Of a DNA stretch of 64,000 nucleotides, positions 1 to 64,000 are shown piece by piece; position 1 is the stretch's first letter, and each line of letters starts with the position of its first letter. The notes under the pieces are model-generated. The model was not told the origin of the DNA. It searched no databases and saw only the letters and a list, made by a program, of their open reading frames with translations. This stretch comes from Caenorhabditis elegans (taxonomy: Eukaryota; Nematoda; Chromadorea; Rhabditida; Rhabditidae), in NCBI RefSeq assembly GCF_000002985.6, contig NC_003283.11:5208001-5272000 (forward strand). Direction: 5' to 3'. The position numbers and the translations under genes were made by a program.

Positions 1-34
1 TTTACTATTTCGGTTGGGAATATTACAACAATAT

Positions 35-809
35 CACGTGGTGTCGAAGTGTCTCATTTCGGGATCTACGTAGATCTACGAGAATTGCGCGAATTTAGAC
101 GCAAACTTCTCAACTGATTTCGCATAGTTAAAAGTGGCGTGGTCGAATTTTTTAAATTGCTTTATTAGACTCAAAATTTTCTGGAAACACCGAATTTTAG
201 AATGAAACTTTTTGAAAACTTCTCAAAAAAAAAGTTATGACGGCTCAAAAAATGGCCTAAAATTAGTTAAAATTTGAAATTTGACTTGTCAGCGACTGGA
301 AACTAATTTTTTTTGAAATTACCGTTAAATTTTGAGTATAAAATGTAATTATCTTGTGTTTAAACTTCATTTAGGTATTTTAAAGTCGATAGACGGCGAG
401 ATTTGATTTAAAAAAAGTTAAAAATCTCGCTGTCCATCAACTTTAAAATACCTAAATAAAGTTAAAAACGCAAGATAATTGACATGTATACTTAAAATTT
501 GACAGGGATTTCAAAAAAAAAATTATTTCCAGCCGCTGCGACATTGTCAAGTCGGTCAAATTTCAAATTTTAACTAATTTTAGGCCATTTTTTGAGCCGT
601 CATAACTTTTTTTCTGAGAAGATTTCAAGAAGTTTCATTATAAAATTCGATGTTTTCAGACAGTTTTAAGTCTAATAAAGCAATTTTAAAAAAATCGACT
701 ACACCACTTTTAACCATGCGAAATCAGTTAAGATGTCTGTGTCTAAATTCCCGCAATTCTTGTAGATCTACGTAGATCAAACCGAAATGAGACAGAAGGA
801 CACCACATG
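35..809. repeat. Large palindrome, about 775 bp, upstream of the first TPR exon
   Basis: The left arm begins CACGTGGTGTCGAAGTGTC at 35 and its reverse complement ends at 809 (GACACCACATG). The arms match over most of their length, including internal blocks such as AATTGCTTTATTAGACT near 155 and its inverse near 670. The centre lies near 405, between two copies of a GGCGAGATT/AATCTCGC block. The ends match the smaller palindromes elsewhere in this window, so it is probably a larger member of the same MITE-like family. It ends 39 bp before a splice acceptor and probably lies in an intron of the TPR gene. No coding capacity is seen. Confidence 0.8.
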
Positions 810-848
810 CGAGATTAGTCAAAAATTGGAAAAAACGACTAATTTCAG

Positions 849-3800
849 ATCACACGAGTTCTGATCCAGCTGCGAGAATACGATGAAGCCCTCGAAAAAC
901 TCGCCGAGTTCCGTCAAAGAATTGCCGAACAGAATCTGGAGTGTTGTTCAGAGACTTCAATCGTGCTAGACTTTACTGAAGCTGAAATTCGACTAAATCT
1001 ACATGAAACCACAAATGGAGAGCACAAATTTGTACATCTGAAAGAGGCTTTAAGGCTTCTGACACGTTGTATTGATGAAGAAGGAAGCTCAAAGTATTCG
1101 ATTGTTTTTAAGCATCTTGGAGATGTACTTTTAACAATTTCAAAGTATGCAGAAAGAGTTATTCCTTTATTTGAAATTGAGGAAAAATGGAAGGTAATTG
1201 GTTTTTTAAACTTATTTAAAGATGGAGTCGTAAAAAATGGAAAAATTTTCGATTTTTCGATTCTCCGGAAAATAGAAATATCGAAAAATTGTTCAGAAAA
1301 TTAACCATAGATTTTATTTTTTAAATCTAATTTTGCTTATATTGATAAGAAAAAAACATAAAAATTTATTCTAAAAAGAAGAATAATGGCCAAAATATTA
1401 ATCTAGTTTTTGAAAAATCGAAAACACGATAAAATCAATTTTTTTTCGATTTTCAAAAAATCAGGCAAAATAATTTTGTACCAAAAAAATCCTAAAAATA
1501 AAAAAATTTGATGCTAGATATTATTTTTAATGTAATTTTCTCAAGAAATGTTGCTAAATGTATTTTAAATATAATTATGGCGTCACAACTGTATTAAAAT
1601 ACATGTTTTTTTATGTATTTATACAGTTGTGGCGTAATTTTTCAAAACTTTTTTAAATTTTCGGCACTACTGGATTTTTTAAATTTTTTTTGGCCCCAAA
1701 AAATCAATTTTTCGTCAAAATAGCAAAAAATCGAATAAAAAGCTCAGAAAATTAACTTTAAAATATTTTTTTATTTAATTTTATTAAAAATTGATGAAAA
1801 AAAAATACCCTAAAATGCTGAGCTAATTTTTTAAAGATATTTTGAGCCACTAGTTTTTGTGAAAACATCGCCTGAAAGCAATTTCAAATCTAATTTTCTC
1901 TGGTTTAATCTTTTTTTATCAACAAAAAAAAGCCAAAAAAAATTGTATGCTTGTATTTAATTTAAAAAAACAGTGAAAAGGTAACAAATCGTTTTTTTTA
2001 ATCTAAAATACCAAATAACTAATTTTTCATCAAAATACCACAAAAACAAAACAACCAAAAAAACATTTCCCCATGGAAATCGAATTTTTAATTTTTAATT
2101 TTCAGGTCACCACGCCACTGGAATGCGTTACAAAATCTGCCTCCTTCTACATGGCAGTTCTACGATTCCAGAACAACGATGCTCTGGCGTGGTACGATGT
2201 TTCTGTGGCTCTTCTAGCACAGTTCAAATTGGAAAAAGTCCCAGAAATTTTGACAAAAGTGCAACGAATGCTCCAACATGCTCTCTCGCTCACAAGTGTC
2301 GAGTCACTTCTCTCATCAATTTGGACACTTCTAGCAGAAGCCAAACGACTTGCTGAGCAACCGGCGAGCCATCAACTTCACTGTCTATCGAGAGCTCTTC
2401 AATTAAATAAAGCGAATGATTCTGCATGGTTGAAAGTGGCGGTTCTTTGTCTTGAAATGGGAATGATAAATGAGTCGTCACGAGTTCTCGAGCAAACCAT
2501 CAAATATAATCCACAAAATGCAGATGCTTGGTGCACCTGGGCACAGACTGCTCATCTACAGGGTGATGCTCACGAGGCTCTTGCCATGTTCCGACAGGCT
2601 CTTTTTGTTCGTCCAACGCCTGCAGCGGTTGTTGGATATTCTACGTACCTTTGTGATAGTTTGAAGGTACACCAAAAAAAAAAATTTCAATTTTTCGTAC
2701 AGTTATATAAAAAATGAAAAAAAAAACATGTAATTGTCTTTTAAAAATAAAAAAACGGCAAAAATTTCAAGCTATTTTTTGAAAATTTTCGATTTTCCAG
2801 CAACTGAAAATTCGAAATAAATTTTTTTATTGATAACATTGAATTTTTTTTCTGATCATTTTTTCTTCGATGTTTCGAATTTCTCGGAACACTGCCGAAT
2901 TTCGCCAAAAATTGGAAAAAAAAAACCGCAATTCGACGAAATTAAGTTGGCCGAAAATTTTTCGATTTTCAACTGAAACATGGAGAGAAAAATTTTATAA
3001 ACAAATTTATAACATTACATTTTTTTTTGTTAATTTTCTAAAAATTTTTTCTTCGATATTTCGAATTTCCCGGAACACTGAAAAAATCACAATTTGACGA
3101 AAATAAATTGTCCGAAAACTCTTAACAAAAAAAAACCAGCAAACTCAAAACTTGCCGGAATTTTCGGGCAAATTGTCGGTTAGCCGAATTTGCCTAAAGC
3201 TCAAAAAATTGGCAATTCGCAGACTTTGCTGCACATTTTTTTGTTTCAGTAAAAATCGAAAAATCGACCAATTTTCTATTTTCCGAGAAATTGAAAAATC
3301 GATAAAAAATGTTCAGAAAATTAACCATAAAATTCAATATTCTTCTTCAACTTTTTTGTTTGTTGTGTTGATTTAAAAAAAGCATAAAATAGCATATAAT
3401 TTTTTTTTCTGAAAAGAAGAAAAACGACCAAAATTTTAAGATATTGCTGGAAAAATCGAAAATTTTTCGTTTTTCGATTTTTATTTAGAAAAAAAAACGA
3501 AAAAACCGGTACCCTTGACCCCTAAATTATTCGATTTTTTTTCAGAAAAAGCCAGCCCGATTTGATTCAGCAACTGCCGCTCTGGACTTTGAATCAATTA
3601 TCGACTTGAAGGATCTTGCATCAGCAGATGAAAAAGTTCTATATCACCTCGGCCTGCTTGCCGATCTATTCGGATGGTATCCACAATCACTAGAATGCTT
3701 TGAAATATGTGGAAAATTGAATGTGACTAGTGAAATTGAACTTGCCAAGATCAAATCGAGCATCCTGTATCCCGACGAACATTTGAATAAAATTAAGAAA

Positions 3801-5322
3801 ACTACACCTGCAAACTCTCGAATCGGTGGAATGATGAACCTCGGCAGGGATGATTGTTTCGCTTTTTTGACAGCTGAAATGGATGTATACAGAGATCTTT
3901 ATCGATTTATCGAACAAGATGATGCCGTCGCGTTCAGAAAACTCTATTTGGGATGTGTCAAGGGAATTTCGGTGCCGCTTTTCATTTCTGGACTCATCAT
4001 TCGTAAAGTTGTAAGATTTTGCTTTAAATTACAGAAAATATACCGTAATAACCTAATTTAACTGTAAATTTCTTTTAATTAAAAAAAATAAATTTTTCAA
4101 TTTTTCAAAAATAAAAGAAAAACGGCCGAATTAAATTTGAATTCCCGTCTGTTTGCCATTTTTTAAAGAACATTTTTCCGCAAAAAAAATTATAAATAAA
4201 AATATTAAATTGTCGGTTTTTAGGCTAGTTTTGAATTTTCCGCTTTCATATCCAATTTTCACATAATTTTTTTTTACTTATAAAAAATTTATAGAAAAAA
4301 TTATAGAAAATTGCACGAGAAAAACAGAATTATCAAAAAATATGTTGACTTTTATGTTAAAAAAAATTATTTTTTTCTAAAAAAAATGAGAATTCACATG
4401 AAATTGTTTGAAAATTGGATTTTTCAACAAAAAAAAACATCGAAAAATGGAAATTTTCAATTTTTGCATTTTTCAAAAATCTGAAAACCACCCTTTGAAC
4501 TTTTTTGCTGGGGAATTTGAATCGATCATCAATTGGTTGCCGATAAAAAAATATTTTTAATAAAAAACTTGGATAAAACTGCAAAAGAACATACATTTTC
4601 AATTGATATTGAGGAAATTTTTTTTTTTTAATCATAAAATTCCAAAAAAAAAAAAAAGAAGTTACAGTACTCATTTTTCATTTGACCGAAAAATTGTCGT
4701 TTTGAGACCGGGTACTATATTTTTGGCGGAAAATCGCAAAATTGCTTGTTACAATACTCCGTCTTAAGATTGCGTATTGCACAACATAGTTGACGCGCAA
4801 AATATCTCGCAGCGAAAACTACAGTAATTCGTTAAATTACTACCATAGCGCTGGTGTCGATTTACGGGATCTCGATTTTTGAAATAATCGAGCCCGTAAA
4901 TCGACAAAATCGCTACAGTAATCATTTAAAAAATTACTGTAGTTTTCGCTACGAGATATTTTGCGCGTCAAGTATATTGCGCAATACGCATTCTCAGAAT
5001 TTAAAGTTTTAAAATAATAAGATATTTCCATCTTTTCGAAATTAATAAAATAATTTTATTTCAGAATCTCTCAACTGAATTCATTCGAGCTATCCATGAT
5101 GCACTGCCACGTCATGAACTCGTCGACTATTTTCCTACCGTACTACCCGAAGGAATGGACAACGGATTACGTCATTTGGAGCAAGATGGAGAAGAGCCAT
5201 TTAGATATAGTCATCGATCTGCTCACCGCCTGCTAGATGAGCTGAAACGACTGCGCACTGAAGTTGAAGAGGAAAATGCGACGAAAATTGCAACCTCAAA
5301 TGAAGAAGAAACTGTCGAGTAA
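849..5322 (+). CDS. TPR-repeat protein resembling SKI3/TTC37 (C-terminal part; gene begins left of window)
   Basis: Exons 849-1193, 2106-2666, 3546-4010 and 5065-5322 each follow a TTTCAG-type acceptor, keep phase 0 and encode 475 residues ending in TAA. No in-frame ATG opens the first exon, so upstream exons lie outside the window. Exon 2 carries clear helix-turn-helix TPR units (LNKANDSAWLKVAVLCLEMG, then YNPQNADAWCTWAQTAHLQG and HEALAMFRQALFVRP). The order of a RALxL-W-LLAEAKxLAE stretch, then a CLxRALxLN-W block, then a GY-x-LC block parallels the middle of human TTC37/SKI3 as I recall it. SKI3 is the scaffold of the Ski complex that feeds RNA to the cytoplasmic exosome. The last two exons do not obviously match TTC37 and end in a Glu-rich helix. 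Introns are large (879-1054 bp) and repeat-filled. TPR assignment is firm; SKI3 identity is inference. Confidence 0.72.
4765..4999. repeat. Inverted-repeat element (TGCGCAATACGCATTCTCAG family), in last intron of the TPR gene
   Basis: The arms carry GACGCGCAAAATATCTCG, GCGAAAACTACAGTAA and CGATTTACGGG with their reverse complements around a short centre. The same family recurs at 9117, 16024 and 19776. It is a non-autonomous, MITE-like element with no ORF. Confidence 0.75.
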
Positions 5323-6272
5323 ATAGTTGTTAATTATTTATTTTCTTGGTTTTTTGATTTAGTTTTTTTTTTGTATAATTTATTTGATTCTCCCCGTAAT
5401 ATTTCATATTTCACGAGTTATTTAATTTTCCTGAAACCGGTGAAAAATATATATTCAACTTTTTTCTTATCACTTATCATTTATTGTAAAAATTTCCAGT
5501 CAAAATCATGGTGATTTCAATACTTTTGTTGGGTTTTCTTCTCTTCTACATTGCGCGTTTTGTTTTAATGAGGACCGCCCTTGTGATCTACACGTTTTTC
5601 AGAAATTTGATACTTTATGCCCTATCCGCTCGGCGAGTTTCATACTTTTAGAGTCTGATTTTTTAAAATTTTTCTTCAAAAAAATCCAAAATGTTCTCTC
5701 AAATTCTGAAAAACTACGAAAAAACGGAAAAAATCGCGGAAGAATGAAAAATCCAACTTTAAAAAGCCCAATTTTTAAATTTTGGTTTTTTGGCAAAATT
5801 TTGAATATCCTCAAAACGAGAACTGCGACCATCCAGCGATTAATCAGATAGAGTAGGCGGAGCTCGAAGACGCTGATTGGTTCGAAAGTGGGCGGAGCGA
5901 ATCGCTGATTGGTCGCAGTTTTTATTTTGGAGGAAATTCAAACATTATGCAGCAAAAAATAGTTAAAAAATCATGTATTGATTTTAATTTAACCCTCCCG
6001 ACAGGGTCGGTGAATTGTAATTTCTAGAATTATTTTTTTTTGTGTAAAATATTTTCTGAATTTTTGAAATTTTAGAAAATTTGGAAGTTTTTGATATTAT
6101 TGTATTTTTTGATATTTTTGTAATTTTTTGATATTTTCGGAATTTTTGGATTTTTTAAATGATATTTTCGGAAATGTTTGATAGTTTTAAAATTGGATTT
6201 TTCATTCTTTTGCCAATTTTTTTTCAAATTTGAGACAATTTTCGGCTTTTGTGAAGCGAAGCCCACAATTCT
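5323..6272. other. Non-coding: 3' flank of the TPR gene
   Basis: AT-rich sequence directly after the TPR stop codon. No exon chain with plausible splice sites is seen on either strand. It contains a GC-richer block near 5840-5930 (ATTGGTTCGAAAGTGGGCGG region) and a run of GATATTTT-like repeats at 6090-6180. Confidence 0.5.
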
Positions 6273-6440
6273 CACGTGGTGACAGACTGTCTCATTGCGG
6301 TTTGATCTACAAAAAATGCGGGAATTTTTCCCCTGGAAAAATGTGACGTCAGAACATTCTTAGCTATGCGAAATCAGTTGAAAAGTCTGCGTCTCTTTTC
6401 CCGCATTTCTCGAAGATCATACCATTTTTGACACCATGTG
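6273..6440. repeat. MITE-like palindrome (CACGTGGTGnCAGA...TGACGTCA family)
   Basis: Ends are CACGTGGTGACAGACTGTC and GACACCATGTG. Inside are GATCTACAAAAAATGCGGGA, a TGACGTCAG core, ATGCGAAATCAGTTGA and CCCGCATTTCTCGAAGATC. Seven other copies occur in this window. Confidence 0.8.
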
Positions 6441-7384
6441 AATTCTTCGTTTCATCAGTTCGTCCGTGATCCGATCAGAATCCGAACTCTGAAGTGTAGT
6501 TTGATGTTATCTCAATCGATCTTATCAAATAATCAAAGATAGACACACTCATTACAAGCTAATTGATTAATGGTGAACGTCCAATAATTTGTTGGAAGAC
6601 ACTCGGAAGACAAAAACTTGTTGAGCACGTAACAGCTGACTATGTCTTGCTCCGTGCTGGACACACGAGCTCAAACATGTTCTTCTCGTCTAAGGCCATT
6701 ATGTTTCTATTTTGATTTTAGGCCCCTCGTTTTAGAGGCATAAAGAGAGGGGGGAAGGAGTGCAAATAGATGTATACAATAATAATTGTTTGGTGGAACT
6801 TTTTTTCGTGAAAAGAGAAGGTGGCGGCGGGGGGTCAGAGAAGCATTTTTGACAAATGTTCTCAACAAATGTCGGCGGTAGCCATCATCAGATTTTTCTT
6901 TTTCACGCACTCTTCTCGTTGCACACACACACACACATTCCTCGAAAAATCCCTTTCCTCACCTTTCTCTACTCACCTGAGAAATTGTTGCCAAAATATC
7001 GAAAAATCTGGGCTCTGGGCTCCTTTTTTTCCTAGTTTTATTGAGATGACTTCCTCAAACTCTCCGCCGCGCGTCATCATTATATTTGTGAACATGTGTT
7101 CTGCTCCACTAAAGCTAACCGGTTTCCATCTAGGCTCCGCTGCTGGGTTTTGATTGTTTTGATTTGTTTCGGGAAGTGAACGAGTGGTGACCGGTGGATG
7201 GAGTGGGGGGAGAATAAACGGGAAAAAAGGTGTATTAAGGTTTCCGTTATGTTTTCAAGTCAACACGCTAGATCGACCTCTTGTGTGTTTTTTTTTTATT
7301 TTTGGAGTCGTAATTTTTTTGAGAAATCTAGGCATCTAGATGGCAAGTGCCATTTCGGCAAATTTTTTTTGTCGACAAATTCGG
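6441..7384. other. Non-coding stretch with a short CA repeat
   Basis: No supportable gene. A dinucleotide CA run lies at about 6920-6936, and the rest is pyrimidine-rich unique sequence that could be regulatory. The ORFs here lack homology I recognise and lack splice context. Confidence 0.4.
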
Positions 7385-7935
7385 CAAATTGGCGATTTGA
7401 CGGAAATTTCAATTCCGGCAATTTTCAGATTTTCCGGAAATTTCAATTCCGGCAATTTTCAGATTTGCCGGAATTTTTATTTTTGGCGAATTGCCGATTT
7501 GCCGGAAGTTTTCTATTCCAGCAATTTACCGATTTGCCGGAAATTTTTATTTTTGGCAAATTGCCGATTTGCCGGAAATTTTTATTTCCGGCAAATTGCC
7601 GATTTGCCGATTTGCCGGAAATTTTGATTTTCGGCAATTTGCCGATTTGCCGAAAACTTTTATTTCCGGCAATTTTCAGATTTGGCGGAATTTTTTATTT
7701 CCGGCAAATTACCGATTTGCCGGTTGGTTTTTGGCAATTTTCAGAATTTGCGGAACTTTTTGTTTTCTGCAATTTTCAGAATGGCCGACAATTTTGATTT
7801 TCGGCGAATTGCCGATTTGCCGAAAATTTTCATTTCCGGCAATTTACCGATTTGCCGGAAATTTCGATTTTCGGCAAATTGCCGATTTGCCGGAAATTTT
7901 CATATTCGGCGATTTGCCGATTTGCCGGAAACTGA
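7385..7935. repeat. Degenerate tandem array of TTTGCCGGAAATTTT / CCGGCAATTTGCCGA units
   Basis: About fifteen imperfect 32-36 bp units, each with GATTTGCCGGAAATTTT followed by ATTTCCGGCAAATTGCC. Each unit is partly self-complementary, so the array can form many small hairpins. It opens long shadow ORFs on both strands that I do not regard as genes. Related arrays lie at 12760-13290 and 59095-59320. Confidence 0.85.
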
Positions 7936-8069
7936 TTCGTTTTATTTTTGAAAAATCGAAAATTGTTCATTATTTGATATTTGAAAAATCAAAAAAACAA
8001 AATTTTCTACAGCTTTTTCTCAATATGCCATTTTTTGCAAATACCGTACTCTCTCGGCTACAATAAATT

Positions 8070-8195
8070 ATTGTAATTACGTAGAAGTCAAAACATTTTC
8101 ACCATATCTCAAGCGCAAAGGTCTCACCACTAGAAGTTACAGTAATTTGTTATCCGCGTGGCGAGACCTTTGCGCGTCAGTTGTAGCGATAATTC
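8070..8195. repeat. Short inverted repeat (CGCAAAGGTCTCGCCACG family)
   Basis: GCGCAAAGGTCTCACCAC at 8113 is matched in inverse by GTGGCGAGACCTTTGCGCG at 8157, with TTACAGTAATTTGTTA between them. A related sequence occurs at 14195-14250. Confidence 0.6.
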
Positions 8196-8239
8196 TCTTC
8201 TTTAGACGCCTACGTAATAGCAACCACTATCAAAGTAAC

Positions 8240-9116
8240 GTTTTAAATTTAAATTCGATGTCGTTAATGATTTTTAAAAAATCATTTTGCGAAGCCATAC
8301 TTCCCAACTAATATTTCAAAAGTTGAAACATATTACCCACTTCGTCTATACAAGTTTTTCACACCTAATTCATTTCCTATTCCACTTCAGAAAAAAAAGG
8401 TTTTTCGCATTCTTCTTATGTTTCATACACTTCACACAAAAAACGTCACACCACCACTGTCAAAAAAAACCGCCGAAAAACAAAACGTCGGATACTTTAC
8501 CCGGAAATCCCTGCCGACAACAACGACATAATTTTGACGTTTTTTCATCCACATTTCCGCGCACAAGAAACACCTGCTTTTGGGTTTCAAATTTCGCGCC
8601 GCCAATCATTGAAACCCCCGAGTGGCGCCGGAAGGGGAAAGAGCCGCGGCGAGCAAAACATACAAAAACCGAGAGATTTTCATCGTTAGTCCATTCGCTC
8701 AAATCAGCTGCTTTCATCGTCTTGTCTTTCATGTACTTTGAACCGGTGTTAGAAAACACCGTTTTTAGCACAACTTTTTTCCGGATAAGAAATTTTAGGG
8801 TCGCTAATAAAGTTGATAAGGTCTTCTTCCACGTGACCTAACTTGTCGTTTCAGTTTGTTCTTCGCCTTTTTTTTCTAAGAACATATTGTGCTAATATTG
8901 TGTCGTCGTATCAGGATTACACGCGTAAGACAGTAGGTCACAAGTAGGTCATCAAATATTTGAAAGTGGCGCGAAGTACACCGACTTTGCGTAGTTGTTT
9001 TAGAAAGAAGGACAAAAAGCTTAGATAGAACGAGATAGGAACTTATTCAAAAGTTCACTGTTTGTTGTGACCTACTCTCTGCCTTCTATAAATAGCCTTA
9101 TTACGAGAACACGAAA
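8240..9116. other. Non-coding; nothing recognised
   Basis: No exon chain is supported on either strand. An open frame at 8287-8841 has no recognisable domain, is rich in Phe/His/Lys, and has no splice or trans-splice signals that would argue for a gene. Confidence 0.35.
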
Positions 9117-9450
9117 ATCTGATAATGCATATTGCGCAACATATTTGATGCGTAAAATATCTCGTAGCGAAAATTACAGTAACTTTTTAAATGACTACTG
9201 TAGCGCTTGTGTCGATTTACGGACTCGATTTTCGGAATGATTTCTCTTCAGTTTTCCTTTGTTTTTTTTTTCGTATAAACATTACAAAATTAAATGAATA
9301 AAAACAAAGGAAAACTGGATATTTTCTTTCCGAAAATTGAGCCCGTAAATCGACACAAGCGCTACAGTAGTCATTTAAACAGTTACTGTAGTTTTCGCTA
9401 CGAAATATTTTGCGCGTCAAATATGTTGCGCAATACACATTCTCAGAATC
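9117..9450. repeat. Inverted-repeat element (TGCGCAATACGCATTCTCAG family)
   Basis: The arms carry TGCGCAACATATTTGATGCG, AAAATATCTCGTAGCGAAAA and CTACTGTAGCGCTTGTGTCG and are inverted at the right. The centre has an extra inverted segment (TCAGTTTTCCTTTG near 9248 and CAAAGGAAAACTG near 9304), so this copy is longer than the others. Confidence 0.75.
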
Positions 9451-9486
9451 TTCCATAATATATTACACGTGGTGCATAATATATTA

Positions 9487-9665
9487 CACGTGGTGTCAGA
9501 AAGTCTCATTGCGGTTTGATCTACAAAAAATGCGGGAATTTTTTTTCCCAGAAAAATTGTGACGTCAGCACACTCTTAACCATGCGAAATCAATTGAGAT
9601 GTCTGCGTCTCATCTCCCGCATTTTTCGTAGATCAAAGCGAAATGGGACTTTCTAGCTCCACGTG
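9487..9665. repeat. MITE-like palindrome (TGACGTCAGCAC family)
   Basis: The element runs from CACGTGGTGTCAGAAAGTC to GACTTTCTAGCTCCACGTG, with the TGCGGGAATTTTT, TGACGTCAGCACACTCTTAA and CCCGCATTTTTCGTAGATC blocks of the family. Just left, the sequence ATAATATATTACACGTGGTG is repeated twice (9458-9500), possibly a duplicated end. Confidence 0.75.
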
Positions 9666-10499
9666 CAATCAGAAACTAACTATGCAAGCATTTTTTTCTG
9701 TCCCACTAGAACTAAAGTTTATCAAAACCACATGCCCTTTGTATTTTTATTTATTTATTTTCTATTGCATCTTCCCCCGGCAATTTATTCTCCGAACTTT
9801 TCGCACTCTCCGATTTTGCCATAGAATATTCAAGTTGCCTACGTATGTTGCAAATGTAAATTCGAATGTGGTATTCAATTCAGAATTCGAATATATTTCA
9901 ATAGGGAGAGAGAGAGGTAGCGTAAGATTTCAAACCTTATTGCATTATAATAATACTTCGAACAACTAGAACTAGAACCCTAATCAAATCACTTTGAAAG
10001 AAGTGTACTGCGTGTGATATCACACACACACCAAGAGAGACACCTCTAACTAATCATAGGGCTTCATTAAAATCGAATGTAAAAGTCACCACCTTTTTAC
10101 ACTTCTTCCCCCCCTCTCTTTCTCCTTTCGTTTTGTTTTTTTTTGCATTTGTCCCTTAGTTTTGTTTATACCGGTACAAGGCGGTGTCAAGCCCCCCCTC
10201 CGTCCAAAAATTTTCTAAACTTTTCCCTGAAAGTTCGCACTTTCTTATTGGCACACTCATTGCCGTTTCAAGTGTTTTCTCGTTATGCAAAGTTGCAAGT
10301 TTTCCGAAATTCGTGAATCGCTAATTTCAAATCCGTATGAGCTCTGAGGAGTGAAGAAGTTGGGGGATAAGTGCAAACAAGCTGGTGGGCGTACACTTTC
10401 ATCAAGTGGGCCATGGGGTTTTTGAATTTTGAATTAGGATTCATTTTGTTAAGGTTTTGAAACAAAAAATCCCCTGTGTTGGTCGATTTACATTTCATA
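9666..10499. other. Non-coding; nothing recognised
   Basis: Contains a GAGAGAGAGAGG run near 9905 and a C-rich/T-rich tract near 10110. No gene model is supported. Confidence 0.35.
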
Positions 10500-11035
10500 T
10501 CTACCTGCCTGCCTACATGCCCACCTGTCTGACTGCCTACACCCCTACTTGTGTGTCTGCCTACGTACCTACCTGCCAACCTACATGCCTACCCACCTAA
10601 CTGTCTGACTGCCTACGCCTCTACTTGTTTTCCTGCCTACATACATACCTGACTGCCTGCCTACATACCTACCTGCCTGCCTGCCTTCGCCCCTACTTGT
10701 TTGCCTGCCTACATACATACCTGACTGCCTGCCTACATACCTACCTGCCTGCCTGCCTTCGCCCCTACTTGTTTGCCTGCCTACATCCCTACTTGCGAGC
10801 CTGCCTACATACCTACCTGCCTGACTGTCTACAAACCTACCTGCCTGGTTGCCTACATACCTACCTGCCTGGTTGCCTTCGCCCCTACTTGTTTGCCTGC
10901 CTACATCCCTACTTGCGAGCCTGCCTACATACCTACCTGCCTGACTGTCTACAAACCTACCTGCCTGGTTGCCTACATACCTACCTGCCTGGTTGCCTAC
11001 ATCCCTATTTGGTCGCCTGCTAACGTACCTGGCAG
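10500..11035. repeat. Minisatellite of CTGCCTACATACCTACCTGC-like units with higher-order periods of 72 and 120 bp
   Basis: The basic unit is about 20 bp. The phrase CGCCCCTACTTG recurs at 72-bp spacing (about 10621, 10693 and 10765), and a 120-bp block starting GCCCCTACTT at 10761 is repeated at 10881. The array is stop-free in several frames on both strands, giving ORFs with CLHTYLPA-like or VGRQAGRY-like repeats. These are best explained by the array rather than by a protein. Confidence 0.9.
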
Positions 11036-11624
11036 TCCATTTTTGTCCTACTTTGCATATGTTCTTGAGAGGCCAAATACAGAAATTTGCCAAAATGTGT
11101 GAAATCCCCGCCGCGAGATCATTAGATGAACACATATGTACACACAACCGGTCTTTTCCCTATTTTCATTTTGCAACTTGACACCTTTTTCCCCTCTTTC
11201 ACCCCTTGGTTCATCCACACAGGGCGGTCCACACCGCCTGTGATGAAATAAAAACAAAAGTGTCGCCGCCACAACGCTAGTCAATATCCTCGCCCAGTTG
11301 ATTGTGTAATAGGCGGAATCAACACTTTCCCGTGATATTTATGGGACACTTTAATCATTCGGATTGACTACTGAGTTCCCATCTCGAGAGTCCACATCGC
11401 ATTTTCGTACTATGAGGGTTTTTGCGAAGAGTTGAGGGGAGTGTGGAAAATAAACCAAAACTACAGTAATCCTGCTCTACCGCTTCCAATTTTTGCTCAT
11501 TTTTCCTCAGCTTTTCCTGGATTTGTGCAATTTTTTGTTGTTGTTTGTATTGTCCACCCATATACAAGTATATATATGTGTTCGTATTTACCCATTTCGT
11601 CGTTCTCGCCTAAAATCTTCTTTT

Positions 11625-11659
<35 letters not shown>

Positions 11660-12759
11660 CTTATTTTGGCAAAAAAAAGATGCAGAGACGAGCAAAAAAA
11701 AAGAGCAGGACGAGAAAATCCTTTTCGTCGTCTAAATCGCAGCTTATTGAGTTGTTTTCTTTGATCACAAATATGTACAGCTCAGTTAACAGAATAATTG
11801 GCGGCACTCTGCATTGATTTCCCAGACTTAGAAGGATCTTCCTGTTGAATTAAAGTTGGCTCGTTCTAAGAGTACTGTAACTCTTTGGAGGTTCAAGTTG
11901 GAGTACCAAAATCTGGGGCTTTTCTTTTTTTTAGGTCCGTTGGTCTAAAAAAGGAAAGTCTCAGATTTCGGTACCTAGGTACGTAGCTACGTAGGTACTT
12001 AGCTACGTAGGTACGTAGGTAGTTTGGTATGTAAGTACGTAGGCACGTAGGTATTTTGGGATGTGGGTTTTAAAGAAACCAAACGTCACATTTATCATAC
12101 TTGAAACACTACAAAAAATCACCACAAATGAGCTCCACGCTAAGCTCCTCTGCTCTCTTCGATGCCCTTTTTCGTCTCACTTATGGCGTTGCAGAAGCGG
12201 CAGCAGTTTGTTGTGTTTTTTATGTATGTATGTTTTTTTTTGCTTTCTCTTCTCTGATTCTCTTCTTGAAGAGGAACTGAACACGTCAAAAAAAGAGAGA
12301 AGATGGATTGAAAAAAGTTTTTTTTTTCTGTTCATCGAAGGCGTAATACTTAATCCGAAGGGTTAGAGATGCGAGAAATAGAGGTATTCGCGTTTTTTTG
12401 TGACCGAAAATTCTCATGGCCTATGTTTTGTGATCAGTGCGAGTAAGATTCCGTTGCAATTAGAAGAGCATTGAATGGCTCCGATTTCTGTGTGGGAAAA
12501 TGCGGTCAGTTTTCGAGAAAAGTCAAGGCTCTAGAAAATGAAGGCCACATTTCAATGTGATTGCTAATAGCAATTTTGCCGTAGATTCAAAGGTGTAGAT
12601 TTTCGGCAATTGCTAAAAAAAATTAATAAAAATTAAAAAAAAACCGAAAATTTTTAGAAGGTTTCTTTAAAAAGAAAAACACCTAAAATTGCCTTTTTGA
12701 AATTTGGGAATTTCCAAAAAAAATGTGCAAAACCACAAATTGCCAAAAATGTTCGGCAA
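11036..12759. other. Non-coding with CA microsatellite and a TACGTAGG tandem
   Basis: A CA dinucleotide run lies at about 11623-11656. A TACGTAGGTACGTAG tandem lies at about 11975-12050, made of 8-12 bp units that are themselves palindromic (ACGTAGCTACGT). No gene model is supported. Confidence 0.55.
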
Positions 12760-13290
12760 TTGCCGTTTTTTCGGCAAATCGGCAATTTATCGCTTTGCCG
12801 GAAATTTTCAGTTCCGTCAATTTGACGATTTGCCGGAAATTTTATTTTTTGGCAAAATGCCGATTTGCCGGAAATGCTTAGAAAAATTTTTTATAAGAAA
12901 AACACCTAAAATTGCCTTTTTTTGAAATTTGGGAATTTCGAAAAAATGGGCAAAACCACAATTTGCCGGAAATTTTTGGCAAATCGGCAATTTATCGCTT
13001 TGCCGGAAATGTTTCGAAGGATTTTTTTAAATTTTAATTTTTTTAAAAACCACCCAAAATTGCCTTTTTTTTAATCGGGAATTTCCAAAAAAAAGGGCAA
13101 AGCCACAAAATGGCGAAAATTTTCGGCAATTGCCGTTGTGCCGGAAATTTCTAGTCCGCCAGTTTGCCTATTTGCCGGAAATTTTCAATTCCGGCAATTT
13201 GCCGATTTGCCGAAAATTTTAAATTCCGGCAATTTGCCGATTTGCCGAAAATTTTCAATTCCGGCAATTTGCCGATCTGCCGAAAAAAAA
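12760..13290. repeat. Second CGGCAATTTGCCGATTTGCCGG array
   Basis: Same unit family as 7385-7935 but interspersed, with AT-rich spacers sharing AAACACCTAAAATTGCC (12677, 12898) and a variant ACCACCCAAAATTGCC at 13049. The most regular part is 13160-13282, where three near-identical 39-bp units occur in tandem. Non-coding. Confidence 0.8.
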
Positions 13291-14360
13291 AAATCGTTTG
13301 CCGCCCACCTATGTTCAAAATATACTCAAATTATGCCAAATTTTCGATCCTCGGCTTCAGAACAGAATCTCTGAACTCTGTTCTCATTTTCAACTTGTTC
13401 ACTTATTCTCTTCAGCTCCGCCTCCATCTCTTCTACTAATCCGCCAGCAACAAAAAAAATTCGTCCTTCCTCCTCCTCTTCTCGCACTCCCCCCCCCCCC
13501 CCCCCCCCGTTACCCCATTTAGTGTTCAGTGTTCATGCCTCAAAAACTTTACAAAGACATAGAACGTTGCCAAAAAAATGAAAAAAAAAACTGCTGAGGC
13601 TTGATAGATTGCACGACGACGTCTGCTGCTTCAAGACAAAAGTATAGACATACACTTCAAGCAGAATGCGTTTGCTTTTTTTTAATGTTAGACATATGTT
13701 TTCTTTTTTGTTGGCTTTTGTTGGCTTCGTTGTCATTTTGTTGTTTTGTTCCATGTTTGCTCTTGAAAGGGTCACCACTGGCTCCACCACCTACGGCACC
13801 CCCTCTATCTATTTTATTTATTTATTTTCCACAACTGTTCTCAAAAAAAAAAATGGGGAAAATAGTGCCACCGGTTTTCTGAGGGCGTTCACTGCATTTC
13901 TTTTTTTTTTTGAAGTGTGATAGTATAGTAGTAGGTCATATGATAAGAGATGTTATGCTCTTCTTCGAGATTTGGAACCAGTTTTTTTTGCATTCTCACA
14001 TTAAATGTTGTGCCTAGAGTGATCCTCAGCCTCTAAATTGTTTTTTTTTTTCGTTTGAAATTCGATAGTTGTCAGTTTCGGCCGCTTCTCATTTTCACAA
14101 CGGAACTCGGAAATCGGGGAAAATTGGAACTTTTCTGTTCCGTGTTCCAAATGGTCCTTTACTTTTAATTTAAAAAAATGGCGATTGTCACATTATCCTA
14201 CGCGCATGGTCTCGCCACGCGGACAACAGGTTACTGTATCGCAATATTTTGTCATGCCTTATTAAAATAGCGCAGGTTTATTCAGATGGGTCTCGGCGCG
14301 CAAAAATGTTTATGGTAGTTTTGTTTTAATTTTTGCGGCATTGTGAAACTGAAAAATTTA
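13291..14360. other. Non-coding stretch with a 20-bp homopolymer C tract
   Basis: C20 spans 13489-13508 (G20 on the minus strand). Nothing else is recognised except a partial copy of the GGTCTCGCCACGCGG repeat near 14210. Confidence 0.6.
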
Positions 14361-14546
14361 CACGTGGTGACATGCTGTCCCATTACGGTTTGATCTACAA
14401 AAAATGCGGGCCTTTTTTGCCCAAAAAATTTGACGTCAGCACGTTCTTAACCATGCGAAATCAGTTCAGAACTCTGCGTCTCTTCTCCCGCATTTTTTGT
14501 AGATCTACGTAGATCAAGCCAAAATGAGACACTCGGACACCACGTG
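14361..14546. repeat. MITE-like palindrome (TGACGTCAGCAC family)
   Basis: Bounded by CACGTGGTGACATGCTGTCC and GACACTCGGACACCACGTG. It holds TTGACGTCAGCACGTTC, ATGCGAAATCAGTTCA and GTAGATCTACGTAGATCAA. The arms pair over most of their length. Confidence 0.85.
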
Positions 14547-14799
14547 AATTTATGAAGATTCATTTAGTTTTTTTTTTGTTGAAAAAAGTGAAAAATTAAT
14601 TTTTCGGCAAATACACGAAAAATCTACAACCCACTAAACTATTTTTAACTGAAAAGAAAACGACTAAATTCGCTAAAAACTAAAATTCAAAAAAAAAGGC
14701 TACTGTAAACTTTTTTGTGCGCCTTTAAAAAGACATGTCAAATTCTTGTGAAATTACGATACAGTAACCACAGTAAGTGATAGAGTAATGATACAATAG

Positions 14800-14987
14800 T
14801 GACACGTCGTGCCAGACTGTCCGATTACGGTTTGATCTCCAAAAAATGCGGAAATTTTTTGCCCAAAAAATTTGATGTAAACACGTTCTTAACCATGCGA
14901 AAAAAACTAAATCAGTTCAGAACTCTGCGTATCTTCTCCCGCATTTTTCAAAGATCAAACCAAAAAGATACATTCTGACACCACATG
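14800..14987. repeat. Diverged MITE-like palindrome of the same family
   Basis: GACACGTCGTGCCAGACTGTC on the left and TGACACCACATG on the right. The core is changed from TGACGTCA to TGATGTAA, and an AAACTAA insertion splits GCGAAATCAG. It looks like an older copy 250 bp from its neighbour. Confidence 0.7.
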
Positions 14988-16023
14988 TAGTGATACGGAG
15001 TAGTTATACAGTAAGTAAGATACACTAACCGCGTTGCGAGACCATTTTAAGTGACTTAGACGTAATATATGATCTAAGGATTAAACCAACATTATTTTTT
15101 TGGAATTTTGCCTTAAAATTACATTTTTTCGATTTAAACCTGCCTGTCAATTTCAACCCTCCTCCGCTCACATAAATATTTCACTCTCGGAAATGAATAG
15201 TTTGCGTTCCATTTGATTAAACTGATAAAATGATATCATAGTTTCACTCCTCCGCCGCCGCAGCAGAAGCACACACCCAAACTCTGATTAATTGCTTGCT
15301 CAAGCCACAAACACCTCTTTTTTTTTCGATGTTCCTCTCCCAATTTCTGAACCAGAGCTTGTTTTCTTTCAGAACCCAATCACTTAATCAATTCTTCTGT
15401 TCGACGATTTCATACAGAAGAAGACGAGGGGTCACACGAGACTACGTCATCATTTTCTGAAAGCTTTTAGTTGGAGGAGGAGAAGCAGGTGAGTGAACCA
15501 CATTTGAAGAACAAGAGATGACGAAGAGGAGGACAATTGTAACGATTAGTAATGGAGGAGAGATGACTGTAGTACAAAAGTGACCGCGCGCCCGCCGTTA
15601 CAATAATGGCTCAGAAATTAGAGTTTAAATTGGAAAAGTTGAATGACGCTTTTGTGCACTTTTATATTTTCGAATTATTTTTTTTTTTTGGGATTCAAAT
15701 TTGAACAGTAAATTACTTACATTAGAAGTAAAAAAAATTTTTTTTTAATTTTTAAAGATAAATTTTTTGAGATTGGCTTTTTTTTTAAGCTTCGACCGTA
15801 ATTTTTTTGAAATTTTTTTTAAAATGAATTTTTTGCATTAAAAAAAATTTGCACACATTTCCGCTTTTTTTTTCGGAAAAAGCAACATTTTTTAATTTAA
15901 GATGTTCAGTATTTATTCGCCTTTTTCCAAAAATGCGAAAAAAAAATTATGAAAACCAAACTGTTTTTTTTAATTTTAATCATATTTGAACTCTTGTTAT
16001 TATTATTATTATGAGAACAAAAA
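14988..16023. other. Non-coding; nothing recognised
   Basis: Includes a CCGCCGCCGCAG run near 15250 and long A/T homopolymers at 15680-15900. No gene model is supported. Confidence 0.35.
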
Positions 16024-16219
16024 ATTCTGAGAATGCGTATTGCGCAACATATTTGACGCGCAAAATATCTCGAAGCGAAAACTACAGTAATCATTTCTAA
16101 AATCGAGATCCCGTAAATCGACACAAGCACTACCGTACTCATTAAGAGTATTACTGTAGTTTTTGCTACGAGATATTTTGTGCGTCAAATATGATGTACA
16201 ATACGCATTCTCAGAATTT
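16024..16219. repeat. Inverted-repeat element (TGCGCAATACGCATTCTCAG family)
   Basis: CTGAGAATGCGTATTGCG at the left and CGCATTCTCAG at the right, with GACGCGCAAAATATCTCG, AACTACAGTAAT and CGTAAATCGACACAAGC between. Confidence 0.75.
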
Positions 16220-18025
16220 TGTGTTCCCGTAATATGGTTTCGAACGTATTAAAAAAAAGTATTTTTTTTATATTTCAGAATTTTCGCTTTTTTTTTCGAA
16301 AAAAAAACCATAAGAAAATTTTTTTTAAAGTTTAATTAATTTTAGCTTTTTTCGTTTTTTTTTTCGAAAAACGCTGCGAAAAAAATTTTGAAAACGAAAA
16401 ATGTGAAAAAAAAGCGAAAAACTATTTTTTAGACCATGATGCATCATTTTGTAGGATTTCTGAAAATAAATTTTCAATTTTTTAAGAAAAAACTTATGAT
16501 TTTTTCGTCAAAAACTCGAAAAAAAACCGAAAAATCTACAGATATACCGTAGAATTCGTCCACTTCAAATTTCCAGCCATTAGTCACGTTTAGGTGATGA
16601 ATACAGCTTATTATTAGCTCTCGACAAATCAGGTGTTTTTTTTCACAAAAACGCAAGCTGATTATTTGGAAAAGCTAGGCTTGAAATTAAAGCTGAAATT
16701 CTAGTTTTTCGGCTAATTTGAATTTATCATTTGAATAGGTTCACTTCCATTCAAACATTGACCTTCTTTCTCTCATTTAGAATTAAAATTAGCATACCAC
16801 ACAACCGGTAACTGTCGAAAAAAGAACCGCAAAAAGGCGTGACACACCTTAGTTCTCCAATTTCTGAAGTTTTTGGTTCTTCGTTTTTTTTTTCGCATTT
16901 TGGCGTCAAACTGGTATCTGTATATGTTGTGTTCAGTTCTCTTTACGGTTTCATTCTCTCTCTCTCTCTCTTGTTCTCTAGTGATTGGGTCTCTAGTGGA
17001 AAAAGGTCTATCTACAACAATACAATACAGTTCATCTGAATTTTTCCCCTATTCTCTCAAGAGGTCAGAAGAGGATTTTGAAAATATCAAGCGAGAAAAA
17101 AAAATGATGGATCACTATTTCCCGCCACCGCCGCCGCAATTCATTGCTTATCACCTTTGAGAGACGCTGACAGTTGTTGGCCTGGATGTGGTGAAGTTTT
17201 TTTTTTAAATCACTTCTGTTTTGAACTTATTTCTTCCTGCAATCTTTGTTTGAAAAATCGAAAAACCAGCAAGTACTTTTTAATTGAATTAAACATAATT
17301 TATTACGCTTTCTTGGAGAATTTTTGAACATTACCCAGACGAAAACATTTCCCCAAAAATACTGTACCTGGTCTCGGCACGACAATTTTTTGGTCCAGAG
17401 AGAAAACGTGTGCGCCTTTAAAATGTACTGTAATTTCACACTCCCGGTTCTACAGAATTTTTCATCGATTTTGTAAAATTTTGATATAATTTATGTGATT
17501 TTTATCGTCATATTTCTCGTTTTTTTCAATGAAAAAACTAAGAAATATCTCAAAACTTTGAAACTACAGTACTCTTTAAAGGCGCACACCTTTTTTCAAC
17601 GAAAACATGTCGTGTCGAGACCGGGTACCGTATTTTTGGCACGAAAATCGCAAAGTTTTGTGTCTTGGTAATATTTTTCCAACTATTGCAAAATGATCTA
17701 CTCAAAAAATCTAGACTTCCGTTTGAACCGTATCACCTGCCGACTTTCTCATTTCTTATGAAAACTATCTTGGGGATTTGTGGAGACCGAAGGTTTTCTA
17801 TCAAATTTGTATGGTTTTTCGCTTGGTCTCTCAAAGGTCTCCTGACCCCTCGTCTTGATTCTGCAGAACCAACCAGTCAAAACCACTTCTCTCTTATTTT
17901 TTGGCGTCTTTTCACTGATCCGATTACATTTTTTTTTTGATATATAAATATATATAGGTTTATGTTTTGAACCCGTTTCTGTACATTGGAACTACACATA
18001 CTTGAAGAAAGTAGTACTGTAATGC
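16220..18025. other. Non-coding, containing an inverted repeat at about 17355-17635
   Basis: ATACTGTACCTGGTCTCGGC near 17360 pairs with CGTGTCGAGACCGGGTACCG near 17612, and GTGCGCCTTTAAAATGTAC near 17410 pairs with GTACTCTTTAAAGGCGCAC near 17568. The rest is unique AT-rich sequence with a CT run near 16955 and no supported exons. Confidence 0.6.
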
Positions 18026-18211
18026 CACATGGTGTCAGGCTGTCTCATTACAGTTTGATCTACAAAAAATTCGGGAATTTTTTCCAGAAAAATAGTGACG
18101 TCAGCACGTTCTTAACTATGCGAAATCAGATGAGATGTCTGCGTCTCAACTCCCGCATTTTTTGTAGATCGACGTAGATCAAACCGAAATGGGACACTCT
18201 GACACCACGTA
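18026..18211. repeat. MITE-like palindrome (TGACGTCAGCAC family)
   Basis: CACATGGTGTCAGGCTGTCTC on the left and GACACTCTGACACCACGT on the right, with GTGACGTCAGCACGTTCTTA in the core and CCCGCATTTTTTGTAGATCG in the right arm. Confidence 0.85.
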
Positions 18212-19014
18212 TAATGCTAGTTTAGAGTTTGCTTCTTTAGGCCTAAAATGGCCCAAAACTACCGATTTTAGTAATAAGAAGTTCTGAAAATGTTTCAAAA
18301 AAAACATTTAATTAGGATAATCGGAAGTTTTGTGCCATTTCGGTACACCACCTTAAAAAATGCTTTTTTTTAAAAATAGTTCTACCTTTTGTGTTTTGCT
18401 TGGAGTTTTGCTTTGTGTCTTCAGAAATAATAGAAGCCCACGCACTGCATTCCATTACTCTATAAAAATTCAATATTTACCATCATGGTGCAACCGACAT
18501 CATTCCTCACATATCTCTCTTGTCTCATCCACGTTTGACCATCATCACCCACCGCCGCTGCTCACTCCCTTCTATCAGTTACCGAAAATAAACTGATACC
18601 CCCCTCCCCCCAAAAAAGATAGAGCCGACAAAAACGATCCTCACCCTCTTCAGAGCGTAGGTGGATATTGGTGATCTTCTCGCAAATGATACCGGGCTCT
18701 TCGAGCCTCGTCGGCTGAGACCTACCTCACATCTCCTACATCATCAGACCAATAAAGATCAGTCGAGCGCGCGCATTGTTGCTCTCTCTCGCGGGCGCGA
18801 GCTCTCCGCACTGGACACACTGTGTTTATTTTCACTTTCTAAACCCCCCAGCAACAGAGTCGTAACGCCCCAGGGGCTCCGCCTACTTTGTCCGATGCTC
18901 AAAAGTTGCCTCTTTTCTTGAAAAGATTTAGGTGCCATCCTGTCTGAATTCACCTTCTTCCATTTGAGCCCAGACTATTTCAAACTAAACACATTCCAAT
19001 TTCAGATATCAAGA
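18212..19014. other. 5' flank of the Ly6-like gene
   Basis: Unique sequence with CCACCGCCGCTGCTCACTCC near 18550 and a CG-rich GCGCGCGCATTG block near 18767. A TTTCAG acceptor sits 8 bp before the downstream ATG. The promoter probably lies here, but no TATA box is obvious. Confidence 0.4.
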
Positions 19015-21687
19015 ATGACACGGAAGCTTATCACTGCCAGCTGTCTACTACTCATTATCAATATTACCAGCGCACTTCAATGTTACGATTGTTACGGAAC
19101 GGGTCCAGATCATAAAGAATGTAATCAGGAACGGACGTGTCACGGAGTCGCGTGCATGATTTGTGAGTTTTTTTTTGGGATTTAAAAAAAATTCAAGTTA
19201 TGTTATATTAGTTTAATTAGATAAAAAAAATAGTATTTTGTTTTAAAATACTAATTTTAAAGAATTTTATGGAAAACAACAATTTCCAAAATAAAAAAAT
19301 AAAAAAATTTTGCACCTTTATCAACATTCTACGCAATTTATCAAATACGTTATTTCTATGAAGCTATGGTAATTTCCTAAAAAATTTGACACTTCCGTTT
19401 AAAGGCGCATGCTGTTTTTTTAGCAGGTCCCGTCACGATCTCAGGCTGTGCGGAAAACGTACGAAATTGCTAAATTCAGTATGATTATCCAACTTTTTGA
19501 ATCGAAAATTAATATATTTAGAAATGTCGAAAAACATTTTTACAATCTCAGAAAATAGTGGTTTTGTTGAAAAAAAAACTTAATTTCCGCAAACAACTAC
19601 TTTCGGGCACTATGTGAGGCCTTTTTAAAACTTTTCAACAAAAATACGTTTTTTTTTTGAGATTTTCAAAAATTAAAAAAATTGCAAACATTTTCCTACA
19701 TTTCGAAAATTTTTAATTATCATACTAGAAAAAAAAAATTTAAAATCTAGATTTTTAAATATTACGAAAACACTAAATTCTGAGAATGCGTATTGTGCAA
19801 CGCATTTGACGCGCAAAATATCTCGTAGCGAAAACCACAGTAATTCTTTAAATGACTACTGTAGTGTCGATTCACGGAAATCATTTATTAATCGATAAAA
19901 TATTAAAAGAAACACACAAAAAATGCCTTTTAAAAATTGGAAAAAAAAACAACAACAAAATACAATTTAATATCGTCCGTAAATCGACACCAGCGCTACA
20001 GTAGTCATTTAAAGAGTTACTGTAGTTTTCGCTACGAGATATTTTGCGCTTCAAATATGTTGCACAATACGCATTCTCAAAATTTAGTGTTCCCGCAACA
20101 GCATACTTTGACTCTTAAAAATGTAATTTTAACCCCTCAAAAAGTTTCAGTCGACGCCGGAGACAACAAAACCGCAAGCGCCTTCTGCCTTCTCGCGATG
20201 AAAGGAACCAAGATGGATGAGGCTAAGGATGGATGCTGGTTGGAGCCAGATGGAAAGGGAAAGCACTGCATGTGCTTTTCAGATTTCTGCAATAAACTCG
20301 TCGATCGCAGAAATACCGATGAAGGTGAATCTCAAATTCATCTTTTGATCTACTCCGTGATCTTCCTGCAGAAAGGAAAATTTTCCAGTGCTGCAAGACA
20401 ACGTGCAAACGAGTATTTATCAGTTTCTGATTGCTTTTCGCTTGCGCATTGTAACAAACTGACACACACATAGAGCGAAAAAAGAAAATAGCACACACAC
20501 ACTGTGTTCTTTTTCTTATGATGAGGACGAGATAAAAAGTGACGCGCGCTCGCTAGTAGGGCACTGTTGCGCGCAGCACAACATCGAACACATCGAGCAA
20601 TTGCGTCAGCATGGCCCCAAAAGCCTAGAGAGCCCGTGTGTGTGCTCCGTCCAGTAGATACACTGATTAGTGGACGACATAGAGATACACAAAAAACTAT
20701 GGAAGAGGCAAATATAGAGAAATCAGCGCGCCAGACGATTTGGCGCTATCGGCGCCTCGGCCGGCGGCTCGCAGTGATAGGAAGTAATAGCAACATTTAC
20801 TGGTGGGGAACCGATGTCATTCGAAAGTGGACCTTTAAATTAGGTCCCTACAAAAATTAAAGCAGCAGATGTCCCATTACGGTTTGGCCTACAAAAAATG
20901 CGGGAATTTTTTGCCCAAAACAATGTGGCGTCAGCACGTTCTGTGATATCAGTTGAGAAGTCTGCGTATCTCCTCCCGCATTTTTTGTAGATCTACGTAG
21001 ATCAAACCGAAATGAGACACTCTGAAGTTCGAAAACTTTTTGGGAGAAACACAACACATAAGTATTGAAATTATTTGAAACTTGGAAATTTTCCAGTTGA
21101 TCCAATGGCTCCACTCCTTCCGACGGCCGAGTTTCTCAAGCAGAATCCACTGGTAGATTATGATGCTCCGAACCTCGGTGACTACGTTGATGAGGGATCT
21201 CACCCGACTCCGAAGCACGTACTCTTCCCGTCGGCTGACAAGCAGGATCCACGAGTGGCTGGAGTAGAAGATGAGGAAGATGGTGAGAGATATTAGAGAA
21301 ACGAATCCTAATTCCGTATCGATTTGCAGATCTTGTCCCAGTCGGATTTGCTGATTATGAAGAAGTCGAGGAGAAACGGCGGACTACAAAGCATCACAAG
21401 GAGGCTTCAACTGTTGCCCCAACTACTCCAGACGGTGTCGAACTTCCACACGATACCGAGTCGAATGTGGTTCGAGCCGATGTTATTGATGATATGGATG
21501 AGAATAGACGGCCAATGAGCAGAGTTCCAGAAGATCGAGTAAAAAATCTAATTGAATAATTTTTTTAAAAATCTATATTTTTTTTCAGAAAGAAAACGAG
21601 GTGTCAGCTAGTTTCAAGCCACCATCCTGGGTGCTTTTCGTTTTTCCAATGGCCGCGTCATGGGCTCGATTTTGGAGCAGTTTTTAA
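19015..21687 (+). CDS. Secreted or surface Ly6/activin-receptor-like three-finger protein with acidic stalk
   Basis: Five exons (19015-19162, 20151-20324, 21097-21282, 21330-21538, 21589-21687) give 271 residues. ATTTCAG ends 8 bp before the ATG, suggesting SL1 trans-splicing. Residues 1-18 (MTRKLITASCLLLIINIT) form a signal peptide. LQCYDCYG opens a Cys-rich domain whose end, HCMCFSDFCNK, is the C-x-C...D-x-CN signature of Ly6/uPAR and activin-receptor ectodomains. A Cys-poor region of about 140 residues follows, rich in Asp, Glu and Pro (GVEDEEDD, KRRTTKHHKEA). The tail SWVLFVFPMAASWARFW is hydrophobic and could be a GPI-attachment signal, although the final arginine and short length make this uncertain. 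Intron 1 (988 bp) and intron 2 (772 bp) each hold one palindromic repeat. The binding partner is unknown. Confidence 0.82.
19776..20086. repeat. Inverted-repeat element in intron 1 of the Ly6-like gene
   Basis: TCTGAGAATGCGTATTGTGC at the left and GCACAATACGCATTCTCA at the right, with GCGAAAACCACAGTAAT, CTACTGTAGTGTCGATT and inverse copies. The AT-rich centre differs from the other copies. Confidence 0.75.
20870..21025. repeat. MITE-like palindrome in intron 2 of the Ly6-like gene
   Basis: TGTCCCATTACGGTTTGGCC to AAACCGAAATGAGACACTC. This copy has GTGGCGTCAGCACGTTCTG instead of the usual TGACGTCA core and lacks the outer CACGTGGTG ends. Confidence 0.7.
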
Positions 21688-22518
21688 ACTGATTCATATA
21701 TATCCTCATCCTCTATATCAAATTCACATCGATCCGGGTTTTATTTCTTACTCTGATTTTCTTTGTTTCTCCCTAGATCTCTAAATCTCACTTTTTTGAA
21801 GAATTTGAAGCAGGTGTGGCCTGCAATTCGACTTATTCTGCCATGTCGTTCCAACATTTTTCACTTAAAAGTAGTGGCAAAATATAGAAAACCGCTAGGT
21901 TTATCTGGAAAAAAACTTTTTTTTAATGTTAAACGTTTGAGAAAGTGCTCAAAAATTATTCTGAAAGTTGCCATTTTGATACCAATTTTTCCTGAAAAAT
22001 TGTTGGAGCAATTGGTAATTTTGTAGAATTTCCGCCCATCCCTGCTTTGAAGTATTCATTTTCACATACATATGTGCTATCCGAGTTATTATATACCATT
22101 CCCCCCCCCACCATCGTCCCCCATGTTCATTCTCCAATATGTATACCGTGTGATCCAAGATCTCCCCGTCATATTATCGACGCTGCTGCTCTAGTATGAT
22201 TCCTAGTGCTTCCTGCCGTAGTTACCATCTAGAATCGCCTCTCTCTGTATAAACTTTGATTCACCACCACCCCGATTTGCCAGAGCCATAATCTTCCCAG
22301 TTATACTATCATCCATTTTTGAAATGGAACCCCCGTTGTTCTCCGTTTTCACTTTTTTTTCTTGAATTGTAATAATGTTCAAAAAAATTTGTATACGCCT
22401 CGTGTCTTTCTCTCCCCCCAAACCACCATTACACTGCATAACATTTTGAAATACGTTTCAACAATAATAAAATCAAGAGATTTTAATTTTTATTCATTTT
22501 CAAAAAAAAAACATCATA
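21688..22518. other. Convergent intergenic region between Ly6-like gene (+) and esterase CE1 (-)
   Basis: 3' UTR and flank sequence. No additional gene is supported. Confidence 0.4.
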
Positions 22519-25500
22519 TTACAATTTCTTGCCATATACAATCTCCTGAAACTTTTTGGAAGATTTATTAATGTCCTCGAAGAGTTTCAGCCTTCCATCC
22601 TGGAAGTTGTCGCGCATTTCACTTTTGGGATAGTCAATTTTGAAGTACGAATATGGTTTTTCAGGGGTATACTTTTTCCAAAGCTCGGGCCCATTGATTC
22701 CGTTTGGGTTTCTGAAATATAGGGGTTTATTATAGGCACGCAAAAAACACCCTTTTGAAATCAGAGTGCAATCGCGCTCCAGTGCAATAACAAAACTTTC
22801 CATAATTTGGGTCTCGTTAGGTTTTGGTGATAACCCCGTAAATTCAAACGTTTTTTTAATTATTTGCGAGCATTTTTACTATGTTTGCCGTCGTTTTTAT
22901 GTAGAAACGTTGTTCAAATAGTTTTTTTTTAATTCTATCAATTTTGAAATAAAAATTATTTAAAAACAATGAAAAACTCTGGAAGAGCTGTTGGTATCGA
23001 AGTTAATAATTGAACACTTTCGAATTTTTTGCTTTGGTGCCAAACCTGCCAAAACCTGATGAGACCCAAATTATGAGGGCGGAGCGTTTCAATTTGCCTT
23101 TGGAGCTAATTTTTAAGTGTTTCGCAACAACCATTTCAATAGATACGACGCCCGACATCTCGCGAGTCTATTTTTAAAAAGTCGTCAAATATAGACTCGC
23201 GAGATGTCGGGTGATGTGTCTATTGGCAGGGTTTTTGTGAAACATTGAACAATATTTTACTGTGTAGACAGAATTAAAAGCAACATTTTGTTTGTTAGGC
23301 GTTTTTTTTGCCGAAACTTCTAGTTTCAGAGATATACTCATCTGAAAATTTTTAAATCACCGAAAAAACCAAAAACTTTTATACTTCGGATCGGGACTCT
23401 ATATCTTCAAAAATGCTTACCCATATTTCACAAAATTAGCCGTTAAAGTCCCCATCATATCAATTACTTTGAATTCTTCTTCAATCGGACTAAATTTCCC
23501 CATTCCTTCTCCCAACATGTACTTGAGCTCCGATCCATGATTGGCTGCTTTGAATGGGAACCACGTGGCATATGGATCATTTGAGCCCATGTTATAGTAG
23601 TCGAATGAACCGAGGTACGCGTTGCTTCCGTACTTTGTGCTGGTTTTTACGGTTTCAAGAGCGCCGATGTTGAACCACGAGTCGCTGATGAGCTGAAAAT
23701 TGATTTTTTTCGAATTTTTGAATTTTGTCACCTGCCTGTATAAGTCTCTTTTCCACTGCTTTATCATCGTTCTTGTCAATATTTTTCATATAAAATTCCA
23801 TTATTCTTTTTTGAACATCTACTGCATTTTCTACAACATCCGATCCAAAAGATGATTTGATGATATCCATATCATTTCTTCTACTTTGGAACATTGTAAC
23901 TGAAAATTCAAATACTGGTCTAACACCGTACTTCTACAGTATTACTACAGTACCCTGGCAAAACCCATATATTAGTTTAATTTACGTTCTCCTCAAATAC
24001 CATGAAATTTTGCAAATTTGTATGCAAATTTTCATAGATTTCAAAGCGTATAAATTGTTTTGTGGCAAAATTTTCCCTCTCAAAAAAAAAGTTAAAAAAC
24101 AATTTTTTTTCTAAAAATGCTCTAAAAATGCTCAATGAATGCTTTTAAAATGCTCTAAAAATGCTCCATAAATTCTATGAAAATGCTCAATAAATGCTCT
24201 AAAATGCTCAATGAATGCTCTAAAAATTCTATGAAATTGCTCTAAAAAATTCTATAAAAATACTCTAAAAATTCTCTCTTTATTAAATTAAACTTACGGA
24301 ATCCAAGACCTTCATATTCGTCTACAGTGGCCATTGCGTCAAGCTTCGGAGCTTCCCTACTCAACTCGTCAAATGGCTTCGGGAAGAAATCTCCGTCAAA
24401 GTTGGGAATGAAGGTTAAGAAACCTGACGCTTTTTTCTCAAAAGTTGCAGTTTCTTGGAATTTTGAAAGTGGTTGAGACTTGTACCATTCGAGAAGGCTT
24501 TCCGAATCTAGGCATAATATTTTTATTTGGTTAACTAAAACATCTCGAAGACTGTACCTTCTCCCTCGTAACCATGATGTTTCGCAAAGTTCCTAAAAAT
24601 TTCCGCTTCTTGTTCTTTAGTTCGAATCGAGAATTCACAAAACGCAGAACCAGACATTGCCATGAATCTATGGAAAAGTTCTGAAAATATTAAATCATGC
24701 TTCTACCTTTTTATCATTGAATTTTTACTGTTCGAGTGAGGGCTCAATGCTAATAATCCTGCACTGACTCCCCCAGCACTTGTCCCACAAACTGTTACAA
24801 TGTTTGGATTTCCACCAAATGATTTTATATGTTCCTGGACCCATTTCAGAGCCAAAGTCTGATCCCATAATCCATAGTTTCCACGAGAAACTTCATCTCC
24901 AGTTGTCATAAAACCTAACGGTCCGACTCTGTAGTTGGCAGTCACAACGATCACATCTTTCAGGGGAAGAGTTCTGAAATTTTTCTCATTTCGTTTATAC
25001 GTTTGCCAATAATTTTGTTACCCAGACAACGAATAGTCATCAAACATTGAAGAGAAGCCGATTTCAAAACCTCCACCATGAAAGTAAACCATTATCGGGA
25101 GTCCATTTGGCTGGAAACAAGCTTTATTTTATCAACTACCTAATTATGAACGTACAAATTCCTCTGATTTCCAACTTGGAGCGAAAATGTTCAAATTCAG
25201 GCAATTATCTTCCGCAAACTCTCGATACCCGGGAGGAAGAAGCTGAAAAACTCTGTTAAAATATATTCTTTAACCAGAATGCCCTACATTTGAAATCATA
25301 TGTCCAGATTGTGGACATCCAGGTCCATATTTATGACAGTTCAGTGGTTTTGTCCATTTTTCAGCTTCGACTGGTTTTTTGAAGCGGAGCTCACAGATTG
25401 GGGCCTTAGCAAATGGAATTCCAAGATATCCATTCACGATTTTGTCGTCCTAAATATTTAAAAGCTGGAGTAGCGTATCAAAAAGTTTATACTGGAATTA

Positions 25501-25854
25501 GTTTTAAAAAATTATTAACTACCAGTTTTTGAAAAGCATTTCTCGCCGTGCTGTTCAATTATACAGAATCAAAAAATTGCAAAAGCAACGTAGCGTATCA
25601 AGAATAAATATGAAAAAAAGGAACGATACATTTCTCAACTCGTCCGGAGGATCTCGAGCTTTTGTTTTTTTTTTCAAACTCCCACAAAAAAATCATGGAA
25701 AAATTTGGAATTCCCCTTATTTCTAAAAGTATTACAGCAAAAAAAACTAAGTATTACTCACATGTCTATAAATATTTCCGATCACCGGACCACACGAGGC
25801 ATTCAACACTTCCAGGCTGGCTTCAGGCTTCAGATGGGACAAAAATCCACCCAT
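22519..25854 (-). CDS. Carboxylesterase CE1 (type-B, alpha/beta hydrolase), probably intracellular
   Basis: Exons from the 5' end: 25762-25854, 25288-25449, 25156-25242, 25022-25110, 24729-24973, 24558-24680, 24298-24507, 23736-23899, 23421-23692, 22519-22711; 545 residues. The oxyanion motif [10 protein letters not shown], nucleophile elbow VCGTSAGG, acidic residue in DEYEGLGF and histidine in AANHGSEL give a complete Ser-Glu-His triad. Type-B esterases hydrolyse carboxylic esters. The protein starts [11 protein letters not shown] with no signal peptide, and a TATA box (TATATAAG on the minus strand, 25905-25912) sits about 50 bp upstream, leaving no room for a leader exon. Intron 24974-25021 is absent from CE2-CE6. 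The intron after exon 8 appears to use a GC donor (CAG|GCAGGT). The last intron (709 bp) holds palindromic insertions. It appears intact if the GC donor is used. Confidence 0.88.
22801..23086. repeat. Inverted-repeat insertion in the last intron of CE1
   Basis: CATAATTTGGGTCTCGTTAG at 22801 is repeated in inverse as GATGAGACCCAAATTATG ending at 23086, and AGGTTTTGG/CCAAAACCT extends the match. About 285 bp with no ORF; a MITE-like element distinct from the other two families here. Confidence 0.7.
23119..23246. repeat. Strong palindrome in the last intron of CE1
   Basis: CCCGACATCTCGCGAGTCTA near 23151 pairs perfectly with TAGACTCGCGAGATGTCGGG near 23192. Weaker pairing extends outward (GTTTCGCAACAACC with GGGTTTTTGTGAAAC). 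It lies about 30 bp from the preceding inverted-repeat element. Confidence 0.8.
24113..24285. repeat. Tandem repeat of AATGCTCTAAAAATGCTC units in a CE1 intron
   Basis: Imperfect units of roughly 12-24 bp (TGCTCTAAAAATGCTC, AATGCTCAATGAATGCTC, AAATTCTATGAAATTGCTC) fill the intron between exons 7 and 8. Locally confined, non-coding. Confidence 0.7.
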
Positions 25855-26844
25855 TTTGTGTCGGTTGTGAGGAAACAAACTGAAAAATGGTCACCTAGAC
25901 ACAACTTATATACACGCCCATTTGAGAGAAATAGACAGACAAACAAACAGTTCTAAAGATCAGATTTCGCAATAGGAAGTTGAGTGAGTAGGTTTTGGTA
26001 ACTATTATAATATCTGGAATTTTTACCACTGAATTATAAAAATTTTCAGGTTAATTTCTACATGTAGATTTACTGAGAATTTTTAACATATAAACTTTCT
26101 AAACTATCAATATTTTTCTAAACATATATTTTGGTCACAGATTATGTGCCCGTTTTTGGCAAAATGTTTGTTTTTAGAATAGAAAATTACGAAATATCAG
26201 AATCGGCATCTCCGAGAAGATCAAAAGATAGACTATACTTTTTTGGTCATAGGTTTTGTGCCTGATGAAATATAAATCTGCTTTTGGATTTTAGAAATTT
26301 CTATTTCAATTATTAAAAAAGTTGCGAAATTCTATAATCTTTTTTTATATATGATGTATGTATTGGAGAAGGTTTCAAAGCTCAATGATATTCAGTTCAA
26401 AAATTGTTTTCTGTGATAGTGCACAATATCCTTAAAAAATTTTCAAAAAAAAAACCTAAAAATGGAAGATTTTACCATACTGCCTACATGTTAAAATATT
26501 TTAATACTTCACAACACACAACAAATTTTATTACCAAAGCATTTTATCCTGAAAACTACTTATTCTTGAGTTACAGGGGCAAAATGTTATATTTTTTCGA
26601 AAAATTTCTAGTTTGTGATATGCTTTGTAAAATTCCAAAAATCGAAGAACTGAAAACGTATATACTTTTGGTCACCACTGTAAGTTCTCACTATTTCAGT
26701 TAATTCAAATTAAACGCATTTTCTGAGTTGAAAATTTTTCAATTTCAAAAATTTATAAACGTGGTTTATATTATTTGATAAATAATGTTACATCTAAAAT
26801 AGTTTATCTACATTCATTGTAAGAAAAATTACATAATATCAATA
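25855..26844. other. CE1 promoter and CE1/CE2 intergenic region
   Basis: The CE1 TATA box (25905-25912) is at its left end. The remainder, up to the CE2 stop, is unique AT-rich DNA with no gene. Confidence 0.5.
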
Positions 26845-29111
26845 TTATATTTTCTTTCCAAAAACCATTTCTTGATATTGTATTCCGTGTTCATTAACTT
26901 CATCTATAATCTTGTGCCTTCCATCCAAGAAATTGTCAGCCATTTCACATTTTGGATAATCAATCTTGAAATATCTTCCCGGATTGTCAAGACTGTACTT
27001 TTCCCATGGAACCGATACACCTTTCCCATTTGGATTTCTGAAAATTACAATTTTACTTAAAAAATTTTTTTTAAATTTCCCTCAATTTTTATTTTATCTT
27101 CCTGGTAAACTGAGACCATTTTTGTCAAAACTATAAATAAATCACAAAAAATGATGCCAAAATAATCTCACAAATAGATTAAAATTAAATAAATTTGAAA
27201 TTTGAGTTAATTAATTTTTGAGCTCGAAGCTTACCCATATTTTGCAAAATTTGTATGATAAGTTCCCATCATATCCATAACCTGCCTATCTTCTTTCGAA
27301 AACTCTCCAGTCCCTTCTCCAAAAATATATCTTAAATCAGAACCATGATTAGCTGCATTGAACGGCCTGTTTTTGCCAAACACAATTGGAGTGTTCGGAT
27401 TGAAATAATTGAAAGAATACAAATATACAGTATTTCCATACTTGACAAGTGATCGAACAGTATCAAATGCTCCCACACTGAAGTAGTAGTCTCCAAATAT
27501 CTGTAAAAATTTTGCTCACGCCCCAAAATTAAAATTTAGCAGGAAACTTGCAACAAATTATTGTTTTAATTTAAATTAAAATGTTTTTAATTGAAAATTC
27601 AACAAAAAACATGTTTGAGAAAATAAGTCAATCACATACCTCAACTAATGTCTTGGCAATGTTTTCTTCATTTTCGTTTCCACCATTTTTCAAATAAGAT
27701 TCTGCAGCTCTCTTGACAACCTCTTCCCTGTTCCTTACAACTTCAGGACCCAAAGCTGCTGATAGCATTTGTTGAGGGGTTTTCTGGCCAGCATAGAAGT
27801 CTTCTAAAATACACTATCTTACTCAGAATTCTAACAGTTTATCAGACACTTACCAAAACCAAGTCCTTCATATTCACCAATTGAAACGATGGCACCAAGT
27901 TTCGGCGCCTCTTTTCTCAACTCGTCAAATGGTTTTGGGAAGAAATCTCCGTCGAAGTTTGGAACAAAGGAAAACATGCCAGAAGCTGGACACTTGTATC
28001 CTTCCGCTTTGAGGAATATCTCAGAGTCCTGGGATTGATACCATTGCAGCAGGCTTTTCGAATCTGGAAAAAATTTGTTACTGCAGTATTTCTAAAGAAT
28101 ATACACTTAATTAGACAGCTTACCATTGCCGGTGTAGCCATGATGGTTGGCAAACTCTCGGAAAATTAATCCCTCAACATCTTTCGAACGGATACCAAAT
28201 GGACATGTCGCCGCACCAGACATAGGAATGAACTTTTGGAAATATTCTAAATATCTAATATTGTTTTATTAATTACAAAAACTGTTACTATTAGCATGTG
28301 GACTCAGGGACAGAAAATCAACACTTGCTCCACCGGCACTTGTCCCAGAAATAGTCACATTGCTTGGATCTCCTCCAAATGATTTAATATGCTTTTGTAC
28401 CCACTGTAGAGCCAAAGCTTGATCCCATAGTCCCCAGTTTCCCCGTGCCACGTCATCTCCAGTAGCGAAAAATCCGAGAGGTCCAATTCGGTAGTTGGGA
28501 GTGACTAGAATTACATCTTTAAGTGGAAGAGTTCCAGTTAAAGAATAATCATCAAACATCGATGAGAATCCAACCTCGAAACCTCCACCATAGAAGTAAA
28601 CCATTACAGGAAAACCGTTTGGCTGAAATCAGAATAAATACATTGAAAACGGTAGAAGTGAGCTCACGAATTCGGCAGATTTCCATTTTGGTGCAAACAC
28701 GTTGAGGTTCAAGCAATTATCTTCAGCGAAATCATGATTAGTAGCTTGTGAAACCATCTGAAAAGTTTATTTCTTCTATTAGAATTTACACTTACCAAGG
28801 CTCCAAGGGCTGCTGACTGTGGACATCCCGGTCCGTATTTATAGCAATCCAGTGGTTGCGTCCATTTCTCAGCTTCGACTGATTTTTTGAATCGAAGGTC
28901 TCCGATTGGAGCCTTGGCAAATGGAATTCCGAGATATCCATTCACGATTTTGTCCCCCTAAAATAATTTTCACATTTCAGAGGACGAGGCTTTTCGATCG
29001 CAAAATAATTTCACTTACATGTTCGTAAACATTTCCACGAATCGGACCACATGAAGCATTGAAAACTTCGGTATTTTTTTCAGGTTTCAAGTGTGAAAGG
29101 AATCCACCCAT
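26845..29111 (-). CDS. Carboxylesterase CE2 (type-B), probably intracellular
   Basis: Nine exons from the 5' end: 29019-29111, 28796-28957, 28668-28757, 28289-28622, 28124-28246, 27854-28063, 27640-27803, 27235-27500, 26845-27037; 544 residues. Motifs in order: [11 protein letters not shown] start, [18 protein letters not shown] (likely disulphide cysteines), VYFYGGGFEVG oxyanion loop, ISGTSAGGAS nucleophile elbow, EYEGLGF acidic residue, ANHGSDLRY catalytic histidine and [17 protein letters not shown] near the end. All introns have GT-AG ends and phases match CE3. TATA at 29194-29201 and a block shared with CE3 lie upstream. Segments of CE4 are nearly identical to CE2, so it has donated or received sequence by conversion. 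It appears fully functional. Substrate is not predictable from sequence. Confidence 0.92.
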
Positions 29112-29265
29112 GATACTATTAAATAATGAGAAACAAGCGGACACCAATGAATCAAATTGATAGTGTGTTATGTTTGCAGCACATCAATATAGTCTTATAA
29201 AGAGAGCGTTGGCAGAGACCACAAAACAAAGAAAACACGGTCTGGTTTATTTATCAAATTTTTTA
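29112..29265 (-). promoter_or_regulatory. CE2 promoter with TATA box and blocks conserved with CE3
   Basis: On the plus strand CTTATAAA at 29194-29201 is an inverted TATA box about 85 bp upstream of the ATG. AGTGTGTTATGTTTGCAG (from about 29162) and the CGGTCTGG block (about 29238) recur at matching spacing before CE3. TTTATCAAA near 29250 reads TGATAAA on the minus strand, a consensus for intestinal GATA factors; its use is inference. Confidence 0.55.
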
Positions 29266-29612
29266 AAACGAAAACTGTGCAAATTGTAGTTTTCGTAACA
29301 AGAACATAAAGAACAATTTTCGACAATGCCCACTACGGCACACAAACTATCAAAAGTTCATTCTACTGATTTCTTTGACTTCTTTGGAACGATCTGAAAA
29401 TACTATTTCCATTCTTTAGTAATGGCCAAAAAGGTATCCCGTTCTAGTTTTTCAATAATTTAAACGGGTATAACACAGAAACTGGAAACTCAAACGATTA
29501 TCGACAACGTTTTTTGCAGTTTGCAGAAATTATAAATTAGTCGAGCAACCAATATTTGAAAATGCTATATAAATTGTACACAGGAAACAAAAGCACAACA
29601 AGCATAAAGTTA

Positions 29613-31440
29613 TTAGCGCCAAACAAGGAAATCAAATGATGATTCTCCAAACAGTGCAGTAGCAATGACTCCATCATTCCTTTCGATATCCCATCCATCG
29701 GAACAGTCAAATTCTTGAATTCCGATTCTAAAAGCTTTTAAATTCAAATGTTTTGTTCTAAGAAAAGGCGACTTTTCCTAAATTTCAATAAGATTGTCAG
29801 ATGCTGCATTACTAATTATCGACAGGTGTCTTTGTCGGCTAGGCTTAGTTAGGCACTGCAAGACTTATAACCAATGTTAATTTCAAAAATACCTGTAATA
29901 TTCTGCTCGCCGTACTCCGTCCCATCTATTTACTGCAATTTCATTCAACACTATAACAAAATCTCTTGTTTCGAGAGCATTGCTCAAGTGGAATCTTTTC
30001 AGTGTTTGCATGCTACCGTTTAACCAATTACGAATAAAATTGTTAATGTCTTCTGGTGTGAAACTATGTTTCCAGATTATCAGCTCTTCACAGTTCATGG
30101 ATTTCAAATCATCGAGTGTGAAGCCTGGGTTGAAATAGGAGTCCAGTCGGCGAATATTTAATAACTGAAATTTACAGTATACTTTATGCAGTTTCACAGA
30201 GCCCATGCAAGATACTCACTATAGTTTTGTCGAGATCCATTGCAAACTGGCATTTGAGTGTCAATCCGTGTTCCACACTAATACTATTCAAAACCTTGCT
30301 CAGTTGCTCAGATGTGAGGAATATCTCCCTACCGACCAACTCGTATTTGCATTTTGTCAACCACGGTTTGTTTAATAGAAATTGGTAATCTCCGAAAAGT
30401 TGATCAATATCAAATTGCAAATCGATGTGATCTACTTCGAACAGGTTCAAAAAAAGGTAAAGCAATGAGGCGAGGTTATATGGACTTAGGATTTCAAGTG
30501 AAATTGCCTTTTGACTTCCGAATATACTGAAAAACATTAATAATTGTTTCTCATGAAACCGGGAATGCTTTTTACTACACTGTTTTTTTCAGACAGTTCG
30601 AATATTCCGCCAATATTAATTTTGCAAAAAGTTCGAATTTTCCGACAAATTTTTTTTCTGAAAATTTGAGTTTTCCTTAACACGAAATGTATTTTTACTA
30701 CAGTTTCAAACCAAAAATAGCACAGCAGGCAACATTTTTTTGTCCTACGATCGGAAATCGCCTACAGAGCAATTTCCACGCACCCTATATTTTTCTCTGA
30801 AAAATTGAATTTTTCGCCGAAATATTTTTTCAGGGAAAATTTGAATTTCCCACCAAATAGGCGCCAATAACACGCGCCTCTGGCTTCCCTCCTATCTCGA
30901 AATATGAGAGTTTGCCGAAATAGGTATTTTTGACTTGCATGGCCAAGGCCGGCCAGAAACCCCGTACAATAACTTACTGAAACAAATTAATAAATTGATG
31001 TACATCATTGATCGATGTTTGCATGGAACTTTTAATCGGACGAGTTTTAAGACCATTGTAAGAGAATATAACATCATTAAGAGATTCAAAGATTAAAAAT
31101 TTTTGAAACTCATACTTCTTGCCAACAGGATAATCGTGAATGAAGTTTTCAACCATTATTTTGTAAACTTTCCTCTTTATTTTCTTAATTTCAAGTCGAG
31201 TCTTTTCCGATGTTTGCGAGAGTTTTGCACTAAAATAAGTTATATGCTTATTGTGTTTTATGAGAAATATATAACTCACACTTCAAAAATTTTCATTTGA
31301 TGAATAATTTTTCGAAAAGGAACATATGGAAGTCTAAGTAAATGGAACGATTTTTCCCTTCGGCAAAAGCTGTATAGCAAAGAATGGTAAGCTTGAAAAA
31401 ATCGCACGGTACGTTGAAATAAATTACTAACAAGGCTCAT
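29613..31440 (-). CDS. F-box protein with FBA_2-type C-terminal domain (fbxb class)
   Basis: Five exons from the 5' end: 31280-31440, 30978-31229, 30220-30526, 29893-30164, 29613-29727; 368 residues, all phases consistent. The F-box starts at FHLLRLPYVPFRKIIHQM (about residues 34-51) and continues across the first splice into AKLSQTSEKTR. The C-terminal half carries the FBA_2 pattern typical of worm F-box B proteins: LDDLKSMNCEEL, NFIRNWLNG, LKRFHLSNAL, then IERNDGVIATA and a terminal FDFLVW. Such proteins are thought to be substrate adaptors of SCF (SKP1-cullin-F-box) ubiquitin ligases, with a fast-evolving target-binding domain. It lies between CE2 and CE3 in the same orientation. No inactivating lesion is seen. 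Confidence 0.88.
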
Positions 31441-31841
31441 TTTGGGTGACAATTGTGCGAAGGGGAATGAGAGGGTGCGGGTGTCATTCTGCGCGGGAAA
31501 TTTTTGCGATCGATATAATAGGCCCCAGCAATATAATTTGTAATAGGCCCATTGGCAAGAGTCTTGTGAACGCAGCAAATGTATATCTTGTTGAGTCAGA
31601 ATAACCTAAAGAATACTAAAACGTATTATCTAGTTCGTAAAATTGCCACATAAAACGTGGTTTTTTTTTTGTAAATTTGTTCTTATTCATACTGCTTTTG
31701 TTCTTATTTATAACTTTAAAAAATTAAAAAATTAAAAAATTCAACTGAAGATCAGGAGTGGGAAGAGCTTAAATAAAAAGTATGCCACGTGTCATGTGGC
31801 AGTTTCTAAAATTTGATAATATACTACAGTTCTTCCAACTG
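31441..31841. other. 5' flank of the F-box gene
   Basis: About 400 bp of AT-rich sequence with no gene seen. Confidence 0.4.
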
Positions 31842-32180
31842 CTATGGGGACAGTTCTATCTTTTTGAAATCTAATACTCTAAAACTGTCAAATTTTTCAA
31901 CAAAAAACATTATAGAACACCAAAAAATTGCGCGGTAATTCAAATTTGAAGGCATTTTTGACATTATTCGTTTACAGAGTTTCCCGTTTTTGTTTTTTAT
32001 ATCACAATACGTATTTAAATGTTTGCTAAACTTTTGTTTATTAATTTCCCCACATCCCCAACAAAAAATTAGACCTACATTATTCGTATCTTGGTAGGTC
32101 GTTAATTTGACCCACTGACCATTTTCGGCGCCGAGTTTTGTTTTATTGATCAGTCGGCCAGCCACGGTCTCAGTGAACAT
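31842..32180 (-). CDS. Unassigned ORF, 112 aa, head-to-head with the 32203 ORF
   Basis: A single open frame starts with ATG at 32180, only 22 bp from the divergent ATG at 32203. It encodes a 112-residue basic protein with a C-x2-C motif (FCWGCGEINK) followed by further cysteines (YCDIKNKNGKLCKR), which could be a small metal-binding module. I recognise no family. No splice sites or upstream promoter make the case firmer. It may be a chance ORF or a remnant of a mobile element. Confidence 0.25.
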   Translation of the reverse strand: MFTETVAGRLINKTKLGAENGQWVKLTTYQDTNNVGLIFCWGCGEINKQKFSKHLNTYCDIKNKNGKLCKRIMSKMPSNLNYRAIFWCSIMFFVEKFDSFRVLDFKKIELSP

Positions 32181-32202
32181 GGTCCGTTAGTCGTCTGTTG
32201 CA

Positions 32203-32451
32203 ATGGACAACGACAACACCGGTTTTTATGTTGCTGTTGTTTTGCTGGTCGCCGCCGTCTTTGCAGCGCTCGTCTGGTACTTCTCTCAGCCATGCCGCCA
32301 GGATACTGCTCATGCACAGCAAAGTATCTCGGACAGACACCAGGAACAAGGAGTCGCTTGGAATCCGCTACAAGGGGCACGTGCTCAGGTTCTTCAACGA
32401 GTAAACCAGCCACAGGAGGACCGACAACCAGCTGCTGACACGATTTTTTAA
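32203..32451 (+). CDS. Small single-pass membrane protein, 82 aa, single exon
   Basis: The uninterrupted frame runs from ATG at 32203 to TAA at 32451. MDNDNTG is followed by one hydrophobic helix at about residues 8-27 (FYVAVVLLVAAVFAALVWYF), a cysteine and then a Gln/Arg-rich hydrophilic tail (HAQQSISDRHQEQG, ending PAADTIF). The reading frame is GC-richer than its AT-rich flanks, which favours real coding. The short acidic N-terminus and following charged tail fit a type III or tail-out membrane microprotein. No homologue is recognised. It is the only plus-strand candidate inside the minus-strand esterase cluster. Confidence 0.5.
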   Translation: MDNDNTGFYVAVVLLVAAVFAALVWYFSQPCRQDTAHAQQSISDRHQEQGVAWNPLQGARAQVLQRVNQPQEDRQPAADTIF

Positions 32452-32856
32452 ATCAATGCTTAGAAAAATACCAAAACTTAAAGAAGGAATATCGCTTTAA
32501 AGTTTAAATTTTCGAAAAAATAATGACTTCTATTTGATTGTCAACTTTTATTTCATATTTTGATGTTATCACACGTTATTTTGTAATTTGATTTGGCGCC
32601 TGTTATAGGTTTTAATTAAAGACTTCTATGCCCAAAAATACAGACTGGCAAAGCTGAAAATGAGTAAAATGTAAGAACATATTTTTCTGATGTGCTGGTT
32701 TCAAGTGCGGATATAGCAGTTAGAAGTTAGCTGATGGAAACCAGTTTTAAATCTCAAACAAAATATTGTGCTGCTTTATTTATTCACAGTGTAAACAAAT
32801 AATTTTGTTTCTCGTTTATCTCCACTCATTGTACAAAAAATCACATCATATCAATA
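32452..32856. other. Intergenic between 32203 ORF and esterase CE3
   Basis: No gene. A stretch near 32640-32790 (CAGACTGGCAAAGCTGAAAA, then TGTGCTGG) resembles 35540-35690 upstream of CE4's 3' end. This shows that the 3' flanks were duplicated along with the esterases. Confidence 0.5.
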
Positions 32857-35061
32857 TTATAGAATCTTCCCAAAAACCATTTCTTGATATTGTATTCCGT
32901 GTTCATTAACTTCATCTATAATCTTGTACCTTCCATCCAAGAAATTATCGGCCATCTCACATTTCGGATAATCAATCTTGAAATATCTTCCTGGATTGTC
33001 AAGACTGTACTTTTCCCATGGAATCGATACTCCTTTTCCATTTGGATTGCTAAAAATCACAATTTATTATTATTTTTTTTTATATTTTTAAAATTTCTCC
33101 CAATTTCTATTTCATCTTCCTGAGCTCTTTTTTTTTTCAAAACAGTATAAATCACATAAAAATAAGCCCAAATAATCTTAAACTTAGATGCAAATTAAAT
33201 ATTATATAAATTTTGAGTGCATTTTTTTTGATCTCGAGGCTTACCCATATTTTGCAAAGTTTGTGAGATAAGTTCCCATCATATCCATAACCTTTCTATC
33301 TTCTTTCGAAAACTCTCCAATACCGTCACCCAAAATATATCTGATATCACAACCATGGGAAGCTGCATTGAACGGCCGATTTTCGCCGAACATGATAGGG
33401 GTTTCCGGGTTGAAGTAGTTGAAAGAGGACAGATAAACATTATTTCCATACTTGGCAAGTGATCGAACAGTATCAAATACTCCAACACTGAAATAGTAGT
33501 CTCCGAATATCTATAAAAATTTTGATCACAATCAAAAATAATAATAAATTTTTTGGGAAAAATAAGCCAATCCCATACCTCAACTAATTTCTTGCCAATT
33601 TTCTCTCCACTTTTGTCTTCAATATTTTCTAAATACGCCTCCACAGCTTTCTTGACAACTTCTTCCCTATTCCTCACAACTTCAGGACCCAAAGCTGCTG
33701 TTAGCACTTCTTGAGGGCTTTTCTGGCCAGGATAAAATTCTTCTAAAATGTATTATCTTAACCAGAGTTTTAAGTTTATCGGACACTCACCAAAACCAAG
33801 TCCTTCATATTCGGCAACTGAAACGATTGCATCAAGTTTCGGTGCCTCTTTTCTCAACTCGTCAAATGGTTTTGGGAAGAAATCTCCGTCGTAGTTCGGG
33901 ACAAAGGAAAACATGCCAGAAGCTGGGTACTTGAATCCTTCCGCTTTAAGGAATATCTCAGCGTCCTGAGATTGATACCAGTGCAATAGGCTTTCGGAAT
34001 CTGGAACGAAATTTGTTACTCCAATATTTCCAAAGATTATAAACTTCATTAATCAACTTACCATTTCCGGCGTAGCCATGGTGCTTGGCAAACTCTCGGA
34101 AAATTAATCCCTCAACATCTTTCGAACGGATACCAAATGGACAGGTCGCCGCACCAGACATAGGAATGAACTTATGGAAGTATTCTAAATGATTGGCTTT
34201 ATTCCATTATTCCCAATAAATCTTACTATTAGCATGTGGACTCAGAGACAGGAAATCAACACTTGCTCCACCGGCACTTGTCCCAGAAATCGTCACGTTG
34301 CTCGGATCTCCTCCAAATGATTTGATATGCTTTTGTACCCACTGTAGAGCCAAAGCTTGATCCCATAATCCCCAGTTTCCCCGTGACACGTCATCTCCAG
34401 TAGCGAAAAATCCGAGAGGTCCAATTCGGTAATTGGGAGTGACAAGAATTACATCTTTAAGTGGGAGAGTTCCAGTTAGGGAGTAATCATCAAACATCGA
34501 TGAGAATCCAACCTCAAAACCTCCCCCATAAAAGTATACTATCACAGGAAGACCATTTGGCTGAAATCAAAATAAATTATTTTTAAGAGATCAGTGGTAG
34601 TGAGCTTACAAATTCAGCAGATTTCCACTTTGGTGCAAAAACGTTGAGCGTCAAACAATTGTCCTCAGCGAATTCACGAATAGCTGAAGCTTGTGGAACT
34701 ATCTGAAACGCATGAATTTGATGTTTTACTGTATTTTACAACTCACCATGGCTCCAAGAGCTCCAGACTGTGGACATCCCGGTCCATATTTATAGCAATC
34801 CAGTGGTTCCGTCCATTTCTCAGCTTCGACTGATTTTTTGAATCGAAGTTCTCCGATTGGAGCCTTGGCAAATGGAATTCCTAGATATCCATCCACAATT
34901 TTGTCGTCCTAAAAATGTCAAAAATATTTGAAAGGATGGCTTTTAAACTGCAAAAAATTATCACTTACATGTTCGTAAATATTTCCACGAATCGGGCCAC
35001 ATGAAGCATTAAGAACTTCGGTATTGTGTTCAGGTTTCAAATGTGAAAGGAATCCACCCAT
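32857..35061 (-). CDS. Carboxylesterase CE3 (type-B), probably intracellular
   Basis: Exons from the 5' end: 34969-35061, 34747-34908, 34610-34702, 34227-34560, 34062-34184, 33791-34000, 33579-33742, 33245-33510, 32857-33049; 545 residues. It has the same architecture as CE2: [11 protein letters not shown] start without signal peptide, VYFYGGGFEVG, ISGTSAGGAS, AEYEGLGF, ASHGCDIRY and a terminal VFGKIL. All three catalytic residues are present. Exons 4 and 5 are nearly identical to those of CE4 while other parts differ, so conversion has linked these copies. The TATA box at 35150-35158 is about 90 bp before the ATG. Confidence 0.92.
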
Positions 35062-35215
35062 GATACTATTGAATAATGAAAAAAAGAAGCGAAGACCAAT
35101 GAATCAATAAAATTGAGAGTGTGTTATGTTTGCAGTACATCATCACGGCCTTATAAACAGAGTGTCGGCAGAAACGACAAAACACATAAAACGCGGTCTG
35201 GGTTATTGATCAAAC
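35062..35215 (-). promoter_or_regulatory. CE3 promoter with TATA box and blocks conserved with CE2
   Basis: CTTATAAAC at 35150-35158 (minus strand GTTTATAAG), AGTGTGTTATGTTTGCAG at about 35118-35135 and ACGCGGTCTGGG near 35191 match the CE2 upstream region in order and spacing. This indicates conserved promoter architecture. Confidence 0.55.
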
Positions 35216-35742
35216 TTTTTGGAAACTGTGCAAATTGTAGTCATCGTAGCAAAAACATAAAGTACAAGGTTTAAAACAAATTAAATTTTTTTCACAACCT
35301 AGAATTTTCAAAGAAAGTTTGGTAGTCTTTGCATATTTTATTTTATTTTATTTTATTCGAAATTTTCTAAAATTTCGAAAATCATTAATTTTTTCTCGAC
35401 CTGCCAAAAAAAACGAATAACAACTCGACAAATCGAACCGTCTTTCTGTGGCACCTCGACAACTTTCCGAGTATAGGCGACAGAAAGTTTTCAAAGTGCA
35501 TTGGTTTTAATTGCATACCTCTAGGACCAAGAATATAGTCTGTCAAAGCTGAAGTTGAGTAAAATGTAAGAAAATATTTATCTGATGTGCTGCTTTGAAA
35601 GAGAAACGTGTAAATATAACAATTAGAAATTAGCTGGTGGAAAACCTGTTTTCAACCTAAAAAAATATTGTGCTGGTTTATTTATTCACAGAGTAACCAA
35701 ATAATCTTGTTTCTCGTTTATCTCCACTCATTGTACAAAAAA
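35216..35742. other. Intergenic between CE3 and CE4
   Basis: No gene. Contains a TTTTATTTTATTTTATT run near 35338 and flank sequence shared with the CE3 3' flank. Confidence 0.45.
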
Positions 35743-37821
35743 TCACATCATATCAGTATTATAAAATCTTTCCAAAACCATTTCTTGATATTGTATTCCG
35801 TGTTCATTAACTTCATCTATAATCTTGTACCTTCCATCCAAGAAATTGTCAGCCATATCACATTTTGGATAATCAATCTTGAAATATCTTCCTGGATTGT
35901 CAAGACTGTACTTTTCCCATGGAACCGATACACCTTTTCCATTTGGATTGCTATAATAATTAATCGTTAAGTTTCTTTAAATTTTTTGAATCAATTTCCT
36001 GGAAACTGAACTTTTTTTGTTGAAACTTGATAAATGCTTGCCACCAAGTAGATTAAAATTAAATGTTATATAACTTTTTGGATTTATTTTTGCAGTGCGT
36101 TTATTTTTTGAGCTCGATGCTTACCCATATTTTGCAAAATTTGTTTGATAAGTTCCCATCATATCCATAACCTGCCTATCTTCTTTCGAAAACTCTCCAG
36201 TCCCTTCTCCAAAAATATATCTTAAATCAGAACCATGATTACCTGCATTGAACGGCCTGTTTTTGCCAAACACAATTGGAGTGTTCGGATTGAAATAATT
36301 GAAAGAATACAAATATACAGTATTTCCATACTTGACAAGTGATCGAACAGTATCAAATGCTCCCACACTGAAGTAGTAGTCTCCATATATCTGTAAAAGT
36401 TGGAAACTTGCAAAAAATATCGTTTTAATTTTAATTTAAAATGTTTTTGACTTTTAAAATTTTCAACAAAAAACTGTATGGGAAAAAAAAGTCAATGCCA
36501 TACCTCAACTAATGTCTTTGCAACGTTTTTTTCATTTCCGTTTCCAGCATTTTTTAAATAAGATTCTTCAGCTTTCTTGACAACTTCTTCCCTATTCTTC
36601 ACAACATCAGGACCCAAAGCTGCTGATAGCATTTGTTGAGGGGTTTTCTGGCCAGCATAGAAGTCTTCTGAAATATACTATATTATTCAGAATTCTAAGT
36701 TTATCGGACACTCACCAAAACCAAGTCCTTCATATTCACCAATTGAAACGATGGCACCAAGTTTCGGTGCCTCTTTTCTCAACTCGTCAAATGGTTTTGG
36801 GAAGAAATCTCCGTCGAAGTTTGGAACAAAGGAAAACATGCCAGAAGCTGGGCACTTGAATCCTTCCGCTTTAAGGAATATCTCAGCGTCCTGAGATTGA
36901 TACCAGTGCAATAGGCTTTCGGAATCTGGAACGAAATTTGTTACTCCAATATTTCCAAAGATTATAAACTTCATTAATCAACTTACCATTTCCGGCGTAG
37001 CCATGGTGCTTGGCAAACTCTCGGAAAATTAATCCCTCAACATCTTTCGAACGGATACCAAATGGACAGGTCGCCGCACCAGACATAGGAATGAACTTAT
37101 GGAAGTATTCTAAATGATTGGCTTTATTCCATTATTCCCAATAAATCTTACTATTAGCATGTGGACTCAGAGACAGGAAATCAACACTTGCTCCACCGGC
37201 ACTTGTCCCAGAAATCGTCACGTTGCTCGGATCTCCTCCAAATGATTTGATATGCTTTTGTACCCACTGTAGAGCCAAAGCTTGATCCCATAATCCCCAG
37301 TTTCCCCGTGACACGTCATCTCCAGTAGCGAAAAATCCGAGAGGTCCAATTCGGTAGTTGGGAGTGACTAGAATTACATCTTTAAGTGGAAGAGTTCCAG
37401 TTAAAGAATAATCATCAAACATCGATGAGAATCCAACCTCGAAACCTCCACCATAGAAGTAAACCATTACAGGAAAACCGTTTGGCTGAAATCAGAATAA
37501 ATACATTGAAAACGGTAGAAGTGAGCTCACGAATTCGGCAGATTTCCATTTTGGTGCAAACACGTTGAGGTTCAAGCAATTATCTTCAGCGAAATCATGA
37601 TTAGTAGCTTGTGAAACCATCTAAAAAGTTTATTTCTTCTATTAAAATTTACAACTCACCATGGTTCCAAGGGCTCCTGACTGTGGGCATCCGGGTCCAT
37701 ATTTATAGCAATCCAGTGGTTCCGTCCATTTTTCAGCTTCGACTGATTTTTTGAATCGAAGGTCTCCGATTGGAGCCTTGGCAAATGGAATTCCGAGATA
37801 TCCATTCACGATTTTGTCCCC
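35743..37821 (-). pseudogene. Carboxylesterase CE4: 5'-truncated mosaic copy lacking promoter and exon 1
   Basis: Exons 2-9 (37660-37821, 37531-37620, 37152-37485, 36987-37109, 36716-36925, 36504-36667, 36125-36390, 35743-35950) are open and correctly spliced in prediction, with YFYGGGF, GTSAGG, EYEGLGF and GNHGSDLRY. Exon 1 with the start codon is absent. 56 bp upstream of exon 2 the sequence changes abruptly to the 3' end of CE5 (junction about 37877). A one-base loss in the last codons turns the usual VFGK end into VLERFYNTDMM. Its sequence alternates between CE2-like (37352-37877, 36125-36830) and CE3-like (about 36863-37315) segments. It could be expressed only as a read-through fusion with CE5, which is itself frameshifted, so I call it a pseudogene, though a rescued transcript cannot be excluded. 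Confidence 0.72.
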
Positions 37822-37877
37822 CTAAAATAATTTTCACATTTCAGAGGACGAGGCTTTTCGATCGCAAAATAATTTCA

Positions 37878-40021
37878 AAATTTGATAGAAACGTGCACAT
37901 CATATCCATAATTTTGAGTTCTTCATCCAAAAACTTTCCTGGGTCATCTCCAAGTATATATCTCAGATCAGAGCCATGAGATGCTGCTTTAAATGGTAGA
38001 TTTTCGGCGGTAGGAGTTTGGTTTTCAGGATTGTAGTAGTTGAAAGAAGTGAGATATACATTGCTACCATGTTTAGTTAAAGACTTAGCAGTAGCCAATG
38101 CCCCTGTATTGAAATAGTAGTCACCAACTAACTGAAAAATAATTTAAGAGTGCAAACTGAAAGTTATTTTGTACTTTTGAACTTTACTCATTTTTTCCAC
38201 ACATACTTACTTCCGTCGTTTTCTTATCAATATTGACTTTATCATCTTTGTCAATATTTTTGAAATAAAATTCCTTCACTCGTTTTATGCATTATTTTCA
38301 ACAATATCTTTTCCGAAAGCTGCAGCTAAAATTTGTTCGGGTGTTTCTTGATTAGGAAAGAGTGATACTGAAATAAGATTACGTTTCCAAACAAAACCTA
38401 TCAAACTCACGAAAGCCTAGTCCTTCATATTCTGTAACTGAAACAATTGCATCGAATTTTGGAGCTTCTTTTCTCAACTCGTCGAATGGTTTCGGAAAGA
38501 AATCTCCGTCAAAGTTTGGAACGAAGGACATGAATCCGGAAGCTGGTCTATTAAAATTGGCAACATCAAGGAATTTTTCGGAATCTTGAGATTGGTACCA
38601 TTGCAGTAGACTTTTAGAATCTGAGTTGTTAATAGAGGTTTTTTTTAATCTGTATTCAAGTAGATTTTGAATTAGAGGTGATAATGGGTCTACTCGCGAC
38701 ACATTTTAAGCGGGTTCTCGCTACCTACAATAGTGAACCTTCCATGGCTTAAAAATTATTCTAACTGAATATAACTTCATCACGGGACTCATTTACTTTT
38801 TTCGCTCGGTACTTAACGTTTTTTTCGAAAACGAAAAATGTTTTCAGGAGACCTTGGAACTTAAATTTTCAAATATCTTTACAACCAACGGTGTGTTTCA
38901 AAAGAGAACTAAAATTGAAACATCATAATATTCGAACTCAGCCTGATCGACAGCCAGAATACTGGGTCACCAACAGCAAAAAATAGAGTCTTGCTCTCGC
39001 AGATGAACAGTTGGTAAATTTTGTAACCTGCAGACCCACCCCACTCAAAACGGGCAAATTGAAAATTATCAATTTTCAAGTCGACTGACCTTCCCCTATG
39101 TAACCATGATGCTTAGCAAACTCTCGGAAAACCAATGCTTCAACATCCTTTGAACGAATAGAAATTGGACAGTATGCAGTTGCTGACATTGGGATGAATC
39201 TATGGAAATACTCTGAACTTTTTTATTTTTTTAATCAAATATTGCTTGGAAATCCTACTGTTAGAGTGTGGGCTCAGTGATAACAAATCCACGCTAGCTC
39301 CACCTGCACTTGTTCCGAAAATTGTTACATTATCTGGATCACCTCCAAATGATTTGATATGTTTTTGCACCCATTGAAGAGTCATAGTCTGATCCCATGA
39401 ACCATAGTTTCCACGTGCCACGTCGTCCCCGGTAGTGAAGAAACCAAGTGGTCCAACACGGTAATTGGATGTGACTAGAATTACATCTTTGAGTGGGAGA
39501 GATCCAGTTAGCGAGTAGTCGTTATAAAGAGATGAGAATCCAATTTCAAAACCTCCACCGTAAAAATAAACCATCACAGGGAGACCTTTTGGCTGAAATT
39601 GAAAATTATTTCCTAGAAAGATTTGAAGCCACCTTACCAATTCAGTAACCTTCCATCTTGGAGCAAAAACGTTGAGAGTTAAACAGTTGTCCTCATTCAG
39701 CTCAACATAACCTTTTGGAACTAACGTAGCACCGAGATATCCAGATTGTGGACATCCGGGTCCATATTTATAGCAATCCAGTGGCTCCGTCCATTTTTCA
39801 GCTTCAACTGGTTTTTTGAATCGAAGTTCTCCAATTGGGGCTTTGGCAAATGGAATTCCTAGATATCCATCCACAATTTTCTCACCCTGAAAAAAATTCA
39901 AAACCATTTCTAAAAAAGAGTAACTTACATGTTCATAGATATTTCTTCGAATAGGACCGCAGGTCGAATTCAAAATTTTCGAGTTTTGTTCCGGTTTCAA
40001 ATGTGACAGAAATCCTCCCAT
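37878..40021 (-). pseudogene. Carboxylesterase CE5: promoter and 5' exons intact, frameshifted and 3'-truncated
   Basis: Exons 39929-40021, 39638-39886, 39259-39592, 39090-39212, 38411-38620, 38211-38367 and 37878-38131. It starts [11 protein letters not shown] and keeps [27 protein letters not shown] and ASHGSDLRY. The intron that separates exons 2 and 3 in its paralogues has been lost cleanly (39638-39886 is one 249-bp exon). The intron after exon 4 is 469 bp rather than about 60 bp. Exon 38211-38367 goes out of frame after VENNA (TAA at once), where paralogues continue into KRVKEFYFKN. The 3' end breaks off after LSNF and joins CE4 intron 1, losing the final exon. The lesions imply a pseudogene unless a long fused transcript is spliced around them. 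Confidence 0.72.
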
Positions 40022-40898
40022 GCTAAATGATAGAAAAAATGGAAAACAAAAAATCTAATAGATAATAGGAGTGTTCTTCCTGTCCACAATCAGGGGCATT
40101 ATAAACAATTTTATGCGGAAACTAGACTCCTGCTGAAATGGGAAACGCAGACATTTCCGGCAATCTCAGCAAAATTTTTAGATTAAAAATTAAAACCCGT
40201 GGCCCAAAGTTCAGTCAAATTTAAATTTATAAATTGTTCGAGATGGATAGAATTATATTCTAGGCTTTAGGCCGAGATTATTTTCTAGGAGAAAAGAATA
40301 GCCACCCATCCATGTTTTACATAAACTTTGCAGTCGACCAAAAATAATTTTTTAATTTTTGGCAATTTTTGGTATTTAATAAATTTTTGGAAAATTAATG
40401 TACCAAAATTTCGAGGAAAATTTTAGAAAAATCGAAATATGTTTGAAGTGCTTTATAATGATATTCTGTCATTTTATACTACTAAAAATGCATTCAAACA
40501 AAATCCTCACTGACTCCCTCTTTTAAAGTTTTGTTCAGTTCTCACACAAAAGGCAATCGAAAAAGTCATTTTTTCAAAAAATGTATTTTTAAAAATATAT
40601 TTTTCAGGTGAAATTTTAAATTTTTCAACGATTCGGTAATTTGGCTATTCAATAGTTATCAAATTCAAAAAAGTGCAAAACGCTAATTTTTACTGTAGTG
40701 TACGTTTTTGGTAAAGTGAAATAATAATTGTTCACTGCAATTACAGGAATTTGCAGGTTCCAATTTTTTGATTCTACCTGTCAAACATATGATAGTTCTA
40801 GTTTGAACAAATGTTTTAGAAAACATTCAACAAACAAGTTTAAAAAATCACGCAGTTTTATAACAAAAAAGGGCACAAAATTTATCAATTCAAACATT
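40022..40898. other. CE5 promoter and intergenic region before chemoreceptor A
   Basis: CATTATAAAC at about 40097-40106 is an inverted TATA box 80 bp upstream of the CE5 ATG. The remaining AT-rich DNA holds no recognisable gene. Confidence 0.5.
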
Positions 40899-41859
40899 TT
40901 ATCTCATTATAACAGTCGTCATTATGACCGTTTGAGTTTGGGACCGTTCTATTCTTCGTTCCCTTAATAAACGAAGACAATCGTGGCGAAATGATCTGAA
41001 AACAAAAACTACAACTACGGTATGATTTAGTTAAGCTCACTTATTAAATAGTAAAAGCATGCACGGATTAATGTAACAGTGAAGAATCCAGAGACCATTT
41101 AAGATTGCTTGATTTGTGATACTAGTCATATCAATAATGTTAACAAATTTGAACAGAGCTGGATGCCATAAGCATATCATCACAGTGATGTAAGTTGTAA
41201 CAAAACTTGATTGCAGCAGGATTGCAATTTCATCTTTTCTGGACCTCGCATTGCTATGCAATTTTTTTACCTGCAAAACGGGCTCGCATGCTTTCTTGGT
41301 AAGATCTCATTTGTTCACAAACCGAAATAATCAAATATGTAATTATCAAGTAGGAAATGAAGGAAATAATTAGGCATGGGAAACTGAGAGAAATCTCCAA
41401 AGTGTCGAAGGTATGACTGTATGGGACAGTGAAATCATATCCCCAGCCTGGAGGGTACATTTCCATATTTTGAATTGTCAATCCGTAGATCAATAACAAA
41501 AGAATCCGAAATAAAATGAGAGCAAGAATCAATTTAATCGTTTTAAGGTACATGTGAGCCATGTTTAAAAATATCAAAATTCGAAAAACGGATAATAAAG
41601 CAACAATCGGTAAATCGCATATCCATAAGGTGTTCATAATACCTCCAATTATCTAAACATAAATTAAAGAAGAAATACTAGAGCTTGAGGATATGCTAAT
41701 CTCAAACAAGGTACCCTTATCACATTGTCAAACTTTGCCAAATTTGGAAAAATCAAAACTGGCGAAGTTATCCAATGACCAATTCCTTGTCCAAGTAGGC
41801 AAACGTTGACAATATTCATCAATTTGAATGTCATATTCAGAGTTTGTAAATCCTTCAAT
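40899..41859 (-). pseudogene. 7TM chemoreceptor A, lacking the first exon (TM1)
   Basis: Exons matching paralogue exons 2-5: 41715 to 41852 or 41859, 41323-41652, 41041-41270 and 40899-40995. It keeps TM2-TM7 features: GHWITSPVLIFP, NTLWICDLPIVALLSVFRIL, PPGWGYDF, QSSFVTTYITVMICLWHP, NQAILNGLWILHCYINP and LLLFNK, then a basic tail. The 380 bp upstream up to chemoreceptor B contain no equivalent of the first exon, only ATTT repeats, and the first remaining acceptor is ambiguous. A receptor missing TM1 is probably non-functional. An undetected distant or highly diverged first exon is the alternative. Confidence 0.65.
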
Positions 41860-42243
41860 CTGATTGCCTCAAATTACTCATTTGAAATTTATTCTGATTA
41901 CTATTTATTTACCTATTTTTTATTTATTTATTTTTTTTATTTATTTATTTATTTACTATTTACTATTTATCAGAGTCTCTGTTTAATTCGAACAAGCTCG
42001 GAAAAATGGCGGTGCTGTTGGCGCGCATACTAGTAAAAATAGAGAGAAAAATAACTGAATTTAAGAAAAATAACCATAACAAAAAATGCAGGATGATTTA
42101 CGACACTGGGAGCTGGAGCAATTCTGACTGTTTTTTTTTGTTTTTGGATCTTGTTGGAACAGAATACATGAGAAGGTTGGTTAAACGAATTATTTTTTCA
42201 GAAAAATTATTCATTCGAAATTATCTAGCAACTATTATTTATA

Positions 42244-44116
42244 TTATTGTTTTGTTGACATTTTTGACATAACTGCAACAGTTGATCGAGAAGATTTGCG
42301 ACGTTTCACGCCAATTGTTATTAAGCAGTCGTTTCGAATTGATCTAAAAGTGGGGAATTTGTAATAAAAAATTTTTACCTATTTCAGTATGAATGTTGTT
42401 TTATAAACATTGATATTTGACCCAGTTTTTGAGCAACTGTTGAAAAATTTAATTTGAAAATAAAAATGTTTTCAAAATGTACAAATAGTTCTTTACAGCT
42501 CTGTATAAATTTAAAAAAAAAATTGACACTACCGTCAGAAAAAAGGTTTTGTAAATGTGCCGGCATGCCGGACATCTCCTGCTGTCATCTACTCTTGTTC
42601 AACTCACTTATTGAATACTAATATCATAATCGGGTGAAAGTAGCAATGTGAAATCCAAAACAAATTCAAAGTTGCTTGATTTCTGACACTCGTCATATCA
42701 ATTAAATCTTCGGGAATCAAAATTGAATGCCACACACAAATCATCGATGTAATATGGACTGTTACAAATGTTGATTGAGCTAGAATCCGGATTTCATTTT
42801 TTCGAAACTGGGAATTACTAGTTCCGGTTTTCTTCTGAAATTAAAGAGATGAAAGATATAAGTAAGTGAAAATTCCACTACACGTATAATATAGTCGATG
42901 GCAAGATATGACAAATACGATATTGTCAAACTCAGAAAAGACAATCCGATTTCCAGGTGAGCGAATATAGCAGCATGAGGGGCATCCAAGTCGTAAGCCC
43001 AACCGGGAGGAACAAACATGAAGTTTTGAGTTATACATCCGTATAAGAACACATAGACAACCCATGATAATATGCAAACTACGGAAAGTTTGACAAAGAT
43101 TGGGAATTTCGAAGTTTTAATTGTGTTGGTAAATATTAAGACACGGCTTACTGATAGTAGACTCATCATTGGTAAGTCTCCAATCCAGCTTGAATTAATC
43201 ATGCACCCAATTACCTAAACATTATATCATAAAGCATTCGAAAACATTCCTCAGTTGACTATTTAATTGTTTCAAGAAATCCCATAATTTCCAGAAGACT
43301 ACAAATTTTTCAAAGTTTCCAGACTTTCTTTAAATTGTCCAGAACTGTCTCGAATGTTTTTAATAAAGAGGAAAGTTCCCTAAATCGACACAAATCGGCT
43401 CATCTCGCGCCCCGCCCCTTGGGCCCCGGGATGTCTCTGTCTCTTCAACTATCTGGGCACTCTCTGGGCCGGTAATAGCTTCTATGATTTTTCAGACAAC
43501 ATTTTAAAAACTTTCAAAGGTTTGAAAAAACTTCTAAAAATATCAGAAGTTTCTGGAATTTTCCAAAAACCAACTATATTTTTGAAACTACCGTAAACCT
43601 ACCGTGCCACTACAGTATCCCCAAAGTACTATTATAGGAACACAAACTCATACCTCCACTAAGCCCAATATTTCTAGGCCCAAGCCCAATATTTTTCAAT
43701 AAACATTAGCTAAATTTTTTCAAAACTACAATAATCCTGCAGTACACCTGTAGTACGTCTACAGTACTCCTACAGTTTTCGATACTTACCCTGACAATCA
43801 CTTCATATCCCTTTAAAATCTTTGGAAACACCAAAACTGGGGAAGTGATAAAATGACCAGTGGACTGTAAAAGTTGAAAAGTCAGCACAATGATCATCAA
43901 CTTGTATGGAAAATTTGGGGCTCTCCTGTCATTTATGTATGTTACCTAAAACAAAATGTTTTTGAAAATCGGAATTTCTATCAGTATACTCACCTTTATC
44001 ACAATTATCAGCAGTGGCGGTATGAAAATTGTGAATAAAAAGTAGATTATTCCTATTCGGAGCATTTCGGGATCTTCATTAAACGTGAAAATAGATGTAG
44101 AGTTTGGAGATTTCAT
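42244..44116 (-). CDS. Nematode 7TM chemoreceptor B
   Basis: Exons 43994-44116, 43790-43945, 42882-43214, 42608-42834 and 42244-42343; 312 residues. The start MKSPNSTSIFTFNEDPEM is followed by TM1 (IGIIYFLFTIFIPPLLIIVI). Later landmarks are TGHFITSPVLVFP, INSSWIGDLPMMSLLSVSRV, PPGWAYDLD in the loop before TM5, RKNEIRILAQSTFVT before TM6, RNQATLNLFWISHCYFHP and LVFNK in TM7, and a basic C-terminal tail. This is a nematode-specific serpentine receptor likely to act in sensory neurons. I cannot assign the sr subfamily with confidence. It is a tandem duplicate of receptor C with the same intron phases. Confidence 0.82.
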
Positions 44117-45087
44117 GATTACACAGTGGCTCACTTCCTTGCTCAAATTATTAAATTTTTTGATTAGAAAGAATGAAAAAAAATTTAAAAACAAGGGTTT
44201 TCATGATGTCTGGTGAGAATGTTATTTGCTTTGTTAGAATAATGATTTCAATTTTCAGGAGATGTTTGTGTGTGTGTGTGAAAAAATATATTAAAAACGA
44301 TGAAAACATTCTCAAGAGTTTAAATGAAAAAAAAATCACGTATACAGGTAGGCATAGGTAGGCACGCTGGCAGGTAGGCATCTTTAGAAATTAAAGAACC
44401 ATTTAGGCGAATCGAAGGAAAAATTGAACGTGCTAAACCTTGTTCTGATAGATACTTTGATGTGCACCTTTCAAGGTGGAGTAACGCCAGTGGGGACTAA
44501 ATACGCTTATAATGATTCAAAGCAACCGAATATCATTAAAACACTCTAAACAAATTTTCGATGTTTTGTAATTTCCAGTCAAAGTTTTGGCATCTTGCCA
44601 AATTTCAATGTTGCATGTTCCAACCCCTACACTGGTCTAGTAGGAATAATTTAAAAAAAATTAAAGGATAAAAATGCGAAAAATATGAACGTTTTTTTGG
44701 CCGACTTTAAAAATTATGAGTGGCAGAAACTGAGTAATTGCCACTTTTTGAAAGTAAATAAAAAATTTTCAAAAAAGTTTTGAAAAATTTTATTATGACA
44801 TTTGGCCATTTTGGCACCATCGGAGTAGTTTTTAACACTTTCCCACTGGCGCTACTCCACCGTTAACAACGAACGGAAAAAATGGGTTTTTCGTCATGTG
44901 AGAACCTTGAAATTGAGGAAATGAATATTTCGCGATTGCTCGAGCTCAAACTCCGACATACAAGCGCTGCGATGTCTGGTTCTGATTGTGAAAAAAACAC
45001 TTGATAAAAAACTAAATTTTGTGCAAGATTTACGGGTTTAAAATTTAAATTTTTGTTTAAAACGTGTATATTTTTATCGACTATGTA
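44117..45087. other. Intergenic between receptors B and C, duplicated sequence
   Basis: No gene. Segments at 44390-44460 and 44880-45050 (for example CATGTGAGAACCTTGAAATT) are repeated at 47630-47700 and 47720-47870. The tandem duplication of B and C therefore included about 0.9 kb of upstream DNA. Confidence 0.6.
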
Positions 45088-47198
45088 TTATTTATAGGAT
45101 TGTCTTATTGAGATTTTCGACATAACTGCAACAGTTGATTGAGGAGATTTGCAACGTTTAATGCCAATTGTCCTTAGGCAATCGTTTCGAATTGATCTGA
45201 AAGTGGGGAATTTGTAGAATGTTTTTTGATATTCTTATGATAATCTAATGTTTTCAATCAAAATTTAATATACAAAAAAGTGTAGAAAAGTTTGTTCAAT
45301 TTGAAATTAATATTTAATTTGGTTGAAAATAATGACAAATTTTTCAAATAGTGCTGGAAAGTTGGAATTTGTGTTAAAATTTTTAAAGTTAAAAAAGCAC
45401 TATCTGAAGTTTTTAGAACTTTTCAACAAAAACAAAGATTAAAAAAAAAATCAAATTGAGCGACACTTTTCCTACATTTTTATAATAATTTTTTGTAATT
45501 AAAAGTTATACTATCATACCGAAATATGCAGTTCTTTTTGCAGAAAAAAGCCTCCTCTGCCGCACAGTCTTTAGGAGAAAAACTTAATTTCGGTCCTTTT
45601 CCCGTTTTTTATCACCCTTTATAAAACTTATATATAACAGATATGTATATGTTTTTATCTTCACGTAAAAAATTTACTTTTATTATAATTGAAAGTTGCG
45701 GGAAGTTGCTTAAAAATTGGCTCAAATATCGATAGGCCAATCTGAACGCTCACTCGGCGCATTGGATATTGGGTCAGTTTTTGAGCAACAAAATTTCAAA
45801 CGTTTCAAAACTAGAATCCACTTTTAAAAATTGCCTAAATTGTGAATTAAAAATCCCAAACTTTAGCTATGCCTAAACGTAATCAAAACAAACAAAACAT
45901 AGCTGTTCTTGTTCAACTTACTTATTGAATACTAATATTAAAATCGGGTGAATGTAGCAGTGTGAAATCCAGAACAAATTCAAAGTTGCTTGATTTCTGA
46001 CACTTGCCATGTCAATCAAATTTTCAGGAATCAAAATTGAATGCCACACACAAATCAGCAATGTAATATAGACTGTTACAAATGTTGACTGCACCAAAAT
46101 GCGGATCTCATTTCTTCGAGATTGGGCATTACTAGTTCCGGTTTTCTTCTGTAATTCAAAATATTATAAGCAAGTCAAAACTATCAAAATCCCACGACGC
46201 ATATAATGTAGGCTATGGCAAGATATGAAAGATAAGAAATTGCCAAACTCGGAAAAGATAATCCGATTTCCAAATGATCGAAGGTGGCAGCATGAGGGAC
46301 ATCAAAGTCGTAACCCCAGCCGGGAGGAGCAAACATCAAATTTTGAGTTATACATCCGTATAGGAACACATAAAAAACCCATGATAATATACAGATTATG
46401 GATATTTTGACAAAGATTGGGAATTTCGAAGTTTGAATTGTATTGGTAAATATTAGGACGCGGCATACTGATAATAGACTCATCATTGGTAAGTCTCCCA
46501 CCCAGCTTGTATTAATCATGCATCCAATTACCTAAACGTTATATTAGAAGCCTCTAAACTGAAATTGAATATCCGATTCTGAAATTGCCTAGTCAGAACT
46601 CTCCGCAAGTCATTATTTGCTTATTAAAAACTTTCAAAAAGGTTTGAAAACCTGCTTAAAATTTCATAAGTTTTCTGGAATTCTCAAAAAACAATAAACT
46701 CATAACGCCACTAACCTTAACCCATTATTTGTTCAAGAAACATTAACTCATGTTTTTAAAAGTTACAGTAATCCTAGAGTACACCTGCAGTATGTCTACA
46801 GTACTCCTACAGTACTTTTAAAGTTTTACACAGTAACCCTACAACACCCCATCACTGACCTTTTTCGATACTTACCCTGACAATCACTTCATATCTCTTT
46901 AAAATCTTTGGAAACACCAAAATTGGAGAACTGATAAAATGACCAGTCCCCTGTAAAAGTTGAAACGTCAGCACACAGATCATCAACTTGTATGGCAAAT
47001 TTGGGACTCTCCTGTCTTTTTTGTATGTTACCTAAAATAATACTATTCTTTAACTTTTTTGATCACCAAGCTAACCTTTATCACAATTATTAACAGTGGC
47101 GGTATGAAAATTGTAAATAAAAAATAGATGATTCCTATTTGAAGCATTTCGGGATCTTCATTAAACGTGAAAATGGATGTAGAATTTGGAGATTTCAT
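45088..47198 (-). CDS. Nematode 7TM chemoreceptor C
   Basis: Exons 47076-47198, 46876-47031, 46199-46531, 45922-46148 and 45088-45196; 315 residues. It is almost collinear with receptor B (MKSPNSTSIFTFNEDPEM start, TGHFISSPILVFP, INTSWVGDLPMMSLLSVCRV, PPGWGYDFDVP, LVFNK-type TM7 end, SIRNDCLRTIG tail). The exon 3 donor is weak (TGC|GTCGTG), whereas receptor B has CGT|GTAGTG at the same place. The last intron is 725 bp. Probably functional if that donor is used. Confidence 0.78.
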
Positions 47199-48141
47199 GG
47201 TTGCACAGTGGCTCACTTCCTTGCTCAAATTATGAAAATTTTTGATTAGACAGAATGGAAAAAAAATCACAAACAAGGGATTTGATGATGTCTGAAGAAA
47301 ATATTATTTTCATTGTTTTTTCAGAAGGAGTGTCGGAGATTCTGTTAACCTAAAAATTTCTCAAGATTGGGGGAAAGGAGGGGGTGAGAAACAATAGACT
47401 ACACTTTCAAAACAAATTTTTTCGTTTCAAAAATTCTCAAGAATCTGAACAAAAAAAATTAATTCGCTGAAAAATTCCCTCGTCGGGGGTAGGCACTTAG
47501 TCAGATAGGTAGCCAGCCAGGCAGGGTATAAATAGGTGGGCATATAGGTATGTATATGAACACGTAGGCAGTCAGGTTACCGATGTAGGCAGCATGTTAG
47601 GGCGCGTTAAGGAATTTTTTTTAAGTTTAGGCGAATCGAAGAAACATTTAAACGTGCTAAACCTTGTTTTGATAAATACTCTAATGTGTACCTTTAACAA
47701 AAAACTGAGAAAATGGTTTCTTCATCATGTGAGAACCTTGAAATTGACGAAATGAATTTTTCGCTATTGTTCGAGCTCAAACATACAAGCACTGCGATGT
47801 CTGGTTCTGATTGTGAAAAAAACAGGAAAAACACTAAATTTTGTGCAAGATTTACGGGTTTATAATTAAAAGTTTCATTCAGAAGGTGTATACTTTTATC
47901 TAAACTCATTTTTTTGGAAAAACGTTCACTTCGTTTTTTCTAAAAAAAATTGTAACATTTTAATGAAAATATAAGACGTTAATTCAAAGACCTTAAAAAT
48001 GAACAATTTTGTCAAAAGTATAATTTATTGGGTGTTCCATTCAAACTAATTAGCAAACAAGTTGTTATTCAAAATGAATTTCAGATAAGTTATCTGAAAG
48101 TTCAGCTAATGACAAATTAAAACGTATTAATGGATGTAGTA
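47199..48141. other. Intergenic between receptors C and D
   Basis: No gene. A GTAGGCA/AGGTAGCC-type short repeat lies at 47490-47590, then the duplicated block shared with 44390-45050. Confidence 0.5.
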
Positions 48142-49423
48142 TCATGAAGATCTTGGTGGTTTCCAAACACGTTGTTGAGTTGAACTGTTATATCTTAATT
48201 TCAGTTTCAGCAAGCAATCAATCCGAATTGTCCTGAAAAATTGTGAATTTTGGTTTTGATAGAAAAATGAAGCTTATAATCATTGGACGTGTGATTATTT
48301 TATTCATTATAAAATTTAAACTCACTTATGAAATATCAATATAATAATTGGATGACAGTAGCTGTGCAGAATCCAAAAACCATTTGCAATTGCTATGTTT
48401 CTAAATTTAGTCATATCAATAAAAGAAACCATTGTAAAGATAACTGGATGCCATACAACCACTAGGCATGCCATGTATGTGGTTACAAATGTCGACTGAA
48501 TGAGAATCCGTATTTCATTTTTCCTCGATTGATTACTGCCGTTTCGATTTCTTTTCTTAAACGAAACTTTTATTTTGAAGAAGTTTAAGATTGAAACTTA
48601 CAGAGCAAATCAGAAAAATTATAGTGAGGTAGGCGAAATAAGATATCGCCAAGCACGGAACTGTTAAAAATATTTCGAGCATATCAAACAGTTCTGCATA
48701 TGGAACACTGAAATCATATCCCCAACTTGGCGGTGAAAACATTAAGTTTTGAGTTATACAACCAGCAATGAATACGAATAGAACCCAACATACAATGCAA
48801 ACCACTATCATTTTCACTACTAAAGGAGTTATACGAATTTCCATTGAGTTGGCAAAAATTAAAACTCGGCAGATCGCTAAGAGAGCCATCATTGGTAATT
48901 CACCTATCCAGCTGGTATTTGCCATGCATCCAAGTATCTGAATTTTTTTAGTTCAAATTGAATTCTTTCGTCCATGGTGTTTAGTTGAAAAGGAAACTAT
49001 AGCATTATCAGCTACCGTCTCCGCGAGCCATATACTTTATATTTTGAAATTTTTCCAAAAGTTTTTAACGACAAGTAATAAATAATTTTACTCACCCGAA
49101 CAATAACTTCAAATTCGGTAAGCAAAGCAGGGAATACAAGTATTGGGGATGTTATAAAATGACAAATTCCTTGCAAAAGCTGGAGTAATAAAATAAAATT
49201 CATCAATTTATATGTAAAGTTTGGAGTTGTTTTATCTTGTTTATAAATTATCTGAAATTGATAATAGGGTTAAAACAAATTGATTTTTTCTTACTATTAC
49301 CTTCATAATTACATAAAATAATGGAGGAATAAATATTGAAATCGCAAAATATAGTATTCCAACCCAGATCATCCGAACATCTCTGTTCAATGCAAAAAGT
49401 GACGTTGAATTTGTAGCCTTCAT
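48142..49423 (-). CDS. Nematode 7TM chemoreceptor D
   Basis: Exons 49301-49423, 49096-49251, 48602-48937, 48326-48555 and 48142-48232; 311 residues with standard GT-AG junctions. MKATNSTSLFALNRDVRM is followed by TM1 (WVGILYFAISIFIPPLFY), CHFITSPILVFP, NTSWIGELPMMALLAICRVL, PPSWGYDFSVPYAELF, RKNEIRILIQSTFVTTYM, a TM7 of NGFWILHSYCHPIIILIFHK, and the tail TIRIDCLLKLK. Clearly the same family as B, C, E and F but more diverged. No inactivating change is seen. Confidence 0.83.
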
Positions 49424-50035
49424 CGTTAAAAATTGACTGAATGCCTGTTGTTTTTTTCAAGAATAGGAACCTGCAATAAATCACGCTATTTGGAAATTGA
49501 GTTGTTCACGTTATAGTTGGCCTTTCTAGAAAAATATTTTTCGCAGAAAAACTTGTTAGATCTCCGGAACGTTGAAAACAAGTTAGATCTGGAATTCTGA
49601 CAACTCAATTATGGATCATTTGGACAACAGAAACCAGCCCCTGCCTGAATCACTGTTGTCGTTACTCACCAGAAAATCTACACTCAACTTATTAAATTTT
49701 GATCGGAAATTTTTTCATTCACAATTAGTGCATTTTTTGCTTTTTTGAGGCATTTGAGGATTTGCTCCAACAGTTGTTTTTACAGACTTGAACTTTTTGA
49801 AAACATTTCAAAAATGCATAGGTATTTTTTGTAAGTCCTCGAAGAACAGCTTTTGGAGCAGTTATATATGCATCGAAAATAGTGAAAAAATTTAAACATT
49901 TTAAATCGGACATTAAGAGGTTGAAATTGGAACTTTGCCTAGTAAACCCAAAAAAATTATCCTTTTTATTGAAGCATTGATATTTTATTTCACATTTGAA
50001 CATGAGGAAAAAAAACCATCAAATATAAATCTTTC
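49424..50035. other. Intergenic between receptors D and E, with an unassigned minus-strand ORF
   Basis: An open frame at 49725-50003 (minus) could encode 92 residues, starting MFKCEIKYQCFNKKDNFF and ending in a Cys/Lys-rich stretch (CFQKVQVCKNNCWSK). It has no recognised domain and no flanking splice evidence, so it is noted rather than called a gene. Confidence 0.3.
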
Positions 50036-51548
50036 TCATTGAGATTCGATATTATGCTCGTTATTAGCCGAAGGATTTATCGGGTGAATTGAAGAAAGTT
50101 TCGAAAGAATGTCACTTCGTGATGGCCTACTCGGCCTTTTCTTGATTTTAAGAAATCTAAGGCATTCATCTCGAATTGATCTAGAAATTTTAGGATTTCA
50201 ATAATTAAATTCGTGAATTTTGACTTACTTATTACAAACCAACGTCATTATTGGGTTGACATAGCAATGAATAATCAGACAACAATTAAGAATTGCTTGA
50301 TTTCTTTTGCTCTCCATATCAATAAACGAGATCTTTGAGAATAATGATTGGTGCCAGACAAATATCATTGCAGTTATATAAGTTGTTACAAATGTCGATT
50401 GAACAAGAATTGCAATCTCATTTTTCCGCGAATGTACACAACTTACAAGATTTTTCTTCTGGAAATAAAAATTCCAGGAAATTTATTATTGTATTCTAGT
50501 TTGTTAATACCGCATAAATCAAATAAGCCATGAACAGATAAGCAACATAGGATGATGCTAAGCACGCGAAGCTCAACAGCACTTCCAAATTAGCCAATAT
50601 TTCTGCACTTGAAACACTGAAGTCATAGTCCCATCCAGGTGTCACTAGTTGCATATTTAGCGTGGCACATCCCACAAATATCAGGAACATTGTCCATGTG
50701 ATGATGAGGAATAAAGCACATTTTATAGAATTTGGAAACTTTTTTGAATTTATGATATTTGAGAAAATGAGAATTCTGCAAACTGCTAAGAGAGTCATCA
50801 CTGGAAAATCGGCGATCCAAAGACTGTTCATTATGCAACCCATCATCTGAATGTTTTTTATGTGTTAATATTTTAAGTACAGTATTTAATGCGGAAATAG
50901 TTTTAAACCATTCCAATAGTGTTAAAAATTCCAAATTTTGAAAGGTTTGTGTTTACAGTCAAAAACTGGTGAAACCTTCCTTTTACCTATCATAATTTTG
51001 GAAGTCGACCAAAAAACAATTATAAACTCTGATTTTGTTTTAATTGTTTGTACATAACCTTCTAGAAAGCAAAATTGCCGCTGTGCTCGAAGTTTTTAAA
51101 AAAGCTCAAATTTTTTTGAAAATTTGACAATTCCCCAAAACTTTAACTGAAACTTTTGAAAAATCAAAAAAAAAAAAATTAAGAGCTTTATTATGATATT
51201 TGGCCATGCTGATATATTAAAAGTGTATTTGCAAAATTGAACCCACCCTAATTATAACATCAAGCTTCATAAGCAAGTTTGGAAAAATAAGCATCGGGCC
51301 ACTGATAAAATGTGAAATGGTTTGACCAACCTGGCAGAAATTGATCAAATTCATAAGTTTATAAGTTAAATTTGAATTTTCTCGATCCTTGATGCAAATT
51401 GTCTAAATTGAAATTTATATACAATAAAACATTAGAAACTCACTTTCATCAAAACAAAAAATACAGGGAAAAGTGGCAGAGCAATACAAAAGTATGCAAC
51501 CCCGTATTTAACCATTGCCACGTCATTATTAAGTTGGAATAAAGACAT
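50036..51548 (-). CDS. Nematode 7TM chemoreceptor E
   Basis: Exons 51444-51548, 51247-51402, 50511-50846, 50229-50458 and 50036-50180; 323 residues. MSLFQLNNDVAMVKYGVAY leads into TM1, then SHFISGPMLIFP, GCIMNSLWIADFPVMTLLAV, TPGWDYDFSVSSAEIL, RKNEIAILVQSTFVTTYITA, a TM7 ending CYVNPIMTLVCNK, and a longer tail starting SIRDECLRFLK with RPSRPSRSD. Splice sites are canonical, including a CAG acceptor before the MMGCIMN exon. The C-tail is the longest of the group. Appears intact. Confidence 0.83.
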
Positions 51549-52331
51549 ACGACACAAGAGGTGTGCAAACTGAATGCAAGAGAATCACAATGTTTGAGAA
51601 AACTTTTGATTTTCAAGCGCACCTTGTTTCTCAAAACCGTGAGAATATCTAATCAACATGTGATTGGTTAGATTAAACTACTAAACAACTTTTGAACTTG
51701 AATATGCGTGCCAGGAACTAGGAATATTAAAACAATTTTATTAGTATAACAATTTTAAATTAAATTAATCCTTTTGATATCTAATAAACATAAATTTGAG
51801 AGTAAAAATGTGAGCTTTGGTTTTGATGTATTTATAGCCCTATGTAGTTTGAGTTTAACCAATGATCAAGTATGTATATGGTTATGCTTGGAATTGTGCA
51901 TTTTTCAACAATCTGCATATGGTCCCAGCTTTTTGGAAAGTGTTGGGTAAATTTCCAATTTAGTGCCAAAAATGTTTCACTTCGGCAATTGGTTAAACCT
52001 TCCTGGCAAGCTTTTCCTCTCTGCATCTTCACCAATTCCGTAGCAATTTTCTGGTACCAAAATGGAGTTGCCGATGTTTATAATTGAAATTGTGTTGTAA
52101 AAAATGTATTTTCATCGGATATTAAAATAAAACCAAAAAAATATTTTTGATAGGAGTTGAAAATTTAGTTTGGTCAAATTGAAAAGTTGTATACATTTAA
52201 CTTTTGTCATAATTTTTCTCAATTTTCTATGTTATTTAGGCTCTTAGTATTTGTAGTTACTTGCTATAAGTTTTAAAACGTTTTAAAAACTCTATATGTA
52301 GACGAAAAAAACTAAAATTGTAAAAATTAAA
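51549..52331. other. Intergenic between receptor E and esterase CE6
   Basis: An open frame at 51832-52035 (minus) with Cys-containing sequence (GKACQEGLTNC, SWDHMQIVEKC) is unassigned and could be an exon remnant of a small secreted protein. No complete gene is supported. Confidence 0.3.
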
Positions 52332-55099
52332 TTATCCTGCTCTCGCATTGATAACAACTCTCTTCGAAACCTTTCCATAGACAATTTGTTGATACTTCTT
52401 CGAATTTTTGTTAATATCATCATAAATGCGCAGCCGTCCATTTTGGAAATTATCGGACATTTCGCAAGTGGGATAGTCAATCTTATAATACATATTCGGT
52501 TTGAGAATGGTGTACGGTTTCCACGGTTTTGTTCCCGATTTCCCGTTTGGATCGCTGGAAAATTGAAGGTTTTCTTAGAGAAGAAATTGAATTGAAACAC
52601 ATACCCGTATTTAACAAAATTTGCCATCAAGGTTCCAGACATATCCATAACTTCCATTTCTTCATCTGTTGGAGTGAAATTTGCCATTACTCCACTTCCA
52701 AAATAATATTTAAAATCCGAACTATGAGAAGCTTCCTTGAATGGTTGCATTAGCTCAACCATATCTTTGGTTGCATCATTGAAATAATTAAATGAACCCA
52801 AATAAACTTTGTTTCCATATTTGACGTAGGATTTCACAGCGTCAAGAGTTCCACTATTAAACACAGAATCGCTGACATACTGCACCAACTTTGAATTTAA
52901 AATCGAAATTTCCTTAAATGAAAACTCACATCTACTACTCTTCTATTGACTGTAGCTTTATCAGAAGCGTTCACATCTTTTAAATAGAAACCGGTCAGTT
53001 TTTTCTTCACATCTGCATAATAATCTGTGACATCCGGTCCATAAGTTTCATTAATAAATCCTTCGAAATTGTTATAAGCGTTTGCAAATAAGGGATTGAA
53101 AATTACTGAAAACTTTCAGGCATTTCTAAACTTTCAAATTTCATAAGCAACTCTTACTCATTCCAACAGATTCCATTGTAACTACAGTGATTAGTGCATC
53201 TTTCTTTGGAGCTTCTCTTCTCAAAATATCAAATGGTTTTGGGAAGAAATCTCCATCAAAATTAGGAATAAATGGAACAGCTCCAGCTGCTGTTGATTGG
53301 AACCCCGCAACTTCTTTGAACTTTGACACGTTTTGAGCCATATACCAATCGAATAAGCTTTGAGAGTCTGCATGAAAAGTGATTTTTAAATCAAAAAGCT
53401 TTAAACCTACCGGTTCCAGTATAACCCTGAAACTGTGCAAACTCTTTACAAACTCCAACTTCTACATCTTTAGGTCGAATTGCAAAATTGCAAAATGCCG
53501 TTCCAGACATGGATATTGATCTTTGAAATAGCTCTGAAATTTATTAATCAAAAAACTTTTCATGAAAAAACAAAAAAAAATTGCTATCAAACCGTACGAT
53601 TTGAATGTGGGCTCAGCGATAAAAAATCAGTGCTCGTAGCTCCTGCACTTGTTCCGGAAAGTGTCACACTTTCAGGATTGCCTCCAAACGATGCAATGTT
53701 ATCTTGAACCCATTGAAGTGCTAGAGTTTGATCCCATAATCCATAATTTCCATTTGCAATGCCATCAGCAATTGTTAGAAATCCAAGTGGTCCAAGACGA
53801 TAGTTCATTGTAACGACGATTACATCTTTCAGTGGAAGAGTTCCGGTTAACGAGTAATCGTCCATATAAGAAGTGAATCCAATTTCATAGCCACCTCCAT
53901 AAATATACACCAATACTGGAAGACCCTTTGGCTGAAAATATTCTAAGTTGTACCACGGGACAAGAGGCGGGGGGGGGGGGGGGGGGGGGGGCGTAAAATG
54001 CCGACCAGGAACTCTTATACCAATATTTTTTAATTAAAATCCATGATAAAATATAGATGGATCTATTGAAAAAAAGTGCTCAAAAATTGGCTAAAGGTTG
54101 GAATTTGCCGAAATAAAATTCGATTTTTCGTCGGATTTTTCCCACAATGTCCCCACAATTTTTAGCACGTTTTTCATCTACATAGTTTGAATAAAATAAC
54201 AGCTATTTCCAAAAAAAAAATTCAATAATTTATAAATTCTATTACTGGTAAAATAAGGTAAAATATAAGGAAAATATGCCAAATTATAAACTTCTAAAAT
54301 ATAATTCCCAATTTTCCCACGACTTTTGGGCACTCCTAAATATTTCAAACGAATTAAGGGTTATTATTAGATAAATCAAATGTGTTTTTATGTTCTATTA
54401 ATAAATTTTCATAAAAAACATTTGGAGAAAATGCCACACTGGTCCCAAAAAGAACAAAACCAGAGATGGGCGGCAATTGCCAAAATTTCAAATTTCCTAA
54501 TTTCAACGATAGGAAAAATTTTTTGGAGAATAATTTTTATTCCCCAACTTATTGAATTGGAATTTTTCGACAATTCAAATTGCCGCCAACCCCTGAACCA
54601 AACTCACAAATTCCGCCAACTTCCATCTCGGTGCAAAAACATTCAAAGTGAGACAATTTTCCTCGGCAAATGCTGCAGTACTTTTTGCAGTTAGCTGGAA
54701 TTTTGAAATTTTTTTAGCCGGAATATTTCCATATATAAAATTACAGCTGCAAATCTTCCAGTCTGAGGACATCCCGGCCCATATTCGTAACAATCTCTTG
54801 GCTCTGTCCACTTCTCCGCTGCCACTGGTTTTTTGAATTTTAAAGCTCCCACTGGTGCTTTTGCAAATGGAATTCCAAGATAGCCATCAACTATTTTTGT
54901 TCCCTAAGTTTTCAATTATGGATTATGGAGTTAACAAATTGTTACTTACATTTTTATGTTTATAAATATTTCCTCTAATTGGTCCACAAGGTGCATTCAA
55001 AATTTGAGAGTTTTTCTCCGGCGTCAAATTAACCAAAAATCCTCCTTCAACAATCGAAAGTAGTAGACAACCAATTCCCCAGTAAAATGAAAGAGACAT
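52332..55099 (-). CDS. Carboxylesterase CE6 (type-B), secreted or ER form with signal peptide
   Basis: Exons from the 5' end: 54950-55099, 54745-54903, 54608-54694, 53598-53931, 53411-53533, 53158-53367, 52930-53105, 52605-52888, 52332-52554; 581 residues. The N-terminus MSLSFYWGIGCLLLSIVEGG is a signal peptide, and the sequence after it (GGFLVNLTPEKN) aligns with the very start of CE1-CE5. Catalytic motifs: VYIYGGGYEIG, LSGTSAGATS, Glu in TMESVGM (paralogues have EGLGF) and His in ASHSSDFKY (paralogues HGSD). The triad is kept but its surroundings are altered. The C-terminus (VYGKVSKRVVINARAG) is longer than in the others. TTTATAAACC at 55146-55155 is a TATA box 47 bp upstream. Intron 3 (676 bp) holds a 23-base G run. 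Confidence 0.88.
53969..53991. repeat. 23-base homopolymer G tract in CE6 intron 3
   Basis: An uninterrupted run of G on the plus strand (C on the transcribed strand copy). It can form a G-quadruplex. In C. elegans such tracts are known deletion-prone sites when the DOG-1/FANCJ helicase is absent. Confidence 0.9.
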
Positions 55100-56012
55100 C
55101 GCCAAGTATGGCTGCTGTCAAATTATCCTTCACCAAATTTCAGGGTTTATAAACCGTGTGAAAAATGAAATAAACTAGAATTAAACAACGAGATCATAAC
55201 AACTTAGAACAAGGAACTGTGGACGGAAAATTTAAAAACTGAAAACACACATTTTTAGTCTGACAAAAATCATATTGTAATCCTCGTATTTTGATCAGTT
55301 TACAAATATTGTATTGTTTCTACAGCCGGTTCAATAAATCACGGTGAAATGAACTGTGATTTTTTTTCCGCTGACAATTTTTGATCAACCATCTAGGAAG
55401 CAAATAGCCGCTTTCCAAATTTTTTAGTGTTTTTCAACTTCGAAAAAAATATAATGAAATTTTAGAACTGAAGGTAAATTCAGAATTTAAATGATCATAA
55501 GAAAAACTAAACGGTAATATTAAGCTATTTCAATTTAAAGGGTGGAGTGGCGCCAGGTAGTTTTAAAAAAATTAAAAATCACACCTACAACATATATGGC
55601 TGCAAAATGACCAAATATCATAGTAAGACTTTTCAAAAAAATTTTTGCAATTTTTTATTTTATTTCAAAAAGTGGTGACTCCGTTTTACCACTTTTTTGG
55701 AAGTCTTATAGTCAGATCGAAAAAAAATTCCTTCGAATTTTATAATCTACTTATGTTTCAAATTTGTTTTAAAATATTGTAGACATTCGAACATGCGACA
55801 GTCAAAAATGGCCAAAACTCAGTAATTGCCATTTTTGACCGCCAAAAAATGTTTTTCAAACTTAAAAAAAGTTTTACTATGATATTTAGACATCTTGGCG
55901 CAATAGAAGTGGGCTTAATTTTTTAAACATTTCAAACATCTACACAAAAAATTTAAATCATTTTTATTTAATGCACTGTAATTGTTTCAAAGTTCAAAAT
56001 ATATTCTTGCAA
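55100..56012. other. CE6 promoter and intergenic region before receptor F
   Basis: CE6 TATA box at the left. The remaining 850 bp is AT-rich with no gene seen. Confidence 0.45.
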
Positions 56013-57667
56013 TCAAGTTTGAATAAACCTTGACACGATCCCTGCTTTAACCTTGTTTCCGCATTTCATCTGATTATCCAGCACATTTCCAACGTCTTCC
56101 CGAATTGATCTGAAAACTTCCAAAAATAGGCCACTCAATTTCAGGCGACCTATGTACCTATTAAAAATCAGCAACATCGTTGGATTAACATAACAGTGAA
56201 TAATCCAAAGGCCATTTAAAATTGCTTGATTCCTTTTGTTACTCATATCAATAAATGATAACAATGAAAAAAGCGTTGGATGCCAAATAATTACCATAAA
56301 AGTTATATAAGTTGTCACAAATGTGTATTGAAGGAGAATTGATATTTCAATTTTTCGAGATTTTGCTGTGCTTTTTATATTTTTCTAAAAATAATTTATT
56401 GTATTTTGATCAGATAATTTAAATTCCTAATACTCACGCAATAGATCAAAAATATAATAATCAGATATGCGAGATAAGAAATCGCCAGGCAGGGAAAACT
56501 CAGATATATTTCGATCGAATCAAATACTTCTGCATAAGGCATCTCATAATCGTAACCCCACCACGGTGGACTGAACTTCATGTTTTGAGTTATGCTCCCA
56601 GAAACTATTACAAAGAATATCCACGACATGAGTGAAAATAATACAATTTTGATAGGAAAGGGAAACTTTTTAGCGTTGATTATATTGCTGAATATCAAAA
56701 TTCTGCAGACAGCAAGTAGCGTCATTACTGGAAGATCGGCAACCCAAAAAGAGTTCATAATGCAACCGATTGTCTGAAAAACTTTGTTTTTGTTTTGAAA
56801 GTTTGCTTTGGGCGAGTCCTAGAAAATTTTGTTGCCCTTTCTATGTATGGTTTTTTCCTTTTTTAAAATAGAAAATTGTGATATCAGAAAATAATCAACA
56901 AAAACTCAATTAATTGTAAGTTAAGTATTATCAAGTTAAGTAACAAAATTTTTAAAATTTAATATATCCATTCTGTTATGATTTTTTTGTCTCTGAGAAA
57001 ATTAAAAAAACCCCTTTTTTGGAAACAGTGTAAAATGCTAAACGCTTGATTTGCTGCTCGAATTCTTGGGATTCTGGAATTTTTTTGCATAAACTTTCAA
57101 CAAAGTTACAAGCACATTAAGCAATTTTTTTTCTGATTTTGGAGTAGTTTTTCTAACTTGCAAAGAAAGGAAATTATTTTCAAAAAATTTTTCCTATGTA
57201 CCAAAACTGGTTTAAAAGTTGTCAAAGTTGGGTGAGTTGTGGCGAATTGTCGATTTTAAAAATTTCATATCTGATTTTTTTTCCATCAATTTCTAAATAA
57301 TCTTTCAAATAAAGAAAGTTGAATTTGAAAATTGTTCAACTAACCCTTATAACAAAATCAAATCTAGATAGAAGATTGGGAAAAATTAATATTGGCGCTG
57401 TGAGAAAATGCCCAGAAGCTTGCACCAGTTGCAGAAAATTAATCAGATTCATCAATTTATATGTCACGTTTGCAGATTGTTTATCCTTATTGAGTACTGC
57501 CTGAAATTAAAAAATTATTCAGCATTTGATGTTAACTTCAAAGCTTCTACCTTCATAATCACAATGAAAATAGGTATTGTAGGGGCTGATAAAGCCAGAA
57601 ATATGATTCCGTATTGAAGCATTTCATTGTCGTGATTGATGGTAAAAATAGATTCAGAATTTGACAT
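56013..57667 (-). CDS. Nematode 7TM chemoreceptor F with a transposon at its start codon
   Basis: Exons 57551-57667, 57345-57500, 56438-56773, 56158-56384 and 56013-56109; 310 residues. MSNSESIFTINHDNEMLQYG is followed by TM1 (IIFLALSAPTIPIFIVIM), GHFLTAPILIFP, MNSFWVADLPVMTLLAVCRI, PPWWGYDYEMPYAEVF, RKIEISILLQYTFVTTYITF, RNQAILNGLWIIHCYVNP, MLLIFNR and the tail SIREDVGNVLDNQ. The coding frame is open and closest in pattern to receptors A and E. The ATG lies within the 8-bp target duplication of a 585-bp inverted-repeat transposon directly upstream, so its original 5' UTR and promoter are displaced. The protein may be intact but its expression could be altered. Confidence 0.82.
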
Positions 57668-58260
57668 GGCAAATACTCCCACTAAGACGTTCTCAACTAC
57701 TTACATACTCAACTACCTACATTTGCTCGGCTGCATCATGGCTCCGTTGCATACGCGCAGTACTTGGAATTCTCTGCCTCATACATCGTGCTCCCATAAA
57801 GACAAAATGGCATTTTCCGCTTCATACACACCTGCTCCGCTGCAGACAAAGTGCTCTTGGACCGACATTCTCTCCCACTTACATGATCTTATGCATACTC
57901 AGTACTTCAAATTCTCACCCTCATACATCGCGCTCCCATAAAGACAAAATGGCATTCTCTGCTTCATACACACCTGCTCCGCTGCAGACAAAGTGCTCGT
58001 CTACCTTCATTTTTCAGCAGCAAATGTTCTGCAAACGTCCACACCGTTAAACGAGATCTCCAGTTTGAGGCAAACACTCATTGACTACCTTCTCATTGAC
58101 TACCTTTTGCTCATTGACTACCTTTCGGATCATTGACTACCTTTGCTCATTGACTACCTCAGATCATTGACTACCTTTCGGCTCACGTAGCTGAGCAATG
58201 TAAGCAGTTGAGTATGTAAGTAGTTGAGAACGTCTTAGTGGGAGTATTTGCCTTTGACAT
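57660..58260. mobile_element. 585-bp non-autonomous inverted-repeat DNA transposon with 8-bp target duplication
   Basis: The element spans 57668-58252. Its ends are inverted copies of about 60 bp starting GGCAAATACTCCCACTAAGA, with only a few mismatches. TTTGACAT flanks it on both sides (57660-57667 and 58253-58260). Internally there is a direct repeat of about 77 bp (CCCATAAAGACAAAATGGCA at about 57793 and 57936) and a TCATTGACTACCTT tandem at 58078-58170. There is no transposase. The 8-bp duplication is what hAT-superfamily enzymes make; the assignment to hAT is inference. Confidence 0.9.
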
Positions 58261-59094
58261 AAAGTTGATAGAGTAAAAAAATGTAAGCAGGAAATTTCAA
58301 ATTGCTTTATGACAAGCAGGCATAAATCACTTTCTCAGAACGCATGACTAAACTGTTTTTCTTTTTTATTTTTCACTGGGAAAAATATGCCAACCTAGTC
58401 ATTTAGGTACGTAACTTCCAATTTTTTCCCAGATCTTTGATAATTTTGAATAAAATCTTAAAGCTAACGCTAAACTTTTTTTTTGTATTTTTTCAGAATT
58501 AAAATTTAAAAAGTTGTGTTTGAACCTTAAAGGCCACAATCTATTTTGAAGCTAGTTTTTCCAAAATTTTCTGATCAAAATTTCAGCAATTCTAGAAATA
58601 ATTTAGATTGTTAGATTTTATTCAAATCTGAAATTTAATCTAAAAATTAATATTATAAAAAACATTGTTTAAAAATTGACATTATTTATATTTTCTGCAA
58701 AACCAAGGTCATTAGGCCATGAAAGTTTTTGTTATATCAGCTGAAACCCGTAGACAATAATTTTGAAGTGATGTTTGAAAAGTTGATTCCAAACATCAAG
58801 CCTGATCAAATATGGAAGTGTTGATGAATTGAATGAAACTTTTATGAATCATTGTGGTCTTTTTGTGATTTTTCCAGTAACAATTTAATTATAGATATTA
58901 TTCGAAAATATAAACAGAATTGTTGACGGTTTGGAAATATTGTCTGGAATAACAGATCTGCGAGAAGTGAGACTCATTACGAATAGCTATCTAGATACTG
59001 AAAATCTTAATTTGAAAATTACCTGACTGGCAATTTTGTATAAAAACAGGCTACGGGCTAAAAAAAAATACAAAGAACAGGAAAGAAGAAATTG
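58261..59094. other. Displaced 5' flank of receptor F and intergenic DNA
   Basis: No gene is supported. The DNA just after 58260 is presumably the former 5' UTR and promoter of receptor F. Confidence 0.45.
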
Positions 59095-59320
59095 ATAGTT
59101 GCCGGCTCATCGACGAATTGCCGGTATTGAAAGTTTTCGGCAAATCGGCAAATCGACACACTGCCGAAACTTAAAATTTCTGGCAAGTCGGCAAATCGGC
59201 AAGTTGCCGGAATTAAAATTTTCGGCAAATCGGCAAATCGGCAAATTGTCGAAATTGAAATTTCGGGCAAATCGGCAAATCGGCAAATTTCGGAATTGAA
59301 GTTTCCGGCAAACTGCGATT
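59095..59320. repeat. Third CGGCAAATCGGCAAATTGCCG array
   Basis: About six units containing TCGGCAAATCGGCAAATTG followed by CGGAATTAAAATTT or variants, in inverted orientation relative to 7385-7935. A lone CCGGCAAGCTGGC fragment lies at about 59470. Non-coding. Confidence 0.8.
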
Positions 59321-59902
59321 TTGCACATTTTTTTGGAAGTTTCAGAATTTCAATTTCAATCGGCAAAATTGTGCGCATCCTGTGTATGTTCCAACGTCTA
59401 ATTTGAAAAGTAAGACAATTTTATGAAAATATCTTAAAAATTTTATAAAAATACCTAATATATATTTCCGGCAAGCTGGCATTTAGCAAAAGGACAATTG
59501 CCGCCTACCCCTGATATAAAACTCGAAAAAAAAATATGGAAAGTTTGATGCCAAATATCAGGTTTCTTTTCTTGTTCTCAACTTTTTGAAATTGAGAACA
59601 CTTCTATTCTATTGAGCATTGTGATGTTTGTACCAATTTAAACAAGGAAACATCAACAAAAAGTCACTTGGATCAGTCATCATGTAAATACGCGTCAGTT
59701 ATGTGTGAACAACTGGTATCTAGTTGATCCTCCGAACTTTGTCACTTCTTTTTCGTTTTTTCGAGAACTGGGCGGCACACAGCAAAAGGGTATAAAATGG
59801 TAAGGAAATGGATGGAAAGGCAGAGTCAATTTGCGACCAGCGGTTATTGTACTACAAATAATTGTTATTTGCTATTTTTCAAAGTGTCATAAGTTCTCAA
59901 CA
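59321..59902 (+). promoter_or_regulatory. 5' flank and TATA promoter of the TIL inhibitor gene
   Basis: TATAAAA at 59791-59797, with probable transcription start near 59820-59830 and about 75 bp of 5' UTR before the ATG. A GC-richer stretch (GAACTGGGCGGCACACAGC) lies just upstream of the TATA box. Confidence 0.6.
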
Positions 59903-60725
59903 ATGGTGAGTATTTGTTATACATATATTTGTAAAATTTCCTCGTGTCTGTAAGTCTTTAAGTAAACCATTTCCAGAAAGTTTTCATCGTTCTCGCAGCT
60001 TTAATTGGATGCTACGTCTACGCTCAAGATGGTAAATATTCTGAAACTTATAATAAGCATGACATATTTTTTTAAATTTAGCTCAAATTCTGCCAGTAGG
60101 TGGACAAGTTGGTGGTGGGCAAAGATTGCCATGCCGTGGACGAAATGAAGAATATAAGACTTGTGGAACCGCCTGTGAGCCATCATGCACCAATCCGAAC
60201 CCGGTAAGCTATCTGCCGACTCTTCGGGTATTTCTGTGCAAACACCGTCACGCGAAAATTCTGCACGCCTAAGTTTGATCTACAAAAAATGCGGGTTTTT
60301 TTCCTAGAAAATTGTGACGTCAGTACGCTCTTAACCATGCGAAATCATATGAGATGTATGCGTCTCACCTCCCGCATTTTTCGAAGATCAAAGCGTGTTT
60401 TTAGATGTGCACCAAGCAATGCATCAACAACGTCTGCCAATGCAGAAGCGGATACGTTCGTAACGAGATCACCAGACAATGTGTGCGTCAAGCTCAATGC
60501 TCCAGACCTGGAACTGGTTTCGGAAGCTCCACTCCGTTCCCATCTCAATCTCCTCAGAGATGCGGACGTAACGAAACATTCAGAACCTGCGGATCTTCGT
60601 GTGAGCCGAGCTGTACTACTCCACGTCCACAAGCGTGCACTATGCAGTGTATTGTGAACGTGTGTCAATGCTCTGAGGGATTTGTCCGAGGACCTTCCGG
60701 ATGTGTCAGACAACGAGATTGTTAA
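59903..60725 (+). CDS. Secreted two-domain TIL (trypsin-inhibitor-like, Ascaris type) protease inhibitor
   Basis: Exons 59903-59905 (the ATG alone), 59977-60031, 60082-60203 and 60405-60725; 166 residues. A signal peptide (MKVFIVLAALIGCYVYA) precedes a short Gly-rich linker and two TIL domains of ten cysteines each. Domain 1 runs from PCRGRNEEYKTCGTACEPSC to the QAQC cysteine; domain 2 from CGRNETFRTCGSSCEPSC to the final RQRDC. The C-x-C-x2-G-(Y/F)-VR signature is present in both (CQCRSGYVR, CQCSEGFVR). TIL domains block serine proteases. Two-domain worm members include SWM-1, which restrains sperm activation, so a role in extracellular protease control is plausible. Intron 3 contains a palindromic MITE. 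AATAAA at 60804 serves as polyadenylation signal. Confidence 0.9.
60270..60395. repeat. MITE-like palindrome in intron 3 of the TIL gene
   Basis: TTTGATCTACAAAAAATGCG, TTGTGACGTCAGTACGCTC and CCCGCATTTTTCGAAGATCA mark it as the same family as 6273-6440. The outer CACGTGGTG ends are missing. It makes up over half of the 201-bp intron and ends 9 bp before the splice acceptor. Confidence 0.75.
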
Positions 60726-60803
60726 ACGAAATGCTTTTTAAAAACATTTTAATCTTGATTCAGCGTACCGCTGAATGATGTTCTGTAAAAATGAGTTTTG
60801 CAC

Positions 60804-60809
60804 AATAAA
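60804..60809 (+). terminator. Polyadenylation signal AATAAA of the TIL gene
   Basis: Canonical hexamer about 80 bp after the TIL stop codon, followed by a T-rich tail region. Confidence 0.7.
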
Positions 60810-61489
60810 GCTTCTATTCATTCAAAAAATAATCTCGACTTAAAAAACAACTCGTGTTTTTTTGAAATATCGTAATTTTGCTATTAATTTAGAACAAAAT
60901 ATTAGAACAATTTTTAACTGAAAAATAAACAGAAAACGACAGAGTTTGATAAAAACGACGTAATTATTAATAATTACGTCGTTTAATAATACATATGATT
61001 GATCAAAATGCTAGAAAACACAAGAAAGCAGCCGAAAATGTTCAAAAAAATTTACGATAACCATTTTTGCGCATCGAGACCGATCTAAATAAATTCTTGC
61101 TTCTTTAAAACGGATTACAATACAATTTTCCATCACAGAACGAGACTTTTTCAACAGCCACAAAAAACTCAAATTCAAATTGCCGCCGAAAGTGAATTGG
61201 TGCGAGGTAAGTGCGCTCCACCGCGAACATCGAATATTATTTCGAATGCAATGCTTGGCATCGTGCCAGCACCCAAATTATTATTGGTGACTGACTGTTT
61301 CTTTTGGTTTTCTTCGTTTTCTTCAAAATTATCGCATAAATATTATATTAACCTTAAGTTTCTGGTAAAAAGTACTTTTAAACACGGAATTTATCATAAA
61401 TCAAGTGTATTTTGCATTTTTAAAACTTAATAACTGTGGATTATGAATTTATCGATTTTTTTTTGCCTACGTTACAATTTTCAGTTGAA
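60810..61489. other. Intergenic/5' region of the HMG-box gene
   Basis: A short inverted repeat AAACGACGTAATTATTAATA around 60953-60985 (centre TTAATAATTA) is present. GCGAG|GTAAGTGC at about 61200 is a good splice donor that could end a non-coding first exon spliced to the TTTTCAG acceptor at 61478-61484; alternatively that acceptor takes SL1. Confidence 0.45.
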
Positions 61490-62584
61490 ATGACTAAACG
61501 CAAGAATGCGAGTAACGCTGGATCGAGCCCAAAAAAAGAGAAGAAATCGGAAACTTTTGCTGCTCTAAAGTCGGTTAAAGCGGAAAAGCGGCCAGCTGCG
61601 GACTCTTCGGTAAAAATAACCCAATTTCTTCACTAATAAAAGATGATTCTTCAGGATTCCGAGCCGGAGGACTTCGAAGAAGAGCAAATTACTCATACCG
61701 AGGCTGAAGAGACGAGAAATGAAGACAACGGTCAAGCGATTTACGAGCCTGATGTAATGCGCCCTTTGATTGAGTCTTTCTTAGAATTCCTTGTTCAAAG
61801 GCAGTCTGAAACGAGTACAGTCCATAACATGGAAAACAAGGTTGCGGAATGGGCTGAAACACGTCGAGATGATAATATTGACGCAGGGTAGCTCTTTCTG
61901 AAATTTTGGTTTAAATTAAAAATTTATTATTTCAGATTGTTCGTTCTCGACTTCCGTAAGTATCTGAAAAGTGCGGTGAAATTCAAAAATCTGCAAATGA
62001 ACGATTCGTGTGCCGCCATATCCACCTATCTGAACAGTGAAAAATCTCTGGTCGAGTACAAGTCAATGCCGGATCGTCCACCTACAAAAATACAGCTTTA
62101 CATAAAGAAACATCAGATTATGTTGAAAGGAATCGGTGGTGAACCGATGAAAAACGCCTACAAAGCAATGAATGCGGATACGGAGGGTGCGAAAGAACTC
62201 GACGAGCTACTCCGAGAAGCTTCGTTGCAGTACATTCCACAACTTCAGGAGTTCCTTGATACGCATCCAAATCTGACAGAAGAACAGAAGCGATCAATCG
62301 TTAACAAGATGAAGATGCTCAACAAGAAATACAACTCAAAGGAAATTTCAAGCACACCAAAGAAGAGATCTAGCAAGAAGGATCCAGAGACGGCATTCAG
62401 CCTCTTCTGTAGAACAAAGAACGATAAGTGAGTGTTTCTTTGCCGAGTTTCAATTTAAAAAAAAATATTTTTCAGGTATCGTGACCTGTCTGACGAGGAA
62501 CGCGAGATCAAGCTGCAAAAGAAGTTCGAAAAACTGCCGGCCGCTCAAAAGGATATTTACGAAAGCCTTGCCATCAGCATGTGA
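61490..62584 (+). CDS. HMG-box protein resembling UBF (upstream binding factor)
   Basis: Exons 61490-61609, 61655-61887, 61936-62427 and 62476-62584; 317 residues. TTTTCAG lies 5 bp before the ATG, a typical SL1 acceptor. The N-terminus is Lys-rich (SPKKEKKSE) and then acidic (SEPEDFEEEQITHTEAEE). A first HMG-box-like region follows about residue 150 (RPPTKIQLYIKKHQIMLKG through FLDTHPNLTEEQKR), whose pattern recalls UBF box 2 (P-x-T-x2-QL-Y and DYxxxHPEL). A basic linker (KKRSSKKDPE) leads to a second box (TAFSLFCRTKNDKYRDLSDE). UBF activates RNA polymerase I transcription of rDNA. HMG-box character is fairly firm; the UBF relationship is inferred from pattern only, and the protein is much shorter than vertebrate UBF. 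Confidence 0.75.
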
Positions 62585-64000
62585 ACCACCCATTCCCCAT
62601 TAATTTTAAACGTTATTTTATTAATCTCCAATAATGATCAACTTTTCGCGATACTCTTCATTTACTCGAGAATTTCAACCAAATTTGTTTCACACTGTTT
62701 TGTTTTTGTTTCAAAAATATTTAATGAAAATCTGTTATAATCATTGTAATTGTCCACTGAGTGGTTGATTTGCAAGTTTTATAGCTTTTCCTCATACTTT
62801 TCTCCTGTTCGTTTTTTTCCTAATTAATCCGATTCCCATTTGTGTCGTCAATTTGTAGAAATGGAGATAATTCGATTAGATGTTTCAATTTTTGTAAGAA
62901 ATTTCATTGACAAGCATCTAGTACCTGCCGATAGTACTCTAATTCGCTAAAATTTTGGCATTTCAGTTCAAAGGCACACGCTATTTTTCCAAGTGGGTCT
63001 CGCCACGATCAGACGTAAATTTTGCACATTTTCTCATAGGTTGTAGAAGTGGAAGCTTGATAGGCAAATTTCAATCAAATTTTAAAGTTCACAGAAATTT
63101 TCGGCGATTCTACAAAACGATTTTCATTAAATAAAAGTGCCAAAAAATGAAAAATCTTTGATTTATCTGAAAATAATATCAGCTGAAAAATTCCAGAAAA
63201 AGCTCAGAAATGCCCGGAAAGTTGATAATTGTCGAAAACGGAAGCGAAAAGTCGGTAATTGGCGAATTTCCGGCCATTTTTGAGCATTTTCCCGATTTTT
63301 CAGCTGAATTAAATCTTATTTTTTAGATGAATCAAATGTTTTTTTTTGATATTTTGACACTATTTTTTCAATAAAAAATCTTGGAGCAACATGGCTCAAA
63401 TAATAGGTAATTTTGTAGAATTGCTGAGTGCTCAATTTCCAGTTGTAATCGTAAAAAACGTTCATCATTCATTGTTGCAATACTTTTTCTGTCGACAACC
63501 CAACAATTGGTCACTCTCTCTGGTCAGCTGAGTCGGCTGCTTCAATGTCACATGCCCTCGTTGTGCACCCTCGACAGCGTTGGAGCAGCTCGTCCCGTTC
63601 AATCAGTTGTTCCCCGTGTGCCAGGAGACACCGAAATATCGCACGTTGTGTTCACGTGATGTACGTGCAAAAAGGGCTCGGGTATTCCCCTCGACGCTCC
63701 GCCTCGTTCGCTATCAATCGTGGTGTCTCTCGGTCTCCCCCGACTTCCAATTCCGATTACATTTGATACAAGTGCGTACACCTTGTGCGTGTGTGTGTGT
63801 ATTCTTCTGTTTCTTTCTCGCCATGTTTCTCTAAATTTGACCAAATTCGAATTGACAGGTGCTAGCAGGGGGCTGGCCTGCAATTCTGTAAAATGACCTA
63901 TTGCACCATGTTGTGCAGGTGAAGTTATACTTAAGTTAAATAAGTTTTCCGGTTAAAAAAAGTGATCTTCTATTTTTTGACACCAATTTTTAATTTTGAA
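62585..64000. other. 3' flank and unannotated right end
   Basis: No supportable gene. The ORFs after 63545 overlap each other on both strands without splice logic. A GTGTGTGTGTG run lies near 63789. A fragment of the CTCGCCACGATCAGACG repeat lies near 62999. A gene entering from the right cannot be excluded. Confidence 0.35.

Follow-up and report, generated by a model that had tools for sequence, protein, structure and literature searches.

The window analysed here (the whole stretch of DNA, 64 000 nucleotides long, positions 5208001–5272000 of C5) carries on its minus strand a gene, receptor F, with four exons and GT..AG introns: exon 1 spans 57551–57667, exon 2 57345–57500, exon 3 56438–56773 and exon 4, which terminates at TGA, 56013–56384. 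The splice sites were placed by inspection, and the frame is open over 326 codons. Five related genes lie in the same window (exons at 40980–41870, 42547–44104, 45900–47186, 48325–49414 and 50099–51545), which makes six with F; in a genome search, identity between F and these relatives was 44–57% over the two main exons. In Pfam searches no family was matched by the F protein, and no match was found for three paralogue exons. Hydropathy analysis of F, with adjacent windows merged by eye, gave approximately seven or eight hydrophobic stretches; these, together with the occurrence of six related genes in one window, fit a 7TM chemoreceptor. We consider 'chemoreceptor' a reasonable designation for F, one that is not proven by a named family. 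Comparison by eye of the regions upstream of F and its paralogues revealed no clear shared leader. Cluster member A (window 41700–42500) was also read by eye; it shows MRANSTAIFPSLFELNRDSDK, then a stop, then AATA-rich sequence. Since A seems to be without an intact first exon, it may be a broken gene.

Paralogues B and C both start with MKSPNSTSIF and D starts with MKATNSTSLF, whereas the F protein starts with MSNSESIF; relative to the motif that they share, B, C and D begin two residues before F. Paralogue E starts later (MSLFQL). In the frame of F no further ATG is found upstream before a stop at 57701–57703. Because the first residues of B, C and D align with those of F, and because there is no in-frame ATG upstream, position 57667 is likely to be the native start of the receptor.

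Directly at this start codon lies a probably non-autonomous DNA transposon of 585 bp with termini GGCAAATACTCCCAC (57668–58252), recognized by its inverted ends, by genome search and by target duplications. Its terminal inverted repeat consists of two 56-nt arms which are 96% complementary, the receptor-proximal one at 57668–57723 (plus strand) and the promoter-proximal one at 58197–58252 (minus strand). The element is flanked by two copies of the octamer TTTGACAT, at 57660–57667 and 58253–58260, both of which abut the exact ends of the inverted repeat, so that the order read within 56401–59400 is TTTGACAT, GGCAAATACTCCCAC..., ...GTGGGAGTATTTGCC, TTTGACAT. On the minus strand, TTTGACAT reads ATGTCAAA, which is the start of the receptor F frame; the copy at 57660–57667 holds the present receptor start codon and the copy at 58253–58260 a separated upstream ATG. 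Internally the element contains a 112-bp direct repeat on the plus strand, spanning 57758–58011, the two copies of which (57758–57869 and 57900–58011) are 89% identical. It is followed at 58069–58178, also on the plus strand, by GGCAAACACTCATTGACTACC and tandem CTCATTGACTACCTT units. The element is thus a short composite, in which 58069–58178 represents one arm of another element, nested in the first and belonging to the related GGCAAACACTC subfamily. No Rfam family was matched anywhere in the window at gathering scores. Tandem arrays of CGGCAA/TTTGCCG units were also seen at 7382–7931, 12794–13286 and 59109–59312 of the window, one of them about 860 bp from the element. Reading the element as a precise intron was rejected, as no suitable pair of donor and acceptor sites was seen when its two edges were inspected.

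Taken alone, the octamer carries no weight, because its count in the window is at chance level: TTTGACAT occurs six times and 6.96 occurrences are expected. Its repetition was therefore rejected as significant by itself, and it is this commonness of the word (six occurrences, about seven expected) that would speak for a reading with no insertion at all, in which a local duplication produced both the octamer repeat and the inverted ends. The repeat gains its weight because the copies sit exactly at both arm ends; given the base composition, two fixed breakpoints would agree in eight bases by chance with a probability of about 3e-5. Moreover, the same or similar ends occur elsewhere in the genome with different 8- or 9-bp duplications, so that an origin by local duplication is hardly credible. 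The genome searches covered 100 286 401 bases in 7 contigs, and 30 of the 33 matches to a 21-mer end were inspected. All seven elements with both GGCAAA ends resolved have 8- or 9-bp duplications (two of 8 bp and five of 9 bp, the window element included). This count leaves out matches in longer inverted repeats, in which the flanks are inverted, not direct, and one-ended matches such as the remnant at C1:12020333-12020406; it covers only elements whose true ends could be placed, which L012, L015, L016 and L018 are not among, nor is L014, which has no left end. As six other GGCAAA-end elements in the genome carry such duplications, the insertion reading is secure.

Two other long copies were found by genome search with the insert, and their duplications are AGAAATTT (L009; 2389 bp, C4, which is chromosome IV) and the 9-bp TTGAGAAAG (L010; 4540 bp, L010:1700-6239, corresponding to G000:C5:16926199-16930738). 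Related elements with GGCAAAC ends were resolved at four places. Two of them have the duplications TACTATTTC (L011) and TGAATATTG (L017). The third, 1336 bp long and complete, is nested in L009 (L009:2126-3461), where it is flanked by a 9-bp duplication of its own, AAAATTTTG; in the window copy one arm of such a nested element is present, at an internal site other than that in L009. The fourth, an element of 6991 bp on C6 (X), has the 9-bp duplication AAAATTTCC and several open frames (L013:1598-8588). It is a possible autonomous member, and L014, the second X copy, contains a similar element that lacks its left end.

The arm ends and the duplications of relatives thus agree with what the preliminary description had proposed, namely that a transposon inserted at the receptor start codon with an 8-bp target duplication, and its coordinates for the structure proved right wherever they were checked. 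Its view that the downstream octamer copy (57660–57667) still starts the gene also holds, since the gene starts MSNSESIFTINHDNEMLQYGIIF... and continues as an open four-exon frame. The event is of an ordinary kind, the insertion of a DNA transposon which copied a start codon along with its target. Because there are six placements in which a start codon fits entirely within an 8-bp duplication, the exactness is neat but not improbable. The intact receptor frame may be what selection would leave behind. A literature search yielded neither allele data nor a comparable start-codon case, and the part of PMC3903597 that was available held nothing of use on insertions near start codons.

The outer ends of the window element are identical to those of L009: the 56 bases of the receptor-proximal arm match one L009 end (56/56) and the outer 68 bases on the promoter-proximal side match the other (68/68). 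The arms of L009 differ from each other at the same two positions as those of the window element, so these differences came with the element, and its terminal sequence has hardly decayed since parting from L009. For want of such decay the insertion was taken as fairly recent, which the ends weakly suggest; the body, however, shares no more than about 90% identity with either of the other long copies, so that an older age is possible.

The upstream octamer copy opens a 25-codon frame on the minus strand, MSKANTPTKTFSTTYILNCLHCSAT, which runs from 58260 to 58186 and is closed by a TGA at 58185–58183 (58183–58260 in all), exactly as had been described before. It had been suggested that this upstream ATG would lower translation of the receptor. 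This is plausible for read-through transcripts only, and the weight placed on the 25-codon frame is not borne out. In favour of the frame as the main cause of lowered receptor translation, a ribosome scanning from the old promoter would reach its ATG before any other in the inserted block. However, that ATG has kept its old and weak context (AACTTT before the ATG), and 25 codons is an ordinary length, reached by 32% of the 1999 ATG frames in the window. It also does no more than open a series of 26 ATGs that extends from 58260 towards the receptor; of the 25 that follow it, all in the element on the gene strand, 11 have a purine at −3. A long transcript would, furthermore, meet the ATGs of the old flank at 58323, 58345 and 58402 before reaching 58260. 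We therefore regard it as very improbable that the frame itself is the main cause. The frame is probably an incidental result of the place of the duplication and no regulatory device. The mechanism first proposed had chosen the least special part of the change, since what stands between the old promoter and the gene is the whole element, not the 25-codon frame.

The element as a whole is rich in ATGs. Stretches of 585 bp in the window contain 9.1 ATGs on average (sd 3.7), and only 0.24% of them contain as many as 25; this background was computed from overlapping stretches on both strands, the element itself included. Three frames of 29 codons are the longest upstream frames in the element. Since none of the upstream frames extends across the receptor ATG, ribosomes could reinitiate there, which counts against poor translation. 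The insertion also changed the context of the receptor ATG from TTT to GCC, by which a purine was gained at −3. The corresponding base is A in B, C and D and C in E; a purine at this position, as in B, C and D, could favour the receptor ATG and likewise counts against poor translation. At the level of structure, the RNA from 58280 to 57640 folds to −224.5 kcal/mol, compared with an average of −177.85 for shuffled sequences (0 of 20 as low, z −6.9), and in the predicted fold the two arms are paired up to the receptor AUG. According to this model, the two ends of the element would pair in a read-through RNA and form a long hairpin next to the receptor AUG. Acceptor-like sites were noted in the old flank (58376) and in the element (58029, 57982, 57840 and 57682); the last of these, a TCTTAG ending at 57682, has a poor pyrimidine stretch and would give a 14-nt leader without an ATG.

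Taken jointly, insertion and poor translation of read-through mRNA make up the best explanation, and a fairly probable one. A DNA transposon, most likely non-autonomous and Mutator/Foldback-like, inserted into the receptor reading frame within its first eight bases, and repair of the staggered cut duplicated ATGTCAAA, owing to which the downstream reading frame stayed whole. The old leader and promoter were thereby shifted 593 bp away, a displacement that can be read directly from the sequence. An mRNA begun at the old promoter and left unspliced in the element would carry 26 upstream ATGs and the long hairpin and would probably be poorly translated. Much receptor protein would then be expected only from transcripts that begin in the element or from those in which a spliced leader joins an acceptor near the ATG, for example that at 57682.

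Three other views of the effect on the gene have to be weighed, the first of which is compatible with insertion and rivals only the poor-translation part. According to it, the element supplies a new promoter or a spliced-leader acceptor, the receptor transcripts have their start within it and the upstream ATGs do not matter. The four acceptor-like sites within the element point in this direction, but the nearest one has the poor pyrimidine stretch mentioned above and the other three leave ATGs behind them, which makes this rather unlikely. A still bolder version, to which we give slightly less credence, is that the element was taken over as the receptor leader, with internal transcription or spliced-leader joining driving the gene, an improved ATG context (GCC versus TTT) and an untouched coding sequence. 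It is a more serious possibility, if still a doubtful one, that the insertion, which is accepted here too, silenced the receptor, and that F is a recent, decaying pseudogene or is hardly expressed. Inverted ends able to form a hairpin could feed small-RNA silencing, and the first-exon region of cluster member A is broken (by inspection); against this, the frame of F is whole over 326 codons and its splice sites are usable. What we have at present is a well-supported insertion, while its effect on the gene is inferred from sequence. Should expression data show the receptor to be still made, the locus would be a clean natural case for how a nematode gene copes with a leader rich in upstream ATGs and a hairpin, from which trans-splicing is the obvious escape.

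Perhaps of greater interest is the wider family, in which one member carries fragments of host genes. In this member, L010, at least two host loci are represented. The ribosomal protein S13 gene at III:6374120-6374960 is matched by two tandem stretches with 88–93% identity; the first is without both introns, while the second, shorter one is without the first intron (introns placed by inspection). When Pfam was run on five ORF pieces of related elements, PF08069 (the S13 N-terminal domain) was matched above cut-off in one L010 piece (8.9e-18), with PAX below cut-off in the same piece (E 0.012); ribosomal S15 came just below cut-off in another of the five pieces, and nothing was found in the rest. 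Other stretches of L010 derive from a gene at III:5504640-5505290 and keep intron sequence. A region of II (1929172-1930452) matches interleaved parts of the L010 stretch, the S13 part included, and because of this interleaving the region may be related to the composite and not have served as a donor. Altogether, L010 looks like a case of host-gene capture by a worm DNA transposon, and it resembles the gene-capturing Pack-MULEs of plants. A narrow literature search for gene capture by elegans foldback/MULE elements gave a review only.

As to its affiliation, the window element is probably, though not provenly, Mutator/Foldback-like and non-autonomous. All seven resolved elements have target duplications within the range of 8–10 bp, usually 9, that is typical of Mutator/Foldback elements. 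Inverted ends, which in Foldback types are long and made up of short tandem units, are present as well: L011, L017 and L018 have extended arms that contain tandem units, while the window element itself has only its 56-nt ends and an internal tandem block. No transposase family was found by Pfam in ten ORF pieces of the X elements (PF08271, PF05988 and PF15046 came below cut-off); eight of the ten were L014 pieces, which gave sub-cut-off matches only. One ORF piece of an X element resembles a MULE core in its motif only; it has nine genome matches, two of which are the X copies and the other seven of which show 35–44% identity. Searched exon by exon through the genome, the PF10551 (MULE) profile gave no match at E ≤ 0.001. 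The Merlin superfamily has an IS1595-type DDE transposase; the corresponding profile, PF12762, gave no genome match at E ≤ 0.001, a search in which genes with short exons may be missed.

Among known systems, hAT elements, which are characterized by a strict 8-bp duplication and CAG-type ends, share with the window copy the length of its duplication. Membership in hAT was rejected, since 9-bp duplications flank five of the seven elements and GGCAAA forms their ends. Closer to home, the same genome contains GGCAAACACTCATTGACTACC-type palindromic repeats with GGCAAA..ACTC termini and 9-bp duplications (L017, the nested copy in L009 and L013), from which the window element differs in that it begins GGCAAATACTCCCACTAAGACG and has shorter inverted ends. 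The nearest parallel described in another nematode is Tm1, a Mutator/Foldback family of root-knot nematodes that, in the part of the account available, includes elements with and without transposase and has target duplications of 8–10 bp, usually 9, in 45 of 53 cases, without a target consensus (PMC3169594). Tm1 and the elements studied here are alike in having composite inverted ends with short tandem repeats and duplications of 8–10 bp (PMC3169594). As far as that account goes, they differ in terminal sequence and in the place of the tandem units, which belong to the element's own ends in Tm1 and to a nested arm in the window element.
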